This document shows, one piece after another, positions 1 through 64,000 of a stretch of DNA of 64,000 nt (positions are counted from its first letter, which is position 1; every line of letters begins with the position of its first letter). Location: assembly GCF_020054945.1 (NCBI RefSeq), contig NZ_JAIHAU010000002.1:26579-90578 (forward strand), in the 5' to 3' direction. The position numbers and the translations under genes are program-made. This stretch comes from Mahella sp. (lineage in GTDB: Bacteria > Bacillota > Clostridia > Mahellales > Mahellaceae). The notes below the pieces were generated by a model. That model did not search any database. It was not told the DNA's origin and saw only the letters and a program-made list of their open reading frames with translations.

Positions 1-454
1 TGAGGTTGCCCTTCCATGCAGTCGGATTAACACACGGCAATCTGAATACCATGTCCCGGGTTAATGGGTTATCTATTATATAAAAATCCTCTTCGCCTCT
101 TGAAATATACGGCTTTTTAAGCTTAAACTTACAACAAAGCTTAAAGGAATAGCGCGGCAATAAACTTAGATCTATTTTATCCGCAGCAAAGGTCTGCTCA
201 AAGAAATCATAGACTCCCCATTCTTTAAGCTTTGTTGCATAATCGACATCGGAGTTATTTTGTATCCACAATTGGCGCAGTTCGCTAGCCCAATCTTTAT
301 TGCATACAGCCAATACATTATAGGCCAGGCTAGGGTCTACCTCCAGCAACGTTTCAAGTTTTTTATTCAACTTCTCTTTTTTTGGAGCAGAAGATATTTC
401 ATCGAACAATTTTTTGTTTTGAAAAAATGCATTTGCATACCAATCCGATATCAT
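1..454 (-). CDS. Partial type III CRISPR RAMP protein, C-terminus beyond the window
   Basis: This gene is absent from the ORF track because it runs off the left edge. I translated the reverse strand from the ATG at 454. It gives about 150 uninterrupted residues starting MISDWYANAFFQNKK and containing PYISRGEEDF and FRLPCVNPTAWKGNL. The start lies one base beyond the stop of the Cmr1-like gene, so the two are co-transcribed and probably translationally coupled. The PTAWKG stretch and the position beside a Cmr1-like gene and a Csx11 gene suggest a RAMP-fold (Cas7/Cas5-like) subunit of the effector complex. I cannot name the subfamily from the fragment. The reading frame is secure; the function rests mainly on context. 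Confidence 0.7.
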   Translation of the reverse strand, partial: MISDWYANAFFQNKKLFDEISSAPKKEKLNKKLETLLEVDPSLAYNVLAVCNKDWASELRQLWIQNNSDVDYATKLKEWGVYDFFEQTFAADKIDLSLLPRYSFKLCCKFKLKKPYISRGEEDFYIIDNPLTRDMVFRLPCVNPTAWKGNL

Positions 455-455
455 C

Positions 456-1622
456 TCATTCACCCCCCATCACTTTTTTTACAAGATCCGAGCCATAGCG
501 CTTTTCGACGATATTTACGTTGCCTCCGAATATATATTCAAGATAGTCTTTAAGTATATCCGCCAATTCCTTTACATCAATATGCTTATCCTTTACACAT
601 AATCCGGGCGGTGCAAAAGCGAAAACCCTTAAGCGATACCCCTGCCCATCAGCCCTCTTGTATGGCATACTGAAAAACACGCGTCCAGCCAGCCTTTGTT
701 CATCATCTTTGACGTTTTGACTGCTTGGTCCCAAAAGCAAATCCAACTCTTTCGGCTGGCTGACATCGGCACTCTCCTGCCAATCTTTATTTTCCTTGAG
801 CCACCTTCGAAAACCGAAGAACTTGCCGTCTTTATCGTTGGCTTCATATTTTAGGTCAAATACACATGGTATGTACCCTTCTTTATTGCTGCTGTTTTTT
901 TCTATAAATGATTTAAGACCCTCTTTATTTATATCGCAATCCATAGTAACCAGATTGGAAAGGGAGTAGTCGTGTTCTATGCTATTTTCTGAAAGCGCCG
1001 CACCCTTGTTCAGCAGTTGCTTCATTTGATTCATAATTAGCCTTTCATCACAAGCAGGTTCTAGCAAATGGATTTGACCAAAGCCATGTTGCATTTTGGC
1101 CCCCAATCCCCCAAATAGCTCTATAAAGCTAAAAACCATCAGCAATTGTGACTTAATAAATTCACTATCTCTGCCATAGAAGCACAAATCAAACCCTATG
1201 TCGCCAAAGAAAGCCTTGTTCCCGTTAAATATTCTTCCCAGCCATCCCTTATTTTCTTGGTTTAATGAAACGAAAGAAAATGTTACCAAAGGTGCGTTTA
1301 CAACCCTAAACTGAAACCTTCTTTTCCACCCCCCGCATCCGAAAATCCTGCATACAGCGCATATGCCTTGCTCATCCAGTATATCATCAACCGTTTTGCC
1401 CTTTTTAATCCCCTCGTTATACTTTTCAGCGTCCAGCATGCACCGATTATCATCGCTCGTAATATCACAAACGCTGATGCCAAGGCCCCTGCATATAACC
1501 TCATACCAAAACCTCAGGCTACCTACAATGCTGGTTTCATGCAATCTATCACAGTCTTTAGCAACACCTCCCGACCATAAAGGCGTATAGGTTTTAATTT
1601 TTATATTCATTTCGTCTGCCAT
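456..1622 (-). CDS. cmr1: Cmr1-like RAMP protein (type III CRISPR effector subunit)
   Basis: This 388-residue protein opens with a stretch typical of Cmr1: a YTPLWSGG motif followed by ETSIVGSLRFWYE, matching the family pattern of a glycine-rich loop and a GxLRFWY helix. A GLGAKMQHGFG stretch near residue 180 is the glycine-rich RAMP loop. Cmr1 is a Cas7-group subunit that sits near the 3' end of the crRNA in the type III-B complex and helps capture target RNA. An RBS (GGGAGGT) precedes the chosen ATG. It follows the Csx11 gene by 15 nt and precedes another RAMP gene by 1 nt, so it is the middle gene of a Cas operon. Whether it is canonical Cmr1 or a Csx11-system homologue cannot be settled here. 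Confidence 0.85.
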   Translation of the reverse strand: MADEMNIKIKTYTPLWSGGVAKDCDRLHETSIVGSLRFWYEVICRGLGISVCDITSDDNRCMLDAEKYNEGIKKGKTVDDILDEQGICAVCRIFGCGGWKRRFQFRVVNAPLVTFSFVSLNQENKGWLGRIFNGNKAFFGDIGFDLCFYGRDSEFIKSQLLMVFSFIELFGGLGAKMQHGFGQIHLLEPACDERLIMNQMKQLLNKGAALSENSIEHDYSLSNLVTMDCDINKEGLKSFIEKNSSNKEGYIPCVFDLKYEANDKDGKFFGFRRWLKENKDWQESADVSQPKELDLLLGPSSQNVKDDEQRLAGRVFFSMPYKRADGQGYRLRVFAFAPPGLCVKDKHIDVKELADILKDYLEYIFGGNVNIVEKRYGSDLVKKVMGGE

Positions 1623-1637
1623 TTTAAACTTACCTCC

Positions 1638-4538
1638 CTAGTTAAAGAGTCCTTTCCTACTACAACATGAGTATAATTCGACGATATCCTTGAGTTCACC
1701 GGATACAGCTGCTTTCACAATATCGTCCATGTTGCCGGGTTTACCATTTTCCCACAAGGCGTTATTTAATACTGCCTGCACAAATTCTGAAAATACAGTA
1801 TCGTCCTTATTTGACTGCCATTCTAACCTTTTAGTCTCTATAAGCTCGATTAAGCCTTTGATTTGAGTAGATGATAGGCCTTGCTGCAATATGTCCCAAA
1901 TTTGAGAGAATGTATCTAATTCTTCTAACAGATACGGCCTATTGTCTCTATCGTTTTGTTTACCCCTTCTCCCATATTTCACCTCAAAACGTCGAGCCGA
2001 AGCATCTACATATATAAAATCAAACGATGAAGGATATATAGATACCGAATCACCTTCACGTAAGTCCTTGACATTGACAAGCCAGCCATCGGGACCCCTG
2101 AAAGCCGTGGAACGGTCCTGCAACTCTTGTAGAGAATTTACCTGTTGAGGATCTAAATAGAAATTGGAATGCCATATATCATCTTCTATATCCCACGTTA
2201 CACCATTTTCAAATTTCAGTTTATGATATTTATCATTGTGGCTGATAGAAGGCACGCGCCACGGTTCCTTTTTTGGCTTGTTTTTTACCATCTTATATGA
2301 AATGTCCAAAAGAGCGTTCATCGGGGTATTATGTTTGGCAATAGCCATACCTAAAAACAACGGCAGGCGATTTCTCACTTTGGCCATCTCCTGCTGATAC
2401 ATTTCTTTGATTTTGTGCACAACATCCAATGCCTTATCGGCAGGTACCAAAACGCTAAAATATTGAGGTTCACTTAATAAAGGAATAATCCTTGGATATG
2501 GAGCATCCAATAAGACAACATTTCTTATCTTTAAATCACCCAATTTTGAATTGGTTTCATTGCTTATTATTTCAATTGCCTTTGCGTTTGCCAATATCTC
2601 TCTTATATGCTCGCATGAAACACCATATTCGTTATCCAAGGAGAATTTCGGATCAAGTTGATTGGCCAATCTCTGCAGATTTTCGATTACGATATATCTA
2701 TTACCGTCATAATACAGATCAAACACAGTATTTTCTATCTTAGCTTCATAGGCGTAGTGCTCATCTATACTTGCTCCGCTTATTACATGCAAGAATTCCC
2801 CTGTTATCCCAATCCTTTGTTCTGCTCCACCAACCACTTTTTTAAGTTCTTTTAATACTTCGTTCCAAAATGCATAAGTGGTCCCCCACACCCTTTGTAT
2901 TCGAGCAAAGGATGGAGGCTTACGCCACACTCCCATGGCCAGCATTTCATTTTCCGGCATGTCTTCGTACTTTTCGCCTAAAAAGAGGGTTCTTTTCATA
3001 TTGCCCAAAGTGTTATAATCTGTCCTTGCAACTTTCTTAAATTTTTTAAGATTCTCTAAGTTACAACCATCCTTCTTGCCCTTAAACTCATTTGCAATAT
3101 CTGAGAATTCCACGCCACAATCTTCTTTGACATTTCTAAAGGTCGATATCATTCTACCGTTCAACCAATTATCAAGATCGAATTTTGCAGTTATAAGAGC
3201 AACCTCACCTTTAAAATCCGAAATTTCATTCATCCAAATGGTAGTATCTAACTTTTCAGTAGCCCATTCCTTACTTCTGCCACTTAAACGTTCAAAGCAC
3301 TTTTGGCATATCTTCCTTGACTCTATCTGTTGCGGTCTTACATGGCATATCGTACATTTATCCTTGGAACTTTGCCACTCCCTTTGAAGTAAAGCCAGAG
3401 TCGGCGATAAAGGCGCTATTTCTCCCGCCAATTCTGAGCCAGAAAAGAAAATACAGCGCCCCGCTGATTTGCTCACATTTACAGTGATAAGTACTTCACC
3501 ATCTGCCTCTTTATCGAACCTCCTCCTTATGACGTTTTCAAATGTCTCATTACTCTCACATTTATAATCCAATATATCCTCTATATCAGGAATTATAAAC
3601 AGTATACTATTGACATCACGATATACCTCAAACCCGAGAGGGTATTCTACCTCTATCAAATGCTTTATATTATCGAATCCCTTATTAATGAGATCTCTGT
3701 ATGCTAAAACAGCACCTATACGAGGTTTGGATATAAGCTCCAATCCATCTAAAGCTACACGCAGCGTCCTCCATTTATATTGTTCTTCCTTAACATCCTT
3801 GGTTGGTGGCCTATATTCACCATTTAATAGAACCTCCGCTAAAGAAGCCTTAAGAAAGGCCACTGAAGCCATAGTCTGATCCCACAGCGAAACATCATTT
3901 ACTGGCTTTCGCGTTTCAGCCACAGTGATTGAAAAATCATCCTTTAACCTTTCGATGAAGGATGAGCGCCATCCCAGCCATTGTGATAAATCCCAAGCTA
4001 TAGTTCCATCAATATAATCTTTTAATTCTTTTAGCTTGCTTTCCAAAAAATCATATAGTTCATGTCTGCGTTTACAGATCATATCGCGATCGATAAAACC
4101 GCTTTCATAACCAAAAGCCGAAGCAAGTGCCACATTTCCTTGCTGTTCATGATAGCTGCCATCTTCTAATATACCCTTTTCAACCGACGAACCCCTGGCA
4201 TGGGCATCCTTCATAAGCTTTAAATAACCGCTATCGTTATTCGATACTCCATTTTGATGGTTCTCAACTATATCCTTAATGGCAAATTTTGGTTTAGGCT
4301 CATCAATATTTTCGAATTTACACAGCGGTATGTTAAGCCATTTTTCTGCCAATAGCTTAAATAAATCAGGAAAATTTGATTCCAAATCGTCTGGAAGTTT
4401 ACGAGCATAGCTATGATTTATGAGAAATTTTTCATAGAATTTTCCTATCATGTGCAACCACATAGCAACTTCTACTGGCAGAAGCACATCGCGATTATCA
4501 GCCAATATCCCTAAATCTTTAGGTTTACCCTCATCCAT
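1638..4538 (-). CDS. csx11: Csx11-family Cas10-like large subunit with degenerate catalytic motifs
   Basis: This 966-residue protein is the large subunit of a type III effector complex. Visible in order: an HD-like N-terminus with LHMIGK near residue 28, where an active HD nuclease would show HD; NDVSLWDQTMAS near 220, where I would expect a WDH-type histidine; a zinc finger near 400 (CTICHVRP and ICQKCFERL); a first palm segment (AKFDLDNWLNGR); and a second palm near 690 reading EPQYFSVLVPAD where active Cas10 has GGDD. The C-terminal SARRFEVKYG stretch is as I remember it for Csx11. Cyclic oligoadenylate synthesis and DNase activity are therefore both doubtful. The start has the RBS GGGGTGAG. 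It is the first visible gene of the Cas operon. Confidence 0.85.
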   Translation of the reverse strand: MDEGKPKDLGILADNRDVLLPVEVAMWLHMIGKFYEKFLINHSYARKLPDDLESNFPDLFKLLAEKWLNIPLCKFENIDEPKPKFAIKDIVENHQNGVSNNDSGYLKLMKDAHARGSSVEKGILEDGSYHEQQGNVALASAFGYESGFIDRDMICKRRHELYDFLESKLKELKDYIDGTIAWDLSQWLGWRSSFIERLKDDFSITVAETRKPVNDVSLWDQTMASVAFLKASLAEVLLNGEYRPPTKDVKEEQYKWRTLRVALDGLELISKPRIGAVLAYRDLINKGFDNIKHLIEVEYPLGFEVYRDVNSILFIIPDIEDILDYKCESNETFENVIRRRFDKEADGEVLITVNVSKSAGRCIFFSGSELAGEIAPLSPTLALLQREWQSSKDKCTICHVRPQQIESRKICQKCFERLSGRSKEWATEKLDTTIWMNEISDFKGEVALITAKFDLDNWLNGRMISTFRNVKEDCGVEFSDIANEFKGKKDGCNLENLKKFKKVARTDYNTLGNMKRTLFLGEKYEDMPENEMLAMGVWRKPPSFARIQRVWGTTYAFWNEVLKELKKVVGGAEQRIGITGEFLHVISGASIDEHYAYEAKIENTVFDLYYDGNRYIVIENLQRLANQLDPKFSLDNEYGVSCEHIREILANAKAIEIISNETNSKLGDLKIRNVVLLDAPYPRIIPLLSEPQYFSVLVPADKALDVVHKIKEMYQQEMAKVRNRLPLFLGMAIAKHNTPMNALLDISYKMVKNKPKKEPWRVPSISHNDKYHKLKFENGVTWDIEDDIWHSNFYLDPQQVNSLQELQDRSTAFRGPDGWLVNVKDLREGDSVSIYPSSFDFIYVDASARRFEVKYGRRGKQNDRDNRPYLLEELDTFSQIWDILQQGLSSTQIKGLIELIETKRLEWQSNKDDTVFSEFVQAVLNNALWENGKPGNMDDIVKAAVSGELKDIVELYSCCSRKGLFN

Positions 4539-4562
4539 TGAAACTCACCCCTTAATTTCTTT

Positions 4563-4588
4563 TCGTAGTATCAAAAGTATTGATATGC
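4563..4588. repeat. Copy A of a 26-nt dispersed repeat, in the csx11 leader
   Basis: The core tcaaaagtattgatatgc, with its left flank tcgtagt, recurs at 7681-7706 in the same orientation with one mismatch in 26. This copy begins 24 nt upstream of the csx11 start codon. A short tract (tgctttag) follows a few bases further on in both places. It could be the end of a lost mobile element or a recombination footprint. Confidence 0.6.
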
Positions 4589-4635
4589 CATGCTTTAGCC
4601 TCTTTGTTAGGCTCTATTTCGAAAGCTGTATAGAC

Positions 4636-4814
4636 TATATTGGAAGGGCAGCCGTCAAAGCTTTAAACGCCGGCATCAACATTGTCTTGGTATGCCATGA
4701 ATATGGAAATGAGATAGCGGCAATTGAAGCCATAAAAAAGCCACAAACGAGGACGCTATATCCATGGATAAAATAAATGCCAGCGTAGATGAAATCTACC
4801 AGGTTCTATATTGA
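4636..4814 (+). pseudogene. Frameshifted 3' fragment of a nagZ-like gene
   Basis: The plus-strand reading AAVKALNAGINIVLVCHEY is almost the same as a stretch of the intact NagZ downstream (AAVKALNAGIDIVLVCHEY). Only the last 60 or so codons are present. An A run has six A's here against seven in the intact gene, so the frame shifts. In the shifted frame the similarity continues (EDAISMDKINASV) to a TGA at 4812. It has no start codon of its own and is a decayed partial duplicate. Several silent differences from the intact copy show the duplication is not recent. Confidence 0.85.
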
Positions 4815-4819
4815 CCGCC

Positions 4820-5125
4820 CTACTTAAGATAATCGTTGAGCTGTTCCACATCGTTTATTTCAAAAATGGTATCAGCTATAGTCTCTAATACCGCATCATT
4901 CTGTTCCCTTATCTTCTCAACGTAATCTTCCGATAAGGTTCCAAACCTCTTCCGCAGAAACCTAACAATCATTTCTGCTTTGCCCTTTTCGATGCCCCTT
5001 TCAATGGCCTCAGCTATACCTTCGGCTTTGCCTTTCTCAATGCCTTTTTCAATGCCTTCAGCTATACCTTCTTCTCGTCCGATCTCTTTATAAATCTTGG
5101 CTAGGTTACTATTATCCCATGTCAA
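4820..5125 (-). pseudogene. C-terminal remnant of an Rpn-family (PD-(D/E)XK recombination-promoting nuclease) gene
   Basis: This 101-residue ORF carries only the tail seen in Rpn/transposase-like proteins: WDNSNLAKIYKEIGREEGI, then a charged repeat of GIEKG/GIAEG units likely to form a helix or coiled coil, then MIVRFLRKRFGTLSEDYVEKI. The nuclease domain that should precede it is absent. A sigma-A-like promoter lies about 75 nt upstream, so the fragment may still be expressed, but no function can be assigned. A second, shorter copy lies at 6760-6952, each copy following a nagZ 3' end. Confidence 0.7.
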
Positions 5126-5200
5126 TCCTATGTTATCACCTTCTCCTCAAATTTTAAACCTTTTTCTTTCGGCCGCTCTAACATATCATCATTCGTACCC

Positions 5201-5229
5201 ATCATACCATATTTTACATCTATGTGCAA
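5201..5229 (-). promoter_or_regulatory. Sigma-A-like promoter upstream of the Rpn remnant
   Basis: On the minus strand TTGCAC and TATGAT are separated by 17 bp, matching four or more of six bases in each box. It points at the Rpn tail ORF and may be left over from the intact gene. Confidence 0.45.
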
Positions 5230-5477
5230 GAATATATTTTCGCATATAATCTATCATCTCATACGCTGCGAGATTATTGAAGAGCCCGAGCTCTTACGGT
5301 TAAGGTGAACTTTGGTTCAAATTTATATCATTCGCATCGTACAATTGCTGCTTGCCCGCAATAGTAAATGAGATTTGACGCATAAGGAATTTTCATCAAA
5401 AATTGATTAGCTGTAACCTTTTGGTGTATGATATATAATGTGTATTGCTTAAGCAGACAAAATAGTAGAAACGGAGA

Positions 5478-6752
5478 ATGGCAAACGTGCGCAGGATAAT
5501 CCTGATAACTGTTATTTTAAGCATAATCGCCGCATCGCTTATTGGATGCGGGTTGGGTAAAAACCAGACGCCAAGCTCCCCGCCCAAAACCGGAGATTCG
5601 AGTTCAAAGCCGCCCGAATCGGGAACCGAGCCTCAAGCGCCAGAGCCCCCTTTGGAAGAAAAGGACCCCATTGAAGAAAGAATTGACGCCATGACGCTCG
5701 ATGAGAAAATAGGGCAGATGGTCATAGTAGGATTAGATGGATATAATATAGATGAGAATGCCAAAACCCTCATTGAGGAAAAGCACGTCGGCGGATTTAT
5801 ACTATTTGAAAGAAACGTCGAAGATGCCGCTCAATTGCTGAATTTGACAAATTCATTAAAGCGCGCTAACACGGTCAACAAGATTCCTCTATTCATATCC
5901 GTCGACGAAGAAGGCGGAAGAGTATCCAGGATGCCCGATAGCATAAAAAAGCTCCCCACCAACAAAGCCATAGGCCAGATCAACGATGCCGACTATAGCT
6001 TTGGAATAGGCAGCGTTATCGGTAAAGAATTGAAAGCTTTTGGTTTCAATATGGACTTTGCGCCCGTGCTGGACATCAATAGCAATCCGAAAAATCCCGT
6101 AATAGGCGATAGATCTTTTGGCGCAGATGCCCAGACTGTAACCAAACTGGGCATACAGACCATGGAGGGAATCCGCACAGGAGGCGTTATCTCGGTGGTT
6201 AAGCATTTCCCCGGCCACGGGGATACATCGGTGGATTCCCATATAGACCTGCCCTCGGTCAACAACAGCTTGGAGCGATTGAGGAGTTTTGAGCTCATTC
6301 CATTCGCTTCGGCCATAGAAAACAACGCCGATGGGATAATGGTGGCTCACATACTCTTACCGAAGATCGACCCCGGCTACCCTTCTTCTATGTCTAAAAA
6401 GATAATAACCGGCATTTTGAGGGAAGAATTAAAATACGACGGCGTGATATTAAGCGACGATCTCACCATGGGCGCCATAGTAGATAACTATAGTATTGGA
6501 ACGGCGGCCGTCAAAGCTTTAAACGCCGGCATCGACATTGTTCTGGTATGCCATGAATATGAAAATGAGATAGCAGTAGTCGAAGCTATAAAAAAAGCCG
6601 CAAATGAAGGCGCTATATCCATGGATAAAATAGATGCCAGTGTGTATAGGATTTTAGCGCTGAAACAGCGGTATGCCCTTAAGGACGAGGAAATAGAGTC
6701 CGTCGATGTTAAGAGCATCAATGACGCCATAACCCATGCCCTCGACCGATGA
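5478..6752 (+). CDS. nagZ: Lipoprotein beta-N-acetylhexosaminidase, GH3 family (NagZ-like)
   Basis: This 424-residue GH3 enzyme removes N-acetylglucosamine from glycans or peptidoglycan fragments. The N-terminus is a lipoprotein signal (hydrophobic stretch ending LIGCG), followed by a Pro/Ser-rich linker to about residue 65, so the enzyme is probably anchored outside the membrane. The NagZ-type motif KHFPGHGDTSVDSH supplies the catalytic Asp-His pair and SDDLTMGAI carries the nucleophile Asp. The C-terminal Ig-like domain of large GH3 enzymes is absent, as usual for NagZ. The ATG start is very close to a GGAG, so a GTG a few codons downstream is possible. A broken partial copy lies upstream and an Rpn remnant abuts its 3' end. 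Confidence 0.92.
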   Translation: MANVRRIILITVILSIIAASLIGCGLGKNQTPSSPPKTGDSSSKPPESGTEPQAPEPPLEEKDPIEERIDAMTLDEKIGQMVIVGLDGYNIDENAKTLIEEKHVGGFILFERNVEDAAQLLNLTNSLKRANTVNKIPLFISVDEEGGRVSRMPDSIKKLPTNKAIGQINDADYSFGIGSVIGKELKAFGFNMDFAPVLDINSNPKNPVIGDRSFGADAQTVTKLGIQTMEGIRTGGVISVVKHFPGHGDTSVDSHIDLPSVNNSLERLRSFELIPFASAIENNADGIMVAHILLPKIDPGYPSSMSKKIITGILREELKYDGVILSDDLTMGAIVDNYSIGTAAVKALNAGIDIVLVCHEYENEIAVVEAIKKAANEGAISMDKIDASVYRILALKQRYALKDEEIESVDVKSINDAITHALDR

Positions 6753-6759
6753 GCCCATA

Positions 6760-6952
6760 TAACTGCATCATTCTGTTTCCTTATCTTCTCAACGTAATCT
6801 TCCGATAAGGTTCCAAACCTCTTCCGCAGAAACCTAATAATCATTTCTGTTTTGCCTTTTTCGATGCCCTTTTCAATACCTTCAGCTATACCTTCTTCTC
6901 GTCCGATCTCTTTATAAATTTTAGCCAGATTGCTATTATCCCATGTTATCAC
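6760..6952 (-). pseudogene. Second, shorter Rpn-family C-terminal remnant
   Basis: The reading ITWDNSNLAKIYKEIGREEG through LSEDYVEKIRKQNDAV repeats the first remnant almost exactly, with one GIEKG block fewer. It then breaks off a few bases from the nagZ stop codon, and the track ORF runs on into antisense nagZ sequence, which is not real coding. The upstream DNA also matches the first copy (aaattttaaacc stretch). It is a truncated duplicate. Confidence 0.75.
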
Positions 6953-7016
6953 CTTCTTTATCCAATATGCGCTTTATTTCTCCCTCAAATTTTAAACCTT
7001 CTTCTTTTTCGGCAGC

Positions 7017-7047
7017 TAAGTACTTTCGGAAACTCCGAAAGTACTTA
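7017..7047. repeat. Perfect 14-bp inverted repeat
   Basis: TAAGTACTTTCGGA and its exact reverse complement flank a 3-nt spacer. It has no T tract on either side long enough for a clear terminator. It sits in a gene-poor, remnant-filled stretch and could be a terminator relic, a protein-binding site or part of a lost mobile element. Confidence 0.6.
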
Positions 7048-7222
7048 AAATCTATGTTAAAGGCTTGACTGTTTATGTCTTACCTGCAACATTCCCCGTA
7101 CCTTGTCTATACACTTTGTTTAAAAATTTTTGGCTGCATTTTATCTTGACTTTTTCAAAATCGCCCCATAATCGAAATGGATAGCACTATTTACCATTAC
7201 TTCGATTCCGGGAGGTTTTATT

Positions 7223-7348
7223 ATGTTGCGTGACTGGCAGTCTCATATGGATTATCAGCAGTATCTTTTATCAACTTTACCTGAGTTCTTTAATGTTAAG
7301 GGAGACAGGGTGCTTAGGTTAGAAGGTTCAATATCTAAAAATGCATGA
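7223..7348 (+). CDS. Unrecognised 41-residue ORF with a good RBS
   Basis: The ATG follows GGGAGG at normal spacing and the frame runs MLRDWQSHMDYQQYLL to a TGA at 7348. I do not recognise the product. It reads like the N-terminus of a longer protein cut short, for example a lost transposase, since the flanking DNA is full of remnants. It is too short for the ORF track's cut-off. Confidence 0.3.
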   Translation: MLRDWQSHMDYQQYLLSTLPEFFNVKGDRVLRLEGSISKNA

Positions 7349-7404
7349 TAATATTTTATCGGCCTTTTCGGCTGAAAGAACTATCGCAAATAAGATTCTT
7401 CTGC

Positions 7405-7674
7405 TTATGCCATATACTTTCCATCCTTACAACGCCAAAGCCAATTTTCGCCATCATAATTCTCAATTTGTGTTTCTATCTTCTTTACATAATCCGCAGC
7501 AGATTCCTCGTTTGCGTACCAGACATTTGCTTGCCCAAAACCAAAAGAACGAGTTACCCGTTCCCTGGGAACCTGCCAGATATGGAAGTTCCTTTGACCT
7601 TCAGGAAGCAGTACACAATCGTCTGCGGCAGCTTCTATATTATAGTCTCGATCATCAATTTCTTGATAATACCA
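7405..7674 (-). pseudogene. 5'-truncated remnant of an unrecognised protein
   Basis: The minus strand holds an 89-codon open frame with convincing protein-like composition (CVLLPEGQRNFHIWQV, RSFGFGQANVWYANEE, YDGENWLWRCKDGKYMA) and a natural TAA stop. It has no start codon, and a TGA stands directly before its first codon, next to copy B of the 26-nt repeat. It therefore looks like the C-terminal part of a gene cut at that point. The plus-strand ORFs the track lists over this stretch are its shadows. Confidence 0.5.
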
Positions 7675-7680
7675 TCAATA

Positions 7681-7706
7681 TCGTAGTGTCAAAAGTATTG
7701 ATATGC
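7681..7706. repeat. Copy B of the 26-nt dispersed repeat
   Basis: It matches 4563-4588 in 25 of 26 bases and lies exactly at the broken 5' side of the 7405-7674 remnant. That position suggests a recombination or insertion endpoint. Confidence 0.6.
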
Positions 7707-7782
7707 TAATGACCCGTAATGCTTTATATGACTTGCTTTCGCAAGTATTTGAACCTTTACCCTCACCTACCTCCACCTTTTG

Positions 7783-10131
7783 CTATGAGAGTGGTCTGGC
7801 AGGAGCAACCGCAATATTCCTCGGTGGTACAATCTCATCGATCTTATAGCGCAAAAACAGTTCATCTAGGAAACCGTCAAGCTCGTCGGAATTAGGGTAT
7901 TTCCATTCCTCAGATCTGAAAGCTTCATCGTGATTCCAATACCCATTTGCATGCAATAATTCATGGTATATGACATACTTTATTACATCCGGAGGAACAT
8001 CAGGTGAGCAAAGCAGCTTATTAATAGCTATAACAACACTGCCATCATCATATTTTGTGCATAACCCAAATCTGCTTCTCAAAGGCTTATTGCTCCACCT
8101 TATTTCCGGCTTAACACCATTGGGAAACCACTTCTCAATTACTTCATTATAAAGCTCTTCCAAGTTGAAATAATCCTCTACAATATTGAACTCTGCCCTC
8201 TCATCAATGCTCACAATTTGAGGTTCAGCAGGCTCGCCATCTGAAAATTTCTCAATATAGTCATTTACGGTATGTTTAAAGACAAAAAAAGTTTTGTATA
8301 ATTCTCTGATTATAGGAGTGGAATCGTACATTTCCTTCAATTTATACTCTTGTTCCGAACGCCGCAAGTCCATGTCAAACAACTTTTTTGCAATCTTCTT
8401 AGCATCGACCTCGTCCCTCTCCTTGAAGGTATAAAACGGTGGCATTTCACCCAACTCATACAGCGTATCTAATATCAGCTGTATATCATCAAGCTTAGGA
8501 AGATTTTCTTCAATATCGAAATAATTCTTTAACACCTCTTGTGCAGTGGGTTTGTTTGCCAGCAGATTATCTGCATTTTCCGCTATAAGCTCATATCCCG
8601 CTACTTGATTATCATATACAAGAACCTTTACATCTTCCCCATCACTATTAACTACCGCATACCAGCCTTGGGGGAAAATTTCATTATGCGAAATCCCAGT
8701 AATATTCATTTTCATTGCGCTGTACATCTTAAGGTATAAATCCCATATAGGATAGTTTTCTTCTGGTTCATTTGGAAAATCTAAGCTATTAACCTCAACT
8801 ATATCTTCATTTTCATCAATGAGTTCTTGTACCTCTCCAAATTCATCAGCAATAAGCTTCTTAGGATCAAGCCAAAAATTGAATCTATCCCAAGTATCAT
8901 GGAAATCAACAATATATGCTAATTTTGTTCCACCTGCATCAACACCTCTTAACCCTCTACCTATCATTTGCATAAGCAGCGAGTCGCTATTGGTTTGACG
9001 TGTGAGAAAAACTGTTTGTATATCCGGCACATCGCTTCCCTCGGTTAATATTTGAACGTTTATAAGCACGTCAAATTTATCAGCTTTAAAATCTGCTATG
9101 GTTTCCTGTATACCAGGTTCGCCCGACATACAAAAACGACAGGAAACGCCTGCTTCAGTGAATGCTTTTGCCAATGTAACACAGTGCAGCCTGTTAACTG
9201 CAAACACCAGAGTTTTCCCATATTTGTCCTTATGCTTTATATATTCGTCAACAATTATCTGATTACGGACCGAGGACTTTGCAAGCTGCTCTTTTAAGTG
9301 TTCTGAAAGCTCCCCAAATTTTTCAAAGTACACTTCGTCTTCTTCCGTTAAATCGAACTCGATTTCACCATTTATTTTGGTTTCAATTCTCTTATATACC
9401 GGCTCTGCCAGAAAGCCGGTAAGAAGAAGCTCTCGCAATGTAACTTCGTATATGTAACCTTTATCTGTACCCTTTCCATTTTTTATATTGCTATTTACAT
9501 TAAACATCCTTAGAAGCTGACCCTGTTCAGCATCCTGCATGCGATAAGGCGTTGCCGTAAGACCTAGCAATAACCTGTTTGGGTTGATTTCTGATATTTT
9601 TTGTATTACCTTCCGATACGAAAGAGACACGGCATGATGTGCCTCATCAATAACTACGATTAGCTTTCTTTTACCATTAGCCCCTAACATCCTTCGTAAA
9701 TATCTCATGCCATTTTTACTTGCTACCGAACCAATACCGCAAATGTTTATGTCATACCCCAAAGCCTGTGACATTGAGTGATGCCCACCTGATACCGGAA
9801 TAATTTTTAATGTTTTAAAACCATGGTTCACAAGAATTGGCGCTTGCTTGCAAAAAGTGTTATATGTTTGTTCAATAAGCTCCTGCCTATGTACAAGCCA
9901 TAAAACTTTAAAGCCTTGTGCCACGGCTCTGTCAAGCAACCAATTAACAACTGTAAATGTTTTACCGCTTCCAGTCGGCATTACAAGTAAACCATTTTGA
10001 GCTTGTTCTGTTTTACCCGATAGATCGAAGTACATGTCTAAACTGTTTATAGCTTCCAATTGATGCTTGTAAAGCTTCTTATTTTCGGTATCGGAGTTTA
10101 GTAAATCTATAGGATCTGTGTATTTCCTCAT
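7783..10131 (-). CDS. SF2 DEAH helicase fused to a C-terminal HExxH zinc-protease-like domain
   Basis: This 782-residue protein has a complete superfamily 2 helicase core: MPTGSGKT (Walker A, near residue 52), VVIDEAHHA (DEAH, near 165), GLTATPYR (motif III), ILTEGSDVPD and QMIGRGLRG (motifs V and VI). After a middle region of no recognised fold, the C-terminal 120 residues hold YHELLHANGYWNHDEAF, a HExxH followed by an NHDxxF histidine, as in SprT-like and YgjP-like zincins. Such a fusion would join DNA unwinding to proteolysis, as in DNA-protein crosslink repair or phage defence; that role is inferred. The TTG-ATG pair offers two starts; I prefer the ATG at 10131. It sits alone between mobile-element remnants. 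Confidence 0.8.
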   Translation of the reverse strand: MRKYTDPIDLLNSDTENKKLYKHQLEAINSLDMYFDLSGKTEQAQNGLLVMPTGSGKTFTVVNWLLDRAVAQGFKVLWLVHRQELIEQTYNTFCKQAPILVNHGFKTLKIIPVSGGHHSMSQALGYDINICGIGSVASKNGMRYLRRMLGANGKRKLIVVIDEAHHAVSLSYRKVIQKISEINPNRLLLGLTATPYRMQDAEQGQLLRMFNVNSNIKNGKGTDKGYIYEVTLRELLLTGFLAEPVYKRIETKINGEIEFDLTEEDEVYFEKFGELSEHLKEQLAKSSVRNQIIVDEYIKHKDKYGKTLVFAVNRLHCVTLAKAFTEAGVSCRFCMSGEPGIQETIADFKADKFDVLINVQILTEGSDVPDIQTVFLTRQTNSDSLLMQMIGRGLRGVDAGGTKLAYIVDFHDTWDRFNFWLDPKKLIADEFGEVQELIDENEDIVEVNSLDFPNEPEENYPIWDLYLKMYSAMKMNITGISHNEIFPQGWYAVVNSDGEDVKVLVYDNQVAGYELIAENADNLLANKPTAQEVLKNYFDIEENLPKLDDIQLILDTLYELGEMPPFYTFKERDEVDAKKIAKKLFDMDLRRSEQEYKLKEMYDSTPIIRELYKTFFVFKHTVNDYIEKFSDGEPAEPQIVSIDERAEFNIVEDYFNLEELYNEVIEKWFPNGVKPEIRWSNKPLRSRFGLCTKYDDGSVVIAINKLLCSPDVPPDVIKYVIYHELLHANGYWNHDEAFRSEEWKYPNSDELDGFLDELFLRYKIDEIVPPRNIAVAPARPLS

Positions 10132-10225
10132 CAAATAATACCCCCAACTTCTTCATTCCAGAAGAGACATCATACCAAGTGTATCCAGAAAAAAACGTCT
10201 TTCCTCGTAATTCCCTTTTACCTTA

Positions 10226-11052
10226 GATTCCCGCCTACTCATAACGAGGTAGGCGGAGTAACACCTAATTTTATATAAAGCTCCTTCTGTTTCTCAAGAA
10301 GCTCACCAATGCGTAGTTCCCACCCCGAACTCTCAAAGCATTCGATAACATTCAGTTTGTCAAGAACACCCTGAAGCGTATAACTTTTAAATAAATCATG
10401 ATCCTGCATCTGCTTTTTGATATAGGAAAGATAAATAAGTGCAATGAACTCAACAAATAGTTTACCGTCAAGGCTTTGTTCTGACGAACCAGCGTACGCA
10501 TCATATTTAATCTTTCTTTGAGATTGCCGAAGGCTTTCTCAAGACATCTTTGTTACGGTATATTCCCAAAACAGTGATGGAATCCATGGTCTTATTGGTA
10601 ATAAGTGCGAAAAGCCGTAATACCGCTTTTCAAAACGAGATAGTGGGCTGCTGTCCTCTGGCATCTAACAGGTACGTGGCACCGTAGAAGTATCGTGCTG
10701 ATTCGGTTGTCGAAGATGGCCCTCTTTTCGCAGGTGCAGTTAAATCATCTTCTTTCTGCCTCTGCCATCAGTAAGAATAATTTCGCCGGTTTTTATGTTT
10801 ACCCGGCCTATCAGAGTACGTTTGGCACGGAACTGTTTTTTCTCCTTATCCCAGTAAGATACTGATTCATATGCGTAAGTTATACCCAATCGTTTGTCTG
10901 TTTGATAAACAATCGCTGCCATATACATCCCCCTCGTTATGTGTTGTAACGCATAACGAGGCATTATGCAAGTGTAATATGACAACTATTCTAGTATTCA
11001 TCTATGTTTCGAGGCCTTTTTCTCTAAACCTCGTTATGAGATAACGGGAATC
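10226..11052 (-). mobile_element. Decayed, internally deleted IS1634-type insertion sequence
   Basis: Both ends carry an imperfect 24-nt terminal inverted repeat (10226-10249 and 11029-11052) that shares GATTCCCG and CTCATAACGAGG, with the four bases between them variable. The inside holds a broken transposase. At about 0.83 kb it is roughly half the length a complete member should have. No convincing target-site duplication was found outside the ends. It is non-autonomous unless an intact relative exists elsewhere in the genome. Confidence 0.75.
10239..10985 (-). pseudogene. IS1634-family transposase remnants
   Basis: The N-terminal part is intact and typical of the family (AAIVYQTDKRLGITYAYES, then YWDKEKKQFRAKRTLIGR) and stops after GRGRKKMI. 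The middle catalytic part is deleted. Further on, in other frames, EKAFGNLKERLNM and SSEQSLDGKLFVEFIALIYL through LGVTPPTSL represent the C-terminus, whose TGA lies inside the left terminal repeat. At least one frameshift and a large deletion make it inactive. The track lists only the 81-residue N-terminal piece. Confidence 0.8.
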
Positions 11053-11560
11053 CAGGCTATAACAGACAAGGTTATATCCATCGCACGTTTTATGAACAGA
11101 TATGTAGCAGGTATCTCCCGCGTTCCCGTTATATATCTACTTACTGGCGGCGTAGTATTATCCGTCAGCATGTGTTCGTTCTGCATATGTACCTATCCCC
11201 TTTACAATATCTGGTGTTTCTAGAAAATACAATACTTTTCTCCTTATGGTATATCGGATGGCATTTTTTGGCCATGGCTCATGCATCTGCCAAAATATAT
11301 CGCTTCTTTTGTGTTTCTTCTATGACCTCTTTGGTCCTCCCCGGGGCCGAAACACCCGGCTTAAACCGCCGATTTTGTATTGCCCGCCATGTTGTACTTC
11401 TATTATAGCACAGCGCAGCGCAAAAGCACTTGCAAAAGTCAAAATTAGCAGTACTTAACTCCTATTTTTTCTTTAAAAGTAACCCCTTCTGCTTTTAATT
11501 GTATTATTATTGTTGAAATACGTCAATAGTAATATCTTAGTAATCTTTTACGAAGCGGGG
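11053..11560. other. Gene-free stretch between the IS remnant and the isomerase leader
   Basis: No ORF here looks like a protein. The outer side of the IS end (ataacgggaa, 11041-11050) has an exact inverted partner at 11123-11132 (ttcccgttat), which may be a second relic end. A GC-rich patch near 11335-11390 interrupts AT-rich sequence. The three track ORFs here lack protein-like composition and RBS support. Confidence 0.4.
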
Positions 11561-11562
11561 AT

Positions 11563-11592
11563 AGCGGCCGGCCGCTTTGGCACGGTCGTGCC
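11563..11592. promoter_or_regulatory. Two adjacent palindromes upstream of the isomerase promoter
   Basis: AGCGGCCGGCCGCT (11563-11576) is a perfect palindrome, and GGCACGGTCGTGCC (11579-11592) is a second inverted repeat 2 nt away. They end 28 nt before the -35 box, so they lie outside the transcript and could be operator sites. The regulator is unknown. Confidence 0.4.
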
Positions 11593-11619
11593 TTCCATGG
11601 CAGAAATATTGTTTTACCG

Positions 11620-11647
11620 TTGCATCAACATAAAATCGTGGTATAAT
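11620..11647 (+). promoter_or_regulatory. Sigma-A promoter of the isomerase gene
   Basis: TTGCAT and a perfect TATAAT are separated by 16 bp on the plus strand, about 100 nt before the start codon. Confidence 0.6.
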
Positions 11648-11749
11648 TTATATGTATTCTATAAACGTTGCGCTGTATGTTTGTATGTTTTCTGAACACG
11701 ATTACATATGGCGCAAATAATGTTGTTACATAAAAGGAGATGTTGTTTT

Positions 11750-13249
11750 ATGCGTTCCACACCCATTGGCATAGTAATGATGAACGACGCACGCCCGCAC
11801 GTATACAGCGTCAACAACGCTGAAAATATGGCTGTTGTACAGGGCTGGGCAGATGTAATTCGCCGGCGTTTTAAAAACGTCGACGGATCCTCGCCGGAAG
11901 TGATAACCGCTTCGGAAACCATCACCGGCGTGCGCGTCGCACAAAAAATAGGCGAGGAATTGCGCCGAGCCAATTGTCGCCAGGTCATCATGTGCTACAA
12001 TGTATGGGATTTCCCGTATCTGGTATGGCCTTTCATCAATTCCCTGGGCAGAGATGTGCCAATATTAAGCCTTTCCAACAACAATGGCCAGTATCCCGGG
12101 AATGTCGGCCTTTTGGCCACTGATGGGGCTCTGCGCCAGGCCGGTATACGCACCCACCGGATAGTAGGCGATATGAATGATCAAAGCACTCAAGATCAGG
12201 TGCTGGATTGGTTGCGCGCCAGCGAGGCTTATACCACGATGCACAACGAGATATACGGCATATACGGCGGCCCGTCTATGGGCATGGATACGGGCTATTT
12301 CCACCTTGTTCCCAATGTCAAGACATTTGGCACCAATGTATTTTTCGTAGACCAATTGCTGTTGCTTAAAAAAATGGAGAAAGAGGTCGATGAGGCTGAG
12401 GTTGAGAAGGGTTTCAAATGGTTTAACGACCTTTTAGGCGATCGTATATTGTATGACGGCCATATGCTTACACCGGAAACATTGAAAACACAGATACGCC
12501 TTTATCTGGCCATGAAGTTAGTGAATGAAGAAGAAGGTTTCAATTTCTGCGGGCTTAAAGGCCAAAGAGAGCTTACCGAAAACGTATGTCTGGGCGATAT
12601 AGCCGAGATGCTGATGAACGATCCATACGATTGGAACGGCCCGAAAGAGCCTATGGTATGCGCTACCGAAGGGGATTCGTATGCGGCTATGACAATGCAG
12701 CTTTTGAAGTATGTAAGCGGCGGTCTGCCCACATTATTCATGGATGTGCGTTTATATCATCCTGAATTGGATATCTGGGACTGGTGTAATTCCGGCAATC
12801 ACTCCAGCTATTATGCCAGCTACAGCATGAATGCCGCCGATAACTTTAAGAAGCTGACATTGCATCCGGCGCTTGAGTTTTACTTCAAAGCAGGCGGAGC
12901 ATCTGTGGCATTCGATGCCGGACCGGCTCAGATGACATTTGCGCGATTGGGCTTATGGGACGACAAACCATTTATGGTCATAATGGCCGGAGAGAATGTG
13001 GAACTTCCCGCCGAGCAACGCAAGGCTATAAATGCTCAAACCGATCCCACCTGGCCGCATGTTCATGCGCGTGTACACGGCAGTTTCCAGGAATTTCTGA
13101 ATGTATTCCCCGCCAATCATGTATTGGGTGTAAAAGGCGACTACGTGCGCGCTTTAAACTATCTATGCGAGATAATAGGCATTCCGTCCATAATACTTGG
13201 ACCGGAAGGTCAGCAACGCTTGAAGCCGATATGGGAGATAATGAATTAA
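11750..13249 (+). CDS. L-fucose/L-arabinose isomerase-family protein
   Basis: This 499-residue protein belongs to the FucI-like fold, which interconverts aldoses and ketoses with Mn2+ in the cytoplasm. Candidate metal ligands are visible: Glu in CATEGDSYAAM, Asp in LFMDVRLYH and His in the HVHARVHGSFQ/ANHVLG region. I moved the start from the track's 11708 to the ATG at 11750 because AAAAGGAGATG precedes it at proper spacing; the first 14 track codons then fall in the leader. The gene stands alone, with its own promoter and terminator and no kinase, aldolase or transporter beside it. Its true sugar cannot be read from sequence; fucose, arabinose and related sugars all remain possible. Confidence 0.85.
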   Translation: MRSTPIGIVMMNDARPHVYSVNNAENMAVVQGWADVIRRRFKNVDGSSPEVITASETITGVRVAQKIGEELRRANCRQVIMCYNVWDFPYLVWPFINSLGRDVPILSLSNNNGQYPGNVGLLATDGALRQAGIRTHRIVGDMNDQSTQDQVLDWLRASEAYTTMHNEIYGIYGGPSMGMDTGYFHLVPNVKTFGTNVFFVDQLLLLKKMEKEVDEAEVEKGFKWFNDLLGDRILYDGHMLTPETLKTQIRLYLAMKLVNEEEGFNFCGLKGQRELTENVCLGDIAEMLMNDPYDWNGPKEPMVCATEGDSYAAMTMQLLKYVSGGLPTLFMDVRLYHPELDIWDWCNSGNHSSYYASYSMNAADNFKKLTLHPALEFYFKAGGASVAFDAGPAQMTFARLGLWDDKPFMVIMAGENVELPAEQRKAINAQTDPTWPHVHARVHGSFQEFLNVFPANHVLGVKGDYVRALNYLCEIIGIPSIILGPEGQQRLKPIWEIMN

Positions 13250-13252
13250 CCG

Positions 13253-13280
13253 ATAAAGCCGGGCATATGCCCGGCTTTAT
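13253..13280. terminator. Bidirectional intrinsic terminator
   Basis: ATAAAGCCGGGCAT and its reverse complement form a perfect hairpin, with A and T tracts at its ends, between the convergent isomerase and nitronate monooxygenase genes. Confidence 0.85.
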
Positions 13281-13295
13281 TAATATGTTCAGATT

Positions 13296-14408
13296 CTATA
13301 CGGTATTGCTCTCGATAAGGTTTGCCATTTCATCCAGCGCCGCCTCCGCCGATTCCACCAGCTCGTTTATGAGCTCTTTTACCGGCATTATGCGGTCTAT
13401 CCTGTATACATTGGCCCCCGCAAAAGCAAAACCATTATCCAAATCACCCTGCCTGGCACTTAATAATGCATCGGCTATACAATAGGGCGATGCCTTTGGA
13501 TCACATGTCTTTAAACAATTGTACTGGCAGCGTATGGGTTTTTTTATGCCCATGGCCACATCATCCAGAAATTTATTCCTGATGGCTCTGCCCACAAGCC
13601 CCACCGGGCTCTGTATATATATTATGTCCTCTTTTTTCGCGTTTACATAAGCCATTTTAAATCGTTCATCGGCATCGCATTCATCGGTCGCCACAAAACG
13701 CGTGGCCATTTGCACGCCGTCCAATCCTTTGGCCAGCACTCGCGCTATATCCTTTCCGTCATATATACCACCGGCCACTACTACCGGTATATGCTTATCA
13801 TATTTTTGCTCAAATGGCACAATGCTTTTCTTTACGTCCAATGCAATATCTTCCACATCGATATCATCGATATTCTCCAGTTGCTTGGCGGAATAACCAA
13901 GGTGCCCGCCCGCTAAAGGTCCCTCGACAACTATGGCGTCGGGTACAACGCTGTATTTGTTATCCCAATTTTTGCATATAAGTACCGCAGCTCTGGCCGA
14001 TGATACTATAGGCACAGCCTTGGTATCGGTACCTTTTGTGACCTCGGGCAGGCGCATGGGCAGGCCTGCTCCGGCAAATATTATATCTATACCCTCTTCC
14101 ACTGCAGCTTTAGCCAATTCAGCAAAGTTGGTCATAACAGACAGAAGATTTAAACCTATTATCCCATCAGGGCTGGCCTCTCGCGTCTTGCGTATCTCTT
14201 CCTTGAGGCCTTTTATCGACGAAGCGCGATAATGCAATCTGAAATCGGGCTCGCGAAATCCTACCGCGGTGCCCGATATGACGCCTATCCCGCCCTCATT
14301 GGCCACGGCCGACGCCAATCTTGACAACGATATACCAACGCCCATACCGCCTTGTATAATCGGTATTTTGGCTATTAAATTTCCTATCCTCAGTTTGGGT
14401 AATTTCAT
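13296..14408 (-). CDS. Nitronate monooxygenase / FabK-like flavoprotein
   Basis: This 370-residue TIM-barrel flavoprotein belongs to the 2-nitropropane dioxygenase family, which uses FMN to oxidise alkyl nitronates; close relatives (FabK) reduce enoyl-ACP. Visible motifs are IIQGGMGVGIS at the N-terminus, EGPLAGGHLG (FMN and catalytic His region) and VVVAGGIYDGKD followed by DGVQMATRF (phosphate binding). The C-terminal cysteine group CQYNCLKTCDPKASPYC is characteristic of the longer clostridial subgroup and might hold a metal, which is inference. It has its own RBS (AAAGGAAAT). The genes on either side do not define its substrate. Confidence 0.85.
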   Translation of the reverse strand: MKLPKLRIGNLIAKIPIIQGGMGVGISLSRLASAVANEGGIGVISGTAVGFREPDFRLHYRASSIKGLKEEIRKTREASPDGIIGLNLLSVMTNFAELAKAAVEEGIDIIFAGAGLPMRLPEVTKGTDTKAVPIVSSARAAVLICKNWDNKYSVVPDAIVVEGPLAGGHLGYSAKQLENIDDIDVEDIALDVKKSIVPFEQKYDKHIPVVVAGGIYDGKDIARVLAKGLDGVQMATRFVATDECDADERFKMAYVNAKKEDIIYIQSPVGLVGRAIRNKFLDDVAMGIKKPIRCQYNCLKTCDPKASPYCIADALLSARQGDLDNGFAFAGANVYRIDRIMPVKELINELVESAEAALDEMANLIESNTV

Positions 14409-14476
14409 AAATATTTCCTTTACAAAAAATAAACTTTTATATGTTATTATACCATGCGGTTATGTGCTGAGCAACA

Positions 14477-15661
14477 CTAATTATGCAGATTTTCAACAAA
14501 TGCCCCGATGCGCTTTAGCGCTTCTGTCAATGCATCTATAGAATAAGCATAGGAACAGCGTATGAAGCCTTCTCCGCTGGCACCGAAGGCATTGCCCGGC
14601 ACAACAGCCACCTTTTGTTCCTGCAGCAGCCTTTCGCAAAATTCCTCGCTGCTCATACCGGTACGCTGTATAGACGGAAACACGTAAAACGCTCCTCTGG
14701 GCTCAAAACACTCTAAGCCCATATCATTAAAGCTTTTGACCATAAGCCTCCGCCGCCTGTCATATTCCCTATGCATGCGTTTTACATCTTCATAGTCGTC
14801 GTTATAGCCGGCCCGCAGCGCTTCTACTGCGGCTATCTGGCTCATAACGGGTGCGCAAAGCATGGTATATTGGTGTATCTTGACCATAGCCGCTATTATG
14901 TCCCTATGTCCGGCCGCATAGCCGACGCGCCATCCCGTCATGGCAAAAGCCTTGGAGAATCCGCTTATAAGCACTGTTCTTTCTTCCATACCCGGCAAAG
15001 ACGCTATGCTGACATGCGCTGTATCGCCATATGTAAGTTCGGCATATATCTCATCCGATAATACGAGTATATCGGTATCCTTCAATACATCAGCTATAGC
15101 CTCAAGATCCGACCGCAGCATTACTCCCCCGGTAGGATTATTGGGATAAGGCAATATAAGCGCTTTGGTATGGGGCGTTATAGCCTCCCGCAATGCCTGC
15201 GGCGTAAGGCGGAACTCATCCTCGGCCTTGGTCACTATAGGCACCACGCGGCCGCCCGCCATCTCCACACAAGGCATATAAGACACATAGGAAGGCTCGG
15301 GGACCAATACCTCATCGCCCGGGGTCACTATCGCTCTCAACGCTAGATCTATAGCCTCGCTGGCTCCCACAGTAACGATTATCTGGTCCTCAAAGCTGTA
15401 AGCAAGGTTAAAGCGATGGGACAGATAACGCGCGATCTCTCTGCGCAGGTCGGGTAATCCCCAGTTGGATGTATAATGCGTATAACCCTCTTCTAAAGAA
15501 TGTATGCTGGCCTCTCTTATATGCCATGGCGTTATAAAGTCCGGTTCGCCCACACCGAGCGATACTGCTCCTTCGATCTCGTCGACTAAGTCAAAAAAAC
15601 GCCTTATGCCCGAAGGCGGCATATCTCTGATAACCGGAGATATCATATCCTTTATATTCAC
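14477..15661 (-). CDS. Class I/II PLP aminotransferase (PatA/AspC-like)
   Basis: This 394-residue fold-type I aminotransferase transfers amino groups between amino acids and 2-oxo acids. The Schiff-base Lys is in LISGFSKAFAMTGWRVGY, the PYPNNPTGG and DEIYAELTYG motifs contact the cofactor, and IRCSYAYS holds the substrate-carboxylate Arg. Its ATG overlaps the stop of the upstream Lrp-type regulator by 4 nt, so the two form an operon and the regulator probably controls amino-acid use through this enzyme. Aspartate, aromatic or branched-chain substrates are all possible. A decayed relative of its C-terminus exists at 44414-44654. Confidence 0.9.
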   Translation of the reverse strand: MNIKDMISPVIRDMPPSGIRRFFDLVDEIEGAVSLGVGEPDFITPWHIREASIHSLEEGYTHYTSNWGLPDLRREIARYLSHRFNLAYSFEDQIIVTVGASEAIDLALRAIVTPGDEVLVPEPSYVSYMPCVEMAGGRVVPIVTKAEDEFRLTPQALREAITPHTKALILPYPNNPTGGVMLRSDLEAIADVLKDTDILVLSDEIYAELTYGDTAHVSIASLPGMEERTVLISGFSKAFAMTGWRVGYAAGHRDIIAAMVKIHQYTMLCAPVMSQIAAVEALRAGYNDDYEDVKRMHREYDRRRRLMVKSFNDMGLECFEPRGAFYVFPSIQRTGMSSEEFCERLLQEQKVAVVPGNAFGASGEGFIRCSYAYSIDALTEALKRIGAFVENLHN

Positions 15662-16149
15662 GGGCTCACCGCCAGTCTGTGGTCCTGTTCGTGATCTTCC
15701 AATATAATGCCTTCGACCTTATATTTTTTCAATATAAAGTGCGTTGCCGTACTCAGCACCGACTCCAGCGGCGATAATCTCTCGGCCACGAAATAGGCGA
15801 TATCCTTCATGGTCTTGCCTTCTACCGTAACTGCCAAATCATAATCGCCAGACATCAGATATACCGACTGCACCTCAGGAAAACGATATATGCGCTCGGC
15901 TATAACGTCAAATCCCTGATCCCTCTGAGGTACTACCTTGACCTCTATAAGCGCTGTAACGAACTCCCTGTCGGTTTTCTCCCAATTTATGATAGTATTA
16001 TACTTGACTATCACACCTCGGTCTTCCAACGCTTTTATAGTCGCCTCTACCTCTTTTACGTCAACACCGAGCATGGCCGATATCTGCTCAGCACTAACCC
16101 TATGGTCATCAGATAGGATTTCCAAAATATTATTTTCTAATTCAGTCAT
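15658..16149 (-). CDS. Lrp/AsnC-family transcriptional regulator
   Basis: This 163-residue protein has an N-terminal winged helix-turn-helix (ILEILSDDHRVSAEQISAML) and a C-terminal RAM/ACT-like effector domain (VQSVYLMSGDYDLAVTVEG). Lrp-type proteins bind amino acids and form octamers or larger rings on DNA. It is translationally coupled to the aminotransferase gene and likely senses a substrate or product of that enzyme. The RBS is weak. A C-terminal tail (EDHEQDHRLAVSP) extends beyond the usual domain. Confidence 0.9.
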   Translation of the reverse strand: MTELENNILEILSDDHRVSAEQISAMLGVDVKEVEATIKALEDRGVIVKYNTIINWEKTDREFVTALIEVKVVPQRDQGFDVIAERIYRFPEVQSVYLMSGDYDLAVTVEGKTMKDIAYFVAERLSPLESVLSTATHFILKKYKVEGIILEDHEQDHRLAVSP

Positions 16150-16230
16150 ATATATGGCAAAAATGCCTGCACCGCCTTTCTGAATAATAGCTTTCTATAC
16201 AATTATATGCCCTATCGCTTATGCTAGCAA

Positions 16231-16261
16231 TAAAAAAAATACCTTCACTAATCGGAAGGCA
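16231..16261 (-). terminator. Intrinsic terminator of the VanW-like gene
   Basis: The minus-strand RNA has CCTTC and GAAGG arms around an 8-nt loop, followed by a run of eight U's. The stem is short, but the U tract and position fit. Confidence 0.6.
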
Positions 16262-16273
16262 TAACAAATCCGT

Positions 16274-17713
16274 TTACTGGCCCGCTTCCGGTTCAGGCTG
16301 TGGCTTTTCAGGATTATATCGTATAACACCCTGTATAGGCTTATAATAATCTTTGGTTATGACAGTAGACGATAATCTCTTTCCGTTTTTATCGTACACT
16401 ATCTTATATGTTCGCGTGCGGTACCCATCAGTACCCACTACCTCTTCTACCTTTTCACCCGGTTTCAGCGTTTTATCGACTATCATCTTAGGCTCCGGCG
16501 CCGGTACAACATCATAGATTTCCGAGCGTATAGCTATATGCTGCCCGTTAGGCAACGGCTCCCCGTATATTCTGACTGTTAATTTGCCGTTAGAAACCGT
16601 ACGTTCAAGGAACACAGGTGTTTTACGATTATTCTTAAACTTAAAATCAGCCGCTCCGTAGCTTATAGTAGCATCGCGGCCCAGATCTATATATGACGTT
16701 TGGCGGGAATGATGATAGCGTTCTACCACATCCAGACCCGACATAAGCACGGCATTGTATAGCGTGGATGAGACCTGGCATACCCCGCCTGCAAGATCAT
16801 CCTCGATCACTTTGCCGCCTTCCTTAAATACCTTAGCATCTCTATAGCCCTTGGCCCGGGTACGCTCGCCGGTCGCTTCGTTTATTGAGAAAATCTCTCC
16901 GGGCTGGACTACCTCTCCGTTAAAAGCGCCTGATGCCAGCTTTATATTGGTCACCCTGTCCGGCGTGCTGTTGCCGAGTGGGGTGGAAAACTCCGCTACA
17001 AGCGACGTAGCCTTTTTTAAGTCATTCACGAAAACCTTTGGCTGTACTTTGTTAACTACCAATTCTATGGGCTCATACCGGTCATTTTCCACTGCCGCCG
17101 ATAATGCCTCCATAGCTTTATCAACATCCATCCTGCGCCCGATTCGTTCCTCGGTAAATTTAAAACGATTAGCTGCCGATACATTCGGTGTAAACTTTAC
17201 AGTGGCGTCCACCGGCGTTATCTCGAGTTCTTTGGCTATTGCCTCCACATCGTCTTTAAGTAAAGAAATGTCATAAGTAAATGTAGTCTGAAATGCTGCT
17301 CCTTGCTGTTTTACAGCGTATATCTCCTTTAATCTTTCAATAGCACTGCCCTGTCGGCCCACAGCATATGCCTTTTCGACCTGCTGTTCCACATCATAAG
17401 CGGCTGCTATATCTTTATAATCAAAATCCCATGATTTATCCTGATACTGTAATTGAAGCTTTATCTTGTCTAAGTCGGCTTGTCTTGCCTGACCTATGAC
17501 CGCCATGGCCTGATCCTTTGTCATACCCGTCAGGTCCACACCGTCTACGCTGACATTCCAATAGAATGTCTGAGCGTCCAGTATTCCCTTTATATTGGCC
17601 ATAGCTATGCCAGCCGCGGCACCGGCGATTATAAGCAAGATAAATACTATAGCCCACCATATTATCCCCGTTCTTTTCTTGCGAACAGGAACGCTCGAAG
17701 CTTGAACAGACAT
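16274..17713 (-). CDS. VanW-like protein with YoaR-type peptidoglycan-binding and G5-like domains
   Basis: This is a 479-residue membrane-anchored surface protein. One N-terminal transmembrane segment (WWAIVFILLIIAGAAAGIAMA) is followed by a YoaR-like extracellular region. The VanW domain comes next (NEATGERTRAKGYRDAKVF, then DDLAGGVCQVSSTLYNAVL and RYHHSRQTSYIDLGRDAT). A G5-like module (KPGEKVEEVVGTDGYRTRTYK) and a Pro-rich tail end it. I moved the start to the ATG at 17713, which has GGGAGGAAAC before it; the track's upstream ATG lacks one. Proteins of this type occur widely in Gram-positives with a presumed cell-wall role; the exact function is unknown. Confidence 0.85.
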   Translation of the reverse strand: MSVQASSVPVRKKRTGIIWWAIVFILLIIAGAAAGIAMANIKGILDAQTFYWNVSVDGVDLTGMTKDQAMAVIGQARQADLDKIKLQLQYQDKSWDFDYKDIAAAYDVEQQVEKAYAVGRQGSAIERLKEIYAVKQQGAAFQTTFTYDISLLKDDVEAIAKELEITPVDATVKFTPNVSAANRFKFTEERIGRRMDVDKAMEALSAAVENDRYEPIELVVNKVQPKVFVNDLKKATSLVAEFSTPLGNSTPDRVTNIKLASGAFNGEVVQPGEIFSINEATGERTRAKGYRDAKVFKEGGKVIEDDLAGGVCQVSSTLYNAVLMSGLDVVERYHHSRQTSYIDLGRDATISYGAADFKFKNNRKTPVFLERTVSNGKLTVRIYGEPLPNGQHIAIRSEIYDVVPAPEPKMIVDKTLKPGEKVEEVVGTDGYRTRTYKIVYDKNGKRLSSTVITKDYYKPIQGVIRYNPEKPQPEPEAGQ

Positions 17714-17836
17714 ATAGTTTCCTCCCACATATGTTTCATACTTCATATAACTAATGATAGTTTATAAAACAGAAAAAGTAAAGAAAATATGTGAAATTTA
17801 ACACATTTATAATATCTGTTAAAAATGCTTAACATT

Positions 17837-18571
17837 TCATGGCCTGCTGTTCATGGTAAGCTCTACCAGTTTGCCTGCTTTGGCAGCAAGCTCTATAATT
17901 TCTTCATCCAGCATGGTATCCTTCGATATTATTATCTTGCCATCCAGATCATTTATATCTTTTGTAACGCGCCTGCCTATTAAAAAAGCTTTCTGACGCT
18001 CTAAAAAGACATTTTTATATGGCTCTTTCGCAGCGGACGCAACGGCTTGCTGCCCTGTTGCAACCTCCGCTTCATATTCTTCGGCAACGCTCTCCCCTTT
18101 GTGCGGCAGCTTTACAACCACAGCCTTGGTTCCATACGTCAATACGTTGTCATCAGGTACAAAATCTATATCTTCGGTCCCCGATGACGACCGGACCCGG
18201 AAGCCCAACAAGCGGCCGTTATCCTCGTGTACGAAATATTCCTCTATAGAGCCTACAATTTTGCCCTTATGCGTCATTACAATCCGGCCTAACAAAGGCG
18301 GCTCAACTTTAACCAGTCGAACCGCTTCTTCTGATTCGGTTATCTTCTTTATGACATTGCGGCTTTTTATAATGACAGCGTCGTCTCCCATGCCGAGTAT
18401 ATCAGCCATATCCACTATATTTGCGCCAAAGTACCATTGCCCATCATCTACCACTGCAAAACGCACTGCCCTCTTTTGAGGATCAATCAGCAGCTCTTTT
18501 ATACTGCCGGCCTCCATACCCTCTTGAGCTGATATAACCGGCAATCCTATAATCTGATGGCTCGCTTTCAA
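17837..18571 (-). CDS. PRC-barrel domain protein
   Basis: This 244-residue protein has two PRC-barrel-like units in tandem: residues 1-80 (IIGLPVISAQEGMEAGSIKE) and about 90-160 (GRIVMTHKGKIVGSIEEYFV). A C-terminal segment (FLIGRRVTKDINDLDGKIII) resembles a third short module. PRC barrels are small beta folds found in RNA-processing, photosynthetic and sporulation proteins. There is no signal peptide, so it is probably cytoplasmic. Its start overlaps the rex stop by 4 nt, so it is translated with rex. The function is not known. Confidence 0.8.
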   Translation of the reverse strand: MKASHQIIGLPVISAQEGMEAGSIKELLIDPQKRAVRFAVVDDGQWYFGANIVDMADILGMGDDAVIIKSRNVIKKITESEEAVRLVKVEPPLLGRIVMTHKGKIVGSIEEYFVHEDNGRLLGFRVRSSSGTEDIDFVPDDNVLTYGTKAVVVKLPHKGESVAEEYEAEVATGQQAVASAAKEPYKNVFLERQKAFLIGRRVTKDINDLDGKIIISKDTMLDEEIIELAAKAGKLVELTMNSRP

Positions 18572-19224
18572 TCTGAGTCACTCCTCAATTCTCTTATTTT
18601 ATACGAAAGCGTGTATAGGCTATCGCTTAGATGGACATGCTCTATCACTACATCGGGCGGCACCGCTATATCCACAGGAGCGAAGTTCCATATAGCTTTT
18701 ATACCGTATCTGACCACCATATCGGCCACTTCCTGCGCCTTTGCCCTGGGCGTAGCTATTATGGCTATATCTATGGGATGTTGCTGCACAAATGCTCCAA
18801 GTTCATCTATATCGCGGATTTCAATACCCCTTATAGCCAGCCCTATCAACCGCGGATTTATATCAAATAACGCTTGCAATATGAAACCGTCTTTCTCGAA
18901 ATCGGTATAATTGGCTATAGCCTGACCTATATTCCCAGCTCCTATTATTATAGTATTATATTTCTCATTCAGCCCTAATATTCTTGTCAACTGCTCGTAG
19001 AGTTCCTCGACGTTATAACCGTAGCCCTGCTGACCAAAACCTCCAAAGCAATTAAAGTCCTGGCGTATTTGCGAGGCGGTCAACCCCATTTTTCTGCTCA
19101 ACTCTGCCGACGATACGCGGGTTACTCCGTTGCGCATGAGCTCGCGCACATGTCTGTAGTACCTGGGCAAGCGCCTGACTACCGCATCGGAAACCTTGCC
19201 TTCCTCCTTAGCCACGATACACAT
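18568..19224 (-). CDS. rex: Redox-sensing transcriptional repressor Rex
   Basis: This protein of about 218 residues senses the NADH/NAD+ ratio and represses fermentation genes. The N-terminal winged helix carries SSAELSRKMGLTASQIRQD and the FGGFGQQGYGY loop typical of Rex. The Rossmann domain carries IIGAGNIGQAIANY and the C-terminal swapped helix follows. The start is uncertain: the track ATG lies very close to the GCAGGG Shine-Dalgarno, so the GTG three codons downstream (19215) is equally likely. It is driven by a consensus promoter and leads a two-gene operon with the PRC-barrel gene. Confidence 0.95.
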   Translation of the reverse strand: MCIVAKEEGKVSDAVVRRLPRYYRHVRELMRNGVTRVSSAELSRKMGLTASQIRQDFNCFGGFGQQGYGYNVEELYEQLTRILGLNEKYNTIIIGAGNIGQAIANYTDFEKDGFILQALFDINPRLIGLAIRGIEIRDIDELGAFVQQHPIDIAIIATPRAKAQEVADMVVRYGIKAIWNFAPVDIAVPPDVVIEHVHLSDSLYTLSYKIRELRSDSD

Positions 19225-19294
19225 CCCTGCCTTTGCTAATTTATCATTAATTTATCGTTAATATATGTAAATATTTAGCGGTATATTTGCTTCT

Positions 19295-19323
19295 ATTATA
19301 TATATAATATACCGAGATGTCAA
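19295..19323 (-). promoter_or_regulatory. Consensus sigma-A promoter of rex
   Basis: On the minus strand TTGACA and TATAAT, both perfect, are separated by 17 bp. They lie about 70 nt before the rex start. Twin copies of GATAAATTA between promoter and start could be operator half-sites, although they do not match the known Rex box. Confidence 0.85.
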
Positions 19324-19403
19324 CGAAAAATGCCGCGAAAACAGGCATAGGTTGATTTATGGTCGTGCTCCATGGCTAGATTGTGAACATGCTTGTACGC
19401 AAC

Positions 19404-19443
19404 AAAAAAGACCGCAGAATAAGCATCTTCTGTAGCCTTTTTT
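19404..19443 (-). terminator. Intrinsic terminator of the SpoIID-type gene
   Basis: Arms containing CAGAA and TTCTG are extended by A and T tracts on both sides (AAAAAAG with CTTTTTT). It begins about 10 nt after the stop codon and could act in both directions. Confidence 0.75.
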
Positions 19444-19453
19444 GTGAAACTTA

Positions 19454-20130
19454 TTATACAATCAGGTATTGTCCGCTGACATAGCCTGTTATGCCGCCAT
19501 ACTTTATCTTGTACCAGCTGCCGCTCTTGCCCAATACTTCTACTTTGGTGCCGTTCTTCAGGCTGCCTACCACCTTGTACTGGGTACCGGCTCCGCTGCG
19601 TACATTCAGCGTTGTATTCACCTTCACCGTACCGGTCTGTGTTGTGCTGCCTCGCGATGGTGCGGGTGCTGGCATCGGGCTTGCACTGCTTACCACCATG
19701 TATTGTCCGCTGACATAGCCTGTTATACCGTTATATTTTATCTTGTACCAGCTGCCGCTCTTGCCCAGCACTTCTACTTTAGTGCCGTTCTTCAAGCTGC
19801 CTACTACTTTATACTGGGTACCGGCCCCGCTGCGTACATTTAGCGTTGTATTCACCTTCACCGTGCCGGTCTGTGCAGCCGGTGCTGGTGCAGGTGTTGG
19901 CGCTGGCGTCGGCGCAGGTGCCGGGCTTGTACCGCTTACCACCAGGTATTGTCCGCTAACATAGCCTGTTATGCCGCCATATTTTATCTTGTACCAGCTG
20001 CCGCTCTTACCCAATACTTCTACTTTGGTGCCATTCTTCAGGCTGCCTACCACTTTGTACTGGGTACCGGCTCCGCTGCGTACATTCAGCGTTGTATTCA
20101 CCTTCACCGTACCGGTCTGTGTAGCCGGTG
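19454..20130 (-). repeat. Three near-identical tandem SH3b-coding repeats
   Basis: Units at about 19454-19640, 19700-19880 and 19940-20125 share nearly all nucleotides, for example gctgcgtacattcagcgttg with few silent changes. The linkers between them are variable Pro/Ala-coding sequence. This suggests recent duplication or gene conversion and could allow length variation by recombination. Confidence 0.85.
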
Positions 20131-21634
20131 CTGGCGCAGGTGTGGGTGCTGGCGGCGGTACGGGTCTGTCCTCGCCGCGGTCGGGCAGAGGTGCCGGCGC
20201 CGGCTGTGCGGGTATGGAGTACTTCACGCGGCTGGCTACCGGATAGTAGAAGTCCAGTATTTGACCATAATTTTGCCCTGCCTCAGCCCTGTACTTGGCC
20301 CCGTACTGGCTCATACCCCTGCCATGGCCATAACCTCTGCCCTTTATGACATAACCATCGCCGCTTTTCTCAAAGCTGTCTATAAGGTAACTTTTTATTA
20401 TGCTTGCTCCAAAGCCCATGCGCATTTGCGTTACTGTAAAAGTAATCGTTCGCTGATTTACATTTAACTCAGTCACCGGCTGAGGCGCCTGCTCATTGGA
20501 CAAAGGATCCTGCTCCGGCACAATGACTTTTGTATCATATGCTTTTGTTTCGATATCTTTAGTTAAGAATTTTACCGTCATTGTAACGTGGCTGTCGGCC
20601 GGCAAACGCTGGCCTTCCGTGCGCTTACTAAGGTCCATGGTCATATCGGTTATCTCGGTTATACGAATATCTTTGCCGGTATACATCGGTGCCAATAACG
20701 ATTTGACGCCGGCTATCATAGCCTTCTCATTAGCCCTTGATGCATATGTAATATTTTCTATGCTATTCCACCATACATCGAGCGCTGCAATGTCGTTTTG
20801 AGCCAGGTATCCATTGGCTGCATCGATCTGTACCGGATCTATTTGTACCTTCTTATATGTGACTGTCCATGGGTTTATCGGATCATACTCATCCTTTTTG
20901 GCCGCCGAATAGCTGCTTTTCTCGACTATACCACCATTGCTGGACGAATACTCCGTCAACGCAGGGCTGCCATTGTACTCCAGCACTATGCCTCGTGTCT
21001 CATCCACGGCCGCATTGCTGTTGCTATATGATTGGCTGTTCCATATATATCCGCCATAAACCTGATTATCAGTGGTATCCAGCACATCATAACTGCCAGT
21101 AGGTTTAAGGCAGCGTATAGCGTATGTCCTGGCCGCTATAGCTTGGGCTTTCAGAGCCTCTTTATTCCATGAAGCAGGCATTTCATACGGTACGACCCCT
21201 TTCAGGTAATCTTCCAGCATAAGTTTGCTTATAGGCCTGACATATGCCCCGTCGATGCCAAACGCCATGCTGCCTATATATGCCCTGCCGTTGACTTCTA
21301 TAACATTGTCAGTACCGTAATGCGCCGGTACCAGTTCAAGCGATGAGCCATAGGTGCCTATGAGCGTGTTACCTTCATAAAGGCTCAAACTCCCATTTAC
21401 TGCTTTTACCGCGTAGTTATGATCTTGCTGCAATATTAATGATGGGTTGCCCGCCATGCTGTAGCTGCCTTTGGTTATTTTCACCGATATCAGTGATTTG
21501 TTGCCTATGTAATTGCGCAATTGCACCCTTATCACATCGGGTTCGCTTTTGGCAGCTCGTGCCTGGCCGGCAAGCGGTAACAACATCGTAAACGCCAGCA
21601 AAATCGATAAAAGCACTGCTGTTATACGTCTCAT
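19454..21634 (-). CDS. Secreted SpoIID/LytB-domain protein with three SH3b repeats
   Basis: This 726-residue exported protein starts with a signal peptide ([19 protein letters not shown]). A SpoIID-type domain follows, with [28 protein letters not shown] and the glycine-rich [15 protein letters not shown]. SpoIID is a lytic transglycosylase acting on peptidoglycan stripped of stem peptides, though this longer SH3b-bearing form need not be the sporulation protein itself. Three C-terminal bacterial SH3 domains, each containing [17 protein letters not shown], are joined by Pro/Ala linkers and probably bind cell wall. The three repeats are nearly identical even in DNA. It has its own terminator. 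Confidence 0.9.
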
Positions 21635-21706
21635 TCCATTCTCACCCCCTTTCGTTATCCTCTATTATTTATATTCGACAAAAAAATCATATTCCCTTTA
21701 ATTTTG

Positions 21707-22726
21707 CTAAATTATTACCATGGCTTTTACCCTGTCGCCACGTTTATCAGGTTTCAAACCCTCCTCCATATCATCCAGCGAATACCTGTGGGTTATAAGC
21801 GGCGATACTTTTATAAGGTCTTTAGCCAATAATTCCAGCGCTCTGGCATGTGTATACGGATTTATAAACGATCCTATCCACTTTATTTCCTTCTGATATA
21901 TTTCAAATGGTTTCAATTGTATCTCGGCCGTTTCATCCACCACACCGAACTGCAATACGGTCCCGCCGTTTTTTACAAGATCAAATGCCTGTTTGGCCGT
22001 CCTTGCAAGGCCTGCCGCCTCTATTACGACGTCCGCGCCGTAGGGTATCATGGCCTTCGCAGCGGCTTTTACATCGCAATTGGTCGGGTCTATCAGCATA
22101 TCGAAGCCCAGCTTTTGGGCCAATTGCCTCCGTCCTTGTGAAGGTTCGCTTATTATGACGGACGACGCCCCTGCCAAACGGGCAAGTTGCGCATGCAGCA
22201 GGCCTATAGCCCCGCCGCCGAGTATTACCACGCTGTCGCCAGGCTTTATTTGCGCCAGGTCCGTGCCATGAAGGCAGCATGCCAAAGGCTCCACCATAGC
22301 CCCCACCTCATACGGCATGTCAGGCGGCAGCTTATAGGCCTGATTCTGGGGCACCAAGCAGTATTCGGCAAACCCGCCATTTAGTATGACGCCGATATTT
22401 TTAAGATTTTCGCACAGATGCACTTTGCCTATCCTGCAGTAATGGCAATGGCCACAGTATATATTCGGATCTATGGCCACGTTATCGCCAACGTCTATAT
22501 CGGATACGCCATCGCCTTTTTCCACCACGCGGCCTGCAAATTCATGGCCCAGTATGGTGGGCGGTTTGACGGCCGACGGCCCCATGCCTCCCGAATATAT
22601 ATGCATATCGGTACCGCATATGCCGCACGCTTTAACCTCGACCAATATGTGGCCTTCCTTCAGCCGAGGTTTTTCTACTTCCTCCACCCTTATATCACCT
22701 GTGCCATAAAATACAGCTGCTTTCAT
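21707..22726 (-). CDS. Zinc-dependent medium-chain alcohol/polyol dehydrogenase
   Basis: This 339-residue MDR enzyme resembles threonine, sorbitol or butanediol dehydrogenases. CGICGTDMHIYSG and GHEFAGRVVEKGD form the catalytic zinc site, CGHCHYCRIGKVHLC binds the structural zinc, and VVILGGGAIGLLHAQLA is the NAD(P)-binding loop. I moved the start to the ATG at 22726 (MKAAVFYGTG), which follows GGAGGCGAT, rather than the track's 17-codon extension. A ferredoxin gene lies immediately upstream. The substrate cannot be deduced. Confidence 0.88.
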   Translation of the reverse strand: MKAAVFYGTGDIRVEEVEKPRLKEGHILVEVKACGICGTDMHIYSGGMGPSAVKPPTILGHEFAGRVVEKGDGVSDIDVGDNVAIDPNIYCGHCHYCRIGKVHLCENLKNIGVILNGGFAEYCLVPQNQAYKLPPDMPYEVGAMVEPLACCLHGTDLAQIKPGDSVVILGGGAIGLLHAQLARLAGASSVIISEPSQGRRQLAQKLGFDMLIDPTNCDVKAAAKAMIPYGADVVIEAAGLARTAKQAFDLVKNGGTVLQFGVVDETAEIQLKPFEIYQKEIKWIGSFINPYTHARALELLAKDLIKVSPLITHRYSLDDMEEGLKPDKRGDRVKAMVII

Positions 22727-22797
22727 AATATCGCCTCCATTATCGTATATATTAAAAAATAAAGGACCAGAAATCATTCTGATCCTCTATTATATTA

Positions 22798-22968
22798 CTA
22801 TTCCAAAACACAAGCATCCACCGGGCACACATCGGCGCAGTTGCCGCACTCAGTGCACAGCGCGGGATCCACTACGTATATATCATCGCCGGCAGATATG
22901 GCGCCTCCTTCGCAATCCGGCTCGCAGGCGCCGCAGCTTATGCAATCATCCGTAATTCTATAAGGCAT
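22798..22968 (-). CDS. 56-residue 2[4Fe-4S] ferredoxin
   Basis: This gene is too short for the ORF track; I read it on the reverse strand after the RBS GGGGGTGAAG. The protein starts MPYRITDDCISCGACEPDC and has a second cluster motif CTECGNCADVCPVDAC. Two CxxCxxCxxxC sets bind two [4Fe-4S] clusters, as in clostridial electron-carrier ferredoxins. The N-terminal half lacks the usual CP after the first set (it has CEGG), a common variation. It lies between ricT and the alcohol dehydrogenase, all on the same strand. It could supply electrons in fermentation. Confidence 0.93.
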   Translation of the reverse strand: MPYRITDDCISCGACEPDCEGGAISAGDDIYVVDPALCTECGNCADVCPVDACVLE

Positions 22969-23071
22969 ATCTTCACCCCCTCATACCTCGTACATCTTAA
23001 AGATGTCCGTTTCCATTGTAGCATGGATCGGGCTATATTGAAATACCTTTGCCGAAGAAGCAATTTTCCGA

Positions 23072-23923
23072 CTATTTCGACGTTATGTGGGGGCAGTGTG
23101 CCTTACCGCAGCCCGGTACAAGCTTTACATCGGATGCATCAAAAACATCCATCTCAAAGCTGTCATCCGGCCGCTCCAATTTTACTTTTACTTTATCGAG
23201 AAGCACGTTAACCTCGATTACTGTGCCCGTACCTTTCGGGGTAATCACGCTGGCATTGCATCTGGGCAATCTTTTCAGCTGCTGTTCATAAAATGATTGT
23301 TCATATTTTAAACAGCACATAAGGCGCCCGCACATACCCGATATCTTCGACGGATTAAGCGCTAATTCCTGTTCCTTGGCCATCTTTATAGATACCGGCT
23401 CAAATTCACCCAAAAAACCATTGCAGCATACCGGACGCCCGCAAGGGCCTAAGCCTCCAAGCATCTTGGCCTCATCCCTTACGCCTATCTGCCTTAACTC
23501 TATGCGCGTTTTAAAGATAGCTGCCAATTCCTTGACCAAATCTCTGAAATCCACGCGTTCTTCAGCGGTAAAATAAAAGATCAGCTTATTCCTGTCGAAT
23601 GTGTATTCGGCATCTATAAGTTTCATATGGATATTATGCTCGGCTATCTTCTGGCAGCATTTTTCAAAAGCCTCGCGCGTCTTGATTTCATTTTCTTTCA
23701 GCATCTGCCTATCCTCGTCGGTGGCCATCCTTATGACCTTTCTTAATGGCGCGACTATATCGGTATCCGATACCTCTTTGGGCCCAGATACCACCTGACC
23801 GTATTCAAGACCTTTAGCCGTCTCTACTATAACACAGTCTCCTATATTTAAATCCCAAATATCGGGAGCAAAATAATACATCTTGCCTGCTCTTTTAAAA
23901 CGTACTCCCACTACTATGGGCAT
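23072..23923 (-). CDS. ricT: RicT/YaaT, PSP1-domain protein
   Basis: This 283-residue protein matches B. subtilis YaaT (RicT), a member of the RicAFT complex that promotes RNase Y-dependent RNA maturation and affects sporulation and biofilm development. The PSP1 core (GDCVIVETAKGLEYGQVV) leads to cysteine-rich motifs CGRPVCCNGFLGEFE and MCGRLMCCLKYE that fit Fe-S cluster ligation. It overlaps the 3' end of holB by 29 nt, in the same order as in Bacillus. RicA and RicF partners are not in the window. Confidence 0.93.
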   Translation of the reverse strand: MPIVVGVRFKRAGKMYYFAPDIWDLNIGDCVIVETAKGLEYGQVVSGPKEVSDTDIVAPLRKVIRMATDEDRQMLKENEIKTREAFEKCCQKIAEHNIHMKLIDAEYTFDRNKLIFYFTAEERVDFRDLVKELAAIFKTRIELRQIGVRDEAKMLGGLGPCGRPVCCNGFLGEFEPVSIKMAKEQELALNPSKISGMCGRLMCCLKYEQSFYEQQLKRLPRCNASVITPKGTGTVIEVNVLLDKVKVKLERPDDSFEMDVFDASDVKLVPGCGKAHCPHITSK

Positions 23924-24857
23924 TATCTACTACCTCCAATATATTAAGCAACAAAACATCTGCGGTTAATTGATAATTAGCGTTGGATGCCAAAGCTTTG
24001 CGCGCCGCATCCACACATTCCATGATACTACTCCATCGGAACAATGTAAAGTCCGATACCTTCGCATCCAGCAGTTTGCCTCTTATAAAGTCCGCCCAGC
24101 TATCCAGTATGGCATCTATATCATCCTTATGTTCGACCAGAAATTCCTCTGCCGCAAAGAAGGCATCCCATCTGTCTCTGACTATGTTTTGTAAATTATT
24201 CAGCGCGCTCCGGTGCAATGCCTGCCATGCGCTATCGTTTATTATGGATATCGCCTTGCCTATTATACCGTCCGAAGCGGCAGCGGCTTGCTTTGCATCG
24301 CCGGGACTGGCGTTAAATCGGCGTATCAGAATATCTTCAACATGGGTTAATGGCACAGGTTTTAATTTATAGATAAGGCAACGCGATACCACTGTGGGCA
24401 AAAGATTATCGGCACCGGTCGTAAGCAGGATAATGACCGCATAAGGCGGCGGATCCTCCAGCGTCTTGAGCAGCGCATTCTGTGCCTGTACGGTCATAGA
24501 CTGCGCTTGGTCTACAACATATACCTTGCGATCGGCCATATATGGATTTATATATATATCGCCTATGAGCTCCCTTATCTTATCCACTCCTATCGTATTC
24601 TTTTCGGGCGCTATAACCTTATAATCGGGGTGTGTGCCTGCCTCAAAGCGCCTGCATGCGCCGCATACGCCGCACGGCTTATGCTCTTCACAGACGATGG
24701 CCTGGCAAAATGCGTTGGCCAATGTACTTTTGCCTGCGCCGGCCGGCCCCTCGAATATATAGGCGTGGGATATGGTCTGGTGGGCAAGAGCCTCTTTAAG
24801 CTCTTTTATTATAGAATCTTGTCCGATAATATCATCGAATGTAAACATCATAATCAC
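23895..24857 (-). CDS. holB: DNA polymerase III delta' subunit
   Basis: This 320-residue clamp-loader subunit helps load the beta clamp at the replication fork. It carries a Walker A (FEGPAGAGKST), the zinc-module cysteines CEEHKPCGVCGACRRFE, a DQAQSMTVQAQNALLKTLED stretch and SRC sensor (VVSRCLIYKL). The length is close to that of Firmicute HolB. It overlaps yaaR upstream by 4 nt and ricT downstream, matching the conserved tmk-darA-yaaR-holB-ricT order. Confidence 0.95.
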   Translation of the reverse strand: MIMMFTFDDIIGQDSIIKELKEALAHQTISHAYIFEGPAGAGKSTLANAFCQAIVCEEHKPCGVCGACRRFEAGTHPDYKVIAPEKNTIGVDKIRELIGDIYINPYMADRKVYVVDQAQSMTVQAQNALLKTLEDPPPYAVIILLTTGADNLLPTVVSRCLIYKLKPVPLTHVEDILIRRFNASPGDAKQAAAASDGIIGKAISIINDSAWQALHRSALNNLQNIVRDRWDAFFAAEEFLVEHKDDIDAILDSWADFIRGKLLDAKVSDFTLFRWSSIMECVDAARKALASNANYQLTADVLLLNILEVVDNAHSSGSTF

Positions 24858-25303
24858 GCTATAAGGTCTACCAATAGGCCTTCTATTTCGCCTATAAGCT
24901 TTAACACAGCTATATGATCCATCTCATCCGTCATGACCTGCTCGGTAAGACGCTCAAGCTGTTCATCGATCCGCTTTATGATAATATACCTCTTGCGCCG
25001 GCCGCGTTTATCCACTGCTTCAGACGCTGAGAACTGCAACATGGATGATGTCACAGCATTCAAAAATATCGTTATGGTGCGCCTGTAGTGCAAAAGCTCG
25101 GCTAAATCGGTATTTTTTTCTAATCTTTGGCCCTGGGCTTTGATATCCGACAGCATACTATTCAGCCAATCCTTTGCCTCGTTATTTGCAGCATTGCCGA
25201 ATGCTTGCGAGAATGCACCGCCGGAGGCATTTTTGTCTATATGCATCGCATCGGAAGGTTGGCTGCTGTAGGCATATCCGCCTCTTATATCATTTACCTT
25301 CAT
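24854..25303 (-). CDS. yaaR: YaaR-family (DUF327) protein
   Basis: This 149-residue mostly helical protein fits DUF327/YaaR by its position and by motifs such as TDLAELLHYRRTITIFLNAV and RYIIIKRIDEQLERLTEQV. The role is unknown; gene order conservation with holB and darA is the main clue. It starts 4 nt downstream of darA and overlaps holB by 4 nt. Confidence 0.88.
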   Translation of the reverse strand: MKVNDIRGGYAYSSQPSDAMHIDKNASGGAFSQAFGNAANNEAKDWLNSMLSDIKAQGQRLEKNTDLAELLHYRRTITIFLNAVTSSMLQFSASEAVDKRGRRKRYIIIKRIDEQLERLTEQVMTDEMDHIAVLKLIGEIEGLLVDLIA

Positions 25304-25306
25304 AGG

Positions 25307-25636
25307 CTACAGCTTGCGGAATTCCTCTACATTCAGCACGAATACCGTCGCCCCTCCAACCACTACTTCAACCGGATAAGGCATGTAAACCTCTCCTGCT
25401 CCGCCCATCGGCATAGGAGAAGTCACCACCTGTTTACGGCTCTTGCACACCTTTTCTATGCACGCCATGGCCGCAGGCACCCTGTCGTCCTCGATGCCGA
25501 GCAACAGAGTCGTATTCCCCGAGCGCAGAAAACCGCCGGTGGTGGCAAGCTTGGTAACACTAAAACCCGAGTCCATCAGCGTGGCTATAAGCTTACTAGC
25601 ATCCTCATCCTGTACTATGGCTATAATAAGTTTCAC
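25307..25636 (-). CDS. darA: Cyclic-di-AMP receptor protein DarA (YaaQ/PstA, PII-like)
   Basis: This 109-residue PII-like trimeric protein binds cyclic di-AMP in Firmicutes. The N-terminal MKLIIAIVQDEDASKLIATL, the TTGGFLRSGNTTLLLGIED loop and the C-terminal ATVFVLNVEEFRKL match the family closely. Its partner is unknown. It should sit directly after tmk, but here an O-antigen-ligase-like gene is inserted between them. Confidence 0.95.
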   Translation of the reverse strand: MKLIIAIVQDEDASKLIATLMDSGFSVTKLATTGGFLRSGNTTLLLGIEDDRVPAAMACIEKVCKSRKQVVTSPMPMGGAGEVYMPYPVEVVVGGATVFVLNVEEFRKL

Positions 25637-25661
25637 AAGTAAAGCCCCCTTTTTTCTTTTA

Positions 25662-26885
25662 TTATACCTTTTTTTGAGCGGTCGGGCAAGCGTTATTTGG
25701 CGTCAGCGCTACTAATATCGAAGCCAGCATAATAAATATAAGCCCTGTCTGTATATTTACTACCGGGTTATCGGTCATGCTCTGTATAAAGGCTGCTATC
25801 ACAGCAGCCAGTATGCCTGCTATTACAGGCCTGTGCGGTGAATCTCTCAATGCCGACAAGCCCCTCTTAAACAGCGCTACAACATACCATATGATTGATA
25901 TGACCCCCAGCACACCCCATTCAAACCATGTATTCAACACTATATTATGAGCATGGAGCTGTCCTACTCCAAACATAGCCGAAAAATCCATAAATGACAG
26001 AAATCCTCTCCCTATTATAGGGCTGTAACGTATGCCCACGAGGGCCGTTTGCCATATTTCCTTTCGTGCTTCCATGCTTTCATCCAATACGAAATAGCGC
26101 GGTATAAGCTGAGGGTATACAATAATGGCCATCATTAGTATAAACGCAGACATAAACAGTATGTGCGCCGCATGGCGCTTGCCGCAAAGCAAGAAGAAAA
26201 ATATGGCGGCTATCAGCACCGAGAACAGCGCTGTGCGCGAATTGGTAAGATACAGGTTCAAGGCATCCAAACATAGCACCATCATTAATGCGCGGCGCTT
26301 TTTCTCACCGGTAGTATAAAACATATATCCGAGCGTTACGAATATGACAACCGCAAGGTAGAACGCATAGAGGTTGGCATTAACAAATGTGGATGCCAAC
26401 CTTCCTCCCGGCAAATAAAACAATATACCGTTGTCGCTTAAAATTTTCTGTACTATGCCGAACAAGGATACCGGCAGACTGGTCCATGCTATAAGGCTGA
26501 CCATGTGCATGGCGAAATGTTTATCGAACACCTCTTCGGTATATATGCCGTAGATAACATAGGGCAGCATAAAACCTACAGTCGCTATTATTTCAATAAA
26601 GTCGGGCGAGTAGATATCGCTTATAAGCACAGCTATAAACATGAGCATATACGGCTGCGCCAACGGAACGGATGCTAAATCTATATCCCGGCTCTTTATC
26701 TTGCGTATTATGTATTGCACTGATATAAAGGCTACCATTAACGGCGCCGTATATGGCGACAGTATCCCAAGCACCAGCGCTATTACATTGTAATACATAT
26801 ATTTATCGTATATGTCAGGCTTGCTGCTGAATTCCGACATCGTAACAGCCGTATTCAACGGCCGTTCTTTTATTTCAATGCTCAT
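25662..26885 (-). CDS. O-antigen ligase/polymerase-family membrane protein
   Basis: This 407-residue polytopic membrane protein has about ten hydrophobic segments. The Wzy/WaaL-type signature is a large periplasmic loop with YSPIIGRGFLSFMD and GQLHAHNIVLNTWFEWG, plus LTNSRTALFS earlier. Such proteins polymerise or transfer glycans on the outer face of the membrane. It stands between tmk (30 nt away) and darA (26 nt away), breaking an otherwise conserved housekeeping order. It may serve the polysaccharide cluster that begins about 4 kb upstream. Confidence 0.85.
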   Translation of the reverse strand: MSIEIKERPLNTAVTMSEFSSKPDIYDKYMYYNVIALVLGILSPYTAPLMVAFISVQYIIRKIKSRDIDLASVPLAQPYMLMFIAVLISDIYSPDFIEIIATVGFMLPYVIYGIYTEEVFDKHFAMHMVSLIAWTSLPVSLFGIVQKILSDNGILFYLPGGRLASTFVNANLYAFYLAVVIFVTLGYMFYTTGEKKRRALMMVLCLDALNLYLTNSRTALFSVLIAAIFFFLLCGKRHAAHILFMSAFILMMAIIVYPQLIPRYFVLDESMEARKEIWQTALVGIRYSPIIGRGFLSFMDFSAMFGVGQLHAHNIVLNTWFEWGVLGVISIIWYVVALFKRGLSALRDSPHRPVIAGILAAVIAAFIQSMTDNPVVNIQTGLIFIMLASILVALTPNNACPTAQKKV

Positions 26886-26914
26886 TTGTAATCTTCCCTC
26901 CTCAAATCCCTCCT

Positions 26915-27553
26915 TTATATTAGACGATATTTTTTCAATTTCGGTTCAATTATAGATAATATTTTTTTATGTATATCATTTACACCGCCTGTGGCGTTTA
27001 TGATATAAAACCTATCGCTATACCGGCGTGCAATATCTATATATCCCTCGTAAACAGCTTTCAATAATTCCAGGCCTTCCGATTCCAACCGGTCTTTAAA
27101 TCCATCCTTTAATATCCTTTCCCATGCTGTTTCAGGAGATATATCCAAAAGCAAGGTTATGTCGGGCCACACGCCTCCCAGGGCGTGTTCGTTTATAGCC
27201 TTTACGGTATCCGGCCCGAGCCCTCTGGCATAGCCTTGATATGCCAGGCTGGAATCCACAAACCTGTCGCACAGCACTATCCGGCCTTGTTCTAAAGCAG
27301 GCTTTATAACCTGGGCCACATGCTGCGCCCGGGAAGCGGCATAGAGCAAAGCCTCGGTCATGGCCGCCATATCGCTATTGGCATTATCCAGCAGTATAGA
27401 GCGCACCTGCTCGCCTATGCGCGTACCGCCCGGCTCTCTGGTTAGCAGCGACGGTATGCCGCGCTCGTTCAAATAATCGGCCAGCATAGACGCATGTGTG
27501 CTTTTACCGCTGCCGTCTATCCCCTCTATCGTTATGAAAAGACCTCTACTCAT
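26915..27553 (-). CDS. tmk: Thymidylate kinase
   Basis: This 212-residue enzyme phosphorylates dTMP to dTDP. It has the P-loop IEGIDGSGKSTHA, the DRFVDSSLAYQG (DRY-like) motif and LTREPGGTRIGE. It overlaps the upstream decarboxylase gene by 8 nt and leads the replication-associated gene set. Confidence 0.96.
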   Translation of the reverse strand: MSRGLFITIEGIDGSGKSTHASMLADYLNERGIPSLLTREPGGTRIGEQVRSILLDNANSDMAAMTEALLYAASRAQHVAQVIKPALEQGRIVLCDRFVDSSLAYQGYARGLGPDTVKAINEHALGGVWPDITLLLDISPETAWERILKDGFKDRLESEGLELLKAVYEGYIDIARRYSDRFYIINATGGVNDIHKKILSIIEPKLKKYRLI

Positions 27554-29012
27554 ATGCCTTCTCCCGTACCACCGCTACCATCTTGTCCTCCCCCATGTTA
27601 AAAACCCTGCCGACCCTCGCCGATGCTTCCAGCAATACTTCTATAGTGTCCCTATCTATAAATTCGCCGGGGCATACGGCCGGTATGCCAGGCGGGTATA
27701 AGCCTATCGGCTGAGCTGCTATCCTGCCGGCCGCATCCTCGAGAGGCACACGTTCGGCAGCCCCCAGCGCGGCTTGCCTCGGCGACAGGGTCTGCACCGG
27801 ATGCGGCAATGTCATAACAGGCGGATGGTATACCTCTTTTGCGTTGCGGCCCGATGCCGCCAGCCGGATGAGCGCCTCTTTTAGAACAGCAAAATCCTTT
27901 GCATTATCCATCACGGTGGTTATAAACACGACATTATATAAGTCGGCCATCTCTGCCTGCACGCCCTCGACTCTTAACAATTCTTCAGCGGCAACGCCTC
28001 CTATACCCAAACCGCTTATATCAAGGCACAGGCGGGTTGGATCCTTAAAGGTTACACCGCTCCTGCCTTTTATAGATTCATCCATCATCCTGACGCCGCC
28101 CATGCCGCACAGCCATTGGCTCAAATCCGCGATGTATCCCAGCAAATTGCCGAGATCACCCCGTCCTTCGTTTGCCATATAACGCCTGGCCATATCCATA
28201 GAAGCCATCAATATATAGGATGGGCTGGTCGTCTGCGCCATCTGCAGTCCGGCCATCACCCTGTCTGTATCGACCATGCGGCTCCTGACATGCAAAACCG
28301 CCGTCTGGGTCAGCGCCGGCAGGGTTTTGTGCATGCTGTTCACCCATATATCGGCCCCGCAATGCCCCGCCGACGGCGGCAGGCTCTCGTGAAACGCGAA
28401 GTGTGCGCCATGCGCTTCATCGACCAGCAACGGTACGCCGCGTTGGTGGCACACGCCGGCTATCCCTGCCACATCGGCGCATAATCCATAATAGTCCGGA
28501 CTGGTTATGAGCACAGCAACGGCTTCGGGATGCTGCTCTAAAGCCTCTCCGACCTGTTCCGGCCTTATCTGGCCGGTAATATGCCAATCCTGCAGCATCG
28601 GCGGCCATATGTATATGGGGTTCAATCCTGCCAATATCAGCCCGTTTATAACCGATTTATGGCAATTGCGCGCCACCACGATGCTGTCGCCCGGCTTGCA
28701 CGCCGCCAGCATCATGGCATATATGCCTCCGGTGCTGCCATTCACCATCAAAAAACTCCGGTCAGCACCGTACGCCTCGGCCATGAGGCGTTGAGCCTCC
28801 ATGATCGCCCCTTGCGGCATGTGCAGGTCATCCGTATCGGGCAGCTCTGTAATATCCATCTGCCACATGTCCTGCGCCAGATCCGCAGCATCATCGCCAT
28901 ATAGCCGGCCTTTATGGCCGGGCATATGAAATCTCACCGTATTTTCTTCGACATAGCGCCTTGCCATGTCATATATAGGCGCACGGTTTTGATCAGAATT
29001 CAAACCTGACAT
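27546..29012 (-). CDS. Orn/Lys/Arg decarboxylase family protein (YaaO/SpeA-like)
   Basis: This 488-residue PLP enzyme decarboxylates a basic amino acid to a polyamine or cadaverine. The PLP Lys lies in WVNSMHKTLPALTQTA, preceded by LLVDEAHGAHFAFH, and the N-terminus has VRFHMPGHKGR. The length matches the Bacillus YaaO/SpeA group that lacks the wing domain. It overlaps the diaminopimelate-type aminotransferase gene by 20 nt, and a yaaO gene next to tmk is a conserved Firmicute arrangement. Arginine or lysine are equally possible substrates. Confidence 0.9.
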   Translation of the reverse strand: MSGLNSDQNRAPIYDMARRYVEENTVRFHMPGHKGRLYGDDAADLAQDMWQMDITELPDTDDLHMPQGAIMEAQRLMAEAYGADRSFLMVNGSTGGIYAMMLAACKPGDSIVVARNCHKSVINGLILAGLNPIYIWPPMLQDWHITGQIRPEQVGEALEQHPEAVAVLITSPDYYGLCADVAGIAGVCHQRGVPLLVDEAHGAHFAFHESLPPSAGHCGADIWVNSMHKTLPALTQTAVLHVRSRMVDTDRVMAGLQMAQTTSPSYILMASMDMARRYMANEGRGDLGNLLGYIADLSQWLCGMGGVRMMDESIKGRSGVTFKDPTRLCLDISGLGIGGVAAEELLRVEGVQAEMADLYNVVFITTVMDNAKDFAVLKEALIRLAASGRNAKEVYHPPVMTLPHPVQTLSPRQAALGAAERVPLEDAAGRIAAQPIGLYPPGIPAVCPGEFIDRDTIEVLLEASARVGRVFNMGEDKMVAVVREKAYE

Positions 29013-30231
29013 CGGATAAGCGCCGCACTATCTCGCTCACCACGCGGCGTTCCTCATCCTCTCCGTTGGCTTGGAAGGTAACTGAAAGACGGATAAAACG
29101 GCCTGCATCATCCCACGGTACTGTGGATATAAGCCTCTCTGCAAGCAGCCATTGTGAAAAATCCTCCGCGGTTTTGAATTGAGGACCACCCTCGATGCCT
29201 TTGGGTATCGGCACATATTCATAAAATGTACCTCGCGGTTTCTTGGCTTTAAACCCCAATCCGGCAAGGGCCTGAGAGAGCATATCATGCCGTCGGGAAT
29301 ATTTTTGGCATATGCGCTCGGTTATTTCGGGATGAGCCAACGCATAAATCGAGGCCTTCTGTATGGCCTTGAATTGGCCCGAATCGTTGTTATCCTTCAC
29401 CGTGGCAAATGCCCGCACCGCACGCTCATTGCCGGCAACAAAGCCGAGACGCCAACCGGTCATATTGAAAGCCTTGGACATGGAATGGATCTCCACCCCT
29501 ACCTCCTTGGCTCCCGGTATCGATAAAAAACTCAACGGCCGTTCACCGTCATACACCAATGCGGCGTATGCTGCATCATATACTACCAGTATATGATTTT
29601 TTGTAGCAAAATCTACCACTTTCTCCAGGAAATCCATCGTAGCTACCGCTCCGGTAGGGTTGTTCGGATAATTCAAATACATCAGTTTAGCATGCTTGCA
29701 TACATCCTCGGGTACATCGTCGAGGTCAGGCAAAAAACCATTTTCCTCATATAGCGGCAGATTTACCACCTCGCCGCCCAACCACTGGGTAATAGTGCCC
29801 AGCACTCCATACCCCGGCACTGTCATAAGCGCCACGTCGCCGGGATTTATAAACGCATAAGGCAGCAAAGCCAGCGCCGACTTGGAACCTATAGCATGAT
29901 TTATCTCGTTCACAGGGTCGACATCAACGCCATACACTGCTTTTAAGTATCCGGCAGCCGCATCCTTATACTCCTGTATGCCGTTATCAGCATAGCCGCG
30001 GTTTTCGGGACGCGCTGCCTCTTCGGCCAGCGCGTGCACTACTTTCATATCGGCCATCTCATCGGGCTCGCCTACGCCCAGGTCTATGACCTCCATATCC
30101 GGATGAGCCTTTATAGCAGCGGCTTTAGCGCGCTTTATTTTTTCGAATTTATATAACACCGTTTCTTTGCCGAAATTAGTGCCGCCTATCCTGTCAGCAA
30201 ATAATTGTTGTATGTAACTCTCTTCAGACAT
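28993..30231 (-). CDS. dapL: LL-diaminopimelate aminotransferase-like enzyme
   Basis: This 412-residue fold-type I aminotransferase probably converts tetrahydrodipicolinate to LL-diaminopimelate. The PLP Lys is in IHSMSKAFNMTGWRLGF; LNYPNNPTGAVA and VYDAAYAALVYDG bind cofactor; the N-terminal DLGVGEPDEMAD is typical of DapL-group enzymes. The adjacent dapF gene, 13 nt upstream, supports the lysine/DAP role, since DapL makes the substrate of DapF. Another specificity within the family cannot be ruled out. Confidence 0.85.
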   Translation of the reverse strand: MSEESYIQQLFADRIGGTNFGKETVLYKFEKIKRAKAAAIKAHPDMEVIDLGVGEPDEMADMKVVHALAEEAARPENRGYADNGIQEYKDAAAGYLKAVYGVDVDPVNEINHAIGSKSALALLPYAFINPGDVALMTVPGYGVLGTITQWLGGEVVNLPLYEENGFLPDLDDVPEDVCKHAKLMYLNYPNNPTGAVATMDFLEKVVDFATKNHILVVYDAAYAALVYDGERPLSFLSIPGAKEVGVEIHSMSKAFNMTGWRLGFVAGNERAVRAFATVKDNNDSGQFKAIQKASIYALAHPEITERICQKYSRRHDMLSQALAGLGFKAKKPRGTFYEYVPIPKGIEGGPQFKTAEDFSQWLLAERLISTVPWDDAGRFIRLSVTFQANGEDEERRVVSEIVRRLSDVRFEF

Positions 30232-30244
30232 ATTTTGCTCCTCT

Positions 30245-31078
30245 CTAAACCTCTATGTCGCCTTGAAATACCTTTGTGGCCGGACCGGTCATAAAGACAG
30301 TATCGTCCTCAGCCCACCGTATTTCAAGCTGCCCCGCCATCAGATGTACCGTCACCTCACGCCCCGTGCGCCCCGTTGTGGCCGCGGCCACCGCCGACGC
30401 ACAGCTACCGGTACCGCAGGCCAATGTGGCCCCGGCGCCTCTCTCCCATGTGCGCACCTTTATCTCATGATTGTTTAATACCTCGACAAAATTCACATTT
30501 GTTTTTTTGGGAAATACGGGGTGTTTCTCTATCTTAGGCCCTAATCCTATTATATCCGCCTTGTCCGCATCATCGACAAATATCACGGTGTGCGGCACGC
30601 CCATGGACATAGACGTTACAGCATATGGCCGGCCGTCCACCTCAAGCGGCCTTTCTACTATCCTTGTACCTGGCATAAATGCCGGTATGGCGCCCGGCTC
30701 AAAATCAGGTTTGCCCATATCCACCTTTACCTTTTGCACCTCGCCTCCCTCTACAGAAAGTTCTGGCTTTATTATACCAGCCAATGTTTCGACTGACAAT
30801 ACCTGTCTTTTTATTGCGCCGCTCTCATACACATATTTAGCAAAGCAGCGTATGCCGTTACCGCACATCTCGGCTTCGCTACCATCGGCATTGACTATGC
30901 GCATACGCGCATCGGCTATGTCAGACGGCAATACTATTACTATACCATCGGCGCCTATGCCGAAATGCCTGTCGCAAAGCATCGGCGCCAGTTTATTATA
31001 ATCCCTGCCGGATTGAGCATTGAACTCGTCTACAACGATAAAATCATTGCCCAAACCGTGCATCTTCACAAAATGCAT
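30245..31078 (-). CDS. dapF: Diaminopimelate epimerase
   Basis: This 277-residue enzyme converts LL-diaminopimelate to the meso form for lysine and peptidoglycan. Both catalytic cysteines are visible, in SEAEMCGNGIRCFAKY and LACGTGSCASAVAA, with the start motif FVKMHGLGNDFIVVD. It starts 3 nt after the polysaccharide aminotransferase gene ends, so it appears to be transcribed from the polysaccharide operon. Confidence 0.96.
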   Translation of the reverse strand: MHFVKMHGLGNDFIVVDEFNAQSGRDYNKLAPMLCDRHFGIGADGIVIVLPSDIADARMRIVNADGSEAEMCGNGIRCFAKYVYESGAIKRQVLSVETLAGIIKPELSVEGGEVQKVKVDMGKPDFEPGAIPAFMPGTRIVERPLEVDGRPYAVTSMSMGVPHTVIFVDDADKADIIGLGPKIEKHPVFPKKTNVNFVEVLNNHEIKVRTWERGAGATLACGTGSCASAVAAATTGRTGREVTVHLMAGQLEIRWAEDDTVFMTGPATKVFQGDIEV

Positions 31079-31080
31079 CT

Positions 31081-32211
31081 TTACCTCCCAAAACGCTCTA
31101 TGGCTCTTTTCAGGTTATATACAGTGTAATCCATTTGCTCGTCGCTCAGATTATTGAAAAACGGCAAGGCGATGGTAGACTCGGCCACGCCTTCGGTTAT
31201 AGGGAAATCCCCTTCCTTATAGCCAAACATGTCTCTAAAATAAGGCTGAAGGTGTATAGGTGTAAAATACGGCCGGCAACCTATGCCGTTATCCAAAAGA
31301 TACTGCATTACGGCGTTCCGGTCTATCCTCTTATCCAGCCTCACGACATATATAAACCAACTCATCTTATTTACATCCGGAGAAATGTATGGCAGCGTAA
31401 TGCCGTCTATATCTTTGAGCATATTATTATAACGCTGAGCCACCCTATTTCTTTTATCTATTATCTCCTCTATGCGCCCTATTTGAACGCAACCAAGCGC
31501 CGCATGAAGCTCGCTGAGCCTATAATTATACCCTAACCGCTCATGCTCCAGCCAAAGGCCGGTGATAGGCCTGCCCTGACTGCGCATACTGCGGCATAAA
31601 GCGGCTATATCATCGTCATCGGTCACTATCATGCCGCCTTCGGCGGTTGTCATCTGCTTATTGGGGTAAAAGGCAAATACAGCAGCATCGGCTCGGCTGC
31701 CGGCTTTTGCGCCGTTATATTCCGAGCCCAACGCCTCGCATGAATCTTCTATCAATTTAAGACCATGTTTATCGGCTATTGTCCTTACCCTCGCTATATC
31801 CATCGGATGGCCGAATACATCTACCGCTAATATAGCTTTGGTCCTTTGGGTTATTTTATCCTCTATGCGGTCTATATCCATATTAAGCGTAAGCGAGTCA
31901 ATATCCACAAATATCGGCTTAGCCCGTTCAAACAGTATGCAGTTGCTGGATGATATAAAGCTGAACGGCGTCGTTATAACCTCGTCATCATCGCTTATGC
32001 CCATGGAGCGCACCAGCAAATGCAAGCCGCTGGTACCGCTGTTTACGCCGATAGCATGCTTTACGCCTATATATTCAGCTATTTTATGCTCAAATTCTTC
32101 CAGCTTAGGGCCTATGCTCAATATGCCCGAGCGCATCACATCCACAACTGCATCGATTTCTTTTTGTGTTATATCCGGTCCGGACAAAGGTACTTCCATC
32201 TTTAATTCCAT
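31081..32211 (-). CDS. DegT/DnrJ/EryC1-family sugar aminotransferase
   Basis: This 376-residue PLP enzyme aminates a keto-sugar nucleotide. The PLP Lys lies in FAFYPNKQMTTAEGG, the SGTSGLHLLVRS loop binds phosphate, and the VDVFGHPMD and EDSCEALGSEYNG stretches are typical of the family. It is 9 nt downstream of an acetyltransferase gene, which suggests amination and acetylation of one sugar, like the PglE/PglD pair of bacillosamine synthesis. The 4,6-dehydratase that would supply the substrate is not in the window. Confidence 0.9.
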   Translation of the reverse strand: MELKMEVPLSGPDITQKEIDAVVDVMRSGILSIGPKLEEFEHKIAEYIGVKHAIGVNSGTSGLHLLVRSMGISDDDEVITTPFSFISSSNCILFERAKPIFVDIDSLTLNMDIDRIEDKITQRTKAILAVDVFGHPMDIARVRTIADKHGLKLIEDSCEALGSEYNGAKAGSRADAAVFAFYPNKQMTTAEGGMIVTDDDDIAALCRSMRSQGRPITGLWLEHERLGYNYRLSELHAALGCVQIGRIEEIIDKRNRVAQRYNNMLKDIDGITLPYISPDVNKMSWFIYVVRLDKRIDRNAVMQYLLDNGIGCRPYFTPIHLQPYFRDMFGYKEGDFPITEGVAESTIALPFFNNLSDEQMDYTVYNLKRAIERFGR

Positions 32212-32220
32212 CTCTCTTCA

Positions 32221-32853
32221 TTATTTTTTCTGCTCAGATTTCGCCGCCGGAATCCCTATATATGTTCCCACTTCGTTTATATCCCTGACTACGACGGCGC
32301 CTGCGCCAATCTTACAGTGACTTATGATGTTTATATTATTTATCACTATGCTCCCAATGCCCAGCCATGCGCTTTTGCCCACGCTCACTGCGCCGGCTAA
32401 ATGCACGCCGGGCGATATGTGAACATAATTCTCAATTATATTATCGTGATCTATTGTCGCGCCGGTATTGATGATACAGCCCTTGCCTATTTTAGTACAA
32501 CAGTTTATGACAACCCCTGGCATTATAACCGTTCCCGCACCGATCTCAACCTCTTCTCCAATAATCGCTTTTGGATGAATCAGCGCAGGTATGCTGGCGC
32601 CTTCTCTTTCTAGCCAGCACAGTATTTTTTCCCGCTTGATGTTATCTCCAATTGCCACAAAAATGTCCCAATCATCGATGTACATGGGAACATCGTCGGT
32701 TTTGCCTGCAACTTTTATTCCCATAGAGGATTTAATGCTTTCATCATCATCTATGAAAATAATTTGCTGCCATTTATTTATCTTATAAGCTATATCAGCA
32801 ACTACCCTGCCATGCCCGCCTGCACCGATGATGGCCAGTTTATTTTTATTCAT
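32221..32853 (-). CDS. PglD/NeuD-like sugar O/N-acetyltransferase
   Basis: This 210-residue enzyme has an N-terminal Rossmann-like half (LAIIGAGGHGRVVADIAYK) and a C-terminal left-handed beta-helix of hexapeptide repeats (IGAGTVIMPGVVINCCTKIG). The catalytic His is probably in TIDHDNIIENYVHISPG. The arrangement matches PglD and NeuD, which acetylate UDP-amino sugars or sialic acids. Its neighbour is the DegT-family aminotransferase that could produce its amine substrate. Confidence 0.88.
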   Translation of the reverse strand: MNKNKLAIIGAGGHGRVVADIAYKINKWQQIIFIDDDESIKSSMGIKVAGKTDDVPMYIDDWDIFVAIGDNIKREKILCWLEREGASIPALIHPKAIIGEEVEIGAGTVIMPGVVINCCTKIGKGCIINTGATIDHDNIIENYVHISPGVHLAGAVSVGKSAWLGIGSIVINNINIISHCKIGAGAVVVRDINEVGTYIGIPAAKSEQKK

Positions 32854-32901
32854 CGGACTTCTCTGTATTCACCTCCTAAAGATCGTCGCCCGCAACAGCT
32901 G

Positions 32902-34137
32902 TCAGTTAAGCATTGCCATCAGCTGATCGGCAAGCTTGGCCATATCATGGTATTCCTCAGCATAACGTCTGCCGTTAAAGCCCATCTCGCGGCGTTGTTG
33001 CTCCGATATATTATATAACTTAATGATAGCCTGTGCAAGCAGCTCGGGTTGTTCGGGCGGCACCGATATACCCGCTTGCGCTTGCGCCACTATATCGTTA
33101 AAAGCCCTGCATGCAAATACTATAGGCTTGGCAGCGCATAAATAATCAAACATCTTGTTCGGGCTTATGCCATACTTAAATACATCGTTATCTTTCAGAG
33201 TAAAAAGGCATAGGTCAATCCCTTTTAAAAGGTACGGAACCTGCCCCTTGCTTATAGGCGGATAAAAATAAACGTTATCAGCCCCCGCCTTGCGGGCATG
33301 CTCGATAAGTTTCGGCTTCTCCGGCCCGTCGCCGACCAGAAGTATATCTATATCCTTATACCCCTCATCCGATAATATTTTAGCGGCATCTATTATCACT
33401 TCCAAGCCGTTGGCTTCGCCGTGCGCTCCGAGGTATACGGCCTTGAATCGGCCTTCGTGTTCAGCCAATATATGCCTGACCTCTTCAGCCACATCGCCCG
33501 ATGCGTAAGCCTTGTCATATCGCTCTATGTTCACGCCGTTGGGGATATAGACGATCTTTGACGCATCCACGCCCATGCCTTCTATATAAGAATAGGCGCC
33601 GGGCAGCAATGTGATTATCTTATCGGCCCTTTTATATACGAATCGCTCGATGCCGCGCAGCACCCTTGCCGGCATGCCGTTTTCGCTAATAGCGCCCATA
33701 TCTATGAGCGTCTGCGGCCACAGGTCGCGCACCTCGGCTATAAAGCGCGCGCGTTTTATCCTGGACAAGGCATAGCCGGTCAACCAAGCCAGAGGATGTA
33801 CCGAAGAAGCTATTATGGCATCAGGCGATGGTCTGAAAAGCCCCGCAAAAAAGGCCATTATAGCATAGCTTAGCATATTCAACGCTCTGGCGATACCGTT
33901 GTCCTTATAATGCACGGTTTTAAGCCAGATAAAGTCTACGCCGTTTATGCGAGCGACTCTTTTTAATTCCCATTTATTCAAAATATCGATGCGCTTTTTA
34001 TGATTAAAGCCGGAGGCAAATATGGTGACCTCGCAGCCGTTCTTTGCCATCTGCTCAGCCAGATCGTAATGGCGCGTCCCATCGCCTATATCCGGTGTCC
34101 CGGCATAATGATTGAATATCCATACCTTCTTTGTCAT
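32902..34137 (-). CDS. GT4-family glycosyltransferase, WbuB-like
   Basis: This 411-residue protein opens with the WbuB-type motif IFNHYAGTPDIGDGTRHYDLA. The donor-binding C-terminal half carries AVYLGAHGEANGLEVIIDAA and FKYGISPNKMFDYLCAAKP. WbuB relatives transfer N-acetyl-L-fucosamine or similar amino sugars during polysaccharide assembly at the inner membrane face. It overlaps the epimerase gene by 4 nt. Confidence 0.88.
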   Translation of the reverse strand: MTKKVWIFNHYAGTPDIGDGTRHYDLAEQMAKNGCEVTIFASGFNHKKRIDILNKWELKRVARINGVDFIWLKTVHYKDNGIARALNMLSYAIMAFFAGLFRPSPDAIIASSVHPLAWLTGYALSRIKRARFIAEVRDLWPQTLIDMGAISENGMPARVLRGIERFVYKRADKIITLLPGAYSYIEGMGVDASKIVYIPNGVNIERYDKAYASGDVAEEVRHILAEHEGRFKAVYLGAHGEANGLEVIIDAAKILSDEGYKDIDILLVGDGPEKPKLIEHARKAGADNVYFYPPISKGQVPYLLKGIDLCLFTLKDNDVFKYGISPNKMFDYLCAAKPIVFACRAFNDIVAQAQAGISVPPEQPELLAQAIIKLYNISEQQRREMGFNGRRYAEEYHDMAKLADQLMAMLN

Positions 34138-35204
34138 ACGGCCACCCTATCCAAAATCTCGGCTATCTTTTGCGCCGCATGGCCGTCGCCAAAGTAAGGC
34201 GGCCTATCGCTGCCCGGATTAAAATTCATGATAGCATTCAATATGATTTTCTGATCGCTGTCGGCGATTATATTCCAGCCGGCTTCGACAGTCTCCACCC
34301 ATTCGGTCTGCTCCCTGACGGTTATGCACGGTATACCCAGAAAATAGGCCTCTTTCTGCACACCGCCGCTATCGGTGACTATCTTGGCGGCATTGCTCTC
34401 CAACATAAGCATATCCAAATAGCCCACCGGCTCTATAACCATTATATTGTCGGCCAAGGTAAGGCCATACTCGCTTATATACTTAAGCGTCCTCGGATGC
34501 ACCGGAAACACGATCCGCTCACCGCACCGATTAAAAGCCTCTATTATGGCCGAAAGCCTCTCTTTGTTATCGGTATTCTCAGCGCGGTGCACGGTAGCCA
34601 GTATATAACCGGCGGGCCGCAAATTCAATCTGTCCAGCACATCCGACTTAGCGCGCGCTATATCCTTATTGTATAAAACAGCATCATACATGACGTCGCC
34701 CGTATTATACACGCCTCGCCTTATCCCTTCTTCAGCAAGGTTATTCACCGCTGTCTGAGTAGGGCACAAGAGCATATCGGACACATGGTCGGTCAATATA
34801 CGGTTTTGCTCCTCCGGCATGGCCTTGTTAAAGCTGCGCAAGCCCGCCTCTACGTGTACCAGCGGTATGAGCAGCTTACCGGCTGCCAAAGCCCCCGCCA
34901 GCGTGGAATTAGTATCGCCATATACCAGCACCGCATCGGGCTTGGCTTTCAGCAATATATCCTCTATCGCTATCAGCATATGCCCGGTTTGCCAGCCATG
35001 GCTGCCCGACCCTATGGCCAGGTTGTAATCCGGTATGGGTATATCCAGCTCGCGGAAAAATATCTCCGACATATTCTCATCATAATGCTGGCCGGTATGG
35101 ACCAGTATCTCTTCATTGCGCCGCCTTATAGCGCGCGACACCGGCGCTGCTTTTATAAACTGCGGCCGCGCACCTATTATAGTAACTATACGCATAACGT
35201 TCAC
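34134..35204 (-). CDS. UDP-N-acetylglucosamine 2-epimerase family (WecB/WbpI-like)
   Basis: This 356-residue epimerase inverts C2 of a UDP-amino sugar. IIGARPQFIKAAPVSRAI, HTGQHYDENMSEIFF, VYGDTNSTLAGALAA, HVEAGLRSFNKAMPEEQNR and the C-terminal VTDSGGVQKEAYFLG cover the GT-B fold active site. In this cluster it could act on UDP-GlcNAc (WecB) or on UDP-2,3-diacetamido-glucuronic acid (WbpI). The presence of WbpA/B/D/E-like genes favours the second. Confidence 0.93.
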   Translation of the reverse strand: MNVMRIVTIIGARPQFIKAAPVSRAIRRRNEEILVHTGQHYDENMSEIFFRELDIPIPDYNLAIGSGSHGWQTGHMLIAIEDILLKAKPDAVLVYGDTNSTLAGALAAGKLLIPLVHVEAGLRSFNKAMPEEQNRILTDHVSDMLLCPTQTAVNNLAEEGIRRGVYNTGDVMYDAVLYNKDIARAKSDVLDRLNLRPAGYILATVHRAENTDNKERLSAIIEAFNRCGERIVFPVHPRTLKYISEYGLTLADNIMVIEPVGYLDMLMLESNAAKIVTDSGGVQKEAYFLGIPCITVREQTEWVETVEAGWNIIADSDQKIILNAIMNFNPGSDRPPYFGDGHAAQKIAEILDRVAV

Positions 35205-36301
35205 CCATTCAATATCCGTTCATAAACATCGAGAAGCTTGCGCTCCTCCGCACCCCAGTTATATTTATCCCTATAAGCCTTATAGCCATTCATGCCCATC
35301 TCATACCTTACGTCAGGATTAGCCGAAAGGTAATTTATAGCCTTAGCTATATCCTCAGGCTGTTGTGGATTAACCGTAATACCGCATCGCTCATTATCAA
35401 TAATCTGCTTCCATAAAGGAAAGTCGGATGCTATAATGGGCAGAGCACACGACATATATTCAAACATTTTGAGGGGTAAAGAGGTCAAATAATTTGGTAT
35501 GGGATGCAAACATACCAATCCTATGTCGCACTGCATTAAAAGCTCATACACTTTATTATAGTCCAGAAAGCCGAGTATATCCACATTGGGCCCGGCTGTA
35601 TTTCTTATATGTTCTTCAAGCTGGGGTGGCATAAATCTTCCTGCCAGTTTCAGTTTAATATTATATTTCGGGTCCGCATAAGCCATTGCCTGAACCATTT
35701 CTTGTACTCCCCTTATAGAAGCCAATCCACCTACGTACACAACCCATATCTCATCTTTTGGTTTTTTGCCATTTATATCACGCTGCTCGTATAGAGGATA
35801 ATTTTTTATAACGGCTATTCTCGACTTTTTGAAATTTTTAGCTATATCATCGGTTACTGTTATATTATAGTCAAACCGCTTTGCAGCATTTTTCTCGAAC
35901 CAATTGAATGCGCCGGACACCAAACGCCTTAATCTTTGGGGTATCCATGTTTTAGACATGATAGCTTTGGGATAATCCTCATGTATATCATATACAACCT
36001 TTTTGCCCAGCAATTTTAATATAAGGCCGAATGGTATAAGCTCCGGGTCATGAAAATGATATACATCTCCTTGAATCCGTACAGCCATCATTAATAATGT
36101 CCACCAGTTTAACAATCTGGCATAGCGTTTTCTTTTGGGCAATCCATATACCTTTATCCCATTTATTTCTTTATAATCAACATCTGCTATAGCCATTATT
36201 TCAACATCGTACTTCTTGGCTAAAGACATTGCCTCTTTATAAAATATTCTAGGATCGTCCCATCTATGGACTGACGACGCTATAAAAGCTTTATGCCTCA
36301 T
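35201..36301 (-). CDS. GT4-family glycosyltransferase
   Basis: This 366-residue glycosyltransferase shows an N-terminal acceptor domain (VYHFHDPELIPFGLILKLL, VVYDIHEDYPKAIM) and a GT-B donor domain (PLKMFEYMSCALPIIASDFP with the E-x7-E type motif). The HDPELIP and DIHEDYP motifs recur in glycosyltransferases of Gram-positive capsule loci. It overlaps its neighbours by 4 nt on both sides. Confidence 0.87.
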   Translation of the reverse strand: MRHKAFIASSVHRWDDPRIFYKEAMSLAKKYDVEIMAIADVDYKEINGIKVYGLPKRKRYARLLNWWTLLMMAVRIQGDVYHFHDPELIPFGLILKLLGKKVVYDIHEDYPKAIMSKTWIPQRLRRLVSGAFNWFEKNAAKRFDYNITVTDDIAKNFKKSRIAVIKNYPLYEQRDINGKKPKDEIWVVYVGGLASIRGVQEMVQAMAYADPKYNIKLKLAGRFMPPQLEEHIRNTAGPNVDILGFLDYNKVYELLMQCDIGLVCLHPIPNYLTSLPLKMFEYMSCALPIIASDFPLWKQIIDNERCGITVNPQQPEDIAKAINYLSANPDVRYEMGMNGYKAYRDKYNWGAEERKLLDVYERILNG

Positions 36302-37482
36302 CGCTGCGCTACCTTTTCATATAGTTGGTCTAACTGTCGCGCGTTATTTTCCCATGTCAATTCATCTACGGATAATTTGGCATGTTGGCCAATGGTTTGA
36401 GCATATGCCTCATCATCCAAAAGACGGCATATCGATTGCGCCACGGCATCTACATTATCCGGTTCCACCAAAAGCCCATTCTCTCTATCGCGTATGACAT
36501 CCTCTATTCCTGTGCCTTTACATGCTATAACTGCTTTCCCGTAAGCCATTGCTTCCACAAACGCTATGCCAAAGCCTTCAGGATAACTCGGCAATGCAAA
36601 TATATCACATGCTTGCACATATTCCATAGCCTTATCATGCGGCAATTGACCGGTAAATTCAACATACGGTTGTAATTCCAAGCGATTCACTAAACGTTCT
36701 AATTCTTCTCTATATGGGCCTTTGCCCACTATAATATAAACCACGTCTTTATGTCTGCCTACTATTTCTCTCAGCGCTTTTATAACTATATGCTGGCCTT
36801 TACTCTTAAAAAGATTTCCTACCGACACTATGATTTTCTTGTTTATATATCTTTCTTTAATAGTTTTGGGATGCTCAACAATATTTATATCTATGCCATT
36901 GTGTATGACCTCTATTTTCCCTCCATCCACGAACTCGGCCAATGACTTTTTAAGCATACTGCTGACAGCCACCACGGCATCTGCTCCTGACAGTGCTTCT
37001 GTGACTTTGGCTCTTGAAACAGAGTTGCGTTGTACGGTATAATTCACATCTTGCCCATGGACGGTTATAATCAGCGGCCTGTTGTAGGTGCCCTTGAGCT
37101 TCGCCCCTGCATAACCGTCAGGTAATGCCACATGCGCATGTATTATGTCAAACGGCCATGTACTGTATAATTGAGCAGTCATGCCTTTTATAGCGTTGTA
37201 ATACCAGTCTCCGCTGTATTCAAAAAACATATGCCTTGGCAAAATAATATATCTCGGAAAATAGACTTCAATACCATCCAGAGAATGCCGCGCAGGAACC
37301 TCAATATATTTTTTAGCACGCTTTGTCAACAACGCGCTCCAACGCGGCATCCATGGAAGTGGCGATATCACCTTTACATCATGCCCGAGGGCAGTTAACG
37401 CTTTGGCTTGTTGATGGACAAACGTTCCGCTTATTTGATTTGCAGGACTTGGGTACATATGCGACAGTATCAATATCCTCAT
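36298..37482 (-). CDS. GT4-family glycosyltransferase
   Basis: This 394-residue glycosyltransferase starts at MRILILSHMYPS, after AAGGAGAAG at proper spacing, seven codons inside the track ORF. DIIHAHVALPDGYAGAKL, VVAVSSMLKKSL, VEVIHNGID-like IEVIHNGIDINIV and FALPSYPEGFGIAFVEAMAYGKAVIA define the GT4 family. The first 104 nt overlap the 3' end of the O-antigen ligase gene in another frame, which is unusually long for this otherwise tightly but briefly overlapping operon. Confidence 0.9.
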   Translation of the reverse strand: MRILILSHMYPSPANQISGTFVHQQAKALTALGHDVKVISPLPWMPRWSALLTKRAKKYIEVPARHSLDGIEVYFPRYIILPRHMFFEYSGDWYYNAIKGMTAQLYSTWPFDIIHAHVALPDGYAGAKLKGTYNRPLIITVHGQDVNYTVQRNSVSRAKVTEALSGADAVVAVSSMLKKSLAEFVDGGKIEVIHNGIDINIVEHPKTIKERYINKKIIVSVGNLFKSKGQHIVIKALREIVGRHKDVVYIIVGKGPYREELERLVNRLELQPYVEFTGQLPHDKAMEYVQACDIFALPSYPEGFGIAFVEAMAYGKAVIACKGTGIEDVIRDRENGLLVEPDNVDAVAQSICRLLDDEAYAQTIGQHAKLSVDELTWENNARQLDQLYEKVAQR

Positions 37483-38803
37483 AAAAATACTTCTCCTTAA
37501 CATTCTCTTTATATAGCTTTATCAAAGCCATGCTTGCGCCAAATATGATCCACAAGCCGGCCATACCGCGTATAGAGCTGGGGCTTATGGAGGCCATGAA
37601 AAATGCCACAAGCGATAGCAATAAACCTTCCGCAAACAGTTTATAAAAACGTGACGGTGAATACATGTATATTTTTAATAAATTCCACATAAGGCTCAAA
37701 TAAAGCCATACAAACAATGCTGCTATTATAACGCCATATTCCAATAGCATCTCCATCCACCAATTATGCATGTTCACTATGCCATCGGTCGTATCGGCAT
37801 AGGGTGCCATCCTCATTTCAGTATTGCCCGAACCTATTCCCACTATATATTGCCATGGATCTTCATTTAATATTTTAAAACCATTTTTTATCAAATTTAT
37901 GCGAATCTGAGTAGAGCCATTTTCGCTTATTTCTTCAATATCGCCTATCTGATCCATCATCGACGGGTTGCCCGGCGTATTCTTGAACCATCCGAATCCT
38001 ACGGAATCCAATATCAGTATCATTACGACGCTTATGAGCATTATCGATGCTTTCATTTTGGCCCTTTTATCGAAATGCTCGGAGGCCTTTATCATATCTA
38101 TTATAGCCAATGCGCATGCAAACGCTATGGTTAATAAAAACGCCACATAGCTGGAGCGCGAATTGGTATACAAAAGGACAAATATACCTGCAATGCACAG
38201 TATATATCTTGCAAGCGCATGCCGGCTCCCATACTTAAAACCGGCATATACCAACGGCAAGTACATCACTATATACGCCGCAAAATCATTAGGGTTCCTG
38301 TAAAATGCCGTAGGTATAGACCTGGGCGGCATATACTCATTCATCCTCGAAACGGGCAGGTGATGGGTTGTAAATACCTCCCACAATGCTACGGCCACAT
38401 TTATGGCAAAGGCTGCATAAAACACCGTCCAAAGCCGACGCTGGTCTTTTTCATCGTTGAGATAATAAGAAGTAAAAAATATAACAAATATATTGCATAT
38501 AAGCAAGAAAGCCCCTCTTATAACATCCGGCCTGCTCTGTGCCCAAACGAATGAAGCAACAGCCCATACTGCCCATATCGCTAAAAAAAAGTAATATCTA
38601 TACAACGTGCGGCTTATAGAAAGCCTGTGCGCGAACAAAACGCCTAAACAAAAAATCAGCACGCTTAATGCTAAAAAAATCCTATATGCAAAAAGGCTTT
38701 CCATCCCTTTTATAGAAAGCGTACTACCGAAAAAAGCCGTGAACACGGTCAATAACAGTAAAAGCTTCGATACATCTTTTTTCTCTTCACCTATATAAAT
38801 CAT
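37379..38803 (-). CDS. O-antigen ligase/polymerase (Wzy-like) membrane protein
   Basis: This polytopic protein of about 474 residues has many hydrophobic segments and the family loop with WQYIVGIGSGNTEMRM and NMHNWWMEMLLEYG. Another family-typical stretch is LLYTNSRSSYVAFLL. It probably polymerises repeat units or attaches glycan outside the membrane. I prefer the ATG at 38803, which avoids overlap with the upstream acetyltransferase; the track start at 38875 is alternative. The last 40 or so residues have odd composition (KSCKSNKRNVCPSTSQS) and lie over the start of the next gene, as if an ancestral stop codon were lost. Confidence 0.85.
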   Translation of the reverse strand: MIYIGEEKKDVSKLLLLLTVFTAFFGSTLSIKGMESLFAYRIFLALSVLIFCLGVLFAHRLSISRTLYRYYFFLAIWAVWAVASFVWAQSRPDVIRGAFLLICNIFVIFFTSYYLNDEKDQRRLWTVFYAAFAINVAVALWEVFTTHHLPVSRMNEYMPPRSIPTAFYRNPNDFAAYIVMYLPLVYAGFKYGSRHALARYILCIAGIFVLLYTNSRSSYVAFLLTIAFACALAIIDMIKASEHFDKRAKMKASIMLISVVMILILDSVGFGWFKNTPGNPSMMDQIGDIEEISENGSTQIRINLIKNGFKILNEDPWQYIVGIGSGNTEMRMAPYADTTDGIVNMHNWWMEMLLEYGVIIAALFVWLYLSLMWNLLKIYMYSPSRFYKLFAEGLLLSLVAFFMASISPSSIRGMAGLWIIFGASMALIKLYKENVKEKYFYEDIDTVAYVPKSCKSNKRNVCPSTSQSVNCPRA

Positions 38804-38837
38804 CGATCTATTCCAGGCCCTGCCCTTCTTTCCTGTT

Positions 38838-39584
38838 TTATTTTTGCTTTTCCAGCAATTGTTCCTCGGGTACATCGCCCACCTCTTTAGCCGGGCTGCC
38901 CATCACTACCTTTTTCGCCGGCACATCTTTGGTAACTATGCTGCCGGCCGCTACCAGGCCGTCTTGATTTATCATCTTGCCGGGCAATATGGTGGCATGT
39001 GCGGCTATCCTGCCGCCGCGCCTGACCGTCACGCCTTTGAAATGCTTAAAGCGCTCCTCGGTGCGGCCGACAAAATTGTCATTGGTGGTAACAACCCCGG
39101 GTCCTATGAATACCTTGTCCTCTATATTTGAATAAGCCGTTATATAGGCGTTGGTCTCTATCTTGCAATAAGCACCTATGGTGCAGTAATTCTCCACCGT
39201 GACGCCTCTGCCTATGATGGTATGCCCGCCTATGCTCACGTTCTCCCTGACCGTAGCCAGATCGGCTATGAGCACCCCTTCCGCTATGTTCGCCCCCGCG
39301 TATACCACAGCCGATGTGCCTACTATACAATCATCGCCTATGCTGGACGGAGGCAGCGCATCGCCGGTTTTGAATATGCTGTTGGCAGCGCGCATCGGTT
39401 GCTTGCCTATGACGGCATTATCATCTATGCGCACGCGCCGGCCTATGCGGCTGCCGCCATATATCACGACATTGTGGCCTATGACGCAGCCGTCGCCTAT
39501 GACAACATCATCCTCTATCACGGTATTATAGCCTATACTGACGTTTGGGCCTATATGTGCCGACGGGGATATATGCCTTTCCAT
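38838..39584 (-). CDS. Left-handed beta-helix N-acetyltransferase, WbpD-like
   Basis: This 248-residue protein consists of hexapeptide repeats from start to near the end (IGPNVSIGYNTVIEDDVVIG and ENVSIGGHTIIGRGVTVENY). The long VVTTNDNFVGRTEERFKHFKG insert and VMGSPAKEV tail are usual in amino-sugar acetyltransferases. Next to WbpB- and WbpE-like genes it most likely acetylates the 3-amino group of UDP-2-acetamido-3-amino-glucuronic acid. It starts 3 nt after the oxidoreductase gene ends. Confidence 0.85.
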   Translation of the reverse strand: MERHISPSAHIGPNVSIGYNTVIEDDVVIGDGCVIGHNVVIYGGSRIGRRVRIDDNAVIGKQPMRAANSIFKTGDALPPSSIGDDCIVGTSAVVYAGANIAEGVLIADLATVRENVSIGGHTIIGRGVTVENYCTIGAYCKIETNAYITAYSNIEDKVFIGPGVVTTNDNFVGRTEERFKHFKGVTVRRGGRIAAHATILPGKMINQDGLVAAGSIVTKDVPAKKVVMGSPAKEVGDVPEEQLLEKQK

Positions 39585-39586
39585 AT

Positions 39587-40666
39587 TTACCTCATATCCA
39601 GCGTTGAGAAATCGCCTATAGGGAATTTGACCGGCTGACCGGTCTTAACGGACTTATATATGCCCAACACTATTTCCATGGCTTTCTTGCCCTCGGCAGG
39701 CGTTATATACGGCTGCCTGCCGCTTTGTACGGCATCTATGAGGTCGGCGAACAGGGACGTATGGCCAAAGCCATATACATTGGCCGGATTTTCGCCATAG
39801 TTGGCCAATACTTCCTCCTTATCGTCCAAGCCGTCGCTGAACTCCCAATGGGTCAGATAGTTAGTAGCCATGCCGCCTATCTGCGCGGTGCCTTTTTCGC
39901 CGAATACGCTCAGCGTTTCTTCCATATTGGACGGATATATGCAGTTAGAGGCTTCTATTATGCCCAAAGCGCCGCTTTTAAAGCGCAATACAGCCACCGC
40001 TGCGTCTTCGGCTTCTATATCATTTAAAAACGTGCCGGCAAATCCGTAGGCTGTATCGACATCGCCCATCATCCACTGCAGCAAATCTATATTGTGTATG
40101 CTCTGATTCATAAGCGCGCCGCCATCCATAGCCCACGTGCCGCGCCAGTCCGCCGAACCGTAATAATCAGCACCTCTGTGCCAGCGCATGCTGGCGACGC
40201 CGTGTACCAGCTTGCCAAAACGCTGGGCCTCTAAAGCAGAGCGCAATTTTTGGACGGATTTATTGAACCGGTTTTGAAACGATACCGTCATTTTCACGCC
40301 CACCTGCTCGGCCACCTTTATCATGCGGTCGGCATCTGTTGTGGATAAAGCCATGGGTTTCTCCACTATGACGTGCTTGCCGGCCTGCATGGCGTCTATG
40401 GCCATCTGCGCATGCAAGCCGCTGTAAGTGGCTATTGTTACTACATCTATATCCGGATTGGCCAGCAGGCGCATATAATCGTCATATTTCCTTACAGTAC
40501 CGGCATCAGAGCCCATGAGCTCGTTGTAGCGCGCAACGGCAGCGTCCATCTTATCATCTTCCAGATCGCATACCGCTACCAACCTGGCTTGTTGCCGATT
40601 GTCAGCAATGGCTTTCACATGGTTGGGCGATATACGCCCGCAGCCTATAATTCCAAAATTCAGCAT
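39587..40666 (-). CDS. Gfo/Idh/MocA-family oxidoreductase, WbpB-like
   Basis: This 359-residue NAD-dependent enzyme has the N-terminal loop FGIIGCGRISPNHVKAI and the catalytic-region motif VIVEKPMALSTTDADRM. WbpB oxidises C3 of UDP-GlcNAc-uronic acid, giving the 3-keto sugar that WbpE aminates. The order WbpE, WbpA, WbpB, WbpD in transcription direction supports this role; general Gfo/Idh/MocA proteins act on many sugars, so context carries the assignment. Confidence 0.87.
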   Translation of the reverse strand: MLNFGIIGCGRISPNHVKAIADNRQQARLVAVCDLEDDKMDAAVARYNELMGSDAGTVRKYDDYMRLLANPDIDVVTIATYSGLHAQMAIDAMQAGKHVIVEKPMALSTTDADRMIKVAEQVGVKMTVSFQNRFNKSVQKLRSALEAQRFGKLVHGVASMRWHRGADYYGSADWRGTWAMDGGALMNQSIHNIDLLQWMMGDVDTAYGFAGTFLNDIEAEDAAVAVLRFKSGALGIIEASNCIYPSNMEETLSVFGEKGTAQIGGMATNYLTHWEFSDGLDDKEEVLANYGENPANVYGFGHTSLFADLIDAVQSGRQPYITPAEGKKAMEIVLGIYKSVKTGQPVKFPIGDFSTLDMR

Positions 40667-40687
40667 TTATATAACCCACCTTCTTAT

Positions 40688-42013
40688 TTATAGTTTATAT
40701 ACGTTCTCTTTATCCGACTTCACACCCTTGGTAGCGTTCCTCGTATCGAATACCGCTCGGGCCTTATCAACTATCCTTTGATAATCATAACAGCTATGAT
40801 CAGTGGTTATAACCGCTATATCCGCGTTCTCCAGCAATTCATCGGTTAACTCCGCCGACACGTAATGCTTGCCGTTATGATCGAACTCCGGTATATACGG
40901 ATCGTTGTATATGACATCGGCATGGGCTTTCTCCAGATGTTCTATTATTTTGAGCACAGGAGATTCCCTGAGATCGTCTATATCCTTTTTATAGGCTGCC
41001 CCCAAAAGCAGCACTTTCGAGCCGTTGAGCGGCTTCTTGTCCCTGTTGAGCACCTCGCTTATGCTTTCTACCACAAATTCCGGCATATAGTTGTTGATCT
41101 CGCCTGCCGTTTCTATCAGCCGCGTATGATAGTCGTAGCCCCTGGCCTTCCACGTAAGGTAAAACGGGTCTATGGGTATGCAGTGTCCGCCGAGGCCGGG
41201 GCCGGGATAAAACGCCATAAATCCGTATGGCTTGGTCTTAGCGGCGTCTATGACCTCCCATACATCTATGCCCATGCGCCGGCATAATATGGACATCTCG
41301 TTGGCCAAGGCTATATTTATATTGCGGAATGTATTTTCCAGTATCTTCTCCATCTCAGCCACCGCAGGACTGGACACCGTAAAAACCTCGCCTTCGAGTA
41401 CATGGCGATAAAGCGATGCCGCTACTTCAGTACATTCCGGGGTCACACCTCCCACTACTTTAGGCGTATTCTTTGTATGATACTCTTTATTGCCCGGATC
41501 AACGCGTTCCGGTGAAAATGCCAAAAAGAAATCTTTGCCGCATTTTAACCCGGTATCCTCGAGTATGGGTTTTACCACCTCTTCGGTGGTGCCGGGGTAT
41601 GTCGTGCTCTCCAGTATAACCAGCATGCCGGGATGCAAATTTTGAGCCACCGACGTCACCGAATTGACGACATATGATACATCCGGCTGCTGGTATTTAT
41701 CGAGCGGAGTAGGCACGCATATGGTAACCGCATCCAGCTCTTTTATCTTATTATAATCAGCAGTAGCGGACAAACGGCCGGACATCACGAGATCAGCTAA
41801 TTCCTGATCTACAACATCCCCTATATAATTGATACCGGCATTGACCATATCTACCTTCTTTTGCTGCACATCAAAACCTACAACGGTATAGCCGGCTTTG
41901 GCCTTCTCTACAGCCAAAGGCAGACCGACGTAACCCAGACCTATAACGCCTATTTGGGCTGTTTTATCTTCTATTTTCTGTTTTAATGCTCCCGCCAGAT
42001 CGCTTAATTCCAT
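40688..42013 (-). CDS. UDP-N-acetylhexosamine 6-dehydrogenase, WbpA/WecC-like
   Basis: This 441-residue enzyme oxidises C6 of a UDP-HexNAc to the uronic acid using NAD. It carries IGVIGLGYVGLPLAVEKA (dinucleotide binding), LVILESTTYPGTTEEVV, AFSPERVDPGN, PGLGGHCIPIDPFYLTW (the catalytic cysteine region) and GAAYKKDIDDLRESP. It belongs to the WbpA/TviB type rather than the shorter UDP-glucose dehydrogenases. WbpB, WbpD and WbpE homologues surround it. Confidence 0.93.
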   Translation of the reverse strand: MELSDLAGALKQKIEDKTAQIGVIGLGYVGLPLAVEKAKAGYTVVGFDVQQKKVDMVNAGINYIGDVVDQELADLVMSGRLSATADYNKIKELDAVTICVPTPLDKYQQPDVSYVVNSVTSVAQNLHPGMLVILESTTYPGTTEEVVKPILEDTGLKCGKDFFLAFSPERVDPGNKEYHTKNTPKVVGGVTPECTEVAASLYRHVLEGEVFTVSSPAVAEMEKILENTFRNINIALANEMSILCRRMGIDVWEVIDAAKTKPYGFMAFYPGPGLGGHCIPIDPFYLTWKARGYDYHTRLIETAGEINNYMPEFVVESISEVLNRDKKPLNGSKVLLLGAAYKKDIDDLRESPVLKIIEHLEKAHADVIYNDPYIPEFDHNGKHYVSAELTDELLENADIAVITTDHSCYDYQRIVDKARAVFDTRNATKGVKSDKENVYKL

Positions 42014-42018
42014 ATAAT

Positions 42019-43125
42019 CTATCCTTTCACCTTATAGTTTTTTATGGCATCGGCCACATATTTTATCTGATGCCGCTCTAATTCCGGATACATTGGCAGC
42101 GCCAATACCCTATTGCAGGCTGCCTCGGCATACGGCATATCGCCTTTTTTATAACCGAGGCCCTTATAAGCGTCCTGCAGATGCAGCGGAAGCGGGTAAT
42201 ACACGCCGGTGGATATGCCTTCGGCTTTGAGCGCCTCCGCCAGTCCGTCCCTGTCATCGCATTGCACCACATACTGATGATATATGTGTTTTGCATACGG
42301 TGCGGCATATGGTGTCACAACGCCGCTGTCTTTTAATAATTCATCATACAACGCCGCATTATGCCGGCGCATATCATTCCATTGATCGAGGTACTTAAAT
42401 TTGACGTTTAATATGGCCGCATGCAGCTCATCGAGACGACTGTTATAGCCTATCATCTCGTGATAGTATTTTTTGACGCTGCCATGAGCCCTGAGCATAC
42501 GGGCTTTTTTATCTATATCAGCATCGCGGGTAACTATCATGCCGCCGTCGCCATATGTGCCCAAGTTTTTGGTAGGGAAAAACGAGAAACACGCCGCATG
42601 GCCGAATGAACCGGCCTTCATCCCTTTATACTCAGCGCCCATGGCCTGACAAGCATCCTCTATAACCATGAGATCGTGCTTTCGGGCTATATCCATTATA
42701 GCATCCATATCAGCGATTTGCCCAAAAAGATGCACCGGTATTATAGCGCGCGTTCTCGACGTTATGGCTTGTTCTATTTTAGAAACATCTATATTGAATG
42801 TATCCGGATCTATATCGACAAATACCGGCTTAGCGCCCACGGCCGATATGCTCTCAGCGCTGGCGAAAAAGGTGAAAGGCGACGTTACTACCTCATCCCC
42901 CGGGCCTATGCCGCAGGCGCGCAAAGCTATAACCAGCGCATCGGTGCCATTGCCCACGCCTATGGCATAAGGTACCCCTGCATAAGACGCTATATCATGC
43001 TCAAGCGCCTTTACTTGAGGCCCGAGTATAAACTGGCCGTTCTCCAGAACGCCCTCTATAGCCGCATCTATTTCATCCTTTATAGCATGGTATTGCCCTT
43101 TCAAGTCCAAAAGCGGTATATTCAA
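42019..43125 (-). CDS. DegT/DnrJ/EryC1 aminotransferase, WbpE-like
   Basis: This 368-residue PLP enzyme probably aminates UDP-2-acetamido-3-keto-glucuronic acid. The PLP Lys lies in FSFFPTKNLGTYGDGG, very close to the WbpE-type motif; VPVHLFGQIADMDA-like IIPVHLFGQIADMDA and IEDACQAMGAEYKG are also present. Translation starts at a TTG preceded by AGGAGGAATGG. It is the first gene of the long polysaccharide operon. Confidence 0.9.
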   Translation of the reverse strand: MNIPLLDLKGQYHAIKDEIDAAIEGVLENGQFILGPQVKALEHDIASYAGVPYAIGVGNGTDALVIALRACGIGPGDEVVTSPFTFFASAESISAVGAKPVFVDIDPDTFNIDVSKIEQAITSRTRAIIPVHLFGQIADMDAIMDIARKHDLMVIEDACQAMGAEYKGMKAGSFGHAACFSFFPTKNLGTYGDGGMIVTRDADIDKKARMLRAHGSVKKYYHEMIGYNSRLDELHAAILNVKFKYLDQWNDMRRHNAALYDELLKDSGVVTPYAAPYAKHIYHQYVVQCDDRDGLAEALKAEGISTGVYYPLPLHLQDAYKGLGYKKGDMPYAEAACNRVLALPMYPELERHQIKYVADAIKNYKVKG

Positions 43126-43157
43126 TTTATTCCATTCCTCCTACAGTATCTCTCCAT

Positions 43158-43186
43158 ATTATACAACGATATCGTGTATTTTTCTA
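43158..43186 (-). promoter_or_regulatory. Possible promoter of the polysaccharide operon
   Basis: A perfect TATAAT lies about 33 nt before the TTG start. The -35 region 17 bp upstream (TAGAAA) is poor, so an activator or another sigma factor may be needed. Confidence 0.35.
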
Positions 43187-43233
43187 TTAGGATTAAATAT
43201 AAAAATGTAAAATATATGTTAACAATCTATAAG

Positions 43234-44091
43234 CTATGCCTTTTTAATTTGGGGAATGATGACTGTCCTTGGATAGGGTATCTCTATGCCTTCTTTTTCA
43301 AAAGCCTCTTTTATGCGCTTGCGCAGCTCTCTCTCAACAGCCCATTGGTTCAGGGGTAACGTCTTGGCTATTACGCGCAGCGTTACGCCATTATCGCCCA
43401 AATCAACGACACCCAACACCTGCGGCATCTCCTGTACCTCCGGACGCTCCTCGTGCATAGCCTTTCCCACATCTTCTAATATCGCTATTGCTTTATCCAG
43501 ATTCGTTTCATATGACACAGTAACATCCACTATAGCCGTGTTGTTGCCTCTTGTAAAGTTGGCTACCTTGGCTATGCTGCCGTTGGGTATGATATTTACG
43601 TCTCCTGCAAATCCTTGTATTTTAGTAACGCGCAGCCCTATGTCCTGGACAGTGCCCGTTATGCCGTCTATGCTGACATAATCGCCCACGGCGAATTGAT
43701 CCTCGAATAGTATAAAGAAACCCGTGATCACATCTTTAACCAGATTCTGTGCTCCGAAGCCTATGGCCAAACCTCCTATGCCGGCTGCCGCTATAAGGGA
43801 GGATACCGGCACGCCCAGCGTATCCAGTATGGTGACTATTGCTATAAAATACACCGTATAGCGCAGTATGCTCTTTAAAATACTAATCAATGTGTTTATA
43901 CGCTTCTCGTCCATAGGAAATTTGCGCTTGCTTTGAGCTTCCATAACGCGCTGTATTATAAAATTACCGCTTCGTATGACTATAGCCGCTATTATAAGCG
44001 TGAGCAGTACGCCTATACCTTTAGATACGAGTTGCGTATAGTCTATACCGTTCAGCCTCTCGCCAACAGCTTCTACGATATTATCCCACAT
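43234..44091 (-). CDS. Small-conductance mechanosensitive channel (MscS family)
   Basis: This 285-residue membrane protein opens under membrane tension to release solutes. It shows an N-terminal helix pair, a pore-lining glycine/alanine-rich helix (LIAAAGIGGLAIGFGAQNLVKD) and the beta domain GDYVSIDGITGTVQDIGLRVT. I prefer the second ATG (44091) because AAGGAG lies 7 nt before it and only 1 to 2 nt before the track start. It is monocistronic. Confidence 0.93.
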   Translation of the reverse strand: MWDNIVEAVGERLNGIDYTQLVSKGIGVLLTLIIAAIVIRSGNFIIQRVMEAQSKRKFPMDEKRINTLISILKSILRYTVYFIAIVTILDTLGVPVSSLIAAAGIGGLAIGFGAQNLVKDVITGFFILFEDQFAVGDYVSIDGITGTVQDIGLRVTKIQGFAGDVNIIPNGSIAKVANFTRGNNTAIVDVTVSYETNLDKAIAILEDVGKAMHEERPEVQEMPQVLGVVDLGDNGVTLRVIAKTLPLNQWAVERELRKRIKEAFEKEGIEIPYPRTVIIPQIKKA

Positions 44092-44413
44092 ATGCATTCT
44101 CCTTTTGCTTCAACATATTAATCATTATATCACAGTTTGTATGAAAATAGGATTCGAAAACCGTAAATAGGGCACATTTTTTAAATTAAAGAAAATTATA
44201 GTAATTATTACACACGCAACGCACTGCAAAAGCAATGACATAAGCCAGTAACAGGCTTTAGAACGTTCCGTTGTACGCTCTGCGAGAAAGAGAAGAACAA
44301 GGGTAGCCATGAGAGAAGTATGATATTCCAGCTGCAATTTCCCAAACAATAGGATTATCAATAATCAACAAAGCAGATGTGTTTAGAGGTACCGGCAGGC
44401 TTGTGTTGTTGAA
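44092..44413. other. Gap upstream of the aminotransferase pseudogene
   Basis: I see no credible gene here. The 78-residue minus-strand track ORF (44125-44361) is hydrophobic by chance composition and lacks an RBS. A plus-strand stretch reading GFRTFRCTLCEKEKN may be a relic of a zinc-finger or transposase protein, too short to assign. Confidence 0.35.
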
Positions 44414-44654
44414 TAAACTATACGCAGAACTTACCAACAGGACGTTTTATATATTCCCATTTATACAGCGTACCAGTACAAGTAGCGATGAATTTTGCGA
44501 AAAGCTTCTAGTTAAACAAAAAGTTGTCGTAGTTCAAGCATCGCTTTCAGCACTAACGAGAAAAGCTTTGTGCTCCGTTTGTATACTTATTTTATGGATG
44601 TGCTTACTGAAACGCTTATGTATAAAAGGCTCGCGCCCAAAAAATACATGCGCT
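44414..44654 (+). pseudogene. Frameshifted C-terminal fragment of an AspC/PatA-type aminotransferase
   Basis: In one frame RTFYIFPFIQRTSTSSDEFC and EKLLVKQKVVVV match the intact aminotransferase at 14477-15661 (AFYVFPSIQRTGMSSEEFC). After a frameshift near 44535 the similarity continues in a second frame (TNEKSFVLRLYTYFMDVLTE against SGEGFIRCSYAYSIDALTE) and ends at a TAG. The N-terminal two thirds, including the PLP lysine, are gone. It is a relic. Confidence 0.8.
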
Positions 44655-44734
44655 AGCAAGCTGTAAAACGAAACCGTAGCAATATTTGATTGTAGCGGTT
44701 CCGTTTCCAGCAATAATGAGGCGAAATCTTGCTT

Positions 44735-45583
44735 TTAGCCTTTGAGACCGGTGGTTGCAATTCCTTCCACAAAATATTTTTGTGCTGAGAAGAATATAAC
44801 GATGCATGGCAGCATTGAAATAACAGTCATCGCCATTATTTGATTCCAATTTACTACCGATGTAGCATCAATAGACATCCTAAGCCCAAGTGATACAGTA
44901 TATTTACTCACGCTGTTTATATATATCAATGTATTTAGAAAGTCGTTCCACGTCCATATAAATTGGAATATTGCCATGGATATTATAGCTGGTATGCATA
45001 GAGGTATGGTGATTCTCAAAAGAATCTGAAACGAATTACAACCATCGATGACAGCCGATTCTTCAAGTTCTTTGGGCAAGCCTCGTAAAAATTGCACCAT
45101 CATAAACACAAAAAACGGCGCGGTGGCTAGCAAAGCAGGAATTATAAACGGTTTATAGCTATCTAACCAACCGAATCTATTGAATAGTATATACCTAGGT
45201 ATAAGTATAACCGAATCGGGCAACATTAATGTAGAAATCATGAGGGCAAATAAAACCTTCTTAAAGGGAAAATTAAATCTTGCAAAACCATAAGCTACCA
45301 CCGTCGACGACACGACAGTAAATATAACGGTAGGAACTACCATTATAAAAGTGTTTAAGAAAAATCTTCCGAAAGTATATTGGCCGGTACCTTTCCATCC
45401 ATTGATATAAGAATCCGTAACTACCCTAGATGGTATTAAATTCAGCGATTTGAATATATCTTCATTGGGCTTAAAAGAGGCTGAAACTACCCATAAAAGA
45501 GGGTATACCATAAGTAATGCAAATGCGATTAAAAATATATACGTAAATATAATTGAAACGTTTATTTTTTTTAAATCGTTCAT
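44735..45583 (-). CDS. CUT1 sugar ABC transporter permease (MalG/AraQ-like)
   Basis: This 282-residue membrane protein has six hydrophobic segments and an EAA-type loop (ELEESAVIDGCNSFQILLRI) that docks the ATPase. The final residues (GIATTGLKG) are typical of MalG-group permeases. Its start overlaps the stop of the upstream permease by 4 nt. No ATPase gene is present; CUT1 systems often share a common MsmK/UgpC-type ATPase. Confidence 0.93.
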   Translation of the reverse strand: MNDLKKINVSIIFTYIFLIAFALLMVYPLLWVVSASFKPNEDIFKSLNLIPSRVVTDSYINGWKGTGQYTFGRFFLNTFIMVVPTVIFTVVSSTVVAYGFARFNFPFKKVLFALMISTLMLPDSVILIPRYILFNRFGWLDSYKPFIIPALLATAPFFVFMMVQFLRGLPKELEESAVIDGCNSFQILLRITIPLCIPAIISMAIFQFIWTWNDFLNTLIYINSVSKYTVSLGLRMSIDATSVVNWNQIMAMTVISMLPCIVIFFSAQKYFVEGIATTGLKG

Positions 45584-46473
45584 ATAGATTGACCTCCGTC
45601 TTCATAATACGTCCACGATGAAGAAGTTTTAAATATTATTATTGTGACTACCATTATAAGTAAAAACTGAACCCATGAAAGAGCCGATGAGTAGCCCATT
45701 CTGAAATATTTGAACGCATTATCGTATATAAGCATGCTGTAGAGATACGTGGAATTCATAGGGCCTCCGGCAGTAATTACGAATGGTCCGGTGAATTCTT
45801 GGAAAGCGTTTATTGTCTGCATTACGAGGTTAAAGAACAAAACCGGCGAAAGCATGGGTAACGTTATAGAAAAAAACCTTCTAGCCCTTGAAGCTCCGTC
45901 TACCAACGCGGCCTCGTATAATTCATTTGGTATCTGCTTAAGGCCGGCTAAAAAGATTACCATAGACGAGCCAAACTGCCAAACTGCCAGAAGGCTTACC
46001 GTAAACAAAGCTATATCAGGGCTGCCCAACCAATCTACGCTGCCTATATTAAAAATTGATAAAAATTTATTTACTATTCCATCTTTCATGAACAAAAATC
46101 TCCATAGCACCGATACAGCAACGCTTCCACCAAATATAGATGGCAGATAATAAATAGTACGGAAAATATTAACGCCTTTTATCTTCATATTCAATATCAT
46201 AGCCACTATCAAAGCAAAAGCTAATTTCATCGGTACAGTCATAACTACATACAACAATGTATTAAAAAAAGACGTCCAGAAAAGCCTATCTTTTGTAAAC
46301 GCATATATATAATTACTTAGACCGCTAAAAGCAGGGGTTCCAGTAATACTGTATTCCGTGAATGAATATATAAAAGACATTATAAACGGATATAATTTAA
46401 ACAGAAGAAAGCCTATAATCCACGGACTTATATACAAAAGCCCTATATAGTCCTTTCTTTTATAACGTTTCAT
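45580..46473 (-). CDS. CUT1 sugar ABC transporter permease (MalF/AraP-like)
   Basis: This 297-residue protein has six membrane segments and the EAA loop NELYEAALVDGASRARRFFS. The N-terminal KDYIGLLYISPWIIGFLLF is the usual MalF-type start. It forms the heterodimeric channel with the next gene's product. It is separated from the binding-protein gene by a 92-nt gap containing a strong hairpin. Confidence 0.93.
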   Translation of the reverse strand: MKRYKRKDYIGLLYISPWIIGFLLFKLYPFIMSFIYSFTEYSITGTPAFSGLSNYIYAFTKDRLFWTSFFNTLLYVVMTVPMKLAFALIVAMILNMKIKGVNIFRTIYYLPSIFGGSVAVSVLWRFLFMKDGIVNKFLSIFNIGSVDWLGSPDIALFTVSLLAVWQFGSSMVIFLAGLKQIPNELYEAALVDGASRARRFFSITLPMLSPVLFFNLVMQTINAFQEFTGPFVITAGGPMNSTYLYSMLIYDNAFKYFRMGYSSALSWVQFLLIMVVTIIIFKTSSSWTYYEDGGQSI

Positions 46474-46518
46474 TTATGCACCATCCTTAAGTTTTAATAT
46501 AAATGCAATAAAGGAGCT

Positions 46519-46544
46519 ATTGGCCGGGAGTAAGCCCGGCCAAT
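46519..46544 (-). terminator. Intercistronic hairpin after the binding-protein gene
   Basis: ATTGGCCGGG and its exact reverse complement enclose a 6-nt loop, 21 nt after the stop codon of the solute-binding-protein gene and before the permeases. No U tract follows on the minus strand, so it more likely acts as a partial terminator or 3'-end stabiliser that raises the level of binding protein. Confidence 0.65.
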
Positions 46545-46565
46545 GTGATTTTTTAGCTTATCATA

Positions 46566-47906
46566 TTATTTTTGTTGATCCTTTAGCTCTGATAGCTTCT
46601 GCTCGAAGCGGCTTATAAGTTCGTCAGCGGCTTTTTCCGGCGTTAACTTTTGGTATGCCAATTCTTGTATAACATCTGTGCTTATCTTCTCCAGCTCCTG
46701 GTTTTGACTTATGCCGTTTTCGGGTTTTCCCATCATTTTTGTAGCATTGGTTGTCGCCTCGTTAAGCGCAGGATCCAGTAAGCCATTATCAACCAATATT
46801 TTGCGTGCTGTCTCCGTAGGTGGTAAGCCCCTTACATCTTTTAATATCTTGGCGGCTTCGGGATCGTTGAAAAACCAATTTATGAATTTAGCGGCTTCCT
46901 CGGCATTTTCGGAATTTTTGTTTATTGTAAGCAATTGCGAAGGCCTCACTATTATACCAGTATCCTTTGCATCTGGCGCTACGGGTATCATAGCGATACC
47001 AAGATTCTTTATATTTGCTTTGTTGACGTTATACATAGATGTCCAATTCCACAGCATCCCCAATTCACCATTTAACCACTTTGGGTTCTGTTCAGGCTTT
47101 CCTTGGAAAGGTGCACTTTCTGAAAAAGGTTGAATACCACCATTCTTGAATAGCTGATCGAGATATGTGAAAGCATCGGTAAGCACCTGCTTATCAAATC
47201 CTAAACTATAGTCATCATTTACCCAATAATTGCCGGTACGTTGTATGACATACGCTTTGACCATATAATACGATACAGTAGCATCGAAATTTAACAGATA
47301 AGCATTTTTATCCTTCTGATGAACTTGCTTTGCTGTTTCTGCCAAATTATCCCAATTCCATACGGTTTTATCATCTATACCATATTTGGCAAAGAAATCT
47401 TTATTATATAAAAGAGCAGAGGCATTTATGCCTGTCGGTAAGCCTATAAGTTTATCATTTAGGTAACTATATTGTTTTAGGAAATTTTGGTCAAATGTTG
47501 TTGTGTCTATGCTTTTTTGTTGGCTTAAGTCAGCAAAAAAATCGCCCTGTGCTGCTAACTCTGGTATCCAGGTTACATCTATCTGGATTATATCAGCTGC
47601 AGTATTGCCGCTCAACTGGGTGACCAGTTTTTGCAGATAACCGTCTATACCGCTGTATTCGGCGTCTATCTTTACATTGGGGTTCTTTTGCATGTAAAGG
47701 TCTATAGCATCGAGCGTGGCCTTATGGCGATCATCACCGCCCCACCACATGAAGCGCAGGGTCACATTTTTAGATTCATTCGATGAGGAATCGGTATTAT
47801 TATTAGACGATTCCTGGCTACTTTCATCGCTGCTGCATCCAACAAGTAGGGTCATACCTATTAGAACCACAAGTACCAAAGAAACAAATTTTTTGAAATT
47901 ATTCAT
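46566..47906 (-). CDS. Extracellular solute-binding lipoprotein, family 1 (sugar)
   Basis: This 446-residue lipoprotein (signal ending MTLLVGCSSDE) has a Ser/Asn-rich linker and the family 1 binding-protein fold: VTLRFMWWGGDDRHKATLDAI, IQIDVTWIPELAAQG and INASALLYNKDFFAKYG. It captures an oligosaccharide or sugar for the two permeases. The divergent YesN/YesM pair and the GH43 gene suggest a plant-glycan-derived ligand such as arabino- or xylo-oligosaccharide; that is inference. Confidence 0.93.
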   Translation of the reverse strand: MNNFKKFVSLVLVVLIGMTLLVGCSSDESSQESSNNNTDSSSNESKNVTLRFMWWGGDDRHKATLDAIDLYMQKNPNVKIDAEYSGIDGYLQKLVTQLSGNTAADIIQIDVTWIPELAAQGDFFADLSQQKSIDTTTFDQNFLKQYSYLNDKLIGLPTGINASALLYNKDFFAKYGIDDKTVWNWDNLAETAKQVHQKDKNAYLLNFDATVSYYMVKAYVIQRTGNYWVNDDYSLGFDKQVLTDAFTYLDQLFKNGGIQPFSESAPFQGKPEQNPKWLNGELGMLWNWTSMYNVNKANIKNLGIAMIPVAPDAKDTGIIVRPSQLLTINKNSENAEEAAKFINWFFNDPEAAKILKDVRGLPPTETARKILVDNGLLDPALNEATTNATKMMGKPENGISQNQELEKISTDVIQELAYQKLTPEKAADELISRFEQKLSELKDQQK

Positions 47907-47992
47907 AAAAACTCCTCCTTAAAAATTTTTGATTGATTACTTATAATATATCATTCACCTACAAACTTAAAAAGGAGCGCTATTTGATATAT

Positions 47993-48060
47993 GGTATCAT
48001 TAATTGGCTCAAAAATTATAAGGTATCATTTTTTGCATTATTCTGTTAAATCCTGATACC
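47993..48060. promoter_or_regulatory. Three GGTATCA motifs in the divergent control region
   Basis: GGTATCA occurs at 47993 and 48022 in the same orientation, 29 bp apart, and inverted (TGATACC) at 48054. They lie between the binding-protein gene and the yesN-like gene, where an AraC-type response regulator would be expected to bind. The binding protein is inferred, not shown. Confidence 0.45.
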
Positions 48061-48088
48061 AAATTGCCCTGCAAATTATCGTTTACTA

Positions 48089-48097
48089 TGCTATAAT
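48089..48097 (+). promoter_or_regulatory. Extended -10 promoter of the yesN-like gene
   Basis: TGCTATAAT matches the extended -10 form (TG, one base, TATAAT). The -35 region is weak, which fits regulation by a nearby activator. Confidence 0.5.
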
Positions 48098-48144
48098 AGC
48101 TTGTGTAGCTTTAATATAATAAGGCACTCAAAGGGGTGGTATTT

Positions 48145-48897
48145 ATGTATAAGTTGATCATCGTGGAGGATGAATATGAGATAAGGGTGGGCTTATCCAA
48201 TTATTTCCCATGGACAGAGATTGGTTTTGAGATAGCCGGTGAGTTCGAGAATGGCAAGCAAGCCTTTGAGTATATAATGAAACGTCATGTAGATGCTGTT
48301 TTGTGCGATATAAAAATGCCTATTATGTCAGGCATAGATCTTGCGAAACTTCTTTTTACAAATGGTATTGATGCTAAAATTGTTTTTATAAGCGGGTACA
48401 GAGAGTTCGAGTATGCCAGGCAAGCAATACAATATGGTGTTAAGGATTATATAGTAAAACCTACAAAATATGATGAAGTGATGGAGGTCTTCGGCAAAAT
48501 CAAAAGAGATCTGGATAATCAACGCTATCTTAAAACACAAGTATTGAATAATGGTCAAACTATTCCCGAAATAGATAAAGGAGAGGATATAATATCTATT
48601 GTCAAAAATTATATAAACGAAAACTATAAAGACGCTACGCTGGAGGATGCGGCTAAGATAGTCTATATAAATCCTTATTATTTGAGCAAGCTTTTCAAAC
48701 AAAAAACAGGGAAAAACTTTTCTGATTATCTAACTGAGGTAAAAATGGCTAAAGCAGCGCTTTTTTTGAAAAACCCTTTATACAAAGTATACGAGGTAGG
48801 GGACATGATAGGATATAAGAATCCTAAAAACTTTGCCAGGGCATTCAAGAAATATTATGGCAAATCGCCCAGCGAATATGTATCGTCTGATAAATAA
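48145..48897 (+). CDS. YesN-like response regulator with AraC-type DNA-binding domain
   Basis: This 250-residue protein has a receiver domain (IIVEDEYEIRVGLSNYF; phosphoacceptor Asp in DAVLCDIKMPIMSG; KPTKYDE) joined almost directly to a C-terminal AraC pair of helix-turn-helices (YINPYYLSKLFKQKTGKNF and VGDMIGYKNPKNFARAFKKY). It is short for YesN-type regulators because the long middle region is missing. I start at the ATG at 48145, with AAGGGGTGG before it, rather than the track's GTG. The cognate kinase follows 18 nt downstream and the sugar ABC operon diverges upstream, so those genes are its probable targets. Confidence 0.92.
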   Translation: MYKLIIVEDEYEIRVGLSNYFPWTEIGFEIAGEFENGKQAFEYIMKRHVDAVLCDIKMPIMSGIDLAKLLFTNGIDAKIVFISGYREFEYARQAIQYGVKDYIVKPTKYDEVMEVFGKIKRDLDNQRYLKTQVLNNGQTIPEIDKGEDIISIVKNYINENYKDATLEDAAKIVYINPYYLSKLFKQKTGKNFSDYLTEVKMAKAALFLKNPLYKVYEVGDMIGYKNPKNFARAFKKYYGKSPSEYVSSDK

Positions 48898-48915
48898 TCA
48901 AATTGGGATTTAAAT

Positions 48916-50658
48916 ATGGAAAAAATAAATCAAAAGTTTTTTGCTAAAAATGTGTTAATATCCACAATCCCCGTTATTATAGTGATTGCTATATTGGGTT
49001 CGTTTTCTATCGTTATAACAGAGCGATATGTCAAAGATGAGATAAATAAAAACAATATAATGATTTTAAAGCAAAACAGCGAGAATATAGAGCTTATGCT
49101 GGATGAAATGGATCAGGTTTACCTTACTTTCGGCATAAATACAGATGTGACACTGCATCTGAAAAGAATACTTAATACTTCTGCTTATTCTTTTGAAGAT
49201 ACATTGCAGCTTAATATAATAAAAAGTTTGCTGAATGCCACTTCATATTCAAAGCCATATATTCAATCCATATATATTTATTTTAATAATCCTAACGGAA
49301 ATTTTATAACAACATCGGAAGGAATGGTATCCTTAAATAATTACTTCGATAAAAGCTGGTTTGATGCCTTTAAAAATATGCCACGCAATGTATCGTTATG
49401 GACAGAAGTAAGGAATTTAAAATTATACGCTTGTGAACAAAAACCGGTAGAAGTACTTACCGTATATAAAAGAATCGGTTCACTTTATACTAATAAAAGC
49501 GATGGGGTGTTAGTATTAAATATATACTTGGATTATATTAAAGACTTCATCAATTCAGCGATCACTATACCGGGACAAAAAATACTTTTAATTGATAGAA
49601 ATGACAACCTTATATGCCAAAGCGATGACGGTAACTTTGTGAGTGGTGAAGACATTAGACAATACGAGGGTAACAACATAATATCGGAATTAAAATCAGA
49701 GGAGTATGATATAAGGTATATTTCTATAGTACCCAAAGCATACCTTTACCGAATTCCGCTTAAACTTCTGGATATCACTTTGTTTTTGCTTGTTTTCTCA
49801 TCCGTGACCATAATATTGCTTACATATCACACCACAAAGAAAAACTATGCCAATATTAGGAATATTATAAGCATAATAGACTCTGCCAATAATAACAGTA
49901 CCTTTCCGAACTTACCTACAGAATATAAGGACGAATACAGTTATATAACCTATAATATACTTAAAAATTTCATGGAACAAAACTATTTGAAAGTACAATT
50001 ATCAGAGAAAAAATACAAAATGCAGGCCATGGAGCTTTTAGCCCTTCAATCTCAGATAAATCCTCATTTTTTGTTCAATACTCTAGAAACAATTTATTTA
50101 AAGGTATTAGCTTTTACAGGCAAGCCTAACGAAGCTACAAAAATGATAGAAGATCTGTCTCAAATTTTGAAATATTCTCTCAGCAATCCAAGCGAAACCA
50201 TTACATTAAAGGAAGAACTTGAAAATACTATGTGTTATATAGATATATTAAAAATGCGCTATAAGGATAAATTTAATATAATATGGCAATACGATAACAG
50301 CTTGCTCTGCTGCAGGGTAATGAAGCTTATGTTTCAACCCCTCATTGAAAACGCCGTTTACCATGGTATAAAAGAGAAAGATGGAACAAGCACTATAAAA
50401 ATCAGAATAGATAAATACAACACAGAGATGAGGATAGCAGTAATAGATAATGGTATTGGAATAAGCAAGGAAAAACTTAAACAGATAAAGGAATCTCTGA
50501 AAAAAGAATTTGATTATTCTGAACACATTGGCCTTCTGAACATAAACGAAAGGCTTAAACTTATATATGGAAATAATTACTCTATAACGATTAGGAGTAA
50601 ATTTGGGATGGGAACAGCAATATATATAAAATTTCCATTATGGATTAAAGATAAATAA
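48916..50658 (+). CDS. YesM-like sensor histidine kinase
   Basis: This 580-residue membrane kinase has a first transmembrane segment near residues 15-35, a large extracellular sensing region of about 250 residues, a second membrane segment near 285-305 and a cytoplasmic His_kinase module. The phosphoacceptor is in LQSQINPHFLFNTLE; the ATP-binding lid shows LIENAVYHGIKEKDG and VIDNGIGISKEKL. Such LytS/YesM kinases respond to extracellular sugars, sometimes through a binding protein. It pairs with the yesN-like gene. Confidence 0.93.
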   Translation: MEKINQKFFAKNVLISTIPVIIVIAILGSFSIVITERYVKDEINKNNIMILKQNSENIELMLDEMDQVYLTFGINTDVTLHLKRILNTSAYSFEDTLQLNIIKSLLNATSYSKPYIQSIYIYFNNPNGNFITTSEGMVSLNNYFDKSWFDAFKNMPRNVSLWTEVRNLKLYACEQKPVEVLTVYKRIGSLYTNKSDGVLVLNIYLDYIKDFINSAITIPGQKILLIDRNDNLICQSDDGNFVSGEDIRQYEGNNIISELKSEEYDIRYISIVPKAYLYRIPLKLLDITLFLLVFSSVTIILLTYHTTKKNYANIRNIISIIDSANNNSTFPNLPTEYKDEYSYITYNILKNFMEQNYLKVQLSEKKYKMQAMELLALQSQINPHFLFNTLETIYLKVLAFTGKPNEATKMIEDLSQILKYSLSNPSETITLKEELENTMCYIDILKMRYKDKFNIIWQYDNSLLCCRVMKLMFQPLIENAVYHGIKEKDGTSTIKIRIDKYNTEMRIAVIDNGIGISKEKLKQIKESLKKEFDYSEHIGLLNINERLKLIYGNNYSITIRSKFGMGTAIYIKFPLWIKDK

Positions 50659-50678
50659 AAAGAAGGGAATTTGATATA

Positions 50679-51560
50679 ATGAAACGTGAAGAAATATACA
50701 TACGCGATCCATTTATAGTACCTGTTGACAATGAGCAAAAATATTATATGTTTGGTACCACCGATACAAACTGCTGGAATGATGAAAAAGCCACCGGATT
50801 CGATTATTATACAACAACGGATCTAGAAAGCTTTGAAGGCCCTTTTGAAGCATTTCGCCCGCCGAAAGACTTTGAATGGGACAGAAATTTTTGGGCTCCC
50901 GAAGTGCATTATTATAAAGGAAGGTACTATATGTTTGCATCTTTTATCACAAATGGGAAAAATAGATGTACGTATATACTATCTTCTGACAAAGTATCAG
51001 GCCCTTTTACGCCGTGGAGCTCAGGTCCGGTTACCCCAATGGCTTGGATGTGCCTTGACGGGACATTGTTTGTAGATGACGATGCGCAGCCCTGGCTTGT
51101 ATTCTGCCACGAATGGGTACAAGTATATGATGGGGAGATATGGGCTGTAAAATTGTCGGTAGATCTAAAAACCGCTGTAGATAAAAGCACATTTCTGTTT
51201 AAGGCTTCAGATGCGCCGTGGGCAAAAAGCATAAAAGTTAAAGATGGTCGCAAATGTTTTGTCACGGATGGCCCATATTTACATAGGACATCTAAAGGGG
51301 ACCTTATAATGCTATGGTCAAGTTTTACCGAAAACCATAATTATGCGATAGGTGTTGCTCATTCGGAGACCGGAAATATGCTTGGTCCGTGGATTAATGA
51401 AGATGTCCCTTTATTTTCGAATGATGGCGGCCATGGCATGATCTTCACTGCTTTTGATGGAAACCTAATGCTTGCACTACATGCCCCCAATAAAAGAGGT
51501 GTAGAAAGACCCATTTTTATTAAAATAAGGGAAATTGACGGTAGGCTAAATCTTTATTAG
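50679..51560 (+). CDS. Glycoside hydrolase family 43-like enzyme, cytoplasmic
   Basis: This 293-residue five-bladed beta-propeller protein has the general-base region YIRDPFIVPVDNEQKYYMF, NFWAPEVHYYKGRYYMFAS and the middle Asp in CLDGTLFVDDDAQPW. The position of the catalytic acid reads FVTDGPYLHR, with Asp where most GH43 enzymes have Glu. It has no signal peptide, so it would act on imported oligosaccharides. It follows the kinase gene by 20 nt and is probably in the yesNM operon. Arabinosidase or xylosidase activity is likely for the family, but the substrate is open. Confidence 0.85.
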   Translation: MKREEIYIRDPFIVPVDNEQKYYMFGTTDTNCWNDEKATGFDYYTTTDLESFEGPFEAFRPPKDFEWDRNFWAPEVHYYKGRYYMFASFITNGKNRCTYILSSDKVSGPFTPWSSGPVTPMAWMCLDGTLFVDDDAQPWLVFCHEWVQVYDGEIWAVKLSVDLKTAVDKSTFLFKASDAPWAKSIKVKDGRKCFVTDGPYLHRTSKGDLIMLWSSFTENHNYAIGVAHSETGNMLGPWINEDVPLFSNDGGHGMIFTAFDGNLMLALHAPNKRGVERPIFIKIREIDGRLNLY

Positions 51561-51741
51561 AATCTCTAAAAAGCGTAATTAATATTAAATACACCTTGTT
51601 GCTTTTTCATTTGAGTAGATGCAGAATAATAAGAGCTAGACTGGATCGTTAGTTGACATGGCACGTATTGAGGGCTATAATTTTGCTTATGTTAATTCTT
51701 GATATACATAAATAGATGCGATACAACGAAAGAGGCTACAT

Positions 51742-53166
51742 ATGGATGAAGCTCAGATAGATACCAAAAAAATATATGAACGCAGATGGTCTATACTTGT
51801 AGCTGTAATGCTGGGCAGCATAATGGCTCCTATAGATGGTAGCATAATGAATATAGCCATGCCTACATTAAGAGAGGTTTTCCACGCCCCGCTCGAGACT
51901 GTAAGCTGGGTATCAATGGCATATCTTTTGGTGGTCAGCAGCACGCTTCTCGCATTTGGTCGACTGGGTGATATCATAGGGTATAGGCGCATATATCAAA
52001 CCGGCCTTCTCATATTTACCGCATCATCGGCCGTATGCGGTTTCGCGTCCAACATAACGGCACTTATAGCCGGCCGTGTGGCACAAGCTATAGGAGGCGG
52101 CATGCTGCTGTCTATGGCTCCGGCTATATTGACGGCCGTCTTCCCTCCTAACGACCGCGGCAAGGCGCTGGGCATAAACGCCATGTCGGTAGCAGTAGGC
52201 TTGGCCATAGGACCGAGCCTGGGCGGATTTCTCGTATCAACGCTGGGTTGGGAATATATCTTTTTTATAAACGTGCCCATCGGTATTGCAGCCTTCATAT
52301 TAGCACAACTGTTTTTGCCCAGAAATTCTGTGCGACGCGATGAACGCTTTGATGCTATCGGCGCCGTGCTGGCATTTTGCCTGTTATTTTCTTTGCTTTT
52401 GTACATAAACCGTGGTAGCCAATGGGGTTGGATCTCCTTGATAGGCATTACAACATTGAGCATAGCAGTCATATCATTTATAGCATTGATCCTGCTGGAA
52501 AGCCGCCAATCCGAGCCAATGCTCGATTTGTCGCTATTTAAGATACGGCTGTTTACCGCAGGTACAGCCAGCACGCTTCTAAATTTCAGCGCACAGTATA
52601 TAATGACGTTTTTAACGCCGTTCTACCTGACGCAAAAGGGCCTGCCGCCCAGTACAGCCGGCGCTGTGATGACAGCCTTCCCCGCAGTCATGCTGGTGAT
52701 GGCGCCTGTAAGCGGTGCGCTATCCGATCGACTAGGGGCTAGAGGACTCAGCACACTAGGTGCCGCCATAAGCGCGTTCGGTATATTCCTGATGTCCACA
52801 CTGACGCTGGATAGCCCTATATGGCGCATAACTCTCAACCTGGCTGTATTCGGCATAGGCAACGGCTTATTCCAATCGCCCAACAACAGCTCAGTAATGG
52901 GCAGCGTGCCGCGCGACCGTTTGGGGATAGCTTCTTCATTCCTCGCCACCATGCGCAATGTCGGTATGGTAATGGGCATAGCTATAGGCGGTGCCGTATT
53001 CTCAAGCCTAAGCCAATATTTTACTGCTCGGCTCAACCTCACCGGCATCGCCCTTCAAGATACCGCCTTCATGTACGCTATACGAATAGCATATATGACA
53101 GGAATGGCGCTGGATATACTATGCGTGGTAACATCAGCCATACGTGGCAAGCATAACGTTGCTTAG
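51742..53166 (+). CDS. MFS exporter, DHA2 (EmrB/QacA) family
   Basis: This 474-residue membrane protein has about 14 hydrophobic segments. Motif A (FGRLGDIIGYRRIYQTGLLI), the LDxSIMNIAMPTL-like GSIMNIAMPTL in the first segment and the motif C-like MSVAVGLAIGPSLGGFLVS identify a proton-driven drug-efflux transporter. It stands alone and converges with the threonine aldolase gene; the two stop codons lie one base apart with no visible terminator. Confidence 0.9.
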   Translation: MDEAQIDTKKIYERRWSILVAVMLGSIMAPIDGSIMNIAMPTLREVFHAPLETVSWVSMAYLLVVSSTLLAFGRLGDIIGYRRIYQTGLLIFTASSAVCGFASNITALIAGRVAQAIGGGMLLSMAPAILTAVFPPNDRGKALGINAMSVAVGLAIGPSLGGFLVSTLGWEYIFFINVPIGIAAFILAQLFLPRNSVRRDERFDAIGAVLAFCLLFSLLLYINRGSQWGWISLIGITTLSIAVISFIALILLESRQSEPMLDLSLFKIRLFTAGTASTLLNFSAQYIMTFLTPFYLTQKGLPPSTAGAVMTAFPAVMLVMAPVSGALSDRLGARGLSTLGAAISAFGIFLMSTLTLDSPIWRITLNLAVFGIGNGLFQSPNNSSVMGSVPRDRLGIASSFLATMRNVGMVMGIAIGGAVFSSLSQYFTARLNLTGIALQDTAFMYAIRIAYMTGMALDILCVVTSAIRGKHNVA

Positions 53167-53167
53167 G

Positions 53168-54232
53168 CTACGCGTTTCTGCTCATAGCAAATACAGGCTC
53201 TTCTATAAGCTCTTTCATTACGGCCAGCACCCTATAAACATCATCGCGCGTCACATAGTAATGCGTCACAAAACGCATCTTGCCATCAGGTGATCCGGCT
53301 ATCTTTATACCATACGGCCTTATAATTTCGGCCAATCTATTGCCGTTTAGTCCCGTAGCGGTTATATCGAAGTTTATCATGTTGGTCTGTACTGTATCCA
53401 AATCAACGCTTATGCCTTTTATCTCAGCTAACCCCTGGGCCAATATTCTTGCATTCTCATGATCCTCATATAATCTTTGAGGCATATCGGTAATAGCCAC
53501 TATAGCTGCAGCCGCAAGCACGCCTGCCTGGCGCATACCGCCGCCCAGCATCTTGCGTATCTTTCTGGCTTTATCTATAAACGCTTTACTGCCTGCCAAA
53601 AGAGAACCCACAGGTGCGCATAACCCTTTCGACACACAAAACATGACGCTATCGGCCCATTGAGCCACATCTTTAGCCTCTACGCCCAGAGCCGCGGCGG
53701 CATTGAATATACGGGCACCATCGAGATGAACCGGTATATCATGCTCATGCGCCACCTTGTATACCGCCTCCATAGTATCCAGCGGCACAACCGTACCGCC
53801 GGCGCGATTATGCGTATTCTCTTCGCATATCAATGCCGTGCGCGGGAAATGCAAATCCTCCACGCGTATAGCAGCCTCTACCTCAGCCGGATTGAGTGCG
53901 CCCATATGGCCTTTGAGCTGCTTGGCCTGTACACCTGCCAAAAAGCCCAGAGCGCCTACTTCGTAATAGAATATGTGGGCTTCTGCTTCGGTTATTATCT
54001 CCTCACCGCGTTGGGTGTGCGTCATGATAGCCAATTGATTGCCCATAGTGCCCGACGGGATGAACAGCGCATCCTCTTTGCCCATGGCCTGGGCCGCCAG
54101 CCTTTCCAGCTTGAGCATTGTAGGGTCGTCGCGGTAGACATCATCGCCTACCTCCGCTTTATACATGGCCTTGCGCATCTTTTCAGTAGGTACCGTTACG
54201 GTATCGCTACGTAAGTCTATTAACTTATCCAT
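53168..54232 (-). CDS. ltaE: Low-specificity L-threonine aldolase
   Basis: This 354-residue PLP enzyme cleaves L-threonine to glycine and acetaldehyde. RSDTVTVPTEKMRKAMYKA, the PSGTMGNQLAI loop, HLDGARIFNAA and the PLP Lys in VMFCVSKGLCAPVGS are characteristic. It lies behind a glycine riboswitch with its own terminator, which links its expression to glycine level. The 5' leader, from the end of the ribokinase-like gene, is about 240 nt. Confidence 0.95.
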   Translation of the reverse strand: MDKLIDLRSDTVTVPTEKMRKAMYKAEVGDDVYRDDPTMLKLERLAAQAMGKEDALFIPSGTMGNQLAIMTHTQRGEEIITEAEAHIFYYEVGALGFLAGVQAKQLKGHMGALNPAEVEAAIRVEDLHFPRTALICEENTHNRAGGTVVPLDTMEAVYKVAHEHDIPVHLDGARIFNAAAALGVEAKDVAQWADSVMFCVSKGLCAPVGSLLAGSKAFIDKARKIRKMLGGGMRQAGVLAAAAIVAITDMPQRLYEDHENARILAQGLAEIKGISVDLDTVQTNMINFDITATGLNGNRLAEIIRPYGIKIAGSPDGKMRFVTHYYVTRDDVYRVLAVMKELIEEPVFAMSRNA

Positions 54233-54260
54233 TTACAACATCCTTCCTAAAAATAAGCAT

Positions 54261-54290
54261 AATAAAAGAGTCAAACCGTTCGATTTGACC
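54261..54290 (-). terminator. Terminator of the glycine riboswitch expression platform
   Basis: The minus-strand RNA has GUCAAAUC and GGUUUGAC arms closing a 4-nt loop and followed by CUCUUUUAUU. It lies about 80 nt after the aptamer and 35 nt before the aldolase start. The 5' arm overlaps a CAGGGGU stretch complementary to the aptamer's P1 strand. Confidence 0.85.
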
Positions 54291-54369
54291 CCTGAAGCGG
54301 ATGTTGAAAATAGCCTTGCAGCTATACACGGCCTTTAGCAGCCTATACAGCCACTTAAATACGACTAAT

Positions 54370-54445
54370 TTCAACCCTGTCCTTTTGCCTGAGAGATTAA
54401 TTCACCTTCGGCGCTCTTTCGAGACTCTCCAGGGGTTCGTCCGGC
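54370..54445 (-). promoter_or_regulatory. Glycine riboswitch (single aptamer)
   Basis: The minus strand contains the glycine aptamer core: CUGGAGAG, CGCCGAAGG and AAUCUCUCAGGCAAAAGGACAG pieces in the right order, enclosed by P1 arms AACCC and GGGUU. Only one aptamer is visible, so it is a singlet, possibly with a small companion stem in the 80 nt before the terminator. It controls the threonine aldolase gene. The aptamer begins about 30 nt after the ribokinase-like stop codon, so its promoter must lie inside that gene or the two are co-transcribed. Confidence 0.9.
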
Positions 54446-54471
54446 CATGGTCTTTGCCCAAATAACGCACG

Positions 54472-55401
54472 TTAATTTCTAGGCGTAGCCAAAAATCTCT
54501 CCACTTCCATAGCACTTGGTAAAGCACTTTGAGCACCCATGCGGGTGATAGCTATGGCCGCTACTGCACTGGCATAATCCGCCGCACGGTCTATATCCAT
54601 TCCGCGCGTCAACGCATAGCACAGCCCACCTGTAAAGGCGCTACCCGCTCCTGTGGGGTCCACGACTTTAACATTATAAGCCGGCCTACGTTTTATAGTA
54701 CCTTCATAATTGTACATAACGCCTTGATCCCCAAGCGTAATAAAGACATTTTTTACGCCTTGATCCAGAAACATGGCTATCATCTTCTCGCAATCGGCAT
54801 CTTCTTTCACTTCCATACCCAGCAGCTCCTGAGCTTCGAATTTGTTGAGCACTAATACGTCGATACTGCCATATAGCTCATCGTCCAGAGGCGATGCTGG
54901 CGATGGATTAAGCACTACCCTCGTATCTGACTTATGGGCTATGCTGGCTGCCCATATCACAGTATCAATGGGTATTTCGAGCTGCATAAGCAATATGGCT
55001 GCCCGTTCTATCAAACCTTCACAATGCCTCATACGCTCTATAGTGCACTGGCTGTTGGCCCCTTGATACGATATTATGGTATTCTGGCCTCTAAACACGT
55101 TTATAAATGCCAAACCTGTATCGATATTGTCCAAAACCAGTATATCGCTCGTCCTGACATTGTTCCTGGCTAAATTGGCTACAAGCTGTTCGCCGTAGGA
55201 ATCGTGGCCTACACATCCTGCGAAAGCAACATTTCCTCCTAATCGTGCTACAGCTACCGCCTGGTTATTGCCTTTGCCCCCCGGAGATTTATAAAAAGCC
55301 CTGCTTTTTAGGGTTTCTCCTGGATATGGACGCCTATCGGTCTCCACGGTCAAATCCATATCGAGGCTGCCTAATACCAAAATATCAATATCTTTATACA
55401 T
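54472..55401 (-). CDS. Ribokinase/PfkB-family protein lacking the usual catalytic Asp
   Basis: This 309-residue protein matches ribokinase in the N-terminal half: LVLGSLDMDLTVETDRRPYP, GETLKSRAFYKSPGGKGNNQA. Near residue 245 the conserved anion hole and catalytic-base motif, normally GAGD, reads DPTGAGSAFTGGL. The codon is AGC, and changing it back to an Asp codon needs two base changes. Ribokinases use this Asp to activate the sugar hydroxyl, so catalysis is doubtful. I start at the ATG at 55401, after AGGAGGAGGGG. A good sigma-A promoter precedes it. It may be a non-catalytic sugar sensor, a weak kinase or an inactive relic. Confidence 0.85.
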   Translation of the reverse strand: MYKDIDILVLGSLDMDLTVETDRRPYPGETLKSRAFYKSPGGKGNNQAVAVARLGGNVAFAGCVGHDSYGEQLVANLARNNVRTSDILVLDNIDTGLAFINVFRGQNTIISYQGANSQCTIERMRHCEGLIERAAILLMQLEIPIDTVIWAASIAHKSDTRVVLNPSPASPLDDELYGSIDVLVLNKFEAQELLGMEVKEDADCEKMIAMFLDQGVKNVFITLGDQGVMYNYEGTIKRRPAYNVKVVDPTGAGSAFTGGLCYALTRGMDIDRAADYASAVAAIAITRMGAQSALPSAMEVERFLATPRN

Positions 55402-55464
55402 AATTCCCCTCCTCCTCTTTCTACAAAGCACTTTTTATTGACGCATACCTTATCCTCGTTTTTT

Positions 55465-55492
55465 ATTATATCATATCCACACTTAAAGACAA
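55465..55492 (-). promoter_or_regulatory. Sigma-A promoter of the ribokinase-like gene
   Basis: On the minus strand TTGTCT and a perfect TATAAT are separated by 16 bp, about 65 nt before the start codon. Confidence 0.6.
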
Positions 55493-55540
55493 TCACGAAT
55501 TGAGAAATGATAATAGCTGTGCGTTTTTTGCAATAAAATA

Positions 55541-55549
55541 TGTTATAAT
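55541..55549 (+). promoter_or_regulatory. Extended -10 promoter of the nucleoside kinase gene
   Basis: TGTTATAAT fits the extended -10 consensus; it lies 45 nt before the start codon, divergent from the ribokinase-like promoter. Confidence 0.5.
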
Positions 55550-55593
55550 AAAAGTAATGCGCACAGAGTGATCAATGGTAAGGAGTAAAATAT

Positions 55594-57081
55594 ATGCAGA
55601 ATTATACGGAGAACGAAGCGCGGATTTATGCGCGCACATTGTCTTTGATACTGGCTAAAGCCGTGGCTGATATCATGCCTGGATGCAAGCTTGTGGTGGA
55701 GCATTCGTTAGGCAACGGTCAGTATTGCGAAATACACGGCGTAAAGCATATAAGTCCGGGCGAGATAGCGCAGCTTAAAAAGCGCATGGCGGAGCTTATA
55801 GAAACAGATCTGCCTATAATGCAGGAGATGATCCCCCGCCAACAGGCTATAGCGCTTTTTGAAAATATGGGCAAGCATGAAACCGCTCATATATTGCGTT
55901 ACAGGCAGGTTGACGAGATAAGCGTATATCATCTGGATGATATTATAGATTATTTCTACGAACCGCTTTTTACCTCTACCGCCCAGGCAAGGGTATTCGA
56001 TCTCTTACCATATCCTCCCGGGCTTATACTGCTATACCCCAAAGCTGGGCAGCCGGACAAACTTCCGGAATTTACAGACCTGCCAAAGCTCGCGGCGATA
56101 TTCAAAGAAGCCGAGGAATGGGCCCGTATATTGGGTATAGGCTATGTTTCGTCGTTAAACGACGTTATAGACAAGGGCGATACATCTGAGCTTATACTGA
56201 TTTCCGAAGCGCTTCATGAAAAACGTACATCCGATATAGCCGATATCATATCAAAAAACAAAACGCAGATACGGCTGATATCCATTGCAGGCCCCTCATC
56301 GTCCGGTAAGACATCCTTCGCCAGCCGCCTTTATATACAACTGCGCGTAAATGGTATAAAACCATTGCGTATATCGCTGGATAATTATTTTCTGCCGCGC
56401 GAGTTTACCCCTATGGATGAAAACGGGCAGCCGGATCTTGAATCCTTAGAGGCCCTGGACCTGGGATTGTTTAACGACCAATTAAAAGCCCTTATAGAAG
56501 AAGATGAGGTAAGCCTGCCGGTATTTAACTTTAAGACCGGTTTGCGCCAATATATGCCGCCTATAAGGTTAGAACCGGACCAGCCCATAATCATAGAGGG
56601 TATCCATGGTCTGAACGAACGGCTCACGCAGGCTATTCACAAAGATAGAAAATTTAAGATATATATAAGCGCATTGACGCAGCTCAACATAGACGAACAT
56701 AATCGTGTGCCTACTACCTACGCGCGACTGTTCAGGCGTATAATAAGGGATCATCAATTTCGGGGAGCAGACGCGTCTCGTACGCTTCAAATATGGCCGT
56801 CGGTACGAGCCGGCGAAGAAAGAAATATTTTTCCTTATCAGGAAGAGGCTGATGTCATGTTTAACTCATCCCTCGCATATGAGATACCATTGCTCAAGCG
56901 ATACGTCGAACCTCTCCTGAAAGAAATAGGCACGGATGATCCGCAGTATCCAAGAGCTGCCCAGCTACTGGATTTGCTGTCGCATTTTATACCCGTGCCT
57001 GCCGATAAAGAAGTCAATATACCACCTAATTCGCTTATAAGGGAATTCACCGGCCATAGTTGCTTCTTTGGAAAAAATTAA
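55594..57081 (+). CDS. Nucleoside (uridine-type) kinase with a ThrRS-like N-terminal domain
   Basis: This 495-residue protein carries a uridine kinase/phosphoribulokinase domain from about residue 220: SIAGPSSSGKTSFASRLYIQ (P-loop), PLRISLDNYFLPREFTPMDE and IIIEGIHGLNERLTQ. The N-terminal 200 residues resemble the second domain of threonyl-tRNA synthetase (YARTLSLILAKAVADIMPG and ALFENMGKHETAHIL). The short TGS domain that usually comes first in this clostridial family seems to be missing. The start follows AAGGAG. It has its own promoter and a palindromic terminator. The exact nucleoside is unknown. Confidence 0.88.
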   Translation: MQNYTENEARIYARTLSLILAKAVADIMPGCKLVVEHSLGNGQYCEIHGVKHISPGEIAQLKKRMAELIETDLPIMQEMIPRQQAIALFENMGKHETAHILRYRQVDEISVYHLDDIIDYFYEPLFTSTAQARVFDLLPYPPGLILLYPKAGQPDKLPEFTDLPKLAAIFKEAEEWARILGIGYVSSLNDVIDKGDTSELILISEALHEKRTSDIADIISKNKTQIRLISIAGPSSSGKTSFASRLYIQLRVNGIKPLRISLDNYFLPREFTPMDENGQPDLESLEALDLGLFNDQLKALIEEDEVSLPVFNFKTGLRQYMPPIRLEPDQPIIIEGIHGLNERLTQAIHKDRKFKIYISALTQLNIDEHNRVPTTYARLFRRIIRDHQFRGADASRTLQIWPSVRAGEERNIFPYQEEADVMFNSSLAYEIPLLKRYVEPLLKEIGTDDPQYPRAAQLLDLLSHFIPVPADKEVNIPPNSLIREFTGHSCFFGKN

Positions 57082-57120
57082 ATTTAAAGCGGCCTATATA
57101 GGCCGCTTTAAATTTAATTT
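57075..57120. terminator. 46-nt perfect palindrome acting as a bidirectional terminator
   Basis: The sequence is its own reverse complement around ggcctat/ataggcc, with A/T tracts at both ends. It contains the stop codons of the two convergent genes on either side, the nucleoside kinase and the downstream xylF paralogue. Confidence 0.85.
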
Positions 57121-58220
57121 GAACCGTAAACCTGTTCTTTGGTAAACCATCCGCTCTCTATAAGCTCTTTGTCTATATTGTCCTTGGTTATAGTAATAGG
57201 TGCCAACAACACTGAAGGTACATCTATTTTACCATTGTTAACCTTACTATTTACATCGGCTAATTCGCTGACCTCTTTGCCTTGCGCCATCTGCACAGCT
57301 AACTCCGCAGCTTTCTCGGCTTCTTTCCTCGCATCCTTAAATACCGTCATCGATTGAGTTCCTTCTATTATTCTCTTCACAGCGGCTAAATCAGCGTCTT
57401 GACCTGTTACCGGTACCTTACCTGCTAATCCCTGTGCGGCAAGCGCCTGTATTATGCCACCAGCAGTACCATCATTAGGAGCCAAGACCGCATCAACTTT
57501 ATTGCTGTTGGCTGTAAGTGCATTCTCCATTAGTTTCATGGCTTGATCGGGTTTCCATCCTTCTATAGCCTGGTCATATGCTATAGTTATATCTCCTTTA
57601 TCGGCCAAAGGCTGTATATATTTCATAGCTCCGGCTTTAAAGTATTTAGCGTTGTTATCGGTAGGTGAGCCAGAAAATATATAATATATCCCCTCAGGTA
57701 CAAGATCAGTCAAGAACTTGCCTTGTAGCTCGCCTACTTTTTCATTATCGAATGATATATAAAGATCCACGTCGGTATTCATTATCATTCTGTCATAGGA
57801 TATGACCTTCACGTCGGCTTTATGGGCCTCATCCACCATTGCTGCAGCCGAATCAGCATTTTGAGGAATTATTACTAGAAGATCTAAATTCTGACTCAAA
57901 AGATTTTCTATCTGACTGTTTTGAAGATTTTCGTCACCATTAGCTGATTGTATGAGTACTTCTGCTCCGAGCAATTCAGCTTTATTTTTGAATGCATCCC
58001 TATCCCTTTGCCATCTTTCTTCTTGCAACGTGGCTAGTGAAAGACCAATTCTTACTTTTGAGGAACTATCGTTGCCACTGTTGCTGTCATTTGACCCATT
58101 GCTGACATCACTTGTATTACCGGATGATGCTGGTTGATTTGAGCTGCTGCACCCGGCCATTATACCTACGAGCATTACAAGCACAGTCAGCAACGCCAAT
58201 ACTTTTTTTAAATTACGCAT
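57114..58220 (-). CDS. Sugar-binding lipoprotein, XylF-like, second copy
   Basis: This 368-residue lipoprotein (signal ending VGIMAGCSSS) is a type I periplasmic-binding-fold protein with IGLSLATLQEERWQRDRDAF, VISYDRMIMNTDVDLYISFDN and PNDGTAGGIIQALAAQGL. The XylF-type ligands (D-xylose or similar) are suggested by family. It is nearly the same as the protein encoded at 62786-63877, with most changes in the N-terminal third. It lies after the chemoreceptor gene instead of in the usual place before the ATPase. It could be a second receptor of altered specificity or a dedicated partner of the chemoreceptor. Confidence 0.93.
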   Translation of the reverse strand: MRNLKKVLALLTVLVMLVGIMAGCSSSNQPASSGNTSDVSNGSNDSNSGNDSSSKVRIGLSLATLQEERWQRDRDAFKNKAELLGAEVLIQSANGDENLQNSQIENLLSQNLDLLVIIPQNADSAAAMVDEAHKADVKVISYDRMIMNTDVDLYISFDNEKVGELQGKFLTDLVPEGIYYIFSGSPTDNNAKYFKAGAMKYIQPLADKGDITIAYDQAIEGWKPDQAMKLMENALTANSNKVDAVLAPNDGTAGGIIQALAAQGLAGKVPVTGQDADLAAVKRIIEGTQSMTVFKDARKEAEKAAELAVQMAQGKEVSELADVNSKVNNGKIDVPSVLLAPITITKDNIDKELIESGWFTKEQVYGSN

Positions 58221-58271
58221 AAAACAAATCCTCCCTTTTTAATACTAAAAATTTTTATTTAGACAGAAACC

Positions 58272-59948
58272 TTATAGCTGAAATTTTTCTGTCAACTGCT
58301 TAAGCGCATCTGCCAATTCGAACAACGTCGATGAAGATGATGCTATCTCGCTAATGCTGGCCGTCTGTTCTTCTATAGCCGCAGCGGTTTGCTGTGTTCC
58401 TGCGGATGTTTGCTCGGCTATAGCTGCTATTTCATGAACAGAAGAATTTATTTTGCCTGTATAATCCACCATATGCTCAACCTGCCGATATATTTCATCG
58501 ATCCTGCTGTCCACTTCATCGATTCTTGTTGAGATGTCGCTGAATGCGGCTCCAGCATTATGGGCTAACTTAGCATTCTCTATTATTCGGGCTGCGCTGG
58601 CAGACATTTGTTGGCTTACATTATCAGCACTTATTTGAATTTTCTTTATTGTTTGTGCAACATTATCGGATGCACGAGCTGTTCTTTCCGCTAATTGCCT
58701 TATCTCTCCGGCTACCACAGAAAAACCACGTCCCTGCTCACCAGCACGCGCAGCTTCTATAGCTGCATTTAAAGCCAACAAGTTGGTTTGCTTGGCTATA
58801 TGCGATATGACTTCTATGATATCCCCTATCTGCTTGGACTGTTCTCTTAGCTGCTCGGCTTCTGTATCGGCAAATGAGACCACCGAGTTTAGGTCGTCCA
58901 TCGAATTTATAAGTACGTCTACAGCTTGATTACCGTCTTCGGCTTCCTCTGCGGTTTTCATCGATATTTCCTTTGCCTTTTGGCCTGCTAACGATATATT
59001 ATTTGCTATATTCTGGAGCTCACCTGTTGCTTCAGATGTCAATTGCATTTGTTGCGCCTGATCGCTTGCACCTTTTGATACTTCCTGCGTAATCAACGCT
59101 ATTTGCTCGGCCGCATTCTCGTTTTGCTCGGTATGGTCTTTTATTTGTTGGGCTAAGTACAAAAGCTGCTCACTGTAATTCTTAATAGAAGCAACCATTT
59201 GCTTCAAGCTATTCACCATACTGCCAAATGCTGAGACCAACGCCGATACTTCATCTTTGGTTTTTATATCCGGTATATCTACATTAAGCTTTCCATCTGA
59301 TATTTCCGATGCCGATCTGGTTATACTGATTATGGGATTGGCTATATTATTCGCAAACATTAACCCAATTGTTGCTAACAACCCTATAAATGCCAAAATC
59401 AAAACAATTATTATCATGCCCATGGTATTAGCTTGTAGGTTTAACTTATCCTTTTGCTCGGTATCATATGTAAGTTCCTCATTTATAAATGATTGTATAT
59501 TGTCTGCTATAAAACCATACATTTTTTTTGCTTGATCATTAGCTTCTAGAGCAATGTCTACTTTTTTGTCGTTAACCGAACTAATAGCTTTATCAACGGC
59601 ATCCTCAAAGCTGTCCATCGTATAGCTTACGCTATTTATAGCCTTCTTAGCGTTATCATCCTCGACAATATTTTGTACACGCTTCAGATCATCCCTTATC
59701 GAAGCTATGTTTTCTTGTATTTCATCCACATACGCTTGATCTGGAAGCTGAGTCACATACTTCGTAAGGATATCGGATATCTGCTTGGCCTTAATAGTTA
59801 TATCATTGGCTTTTGTTACCCTTTCAACCATATTGTCGTAACGCGTCATATATGACCTCATAACAAAGAAAGAGGTCAGATTTGACACAGCGACTAATAC
59901 TACTATAAGCATAAAAGCAAATAATAACTTTGTTTTCAGCTTATGCAC
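58272..59948 (-). CDS. Methyl-accepting chemotaxis protein
   Basis: This 558-residue chemoreceptor starts with GTG, preceded by GGGGGAAT. A first transmembrane segment (LLFAFMLIVVLVAVSNLTSFF) is followed by an extracellular helical region of about 140 residues, probably a four-helix bundle, a second membrane segment near 175-198, a HAMP region (NPIISITRSASEISDGKLNVD) and the cytoplasmic signalling domain with the tip GEQGRGFSVVAGEIRQLAER. The small sensing domain suits indirect sensing through a sugar-binding protein. It lies between the xylFGH genes and a second xylF gene, all on one strand. Confidence 0.94.
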   Translation of the reverse strand: MHKLKTKLLFAFMLIVVLVAVSNLTSFFVMRSYMTRYDNMVERVTKANDITIKAKQISDILTKYVTQLPDQAYVDEIQENIASIRDDLKRVQNIVEDDNAKKAINSVSYTMDSFEDAVDKAISSVNDKKVDIALEANDQAKKMYGFIADNIQSFINEELTYDTEQKDKLNLQANTMGMIIIVLILAFIGLLATIGLMFANNIANPIISITRSASEISDGKLNVDIPDIKTKDEVSALVSAFGSMVNSLKQMVASIKNYSEQLLYLAQQIKDHTEQNENAAEQIALITQEVSKGASDQAQQMQLTSEATGELQNIANNISLAGQKAKEISMKTAEEAEDGNQAVDVLINSMDDLNSVVSFADTEAEQLREQSKQIGDIIEVISHIAKQTNLLALNAAIEAARAGEQGRGFSVVAGEIRQLAERTARASDNVAQTIKKIQISADNVSQQMSASAARIIENAKLAHNAGAAFSDISTRIDEVDSRIDEIYRQVEHMVDYTGKINSSVHEIAAIAEQTSAGTQQTAAAIEEQTASISEIASSSSTLFELADALKQLTEKFQL

Positions 59949-59979
59949 GACATATTCCCCCTGTCTATCTATATAAGCA

Positions 59980-60031
59980 CTGCCGCATCTACATTAAGTT
60001 TTTAAGGACTTATTTATTGTAGATGCGGCAG
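59980..60031 (-). repeat. 14-bp perfect inverted repeat between the permease and chemoreceptor genes
   Basis: CTGCCGCATCTACA and its exact reverse complement enclose a 24-nt loop, 14 nt after the permease stop codon. No U tract follows, so it may be an mRNA-stability element or partial terminator separating transport from chemotaxis expression. Confidence 0.65.
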
Positions 60032-60044
60032 ACGGAAGGGCTTT

Positions 60045-61184
60045 TCACACGGTACGTTTCTTACTGGAAACGTCCATCCACACAGCCAATACCAGTACCA
60101 GACCTTTAACGATAGTAAGTATGGAGTAGTCTATATTCATAAGACTCATGCCGTTATCTATAGACGCCATAACAAGGGCACCTATTATAGCACCAGGTAC
60201 TGTGCCTACACCACCCAGCGTACTAGTCCCACCTATTATAGCCGATGCTATAGCATCCATCTCAAATCCGGTGCCGGCGCTCGTAGTAGCCGCATTCAGT
60301 CTGGATGTCAGCACTATTCCAGCCAATGCCGAGAGAAGACCCATGATGAGAAATATTGTCATGTTCGTCTTCTTTATATTGACACCGCTATAAGCCGCAG
60401 CTTCTCTATTGCCGCCAATAGCATACACGTATCTTCCAAATGTAGTATTGTTGGCAACAAATGTCATGATAATGACCAAACCGAGCACTATCAAAACGGG
60501 AATAGGTATGCCTTCATACGATATCATAATACCAACGAAGAGCGCTATAAGGACCAAAACACCTATAATCCTCATTATTTCCACATTCCAACTCGATACA
60601 TCTATGCCGTACTTTATCTTCGCTTGGCGGCTTCTCATTTCAAAGATAAGATACGCTATACCGCCTATTATACCGAGCATTATGCTTATAGGCGAAGATA
60701 TATACCCTTGACCTATAAGTTTAAAGCTATCGCTCAATGGTGAAATGGTTACGCCTTTGGTAACCAGCAATATAGCGCCTCTAAAGACCAGCATGGAACT
60801 CAATGTGGTTATAAAAGCCGGCACCCCTTGGTACGCTATCCAGAATCCTTGCCATAAGCCTATTAAAAGGCCAACAGCCAGTGTCACTATTATAGTCACA
60901 GGGGTGCTCCATCCATAATTGACCTGCATTATGGCCGCCAATGCTCCGGTAAATCCGGCTACTGAGCCGACAGACAGATCTATATGGCCGGCCACCATGA
61001 CCAATACCATGCCGACTGCCAATATAGCCGTGATGGACATTTGCCTTATTAGGTTGGATAGATTTCGTGGCGTTAAAAAGCCGCCGCCGGTAAACGCGGT
61101 AAATATGATCCATATGACTATCAGCGCGATGATCATGGTATATGACCTCGCATCTATATTAATACGCTTTGATTTATCTGCCAT
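60045..61184 (-). CDS. xylH: Sugar ABC transporter permease, XylH/RbsC family
   Basis: This 379-residue membrane protein has about ten hydrophobic segments. MSITAILAVGMVLVMVAGHIDLSVGSV and YAIGGNREAAAYSGVNIKK are hallmark stretches of the family, and IASAIIGGTSTLGGVGTVPGA closes it. It forms the channel used with the XylG ATPase 3 nt upstream. It has an RBS (GGGAGGGAAAT) inside the 3' end of xylG. Confidence 0.94.
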   Translation of the reverse strand: MADKSKRINIDARSYTMIIALIVIWIIFTAFTGGGFLTPRNLSNLIRQMSITAILAVGMVLVMVAGHIDLSVGSVAGFTGALAAIMQVNYGWSTPVTIIVTLAVGLLIGLWQGFWIAYQGVPAFITTLSSMLVFRGAILLVTKGVTISPLSDSFKLIGQGYISSPISIMLGIIGGIAYLIFEMRSRQAKIKYGIDVSSWNVEIMRIIGVLVLIALFVGIMISYEGIPIPVLIVLGLVIIMTFVANNTTFGRYVYAIGGNREAAAYSGVNIKKTNMTIFLIMGLLSALAGIVLTSRLNAATTSAGTGFEMDAIASAIIGGTSTLGGVGTVPGAIIGALVMASIDNGMSLMNIDYSILTIVKGLVLVLAVWMDVSSKKRTV

Positions 61185-61187
61185 TTA

Positions 61188-62708
61188 TCATTTCCCTCCC
61201 GTAGCAGCTCGCATTATTATTTCTTGATCCGCATCTTTATAATTAAACTCGCCAGTAAACTTGCCTTCGTGCATTACCAGTATCCTGTCGCTCATACCCA
61301 ATATCTCGGGCAGTTCGGATGAGATCATTACTATAGCAACGCCTTGTTCCACAAGTTCATTCATGATATTGTATATCTCGTGTTTAGCACCCACATCTAT
61401 ACCGCGCGTCGGTTCATCCAATATTAAAACCTTAGGCTCCGACATAAGCCATTTGGCTATTACCACCTTTTGCTGGTTGCCGCCGCTTAAATTGGCTGCC
61501 TTTTGCGCTATAGACGGCGTCTTTATGTTTAACTCTTTTACATATGACTGCGCATATTTAATCTTTTTGTTATTATCTATAACGGAAAACCGCGATATTT
61601 TGCTGTAATTCGGCAAAGCTATGTTTTCGGCTATATCCATAAGAAGAACCAGTCCGTAACGCTTTCTATCCTCCGAAAGGTAAGCTATACCATTGTGTAT
61701 AGCATCTATAGGACTGTTTATCTCAACCTGTCTGCCATTTATATATACCTCGCCCTCTCTCCGAGCGCCAAAACCACCGAATATGCTGGAAGCCAGTTCG
61801 GTACGTCCCGCACCCATAAGGCCTGCTAAGCCTAGTATTTCGCCCCTTCTTATCTCAAAACTAACGTTATCGATCAATTTTTTATCTGGTATATCAGGAT
61901 CATATACGGTATAATTCCTAATCTCCATAACCACGTCTTTGGCAGTATGCTCAACCCTGGGGAACTGCTCTGTAAGCTCACGCCCGACCATCGCTGCTAT
62001 TATCTTATCCTCTGTCATATCGGCCACACAGTCAGTACACACGGTAGATCCATCGCGAAGTACCGTAACTGTATCGGCTATATGAAATATTTCGTCCAGC
62101 TTATGCGATATATATATGCATGTAACTCCTCTTTGTTTTAAATCCAAAAGTATCTTAAAGAGCAATTCGGTTTCAGCTTCGGTAAGTGCCGATGTCGGCT
62201 CGTCCAGAATCAATATCTTTGCATTTTTAGACAATGCTTTGGCGATCTCTACCATCTGCTGCATGCCTACACCCAGATTCATAACCTTGGTATGAGGGTT
62301 TATATTTATGTGGAGCTCTTTAAGGAACTTTGCGGCATCAGCATATACCTTATTCCAATCTATGACGCCATTTTTTACAGGCTCGTTGCCGAGGTATATA
62401 TTCTCGCCAACAGTCATGTATTTTACTAGCGTAAGCTCCTGATATATTATGGCTATACCGGCATTTTCGCTGTCTCGTGTATTATTAAATCTCTTTATTT
62501 CGCCATCTATCACTATATCGCCTTCATAAGTTCCATATGGATAAACACCGCTTAATATTTTCATCAGCGTTGATTTGCCGGCACCGTTTTCACCGCACAA
62601 CGCATGTATTTCCCCTTTTTTTACTTCAAATGTAACATTGTTTAATGCTCGGACACCGGGGAAATCCTTTATTATATTTCTCATCTCAATCACATATTCA
62701 TCGCTCAT
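61188..62708 (-). CDS. xylG: Sugar ABC transporter ATPase with two nucleotide-binding domains, XylG family
   Basis: This 506-residue protein has two fused ATPase domains. The first has GENGAGKSTLMKIL, LGVGMQQMVEIAKAL (signature region) and ILILDEPTSALTEAE. The second has a weak A-loop and signature LSGGNQQKVVIAKWL with VLILDEPTRGIDVGA, the usual pattern for sugar carriers with one catalytically weaker site. I start at the ATG at 62708, after GGGAGGGAT, nine codons inside the track ORF. A strong hairpin separates it from the first xylF gene. Confidence 0.95.
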   Translation of the reverse strand: MSDEYVIEMRNIIKDFPGVRALNNVTFEVKKGEIHALCGENGAGKSTLMKILSGVYPYGTYEGDIVIDGEIKRFNNTRDSENAGIAIIYQELTLVKYMTVGENIYLGNEPVKNGVIDWNKVYADAAKFLKELHININPHTKVMNLGVGMQQMVEIAKALSKNAKILILDEPTSALTEAETELLFKILLDLKQRGVTCIYISHKLDEIFHIADTVTVLRDGSTVCTDCVADMTEDKIIAAMVGRELTEQFPRVEHTAKDVVMEIRNYTVYDPDIPDKKLIDNVSFEIRRGEILGLAGLMGAGRTELASSIFGGFGARREGEVYINGRQVEINSPIDAIHNGIAYLSEDRKRYGLVLLMDIAENIALPNYSKISRFSVIDNNKKIKYAQSYVKELNIKTPSIAQKAANLSGGNQQKVVIAKWLMSEPKVLILDEPTRGIDVGAKHEIYNIMNELVEQGVAIVMISSELPEILGMSDRILVMHEGKFTGEFNYKDADQEIIMRAATGGK

Positions 62709-62732
62709 GCCTATCCCTCCCGTCTTTACAGC

Positions 62733-62765
62733 CATAAGGAACAGTCTTATCGGCTGTTCCTTATG
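62733..62765 (-). terminator. Intercistronic hairpin between xylF and xylG
   Basis: CATAAGGAACAG and its exact reverse complement close a 9-nt loop, 21 nt after the xylF stop codon. No U tract follows. Like the hairpin at 46519, it probably raises the level of binding protein over the ATPase and permease by partial termination or by blocking 3' exonucleases. Confidence 0.65.
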
Positions 62766-62785
62766 AACACATTCTTCCTTTTATG

Positions 62786-63877
62786 CTAATTTGAACCATA
62801 AACCTGTTCTTTGGTAAACCATCCGCTCTCTATAAGCTCTTTGTCTATATTGTCCTTGGTTATTACAACAGGGGTAAGCAGCACTGATGGTACTTCTATT
62901 TTACCGTTATCGACTTTGCCATTTACATCGGTTAATTCGCTGACCTCTTTGCCTTGCGCCATTTGGACGGCCAATTCGGCAGCTTTTTCCGCCAACACTC
63001 TCACATCTTTAAAGACCGTCATAGACTGCGTACCTTCCACTATCCTTTTTACCGCAGCCAACTCAGCGTCTTGCCCAGTTACAGGCACCTTGCCCGCCAA
63101 GCCCTGCGCGGCGAGCGCCTGTATTATGCCGCCGGCAGTACCATCATTAGGTGCCAGTACCGCGTCGACCTTATTATTATTCGCAGTAAGCGCATTTTCC
63201 ATCAGTTTCATGGCTTCTTCGGGCTGCCAATCTTTTATAGCCTGATCATACGCTATAGTTATGTCACCTTTATCGGCCAGAGGTTGTATATATTTCATAG
63301 CTCCTTGTTTAAAAAGCGTTGCATTGTTGTCAGTTGGTGAACCGGCAAACACATAATAAACACCTTTGGGTACCAGATCGGTTAAGAATTTGCCCTGTAG
63401 TTCTCCTACTTTTTCATTATCAAACGATATATAAAGATCCACATCGGTATTTTTTATGAGCCTATCGTAAGAGATAACCTTTATACCGGCTTTATGGGCC
63501 TCATCGACCAATGCCGCCGCCGAATCAGCATTCTGCGGATCTAAAACCAAAATGTCGATCCCCTGCGTAAGAAGGTTTTCTACTTGGTTGTTTTGAAGGT
63601 TTTCATCGTTGTTAGCAGCCTGAACGAGCACTTCTGCCCCAAGCGACTCGGCCTTTTTCGTAAATGCGTCTCTATCTCTCTCATATCTTTCTTCTCTCAG
63701 CGTCGGCAACGAAAAACCTATCTTTATTTTGTCTGAGTTTCCATCATCCGAGCTGTTGCTGGTATTACTTGTATCATCGGATGATACTGGTTGATTTGAG
63801 CTGCTGCACCCGGCCATTATACCTACAAGCATCACAAGCACGGTCAGCAATGCCAATACCTTTTTTAAATTATGCAT
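62786..63877 (-). CDS. xylF: Sugar-binding lipoprotein, XylF-like
   Basis: This 363-residue lipoprotein has the same signal (VGIMAGCSSS) and fold as the copy at 57114-58220. Characteristic stretches are IGFSLPTLREERYERDRDAF, LVLDPQNADSAAALVDEAHK and PNDGTAGGIIQALAAQG. It leads the xylFGH set, with RBS TAGGAGGATC, and delivers the sugar to XylH/XylG. D-xylose is the usual ligand for the family, although related sugars cannot be excluded. Confidence 0.94.
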   Translation of the reverse strand: MHNLKKVLALLTVLVMLVGIMAGCSSSNQPVSSDDTSNTSNSSDDGNSDKIKIGFSLPTLREERYERDRDAFTKKAESLGAEVLVQAANNDENLQNNQVENLLTQGIDILVLDPQNADSAAALVDEAHKAGIKVISYDRLIKNTDVDLYISFDNEKVGELQGKFLTDLVPKGVYYVFAGSPTDNNATLFKQGAMKYIQPLADKGDITIAYDQAIKDWQPEEAMKLMENALTANNNKVDAVLAPNDGTAGGIIQALAAQGLAGKVPVTGQDAELAAVKRIVEGTQSMTVFKDVRVLAEKAAELAVQMAQGKEVSELTDVNGKVDNGKIEVPSVLLTPVVITKDNIDKELIESGWFTKEQVYGSN

Positions 63878-64000
63878 AAATCGATCCTCCTATCAGAATA
63901 TTTTTATTGTTTATGGTTAATTATATAATGTATAATTTATAACGTCTCTGGAATAGTTTTATTTGTTTCTTAATTTATTTATTGAGATAGGAAGATCACT
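63878..64000. other. AT-rich leader upstream of xylF
   Basis: No gene is visible in the last 123 bases. A TATAAT lies on the minus strand at 63920-63925 with a poor -35, inside a nearly palindromic AT tract (ttatataatgtataatttataa). It could be the promoter and operator region of the sugar operon. Confidence 0.4.

Follow-up and report, generated by a model that had tools for sequence, protein, structure and literature searches.

The window, a stretch of 64,000 nucleotides from Mahella sp., contains on its minus strand a gene whose product joins an SF2 helicase core to a middle region and a C-terminal zincin domain (Table 1). A pseudogene or frameshift was rejected because the open reading frame, with its ATG at 10131 and its stop codon at 7783–7785, is uninterrupted over 782 residues and colinear up to the end of the zincin with two homologues (L003 and L004), whose zinc ribbon is the sole part missing from the window protein. 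A promoter scan around the gene returned sites no more numerous than those in shuffles.

Table 1. Features of the helicase-zincin gene and its surroundings, in window coordinates.
Feature	Position	Strand	Details
Cmr1-type RAMP	456..1622	-	PADLOC Cmr1, 8.6e-26
Cas10	1638..4538	-	PADLOC Cas10c, 7.2e-166
Truncated partner gene	7408-7674	-	C-terminal ~88 residues of the reader-domain protein encoded in full beside the helicase in L010 (6991-7617)
26-bp repeat	7681..7706	.	second copy 4563-4588, 96%; truncation point of the reader fragment
Helicase-zincin gene	7783..10131	-	782 aa, stop codon included
C-terminal SprT/selecase-like zincin domain	7834..8175	-	residues about 653-766
Predicted third zinc ligand, H734	7930-7932	-	
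HELLH catalytic motif	7951..7965	-	H723, E724, H727
Middle region	8182..8892	-	residues about 414-650; PxGWY and Rx2-4D motifs
Motif VI, QMIGRGLRG	8944-8970	-	listed with the second RecA-like domain
Helicase_C, second RecA-like domain	8947..9252	-	residues 294-395, Pfam 9.3e-10
ResIII / SF2 helicase, first RecA-like domain	9541..10080	-	residues 18-197, Pfam 6.5e-26
TATP	9547-9558	-	in first RecA-like domain
DEAHH	9634-9648	-	in first RecA-like domain
Walker A	9958-9978	-	in first RecA-like domain

The helicase core has the full set of SF2 motifs (Walker A, DEAH, TATP and QMIGRGLRG). Its best curated match in NCBIfam was the RadD model NF053632 (116 bits, E = 1.4e-33), a score that falls far short of that model's 720-bit cut-off. 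Searches with PADLOC returned matches to the helicase region only (the best being PbeA, 2.7e-23, over residues 14–410), with no full-length match to any PADLOC-listed system protein, and none of Pfam, NCBIfam and PADLOC reported a nuclease family outside the helicase core. The initial annotation had described a complete SF2 core followed about 330 residues later by HExxH, a description with which the motifs and the Pfam matches agree, down to the exact coordinates.

Beside this gene lie cmr1 and cas10, which make up a type III CRISPR effector operon (456–4538, noted together with 15666–19042 of L111) and the only defence system next to the gene in the stretch that was read. Cas10 fits the PADLOC type III-C model best and Cmr1 is of III-B/III-C type; a search of L111 and of window positions 4400–12000 turned up no CRISPR array. 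Transposase relics, IS1634-like by eye, lie directly upstream of the helicase-zincin gene (10260–10985). The region had initially been read as containing CRISPR and IS remnants, which is right for the IS parts but not for cmr1 and cas10, both of them full-length open reading frames. Between 4563 and 7007 the window is rearranged, with the 3′ end of a NagZ-like gene duplicated (4638–4786 versus 6494–6643), and it also contains Rpn-like fragments at 4820–5125 and 6488–6952.

The C-terminal zincin domain

The zincin motif of the window protein is HELLHANGYWNHDEAF, which follows the pattern HExxH-x6-H, with HExxH at residue 723. When the window protein was shuffled, HExxH alone arose in 2.5% of the shuffles, and HExxH together with the third His and the Phe in 0.015%. 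HExxH and the third His are invariant in 6/6 helicase-family zincin members, and the three catalytic His residues and the Glu are unchanged even among members at about 23–33% identity. Over residues 659–739 the domain scored 23.5 bits against the Pfam YgjP-like family (PF01863), just under the cut-off of 26, and 15.6 bits against the SprT-like family (PF10263; cut-off 25.6). Because these scores lie under the curated cut-offs, we call the domain SprT-like in fold rather than a member of SprT or YgjP. For the L010 homologue, NCBIfam also gave a match to its SprT family (5.8e-6).

We modelled residues 414–782 with AlphaFold2, using an alignment of four homologues. The zincin part, from residue 653 to about 760, was modelled at a pLDDT of about 65–91 as a helix, three strands, the HExxH helix and further C-terminal helices. 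The model as a whole scored low (mean pLDDT 50, pTM 0.37) because the middle region (pLDDT 30–47) was not resolved. In a Foldseek search of the PDB, a probability of 1.00 was reached only by selecase (4qhi, 4qhf), a minimal archaeal zincin, and by human SPRTN (6mdw, 6mdx), with a TM of up to 0.73 by target length for selecase; the best viral structure matches include SprT-like phage proteins. As modelled, then, the C-terminal domain folds as a zincin of SprT/selecase type, the type originally proposed from the motif as SprT/Spartan-like, and conservation, shuffles and structure together led us to reject HExxH as a chance motif.

A helicase family with exchanged effectors

Four further full-length homologues carry the zincin: L003 (from a Lachnospiraceae MAG, 47%), L004 (from a Ruminococcus MAG, 49%), L006 (from a genome of the same phylum) and L010 (on an IMG/VR contig). 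Together with the window protein they form half of a set of ten homologues, of which the other five have an HNH-type domain where these have the zincin: L008 and L009 (on two Deinococcus plasmids), L007 (G204), L125 (G737) and L097 (G521). These HNH members keep the same helicase and middle region, with a PxGWY or PxGLY motif. In a helicase tree with phage outgroups, all ten homologues fell into one clade (support 100/99), and the zincin and HNH labels required one change each (85/94; 94% of bootstrap trees), making a single effector swap the simplest history. Zincin and HNH are thus swapped effectors on a common chassis of helicase and middle region.

The middle region, which had been described as 300 residues matching nothing, indeed has no Pfam match, but it is a conserved part of the family, present in zincin and HNH members alike. 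Because it is common to ten homologues of one helicase clade, we regard it as a family feature. Among the variants, the HNH motif of L097 (8294–10714) looks degenerate, its cysteines being kept and its DH lost, and judging from these residues the domain may be inactive. Another relative, L124, has lost the helicase; what it keeps is an N-terminal domain that L010 and L006 also have, a portion of the middle region, and the zincin. An HNH-TPR version (L095, 6248–10413) adjoins a ComM gene fragment and has prophage genes on its other side.

The helicase-zincin family is rare. With the protein as query it was found in 3 of 299 other genomes of a phylum sample; a class sample of 390 other genomes, scanned with a profile of the middle region plus zincin, yielded hits in 2, one of them a stand-alone YgjP-type protein. 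Of 60 sampled relatives only the window genome itself has the gene, which is absent from both other Mahella-genus genomes and from all other 57 relatives, and a core repair gene was rejected on this distribution. When viral sequences were scanned, neither the helicase alone nor the middle-plus-zincin profile retrieved a relative, and a scan with the profile retrieved one full-length relative (L010) and many ordinary phage helicases.

Defence neighbourhoods and a partner reader domain

Known defence genes occur in seven of the eight zincin-bearing loci, a raw count over few loci with no formal null, and comprise type III CRISPR, Dnd, BREX-4, GmrSD, and type I and type III R-M. In L003, DndB, DndC and DndD (1.3e-126 to 1.8e-219) lie about 8 kb away, and an integrase is nearby. 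In L004, the end of the helicase-zincin gene is about 1.3 kb from a WYL regulator, which is followed by BrxP (7e-233), BrxC (5e-233), PglZ (2e-81), BrxL (2e-216) and then a GmrSD protein; on the other side, directly upstream, are S24, UmuC and YolD-like genes, which point to SOS or repair. GmrSD adjoins the gene in L006, a locus that also has an HNH gene, and the 36-kb L010 contig, which carries phage replication genes, has a complete type I R-M system (HsdR) about 13 kb away. L126 has a type III methyltransferase (Mod, 1.6e-135), a ResIII protein and GmrSD, and L127 has a type I methyltransferase (HsdM, 8e-180) and GmrSD; by eye, the neighbours of L124 include only a possible toxin-antitoxin pair. 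The R-M genes near L010, L126 and L127 are parts of complete systems of their own, and among the translated ORFs around the window gene we saw no cognate methyltransferase. L003 also encodes, near its helicase-zincin gene and Dnd locus, a reverse transcriptase with a C-terminal zinc-binding region (12347–14482), which adjoins an exonuclease III-like gene and matches a general RT model best.

The homologues thus have defence islands rather than housekeeping genes as their setting, in keeping with the defence-rich region first noted for the window. Two tests set beforehand for refuting that annotation, one for the lack of a zincin fold and the other for homologues in housekeeping contexts only, both came out negative.

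In L010, the helicase-zincin gene is preceded by a gene for a 208-aa protein, which we call the reader, and the stop and start codons of the two genes overlap (TAATG), so that the two proteins are very likely co-translated. A fragment of the reader lies in the window just downstream of the helicase gene and in the same direction (tblastn 5e-10); it ends at a 26-bp repeat whose other copy precedes cas10. The window genome has no second copy of the reader, which is broken here, and the local system may therefore be partly decayed. In the stretches examined around L003, L004 and L006, the search returned no reader gene.

The reader domain has no match in Pfam or NCBIfam and occurs in 3 of the 398 other genomes that we sampled. 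Elsewhere it stands at the N-terminal end of HNH proteins (L101, L116), of NOV_C/DUF3883 proteins (L102, L113, L129) and of an ankyrin-repeat protein (L131, 1474–2652), the last adjoining a TnpB-like protein. A divergent reader fused to HNH occurs on the minus strand of L042 (from 4575), a viral contig that also has a phage helicase. Two proteins of about 400 aa from two additional genomes, encoded within 1127–2761 of L126 and 8915–10641 of L127, have an N-terminal zincin followed by a reader-like segment: a reader profile built without them found L127 (hmmsearch, E = 2e-6), and profile-profile comparison (hhalign) of the reader with their segment gave 92.9% (E = 3.8e-7). Ahead of each fusion gene lies a related small gene, of 143 and 149 aa, respectively, with which it could possibly form a two-gene system or which could encode a protease substrate. 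At the sequence level, the link between zincin and reader consists of neighbouring genes in two loci and of fused domains in two more; because the helicase-zincin and reader families are both rare (about 1% of sampled genomes), repeated adjacency is unlikely to have arisen by chance.

The model of the reader (pTM 0.74) had a best PDB match at E = 0.19 and none below 0.001. YTH or EVE proteins made up 17 of the top 50 of these weak matches, and the EVE-HNH restriction enzyme VcaM4I was one of them; this offers a lead, at the level of the model, that the partner domain might be a modified-base reader of PUA-superfamily (EVE/YTH/SRA) type.

Proposed function and relation to known systems

A role in defence is likely for the helicase-zincin protein, and our analysis reads it best as a restriction-like defence ATPase that would use DNA-dependent proteolysis in place of DNA cleavage. 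Slightly better than even, in our judgement, are the chances that it is a rare accessory restriction-like defence protein, with a RadD-related motor and a SprT/selecase-type protease acting on invading DNA. We consider it possible, but hold it more tentatively, that delivery of the SprT-like protease falls to a motor tracking along DNA and a reader of the modification type, with foreign DNA being recognised but proteins rather than DNA being cut, and with protease and nuclease interchangeable on the chassis. SF2 ResIII domains of restriction enzymes drive DNA translocation, and the motor here would be a RadD-related SF2 translocase, probably coupled by the conserved middle region to the C-terminal effector, which would be a SprT/selecase-type zinc protease in this branch and an HNH-type nuclease domain in the sister branch. 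The ATPase would load on invading DNA, in some lineages under the direction or licence of the partner reader encoded next to it, and would then move along that DNA, presumably driven by ATP. SPRTN cleaves proteins in a DNA-dependent manner (PMC5127644, PMC5128726); in a similar way the zincin would cleave DNA-bound phage replication, packaging or protection proteins, and infection would be blocked through their loss.

The strongest rival, on account of the S24, UmuC and YolD-like genes directly upstream of L004, is that the protein repairs DNA-protein crosslinks or roadblocks as a bacterial SPRTN analogue with its own helicase, carried on mobile elements, with the defence neighbours as bystanders. 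Structurally, SPRTN is one of the best matches, and the repair helicase RadD is the closest NCBIfam model, but occurrence in about 1% of genomes and absence from close relatives are unlike core repair, HNH-type domains in the same slot of the sister clade would be odd for a repair protease, and the partner reader goes with restriction-type effectors; on balance we think repair unlikely. A smaller chance still attaches to regulation of the neighbouring restriction-type systems, in which the protease would clear R-M complexes from host DNA. ClpXP acts on HsdR in restriction alleviation, and the zincins lie beside type I and type III R-M, BREX-4, Dnd and GmrSD genes; yet the system nearby changes from each locus to the next, is type III CRISPR alone in the window within the stretch read, and the HNH sister versions do not fit.

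Just as improbable is an offensive protein of a mobile element, whose zincin would cleave host defence proteins. In the polyvalent proteins of phages and plasmids no domain is commoner than the zincin metallopeptidase (PMC5512222), SprT-like peptidases occur in jumbo phages (PMC7824862), phage replication genes share the IMG/VR contig of L010, and an integrase is encoded near L003. However, the protein is a single chassis of one motor and one effector rather than a polyvalent array, the sister versions carry an HNH-type domain, and the company is that of resident defence systems.

DNA cutting is the defining trait of restriction-type systems; the design of the helicase-zincin protein is restriction-like, and its effector is not. 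If the restriction-like reading is true, the swap of a nuclease for a SprT-like protease would show that DNA recognition can be wired to proteolysis in bacterial immunity, and a bacterial relative of the SPRTN fold would be at work in phage defence. A helicase and a protease in one polypeptide would also offer a compact test of a long-open question, that of helicase aid to DNA-dependent proteases, and the reader domain provides a second handle, connecting HNH, DUF3883 and zincin effectors. Helicase-nuclease and reader-nuclease fusions are already known in restriction (PMC12839542, PMC7897488); in the open-licence literature that we searched, we found no description of a helicase-SprT/zincin fusion in defence.

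Compared with known systems, the window protein has the same ResIII/Helicase_C layout as RadD (YejH), but its clade has a middle region of its own and a zincin or HNH tail, and it is accessory whereas RadD belongs to core repair. With SPRTN/SprT and selecase (a minigluzincin) it shares the zincin fold, with HExxH and a third His; unlike the named SPRTN and selecase structures, the window zincin is fused to an SF2 helicase. The R subunits of type I and type III restriction enzymes and the BREX-related helicase-nuclease fusions (PMC12839542) likewise join an SF2 ResIII motor to a C-terminal effector, and they too are set in R-M and BREX islands; the restriction R subunits, however, carry a PD-(D/E)XK nuclease, whereas the helicase-zincin protein carries a protease and has no identified cognate methyltransferase. 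Modification-dependent endonucleases of the EVE/SRA/YTH-HNH type (VcaM4I, PMC7897488) have an N-terminal reader module, as does the series in which the partner reader is swapped between HNH and NOV_C/DUF3883 proteins; in contrast to those enzymes, to which its fold match is not significant, the partner reader is also joined to, or encoded beside, a protease. Finally, pPIWI-RE with an N-terminal zincin (PMC3702460) is likewise a rare case of a zincin on a restriction-like bacterial module, although that module is PIWI-based and has no helicase fusion, and the two zincins are likened here by description only.
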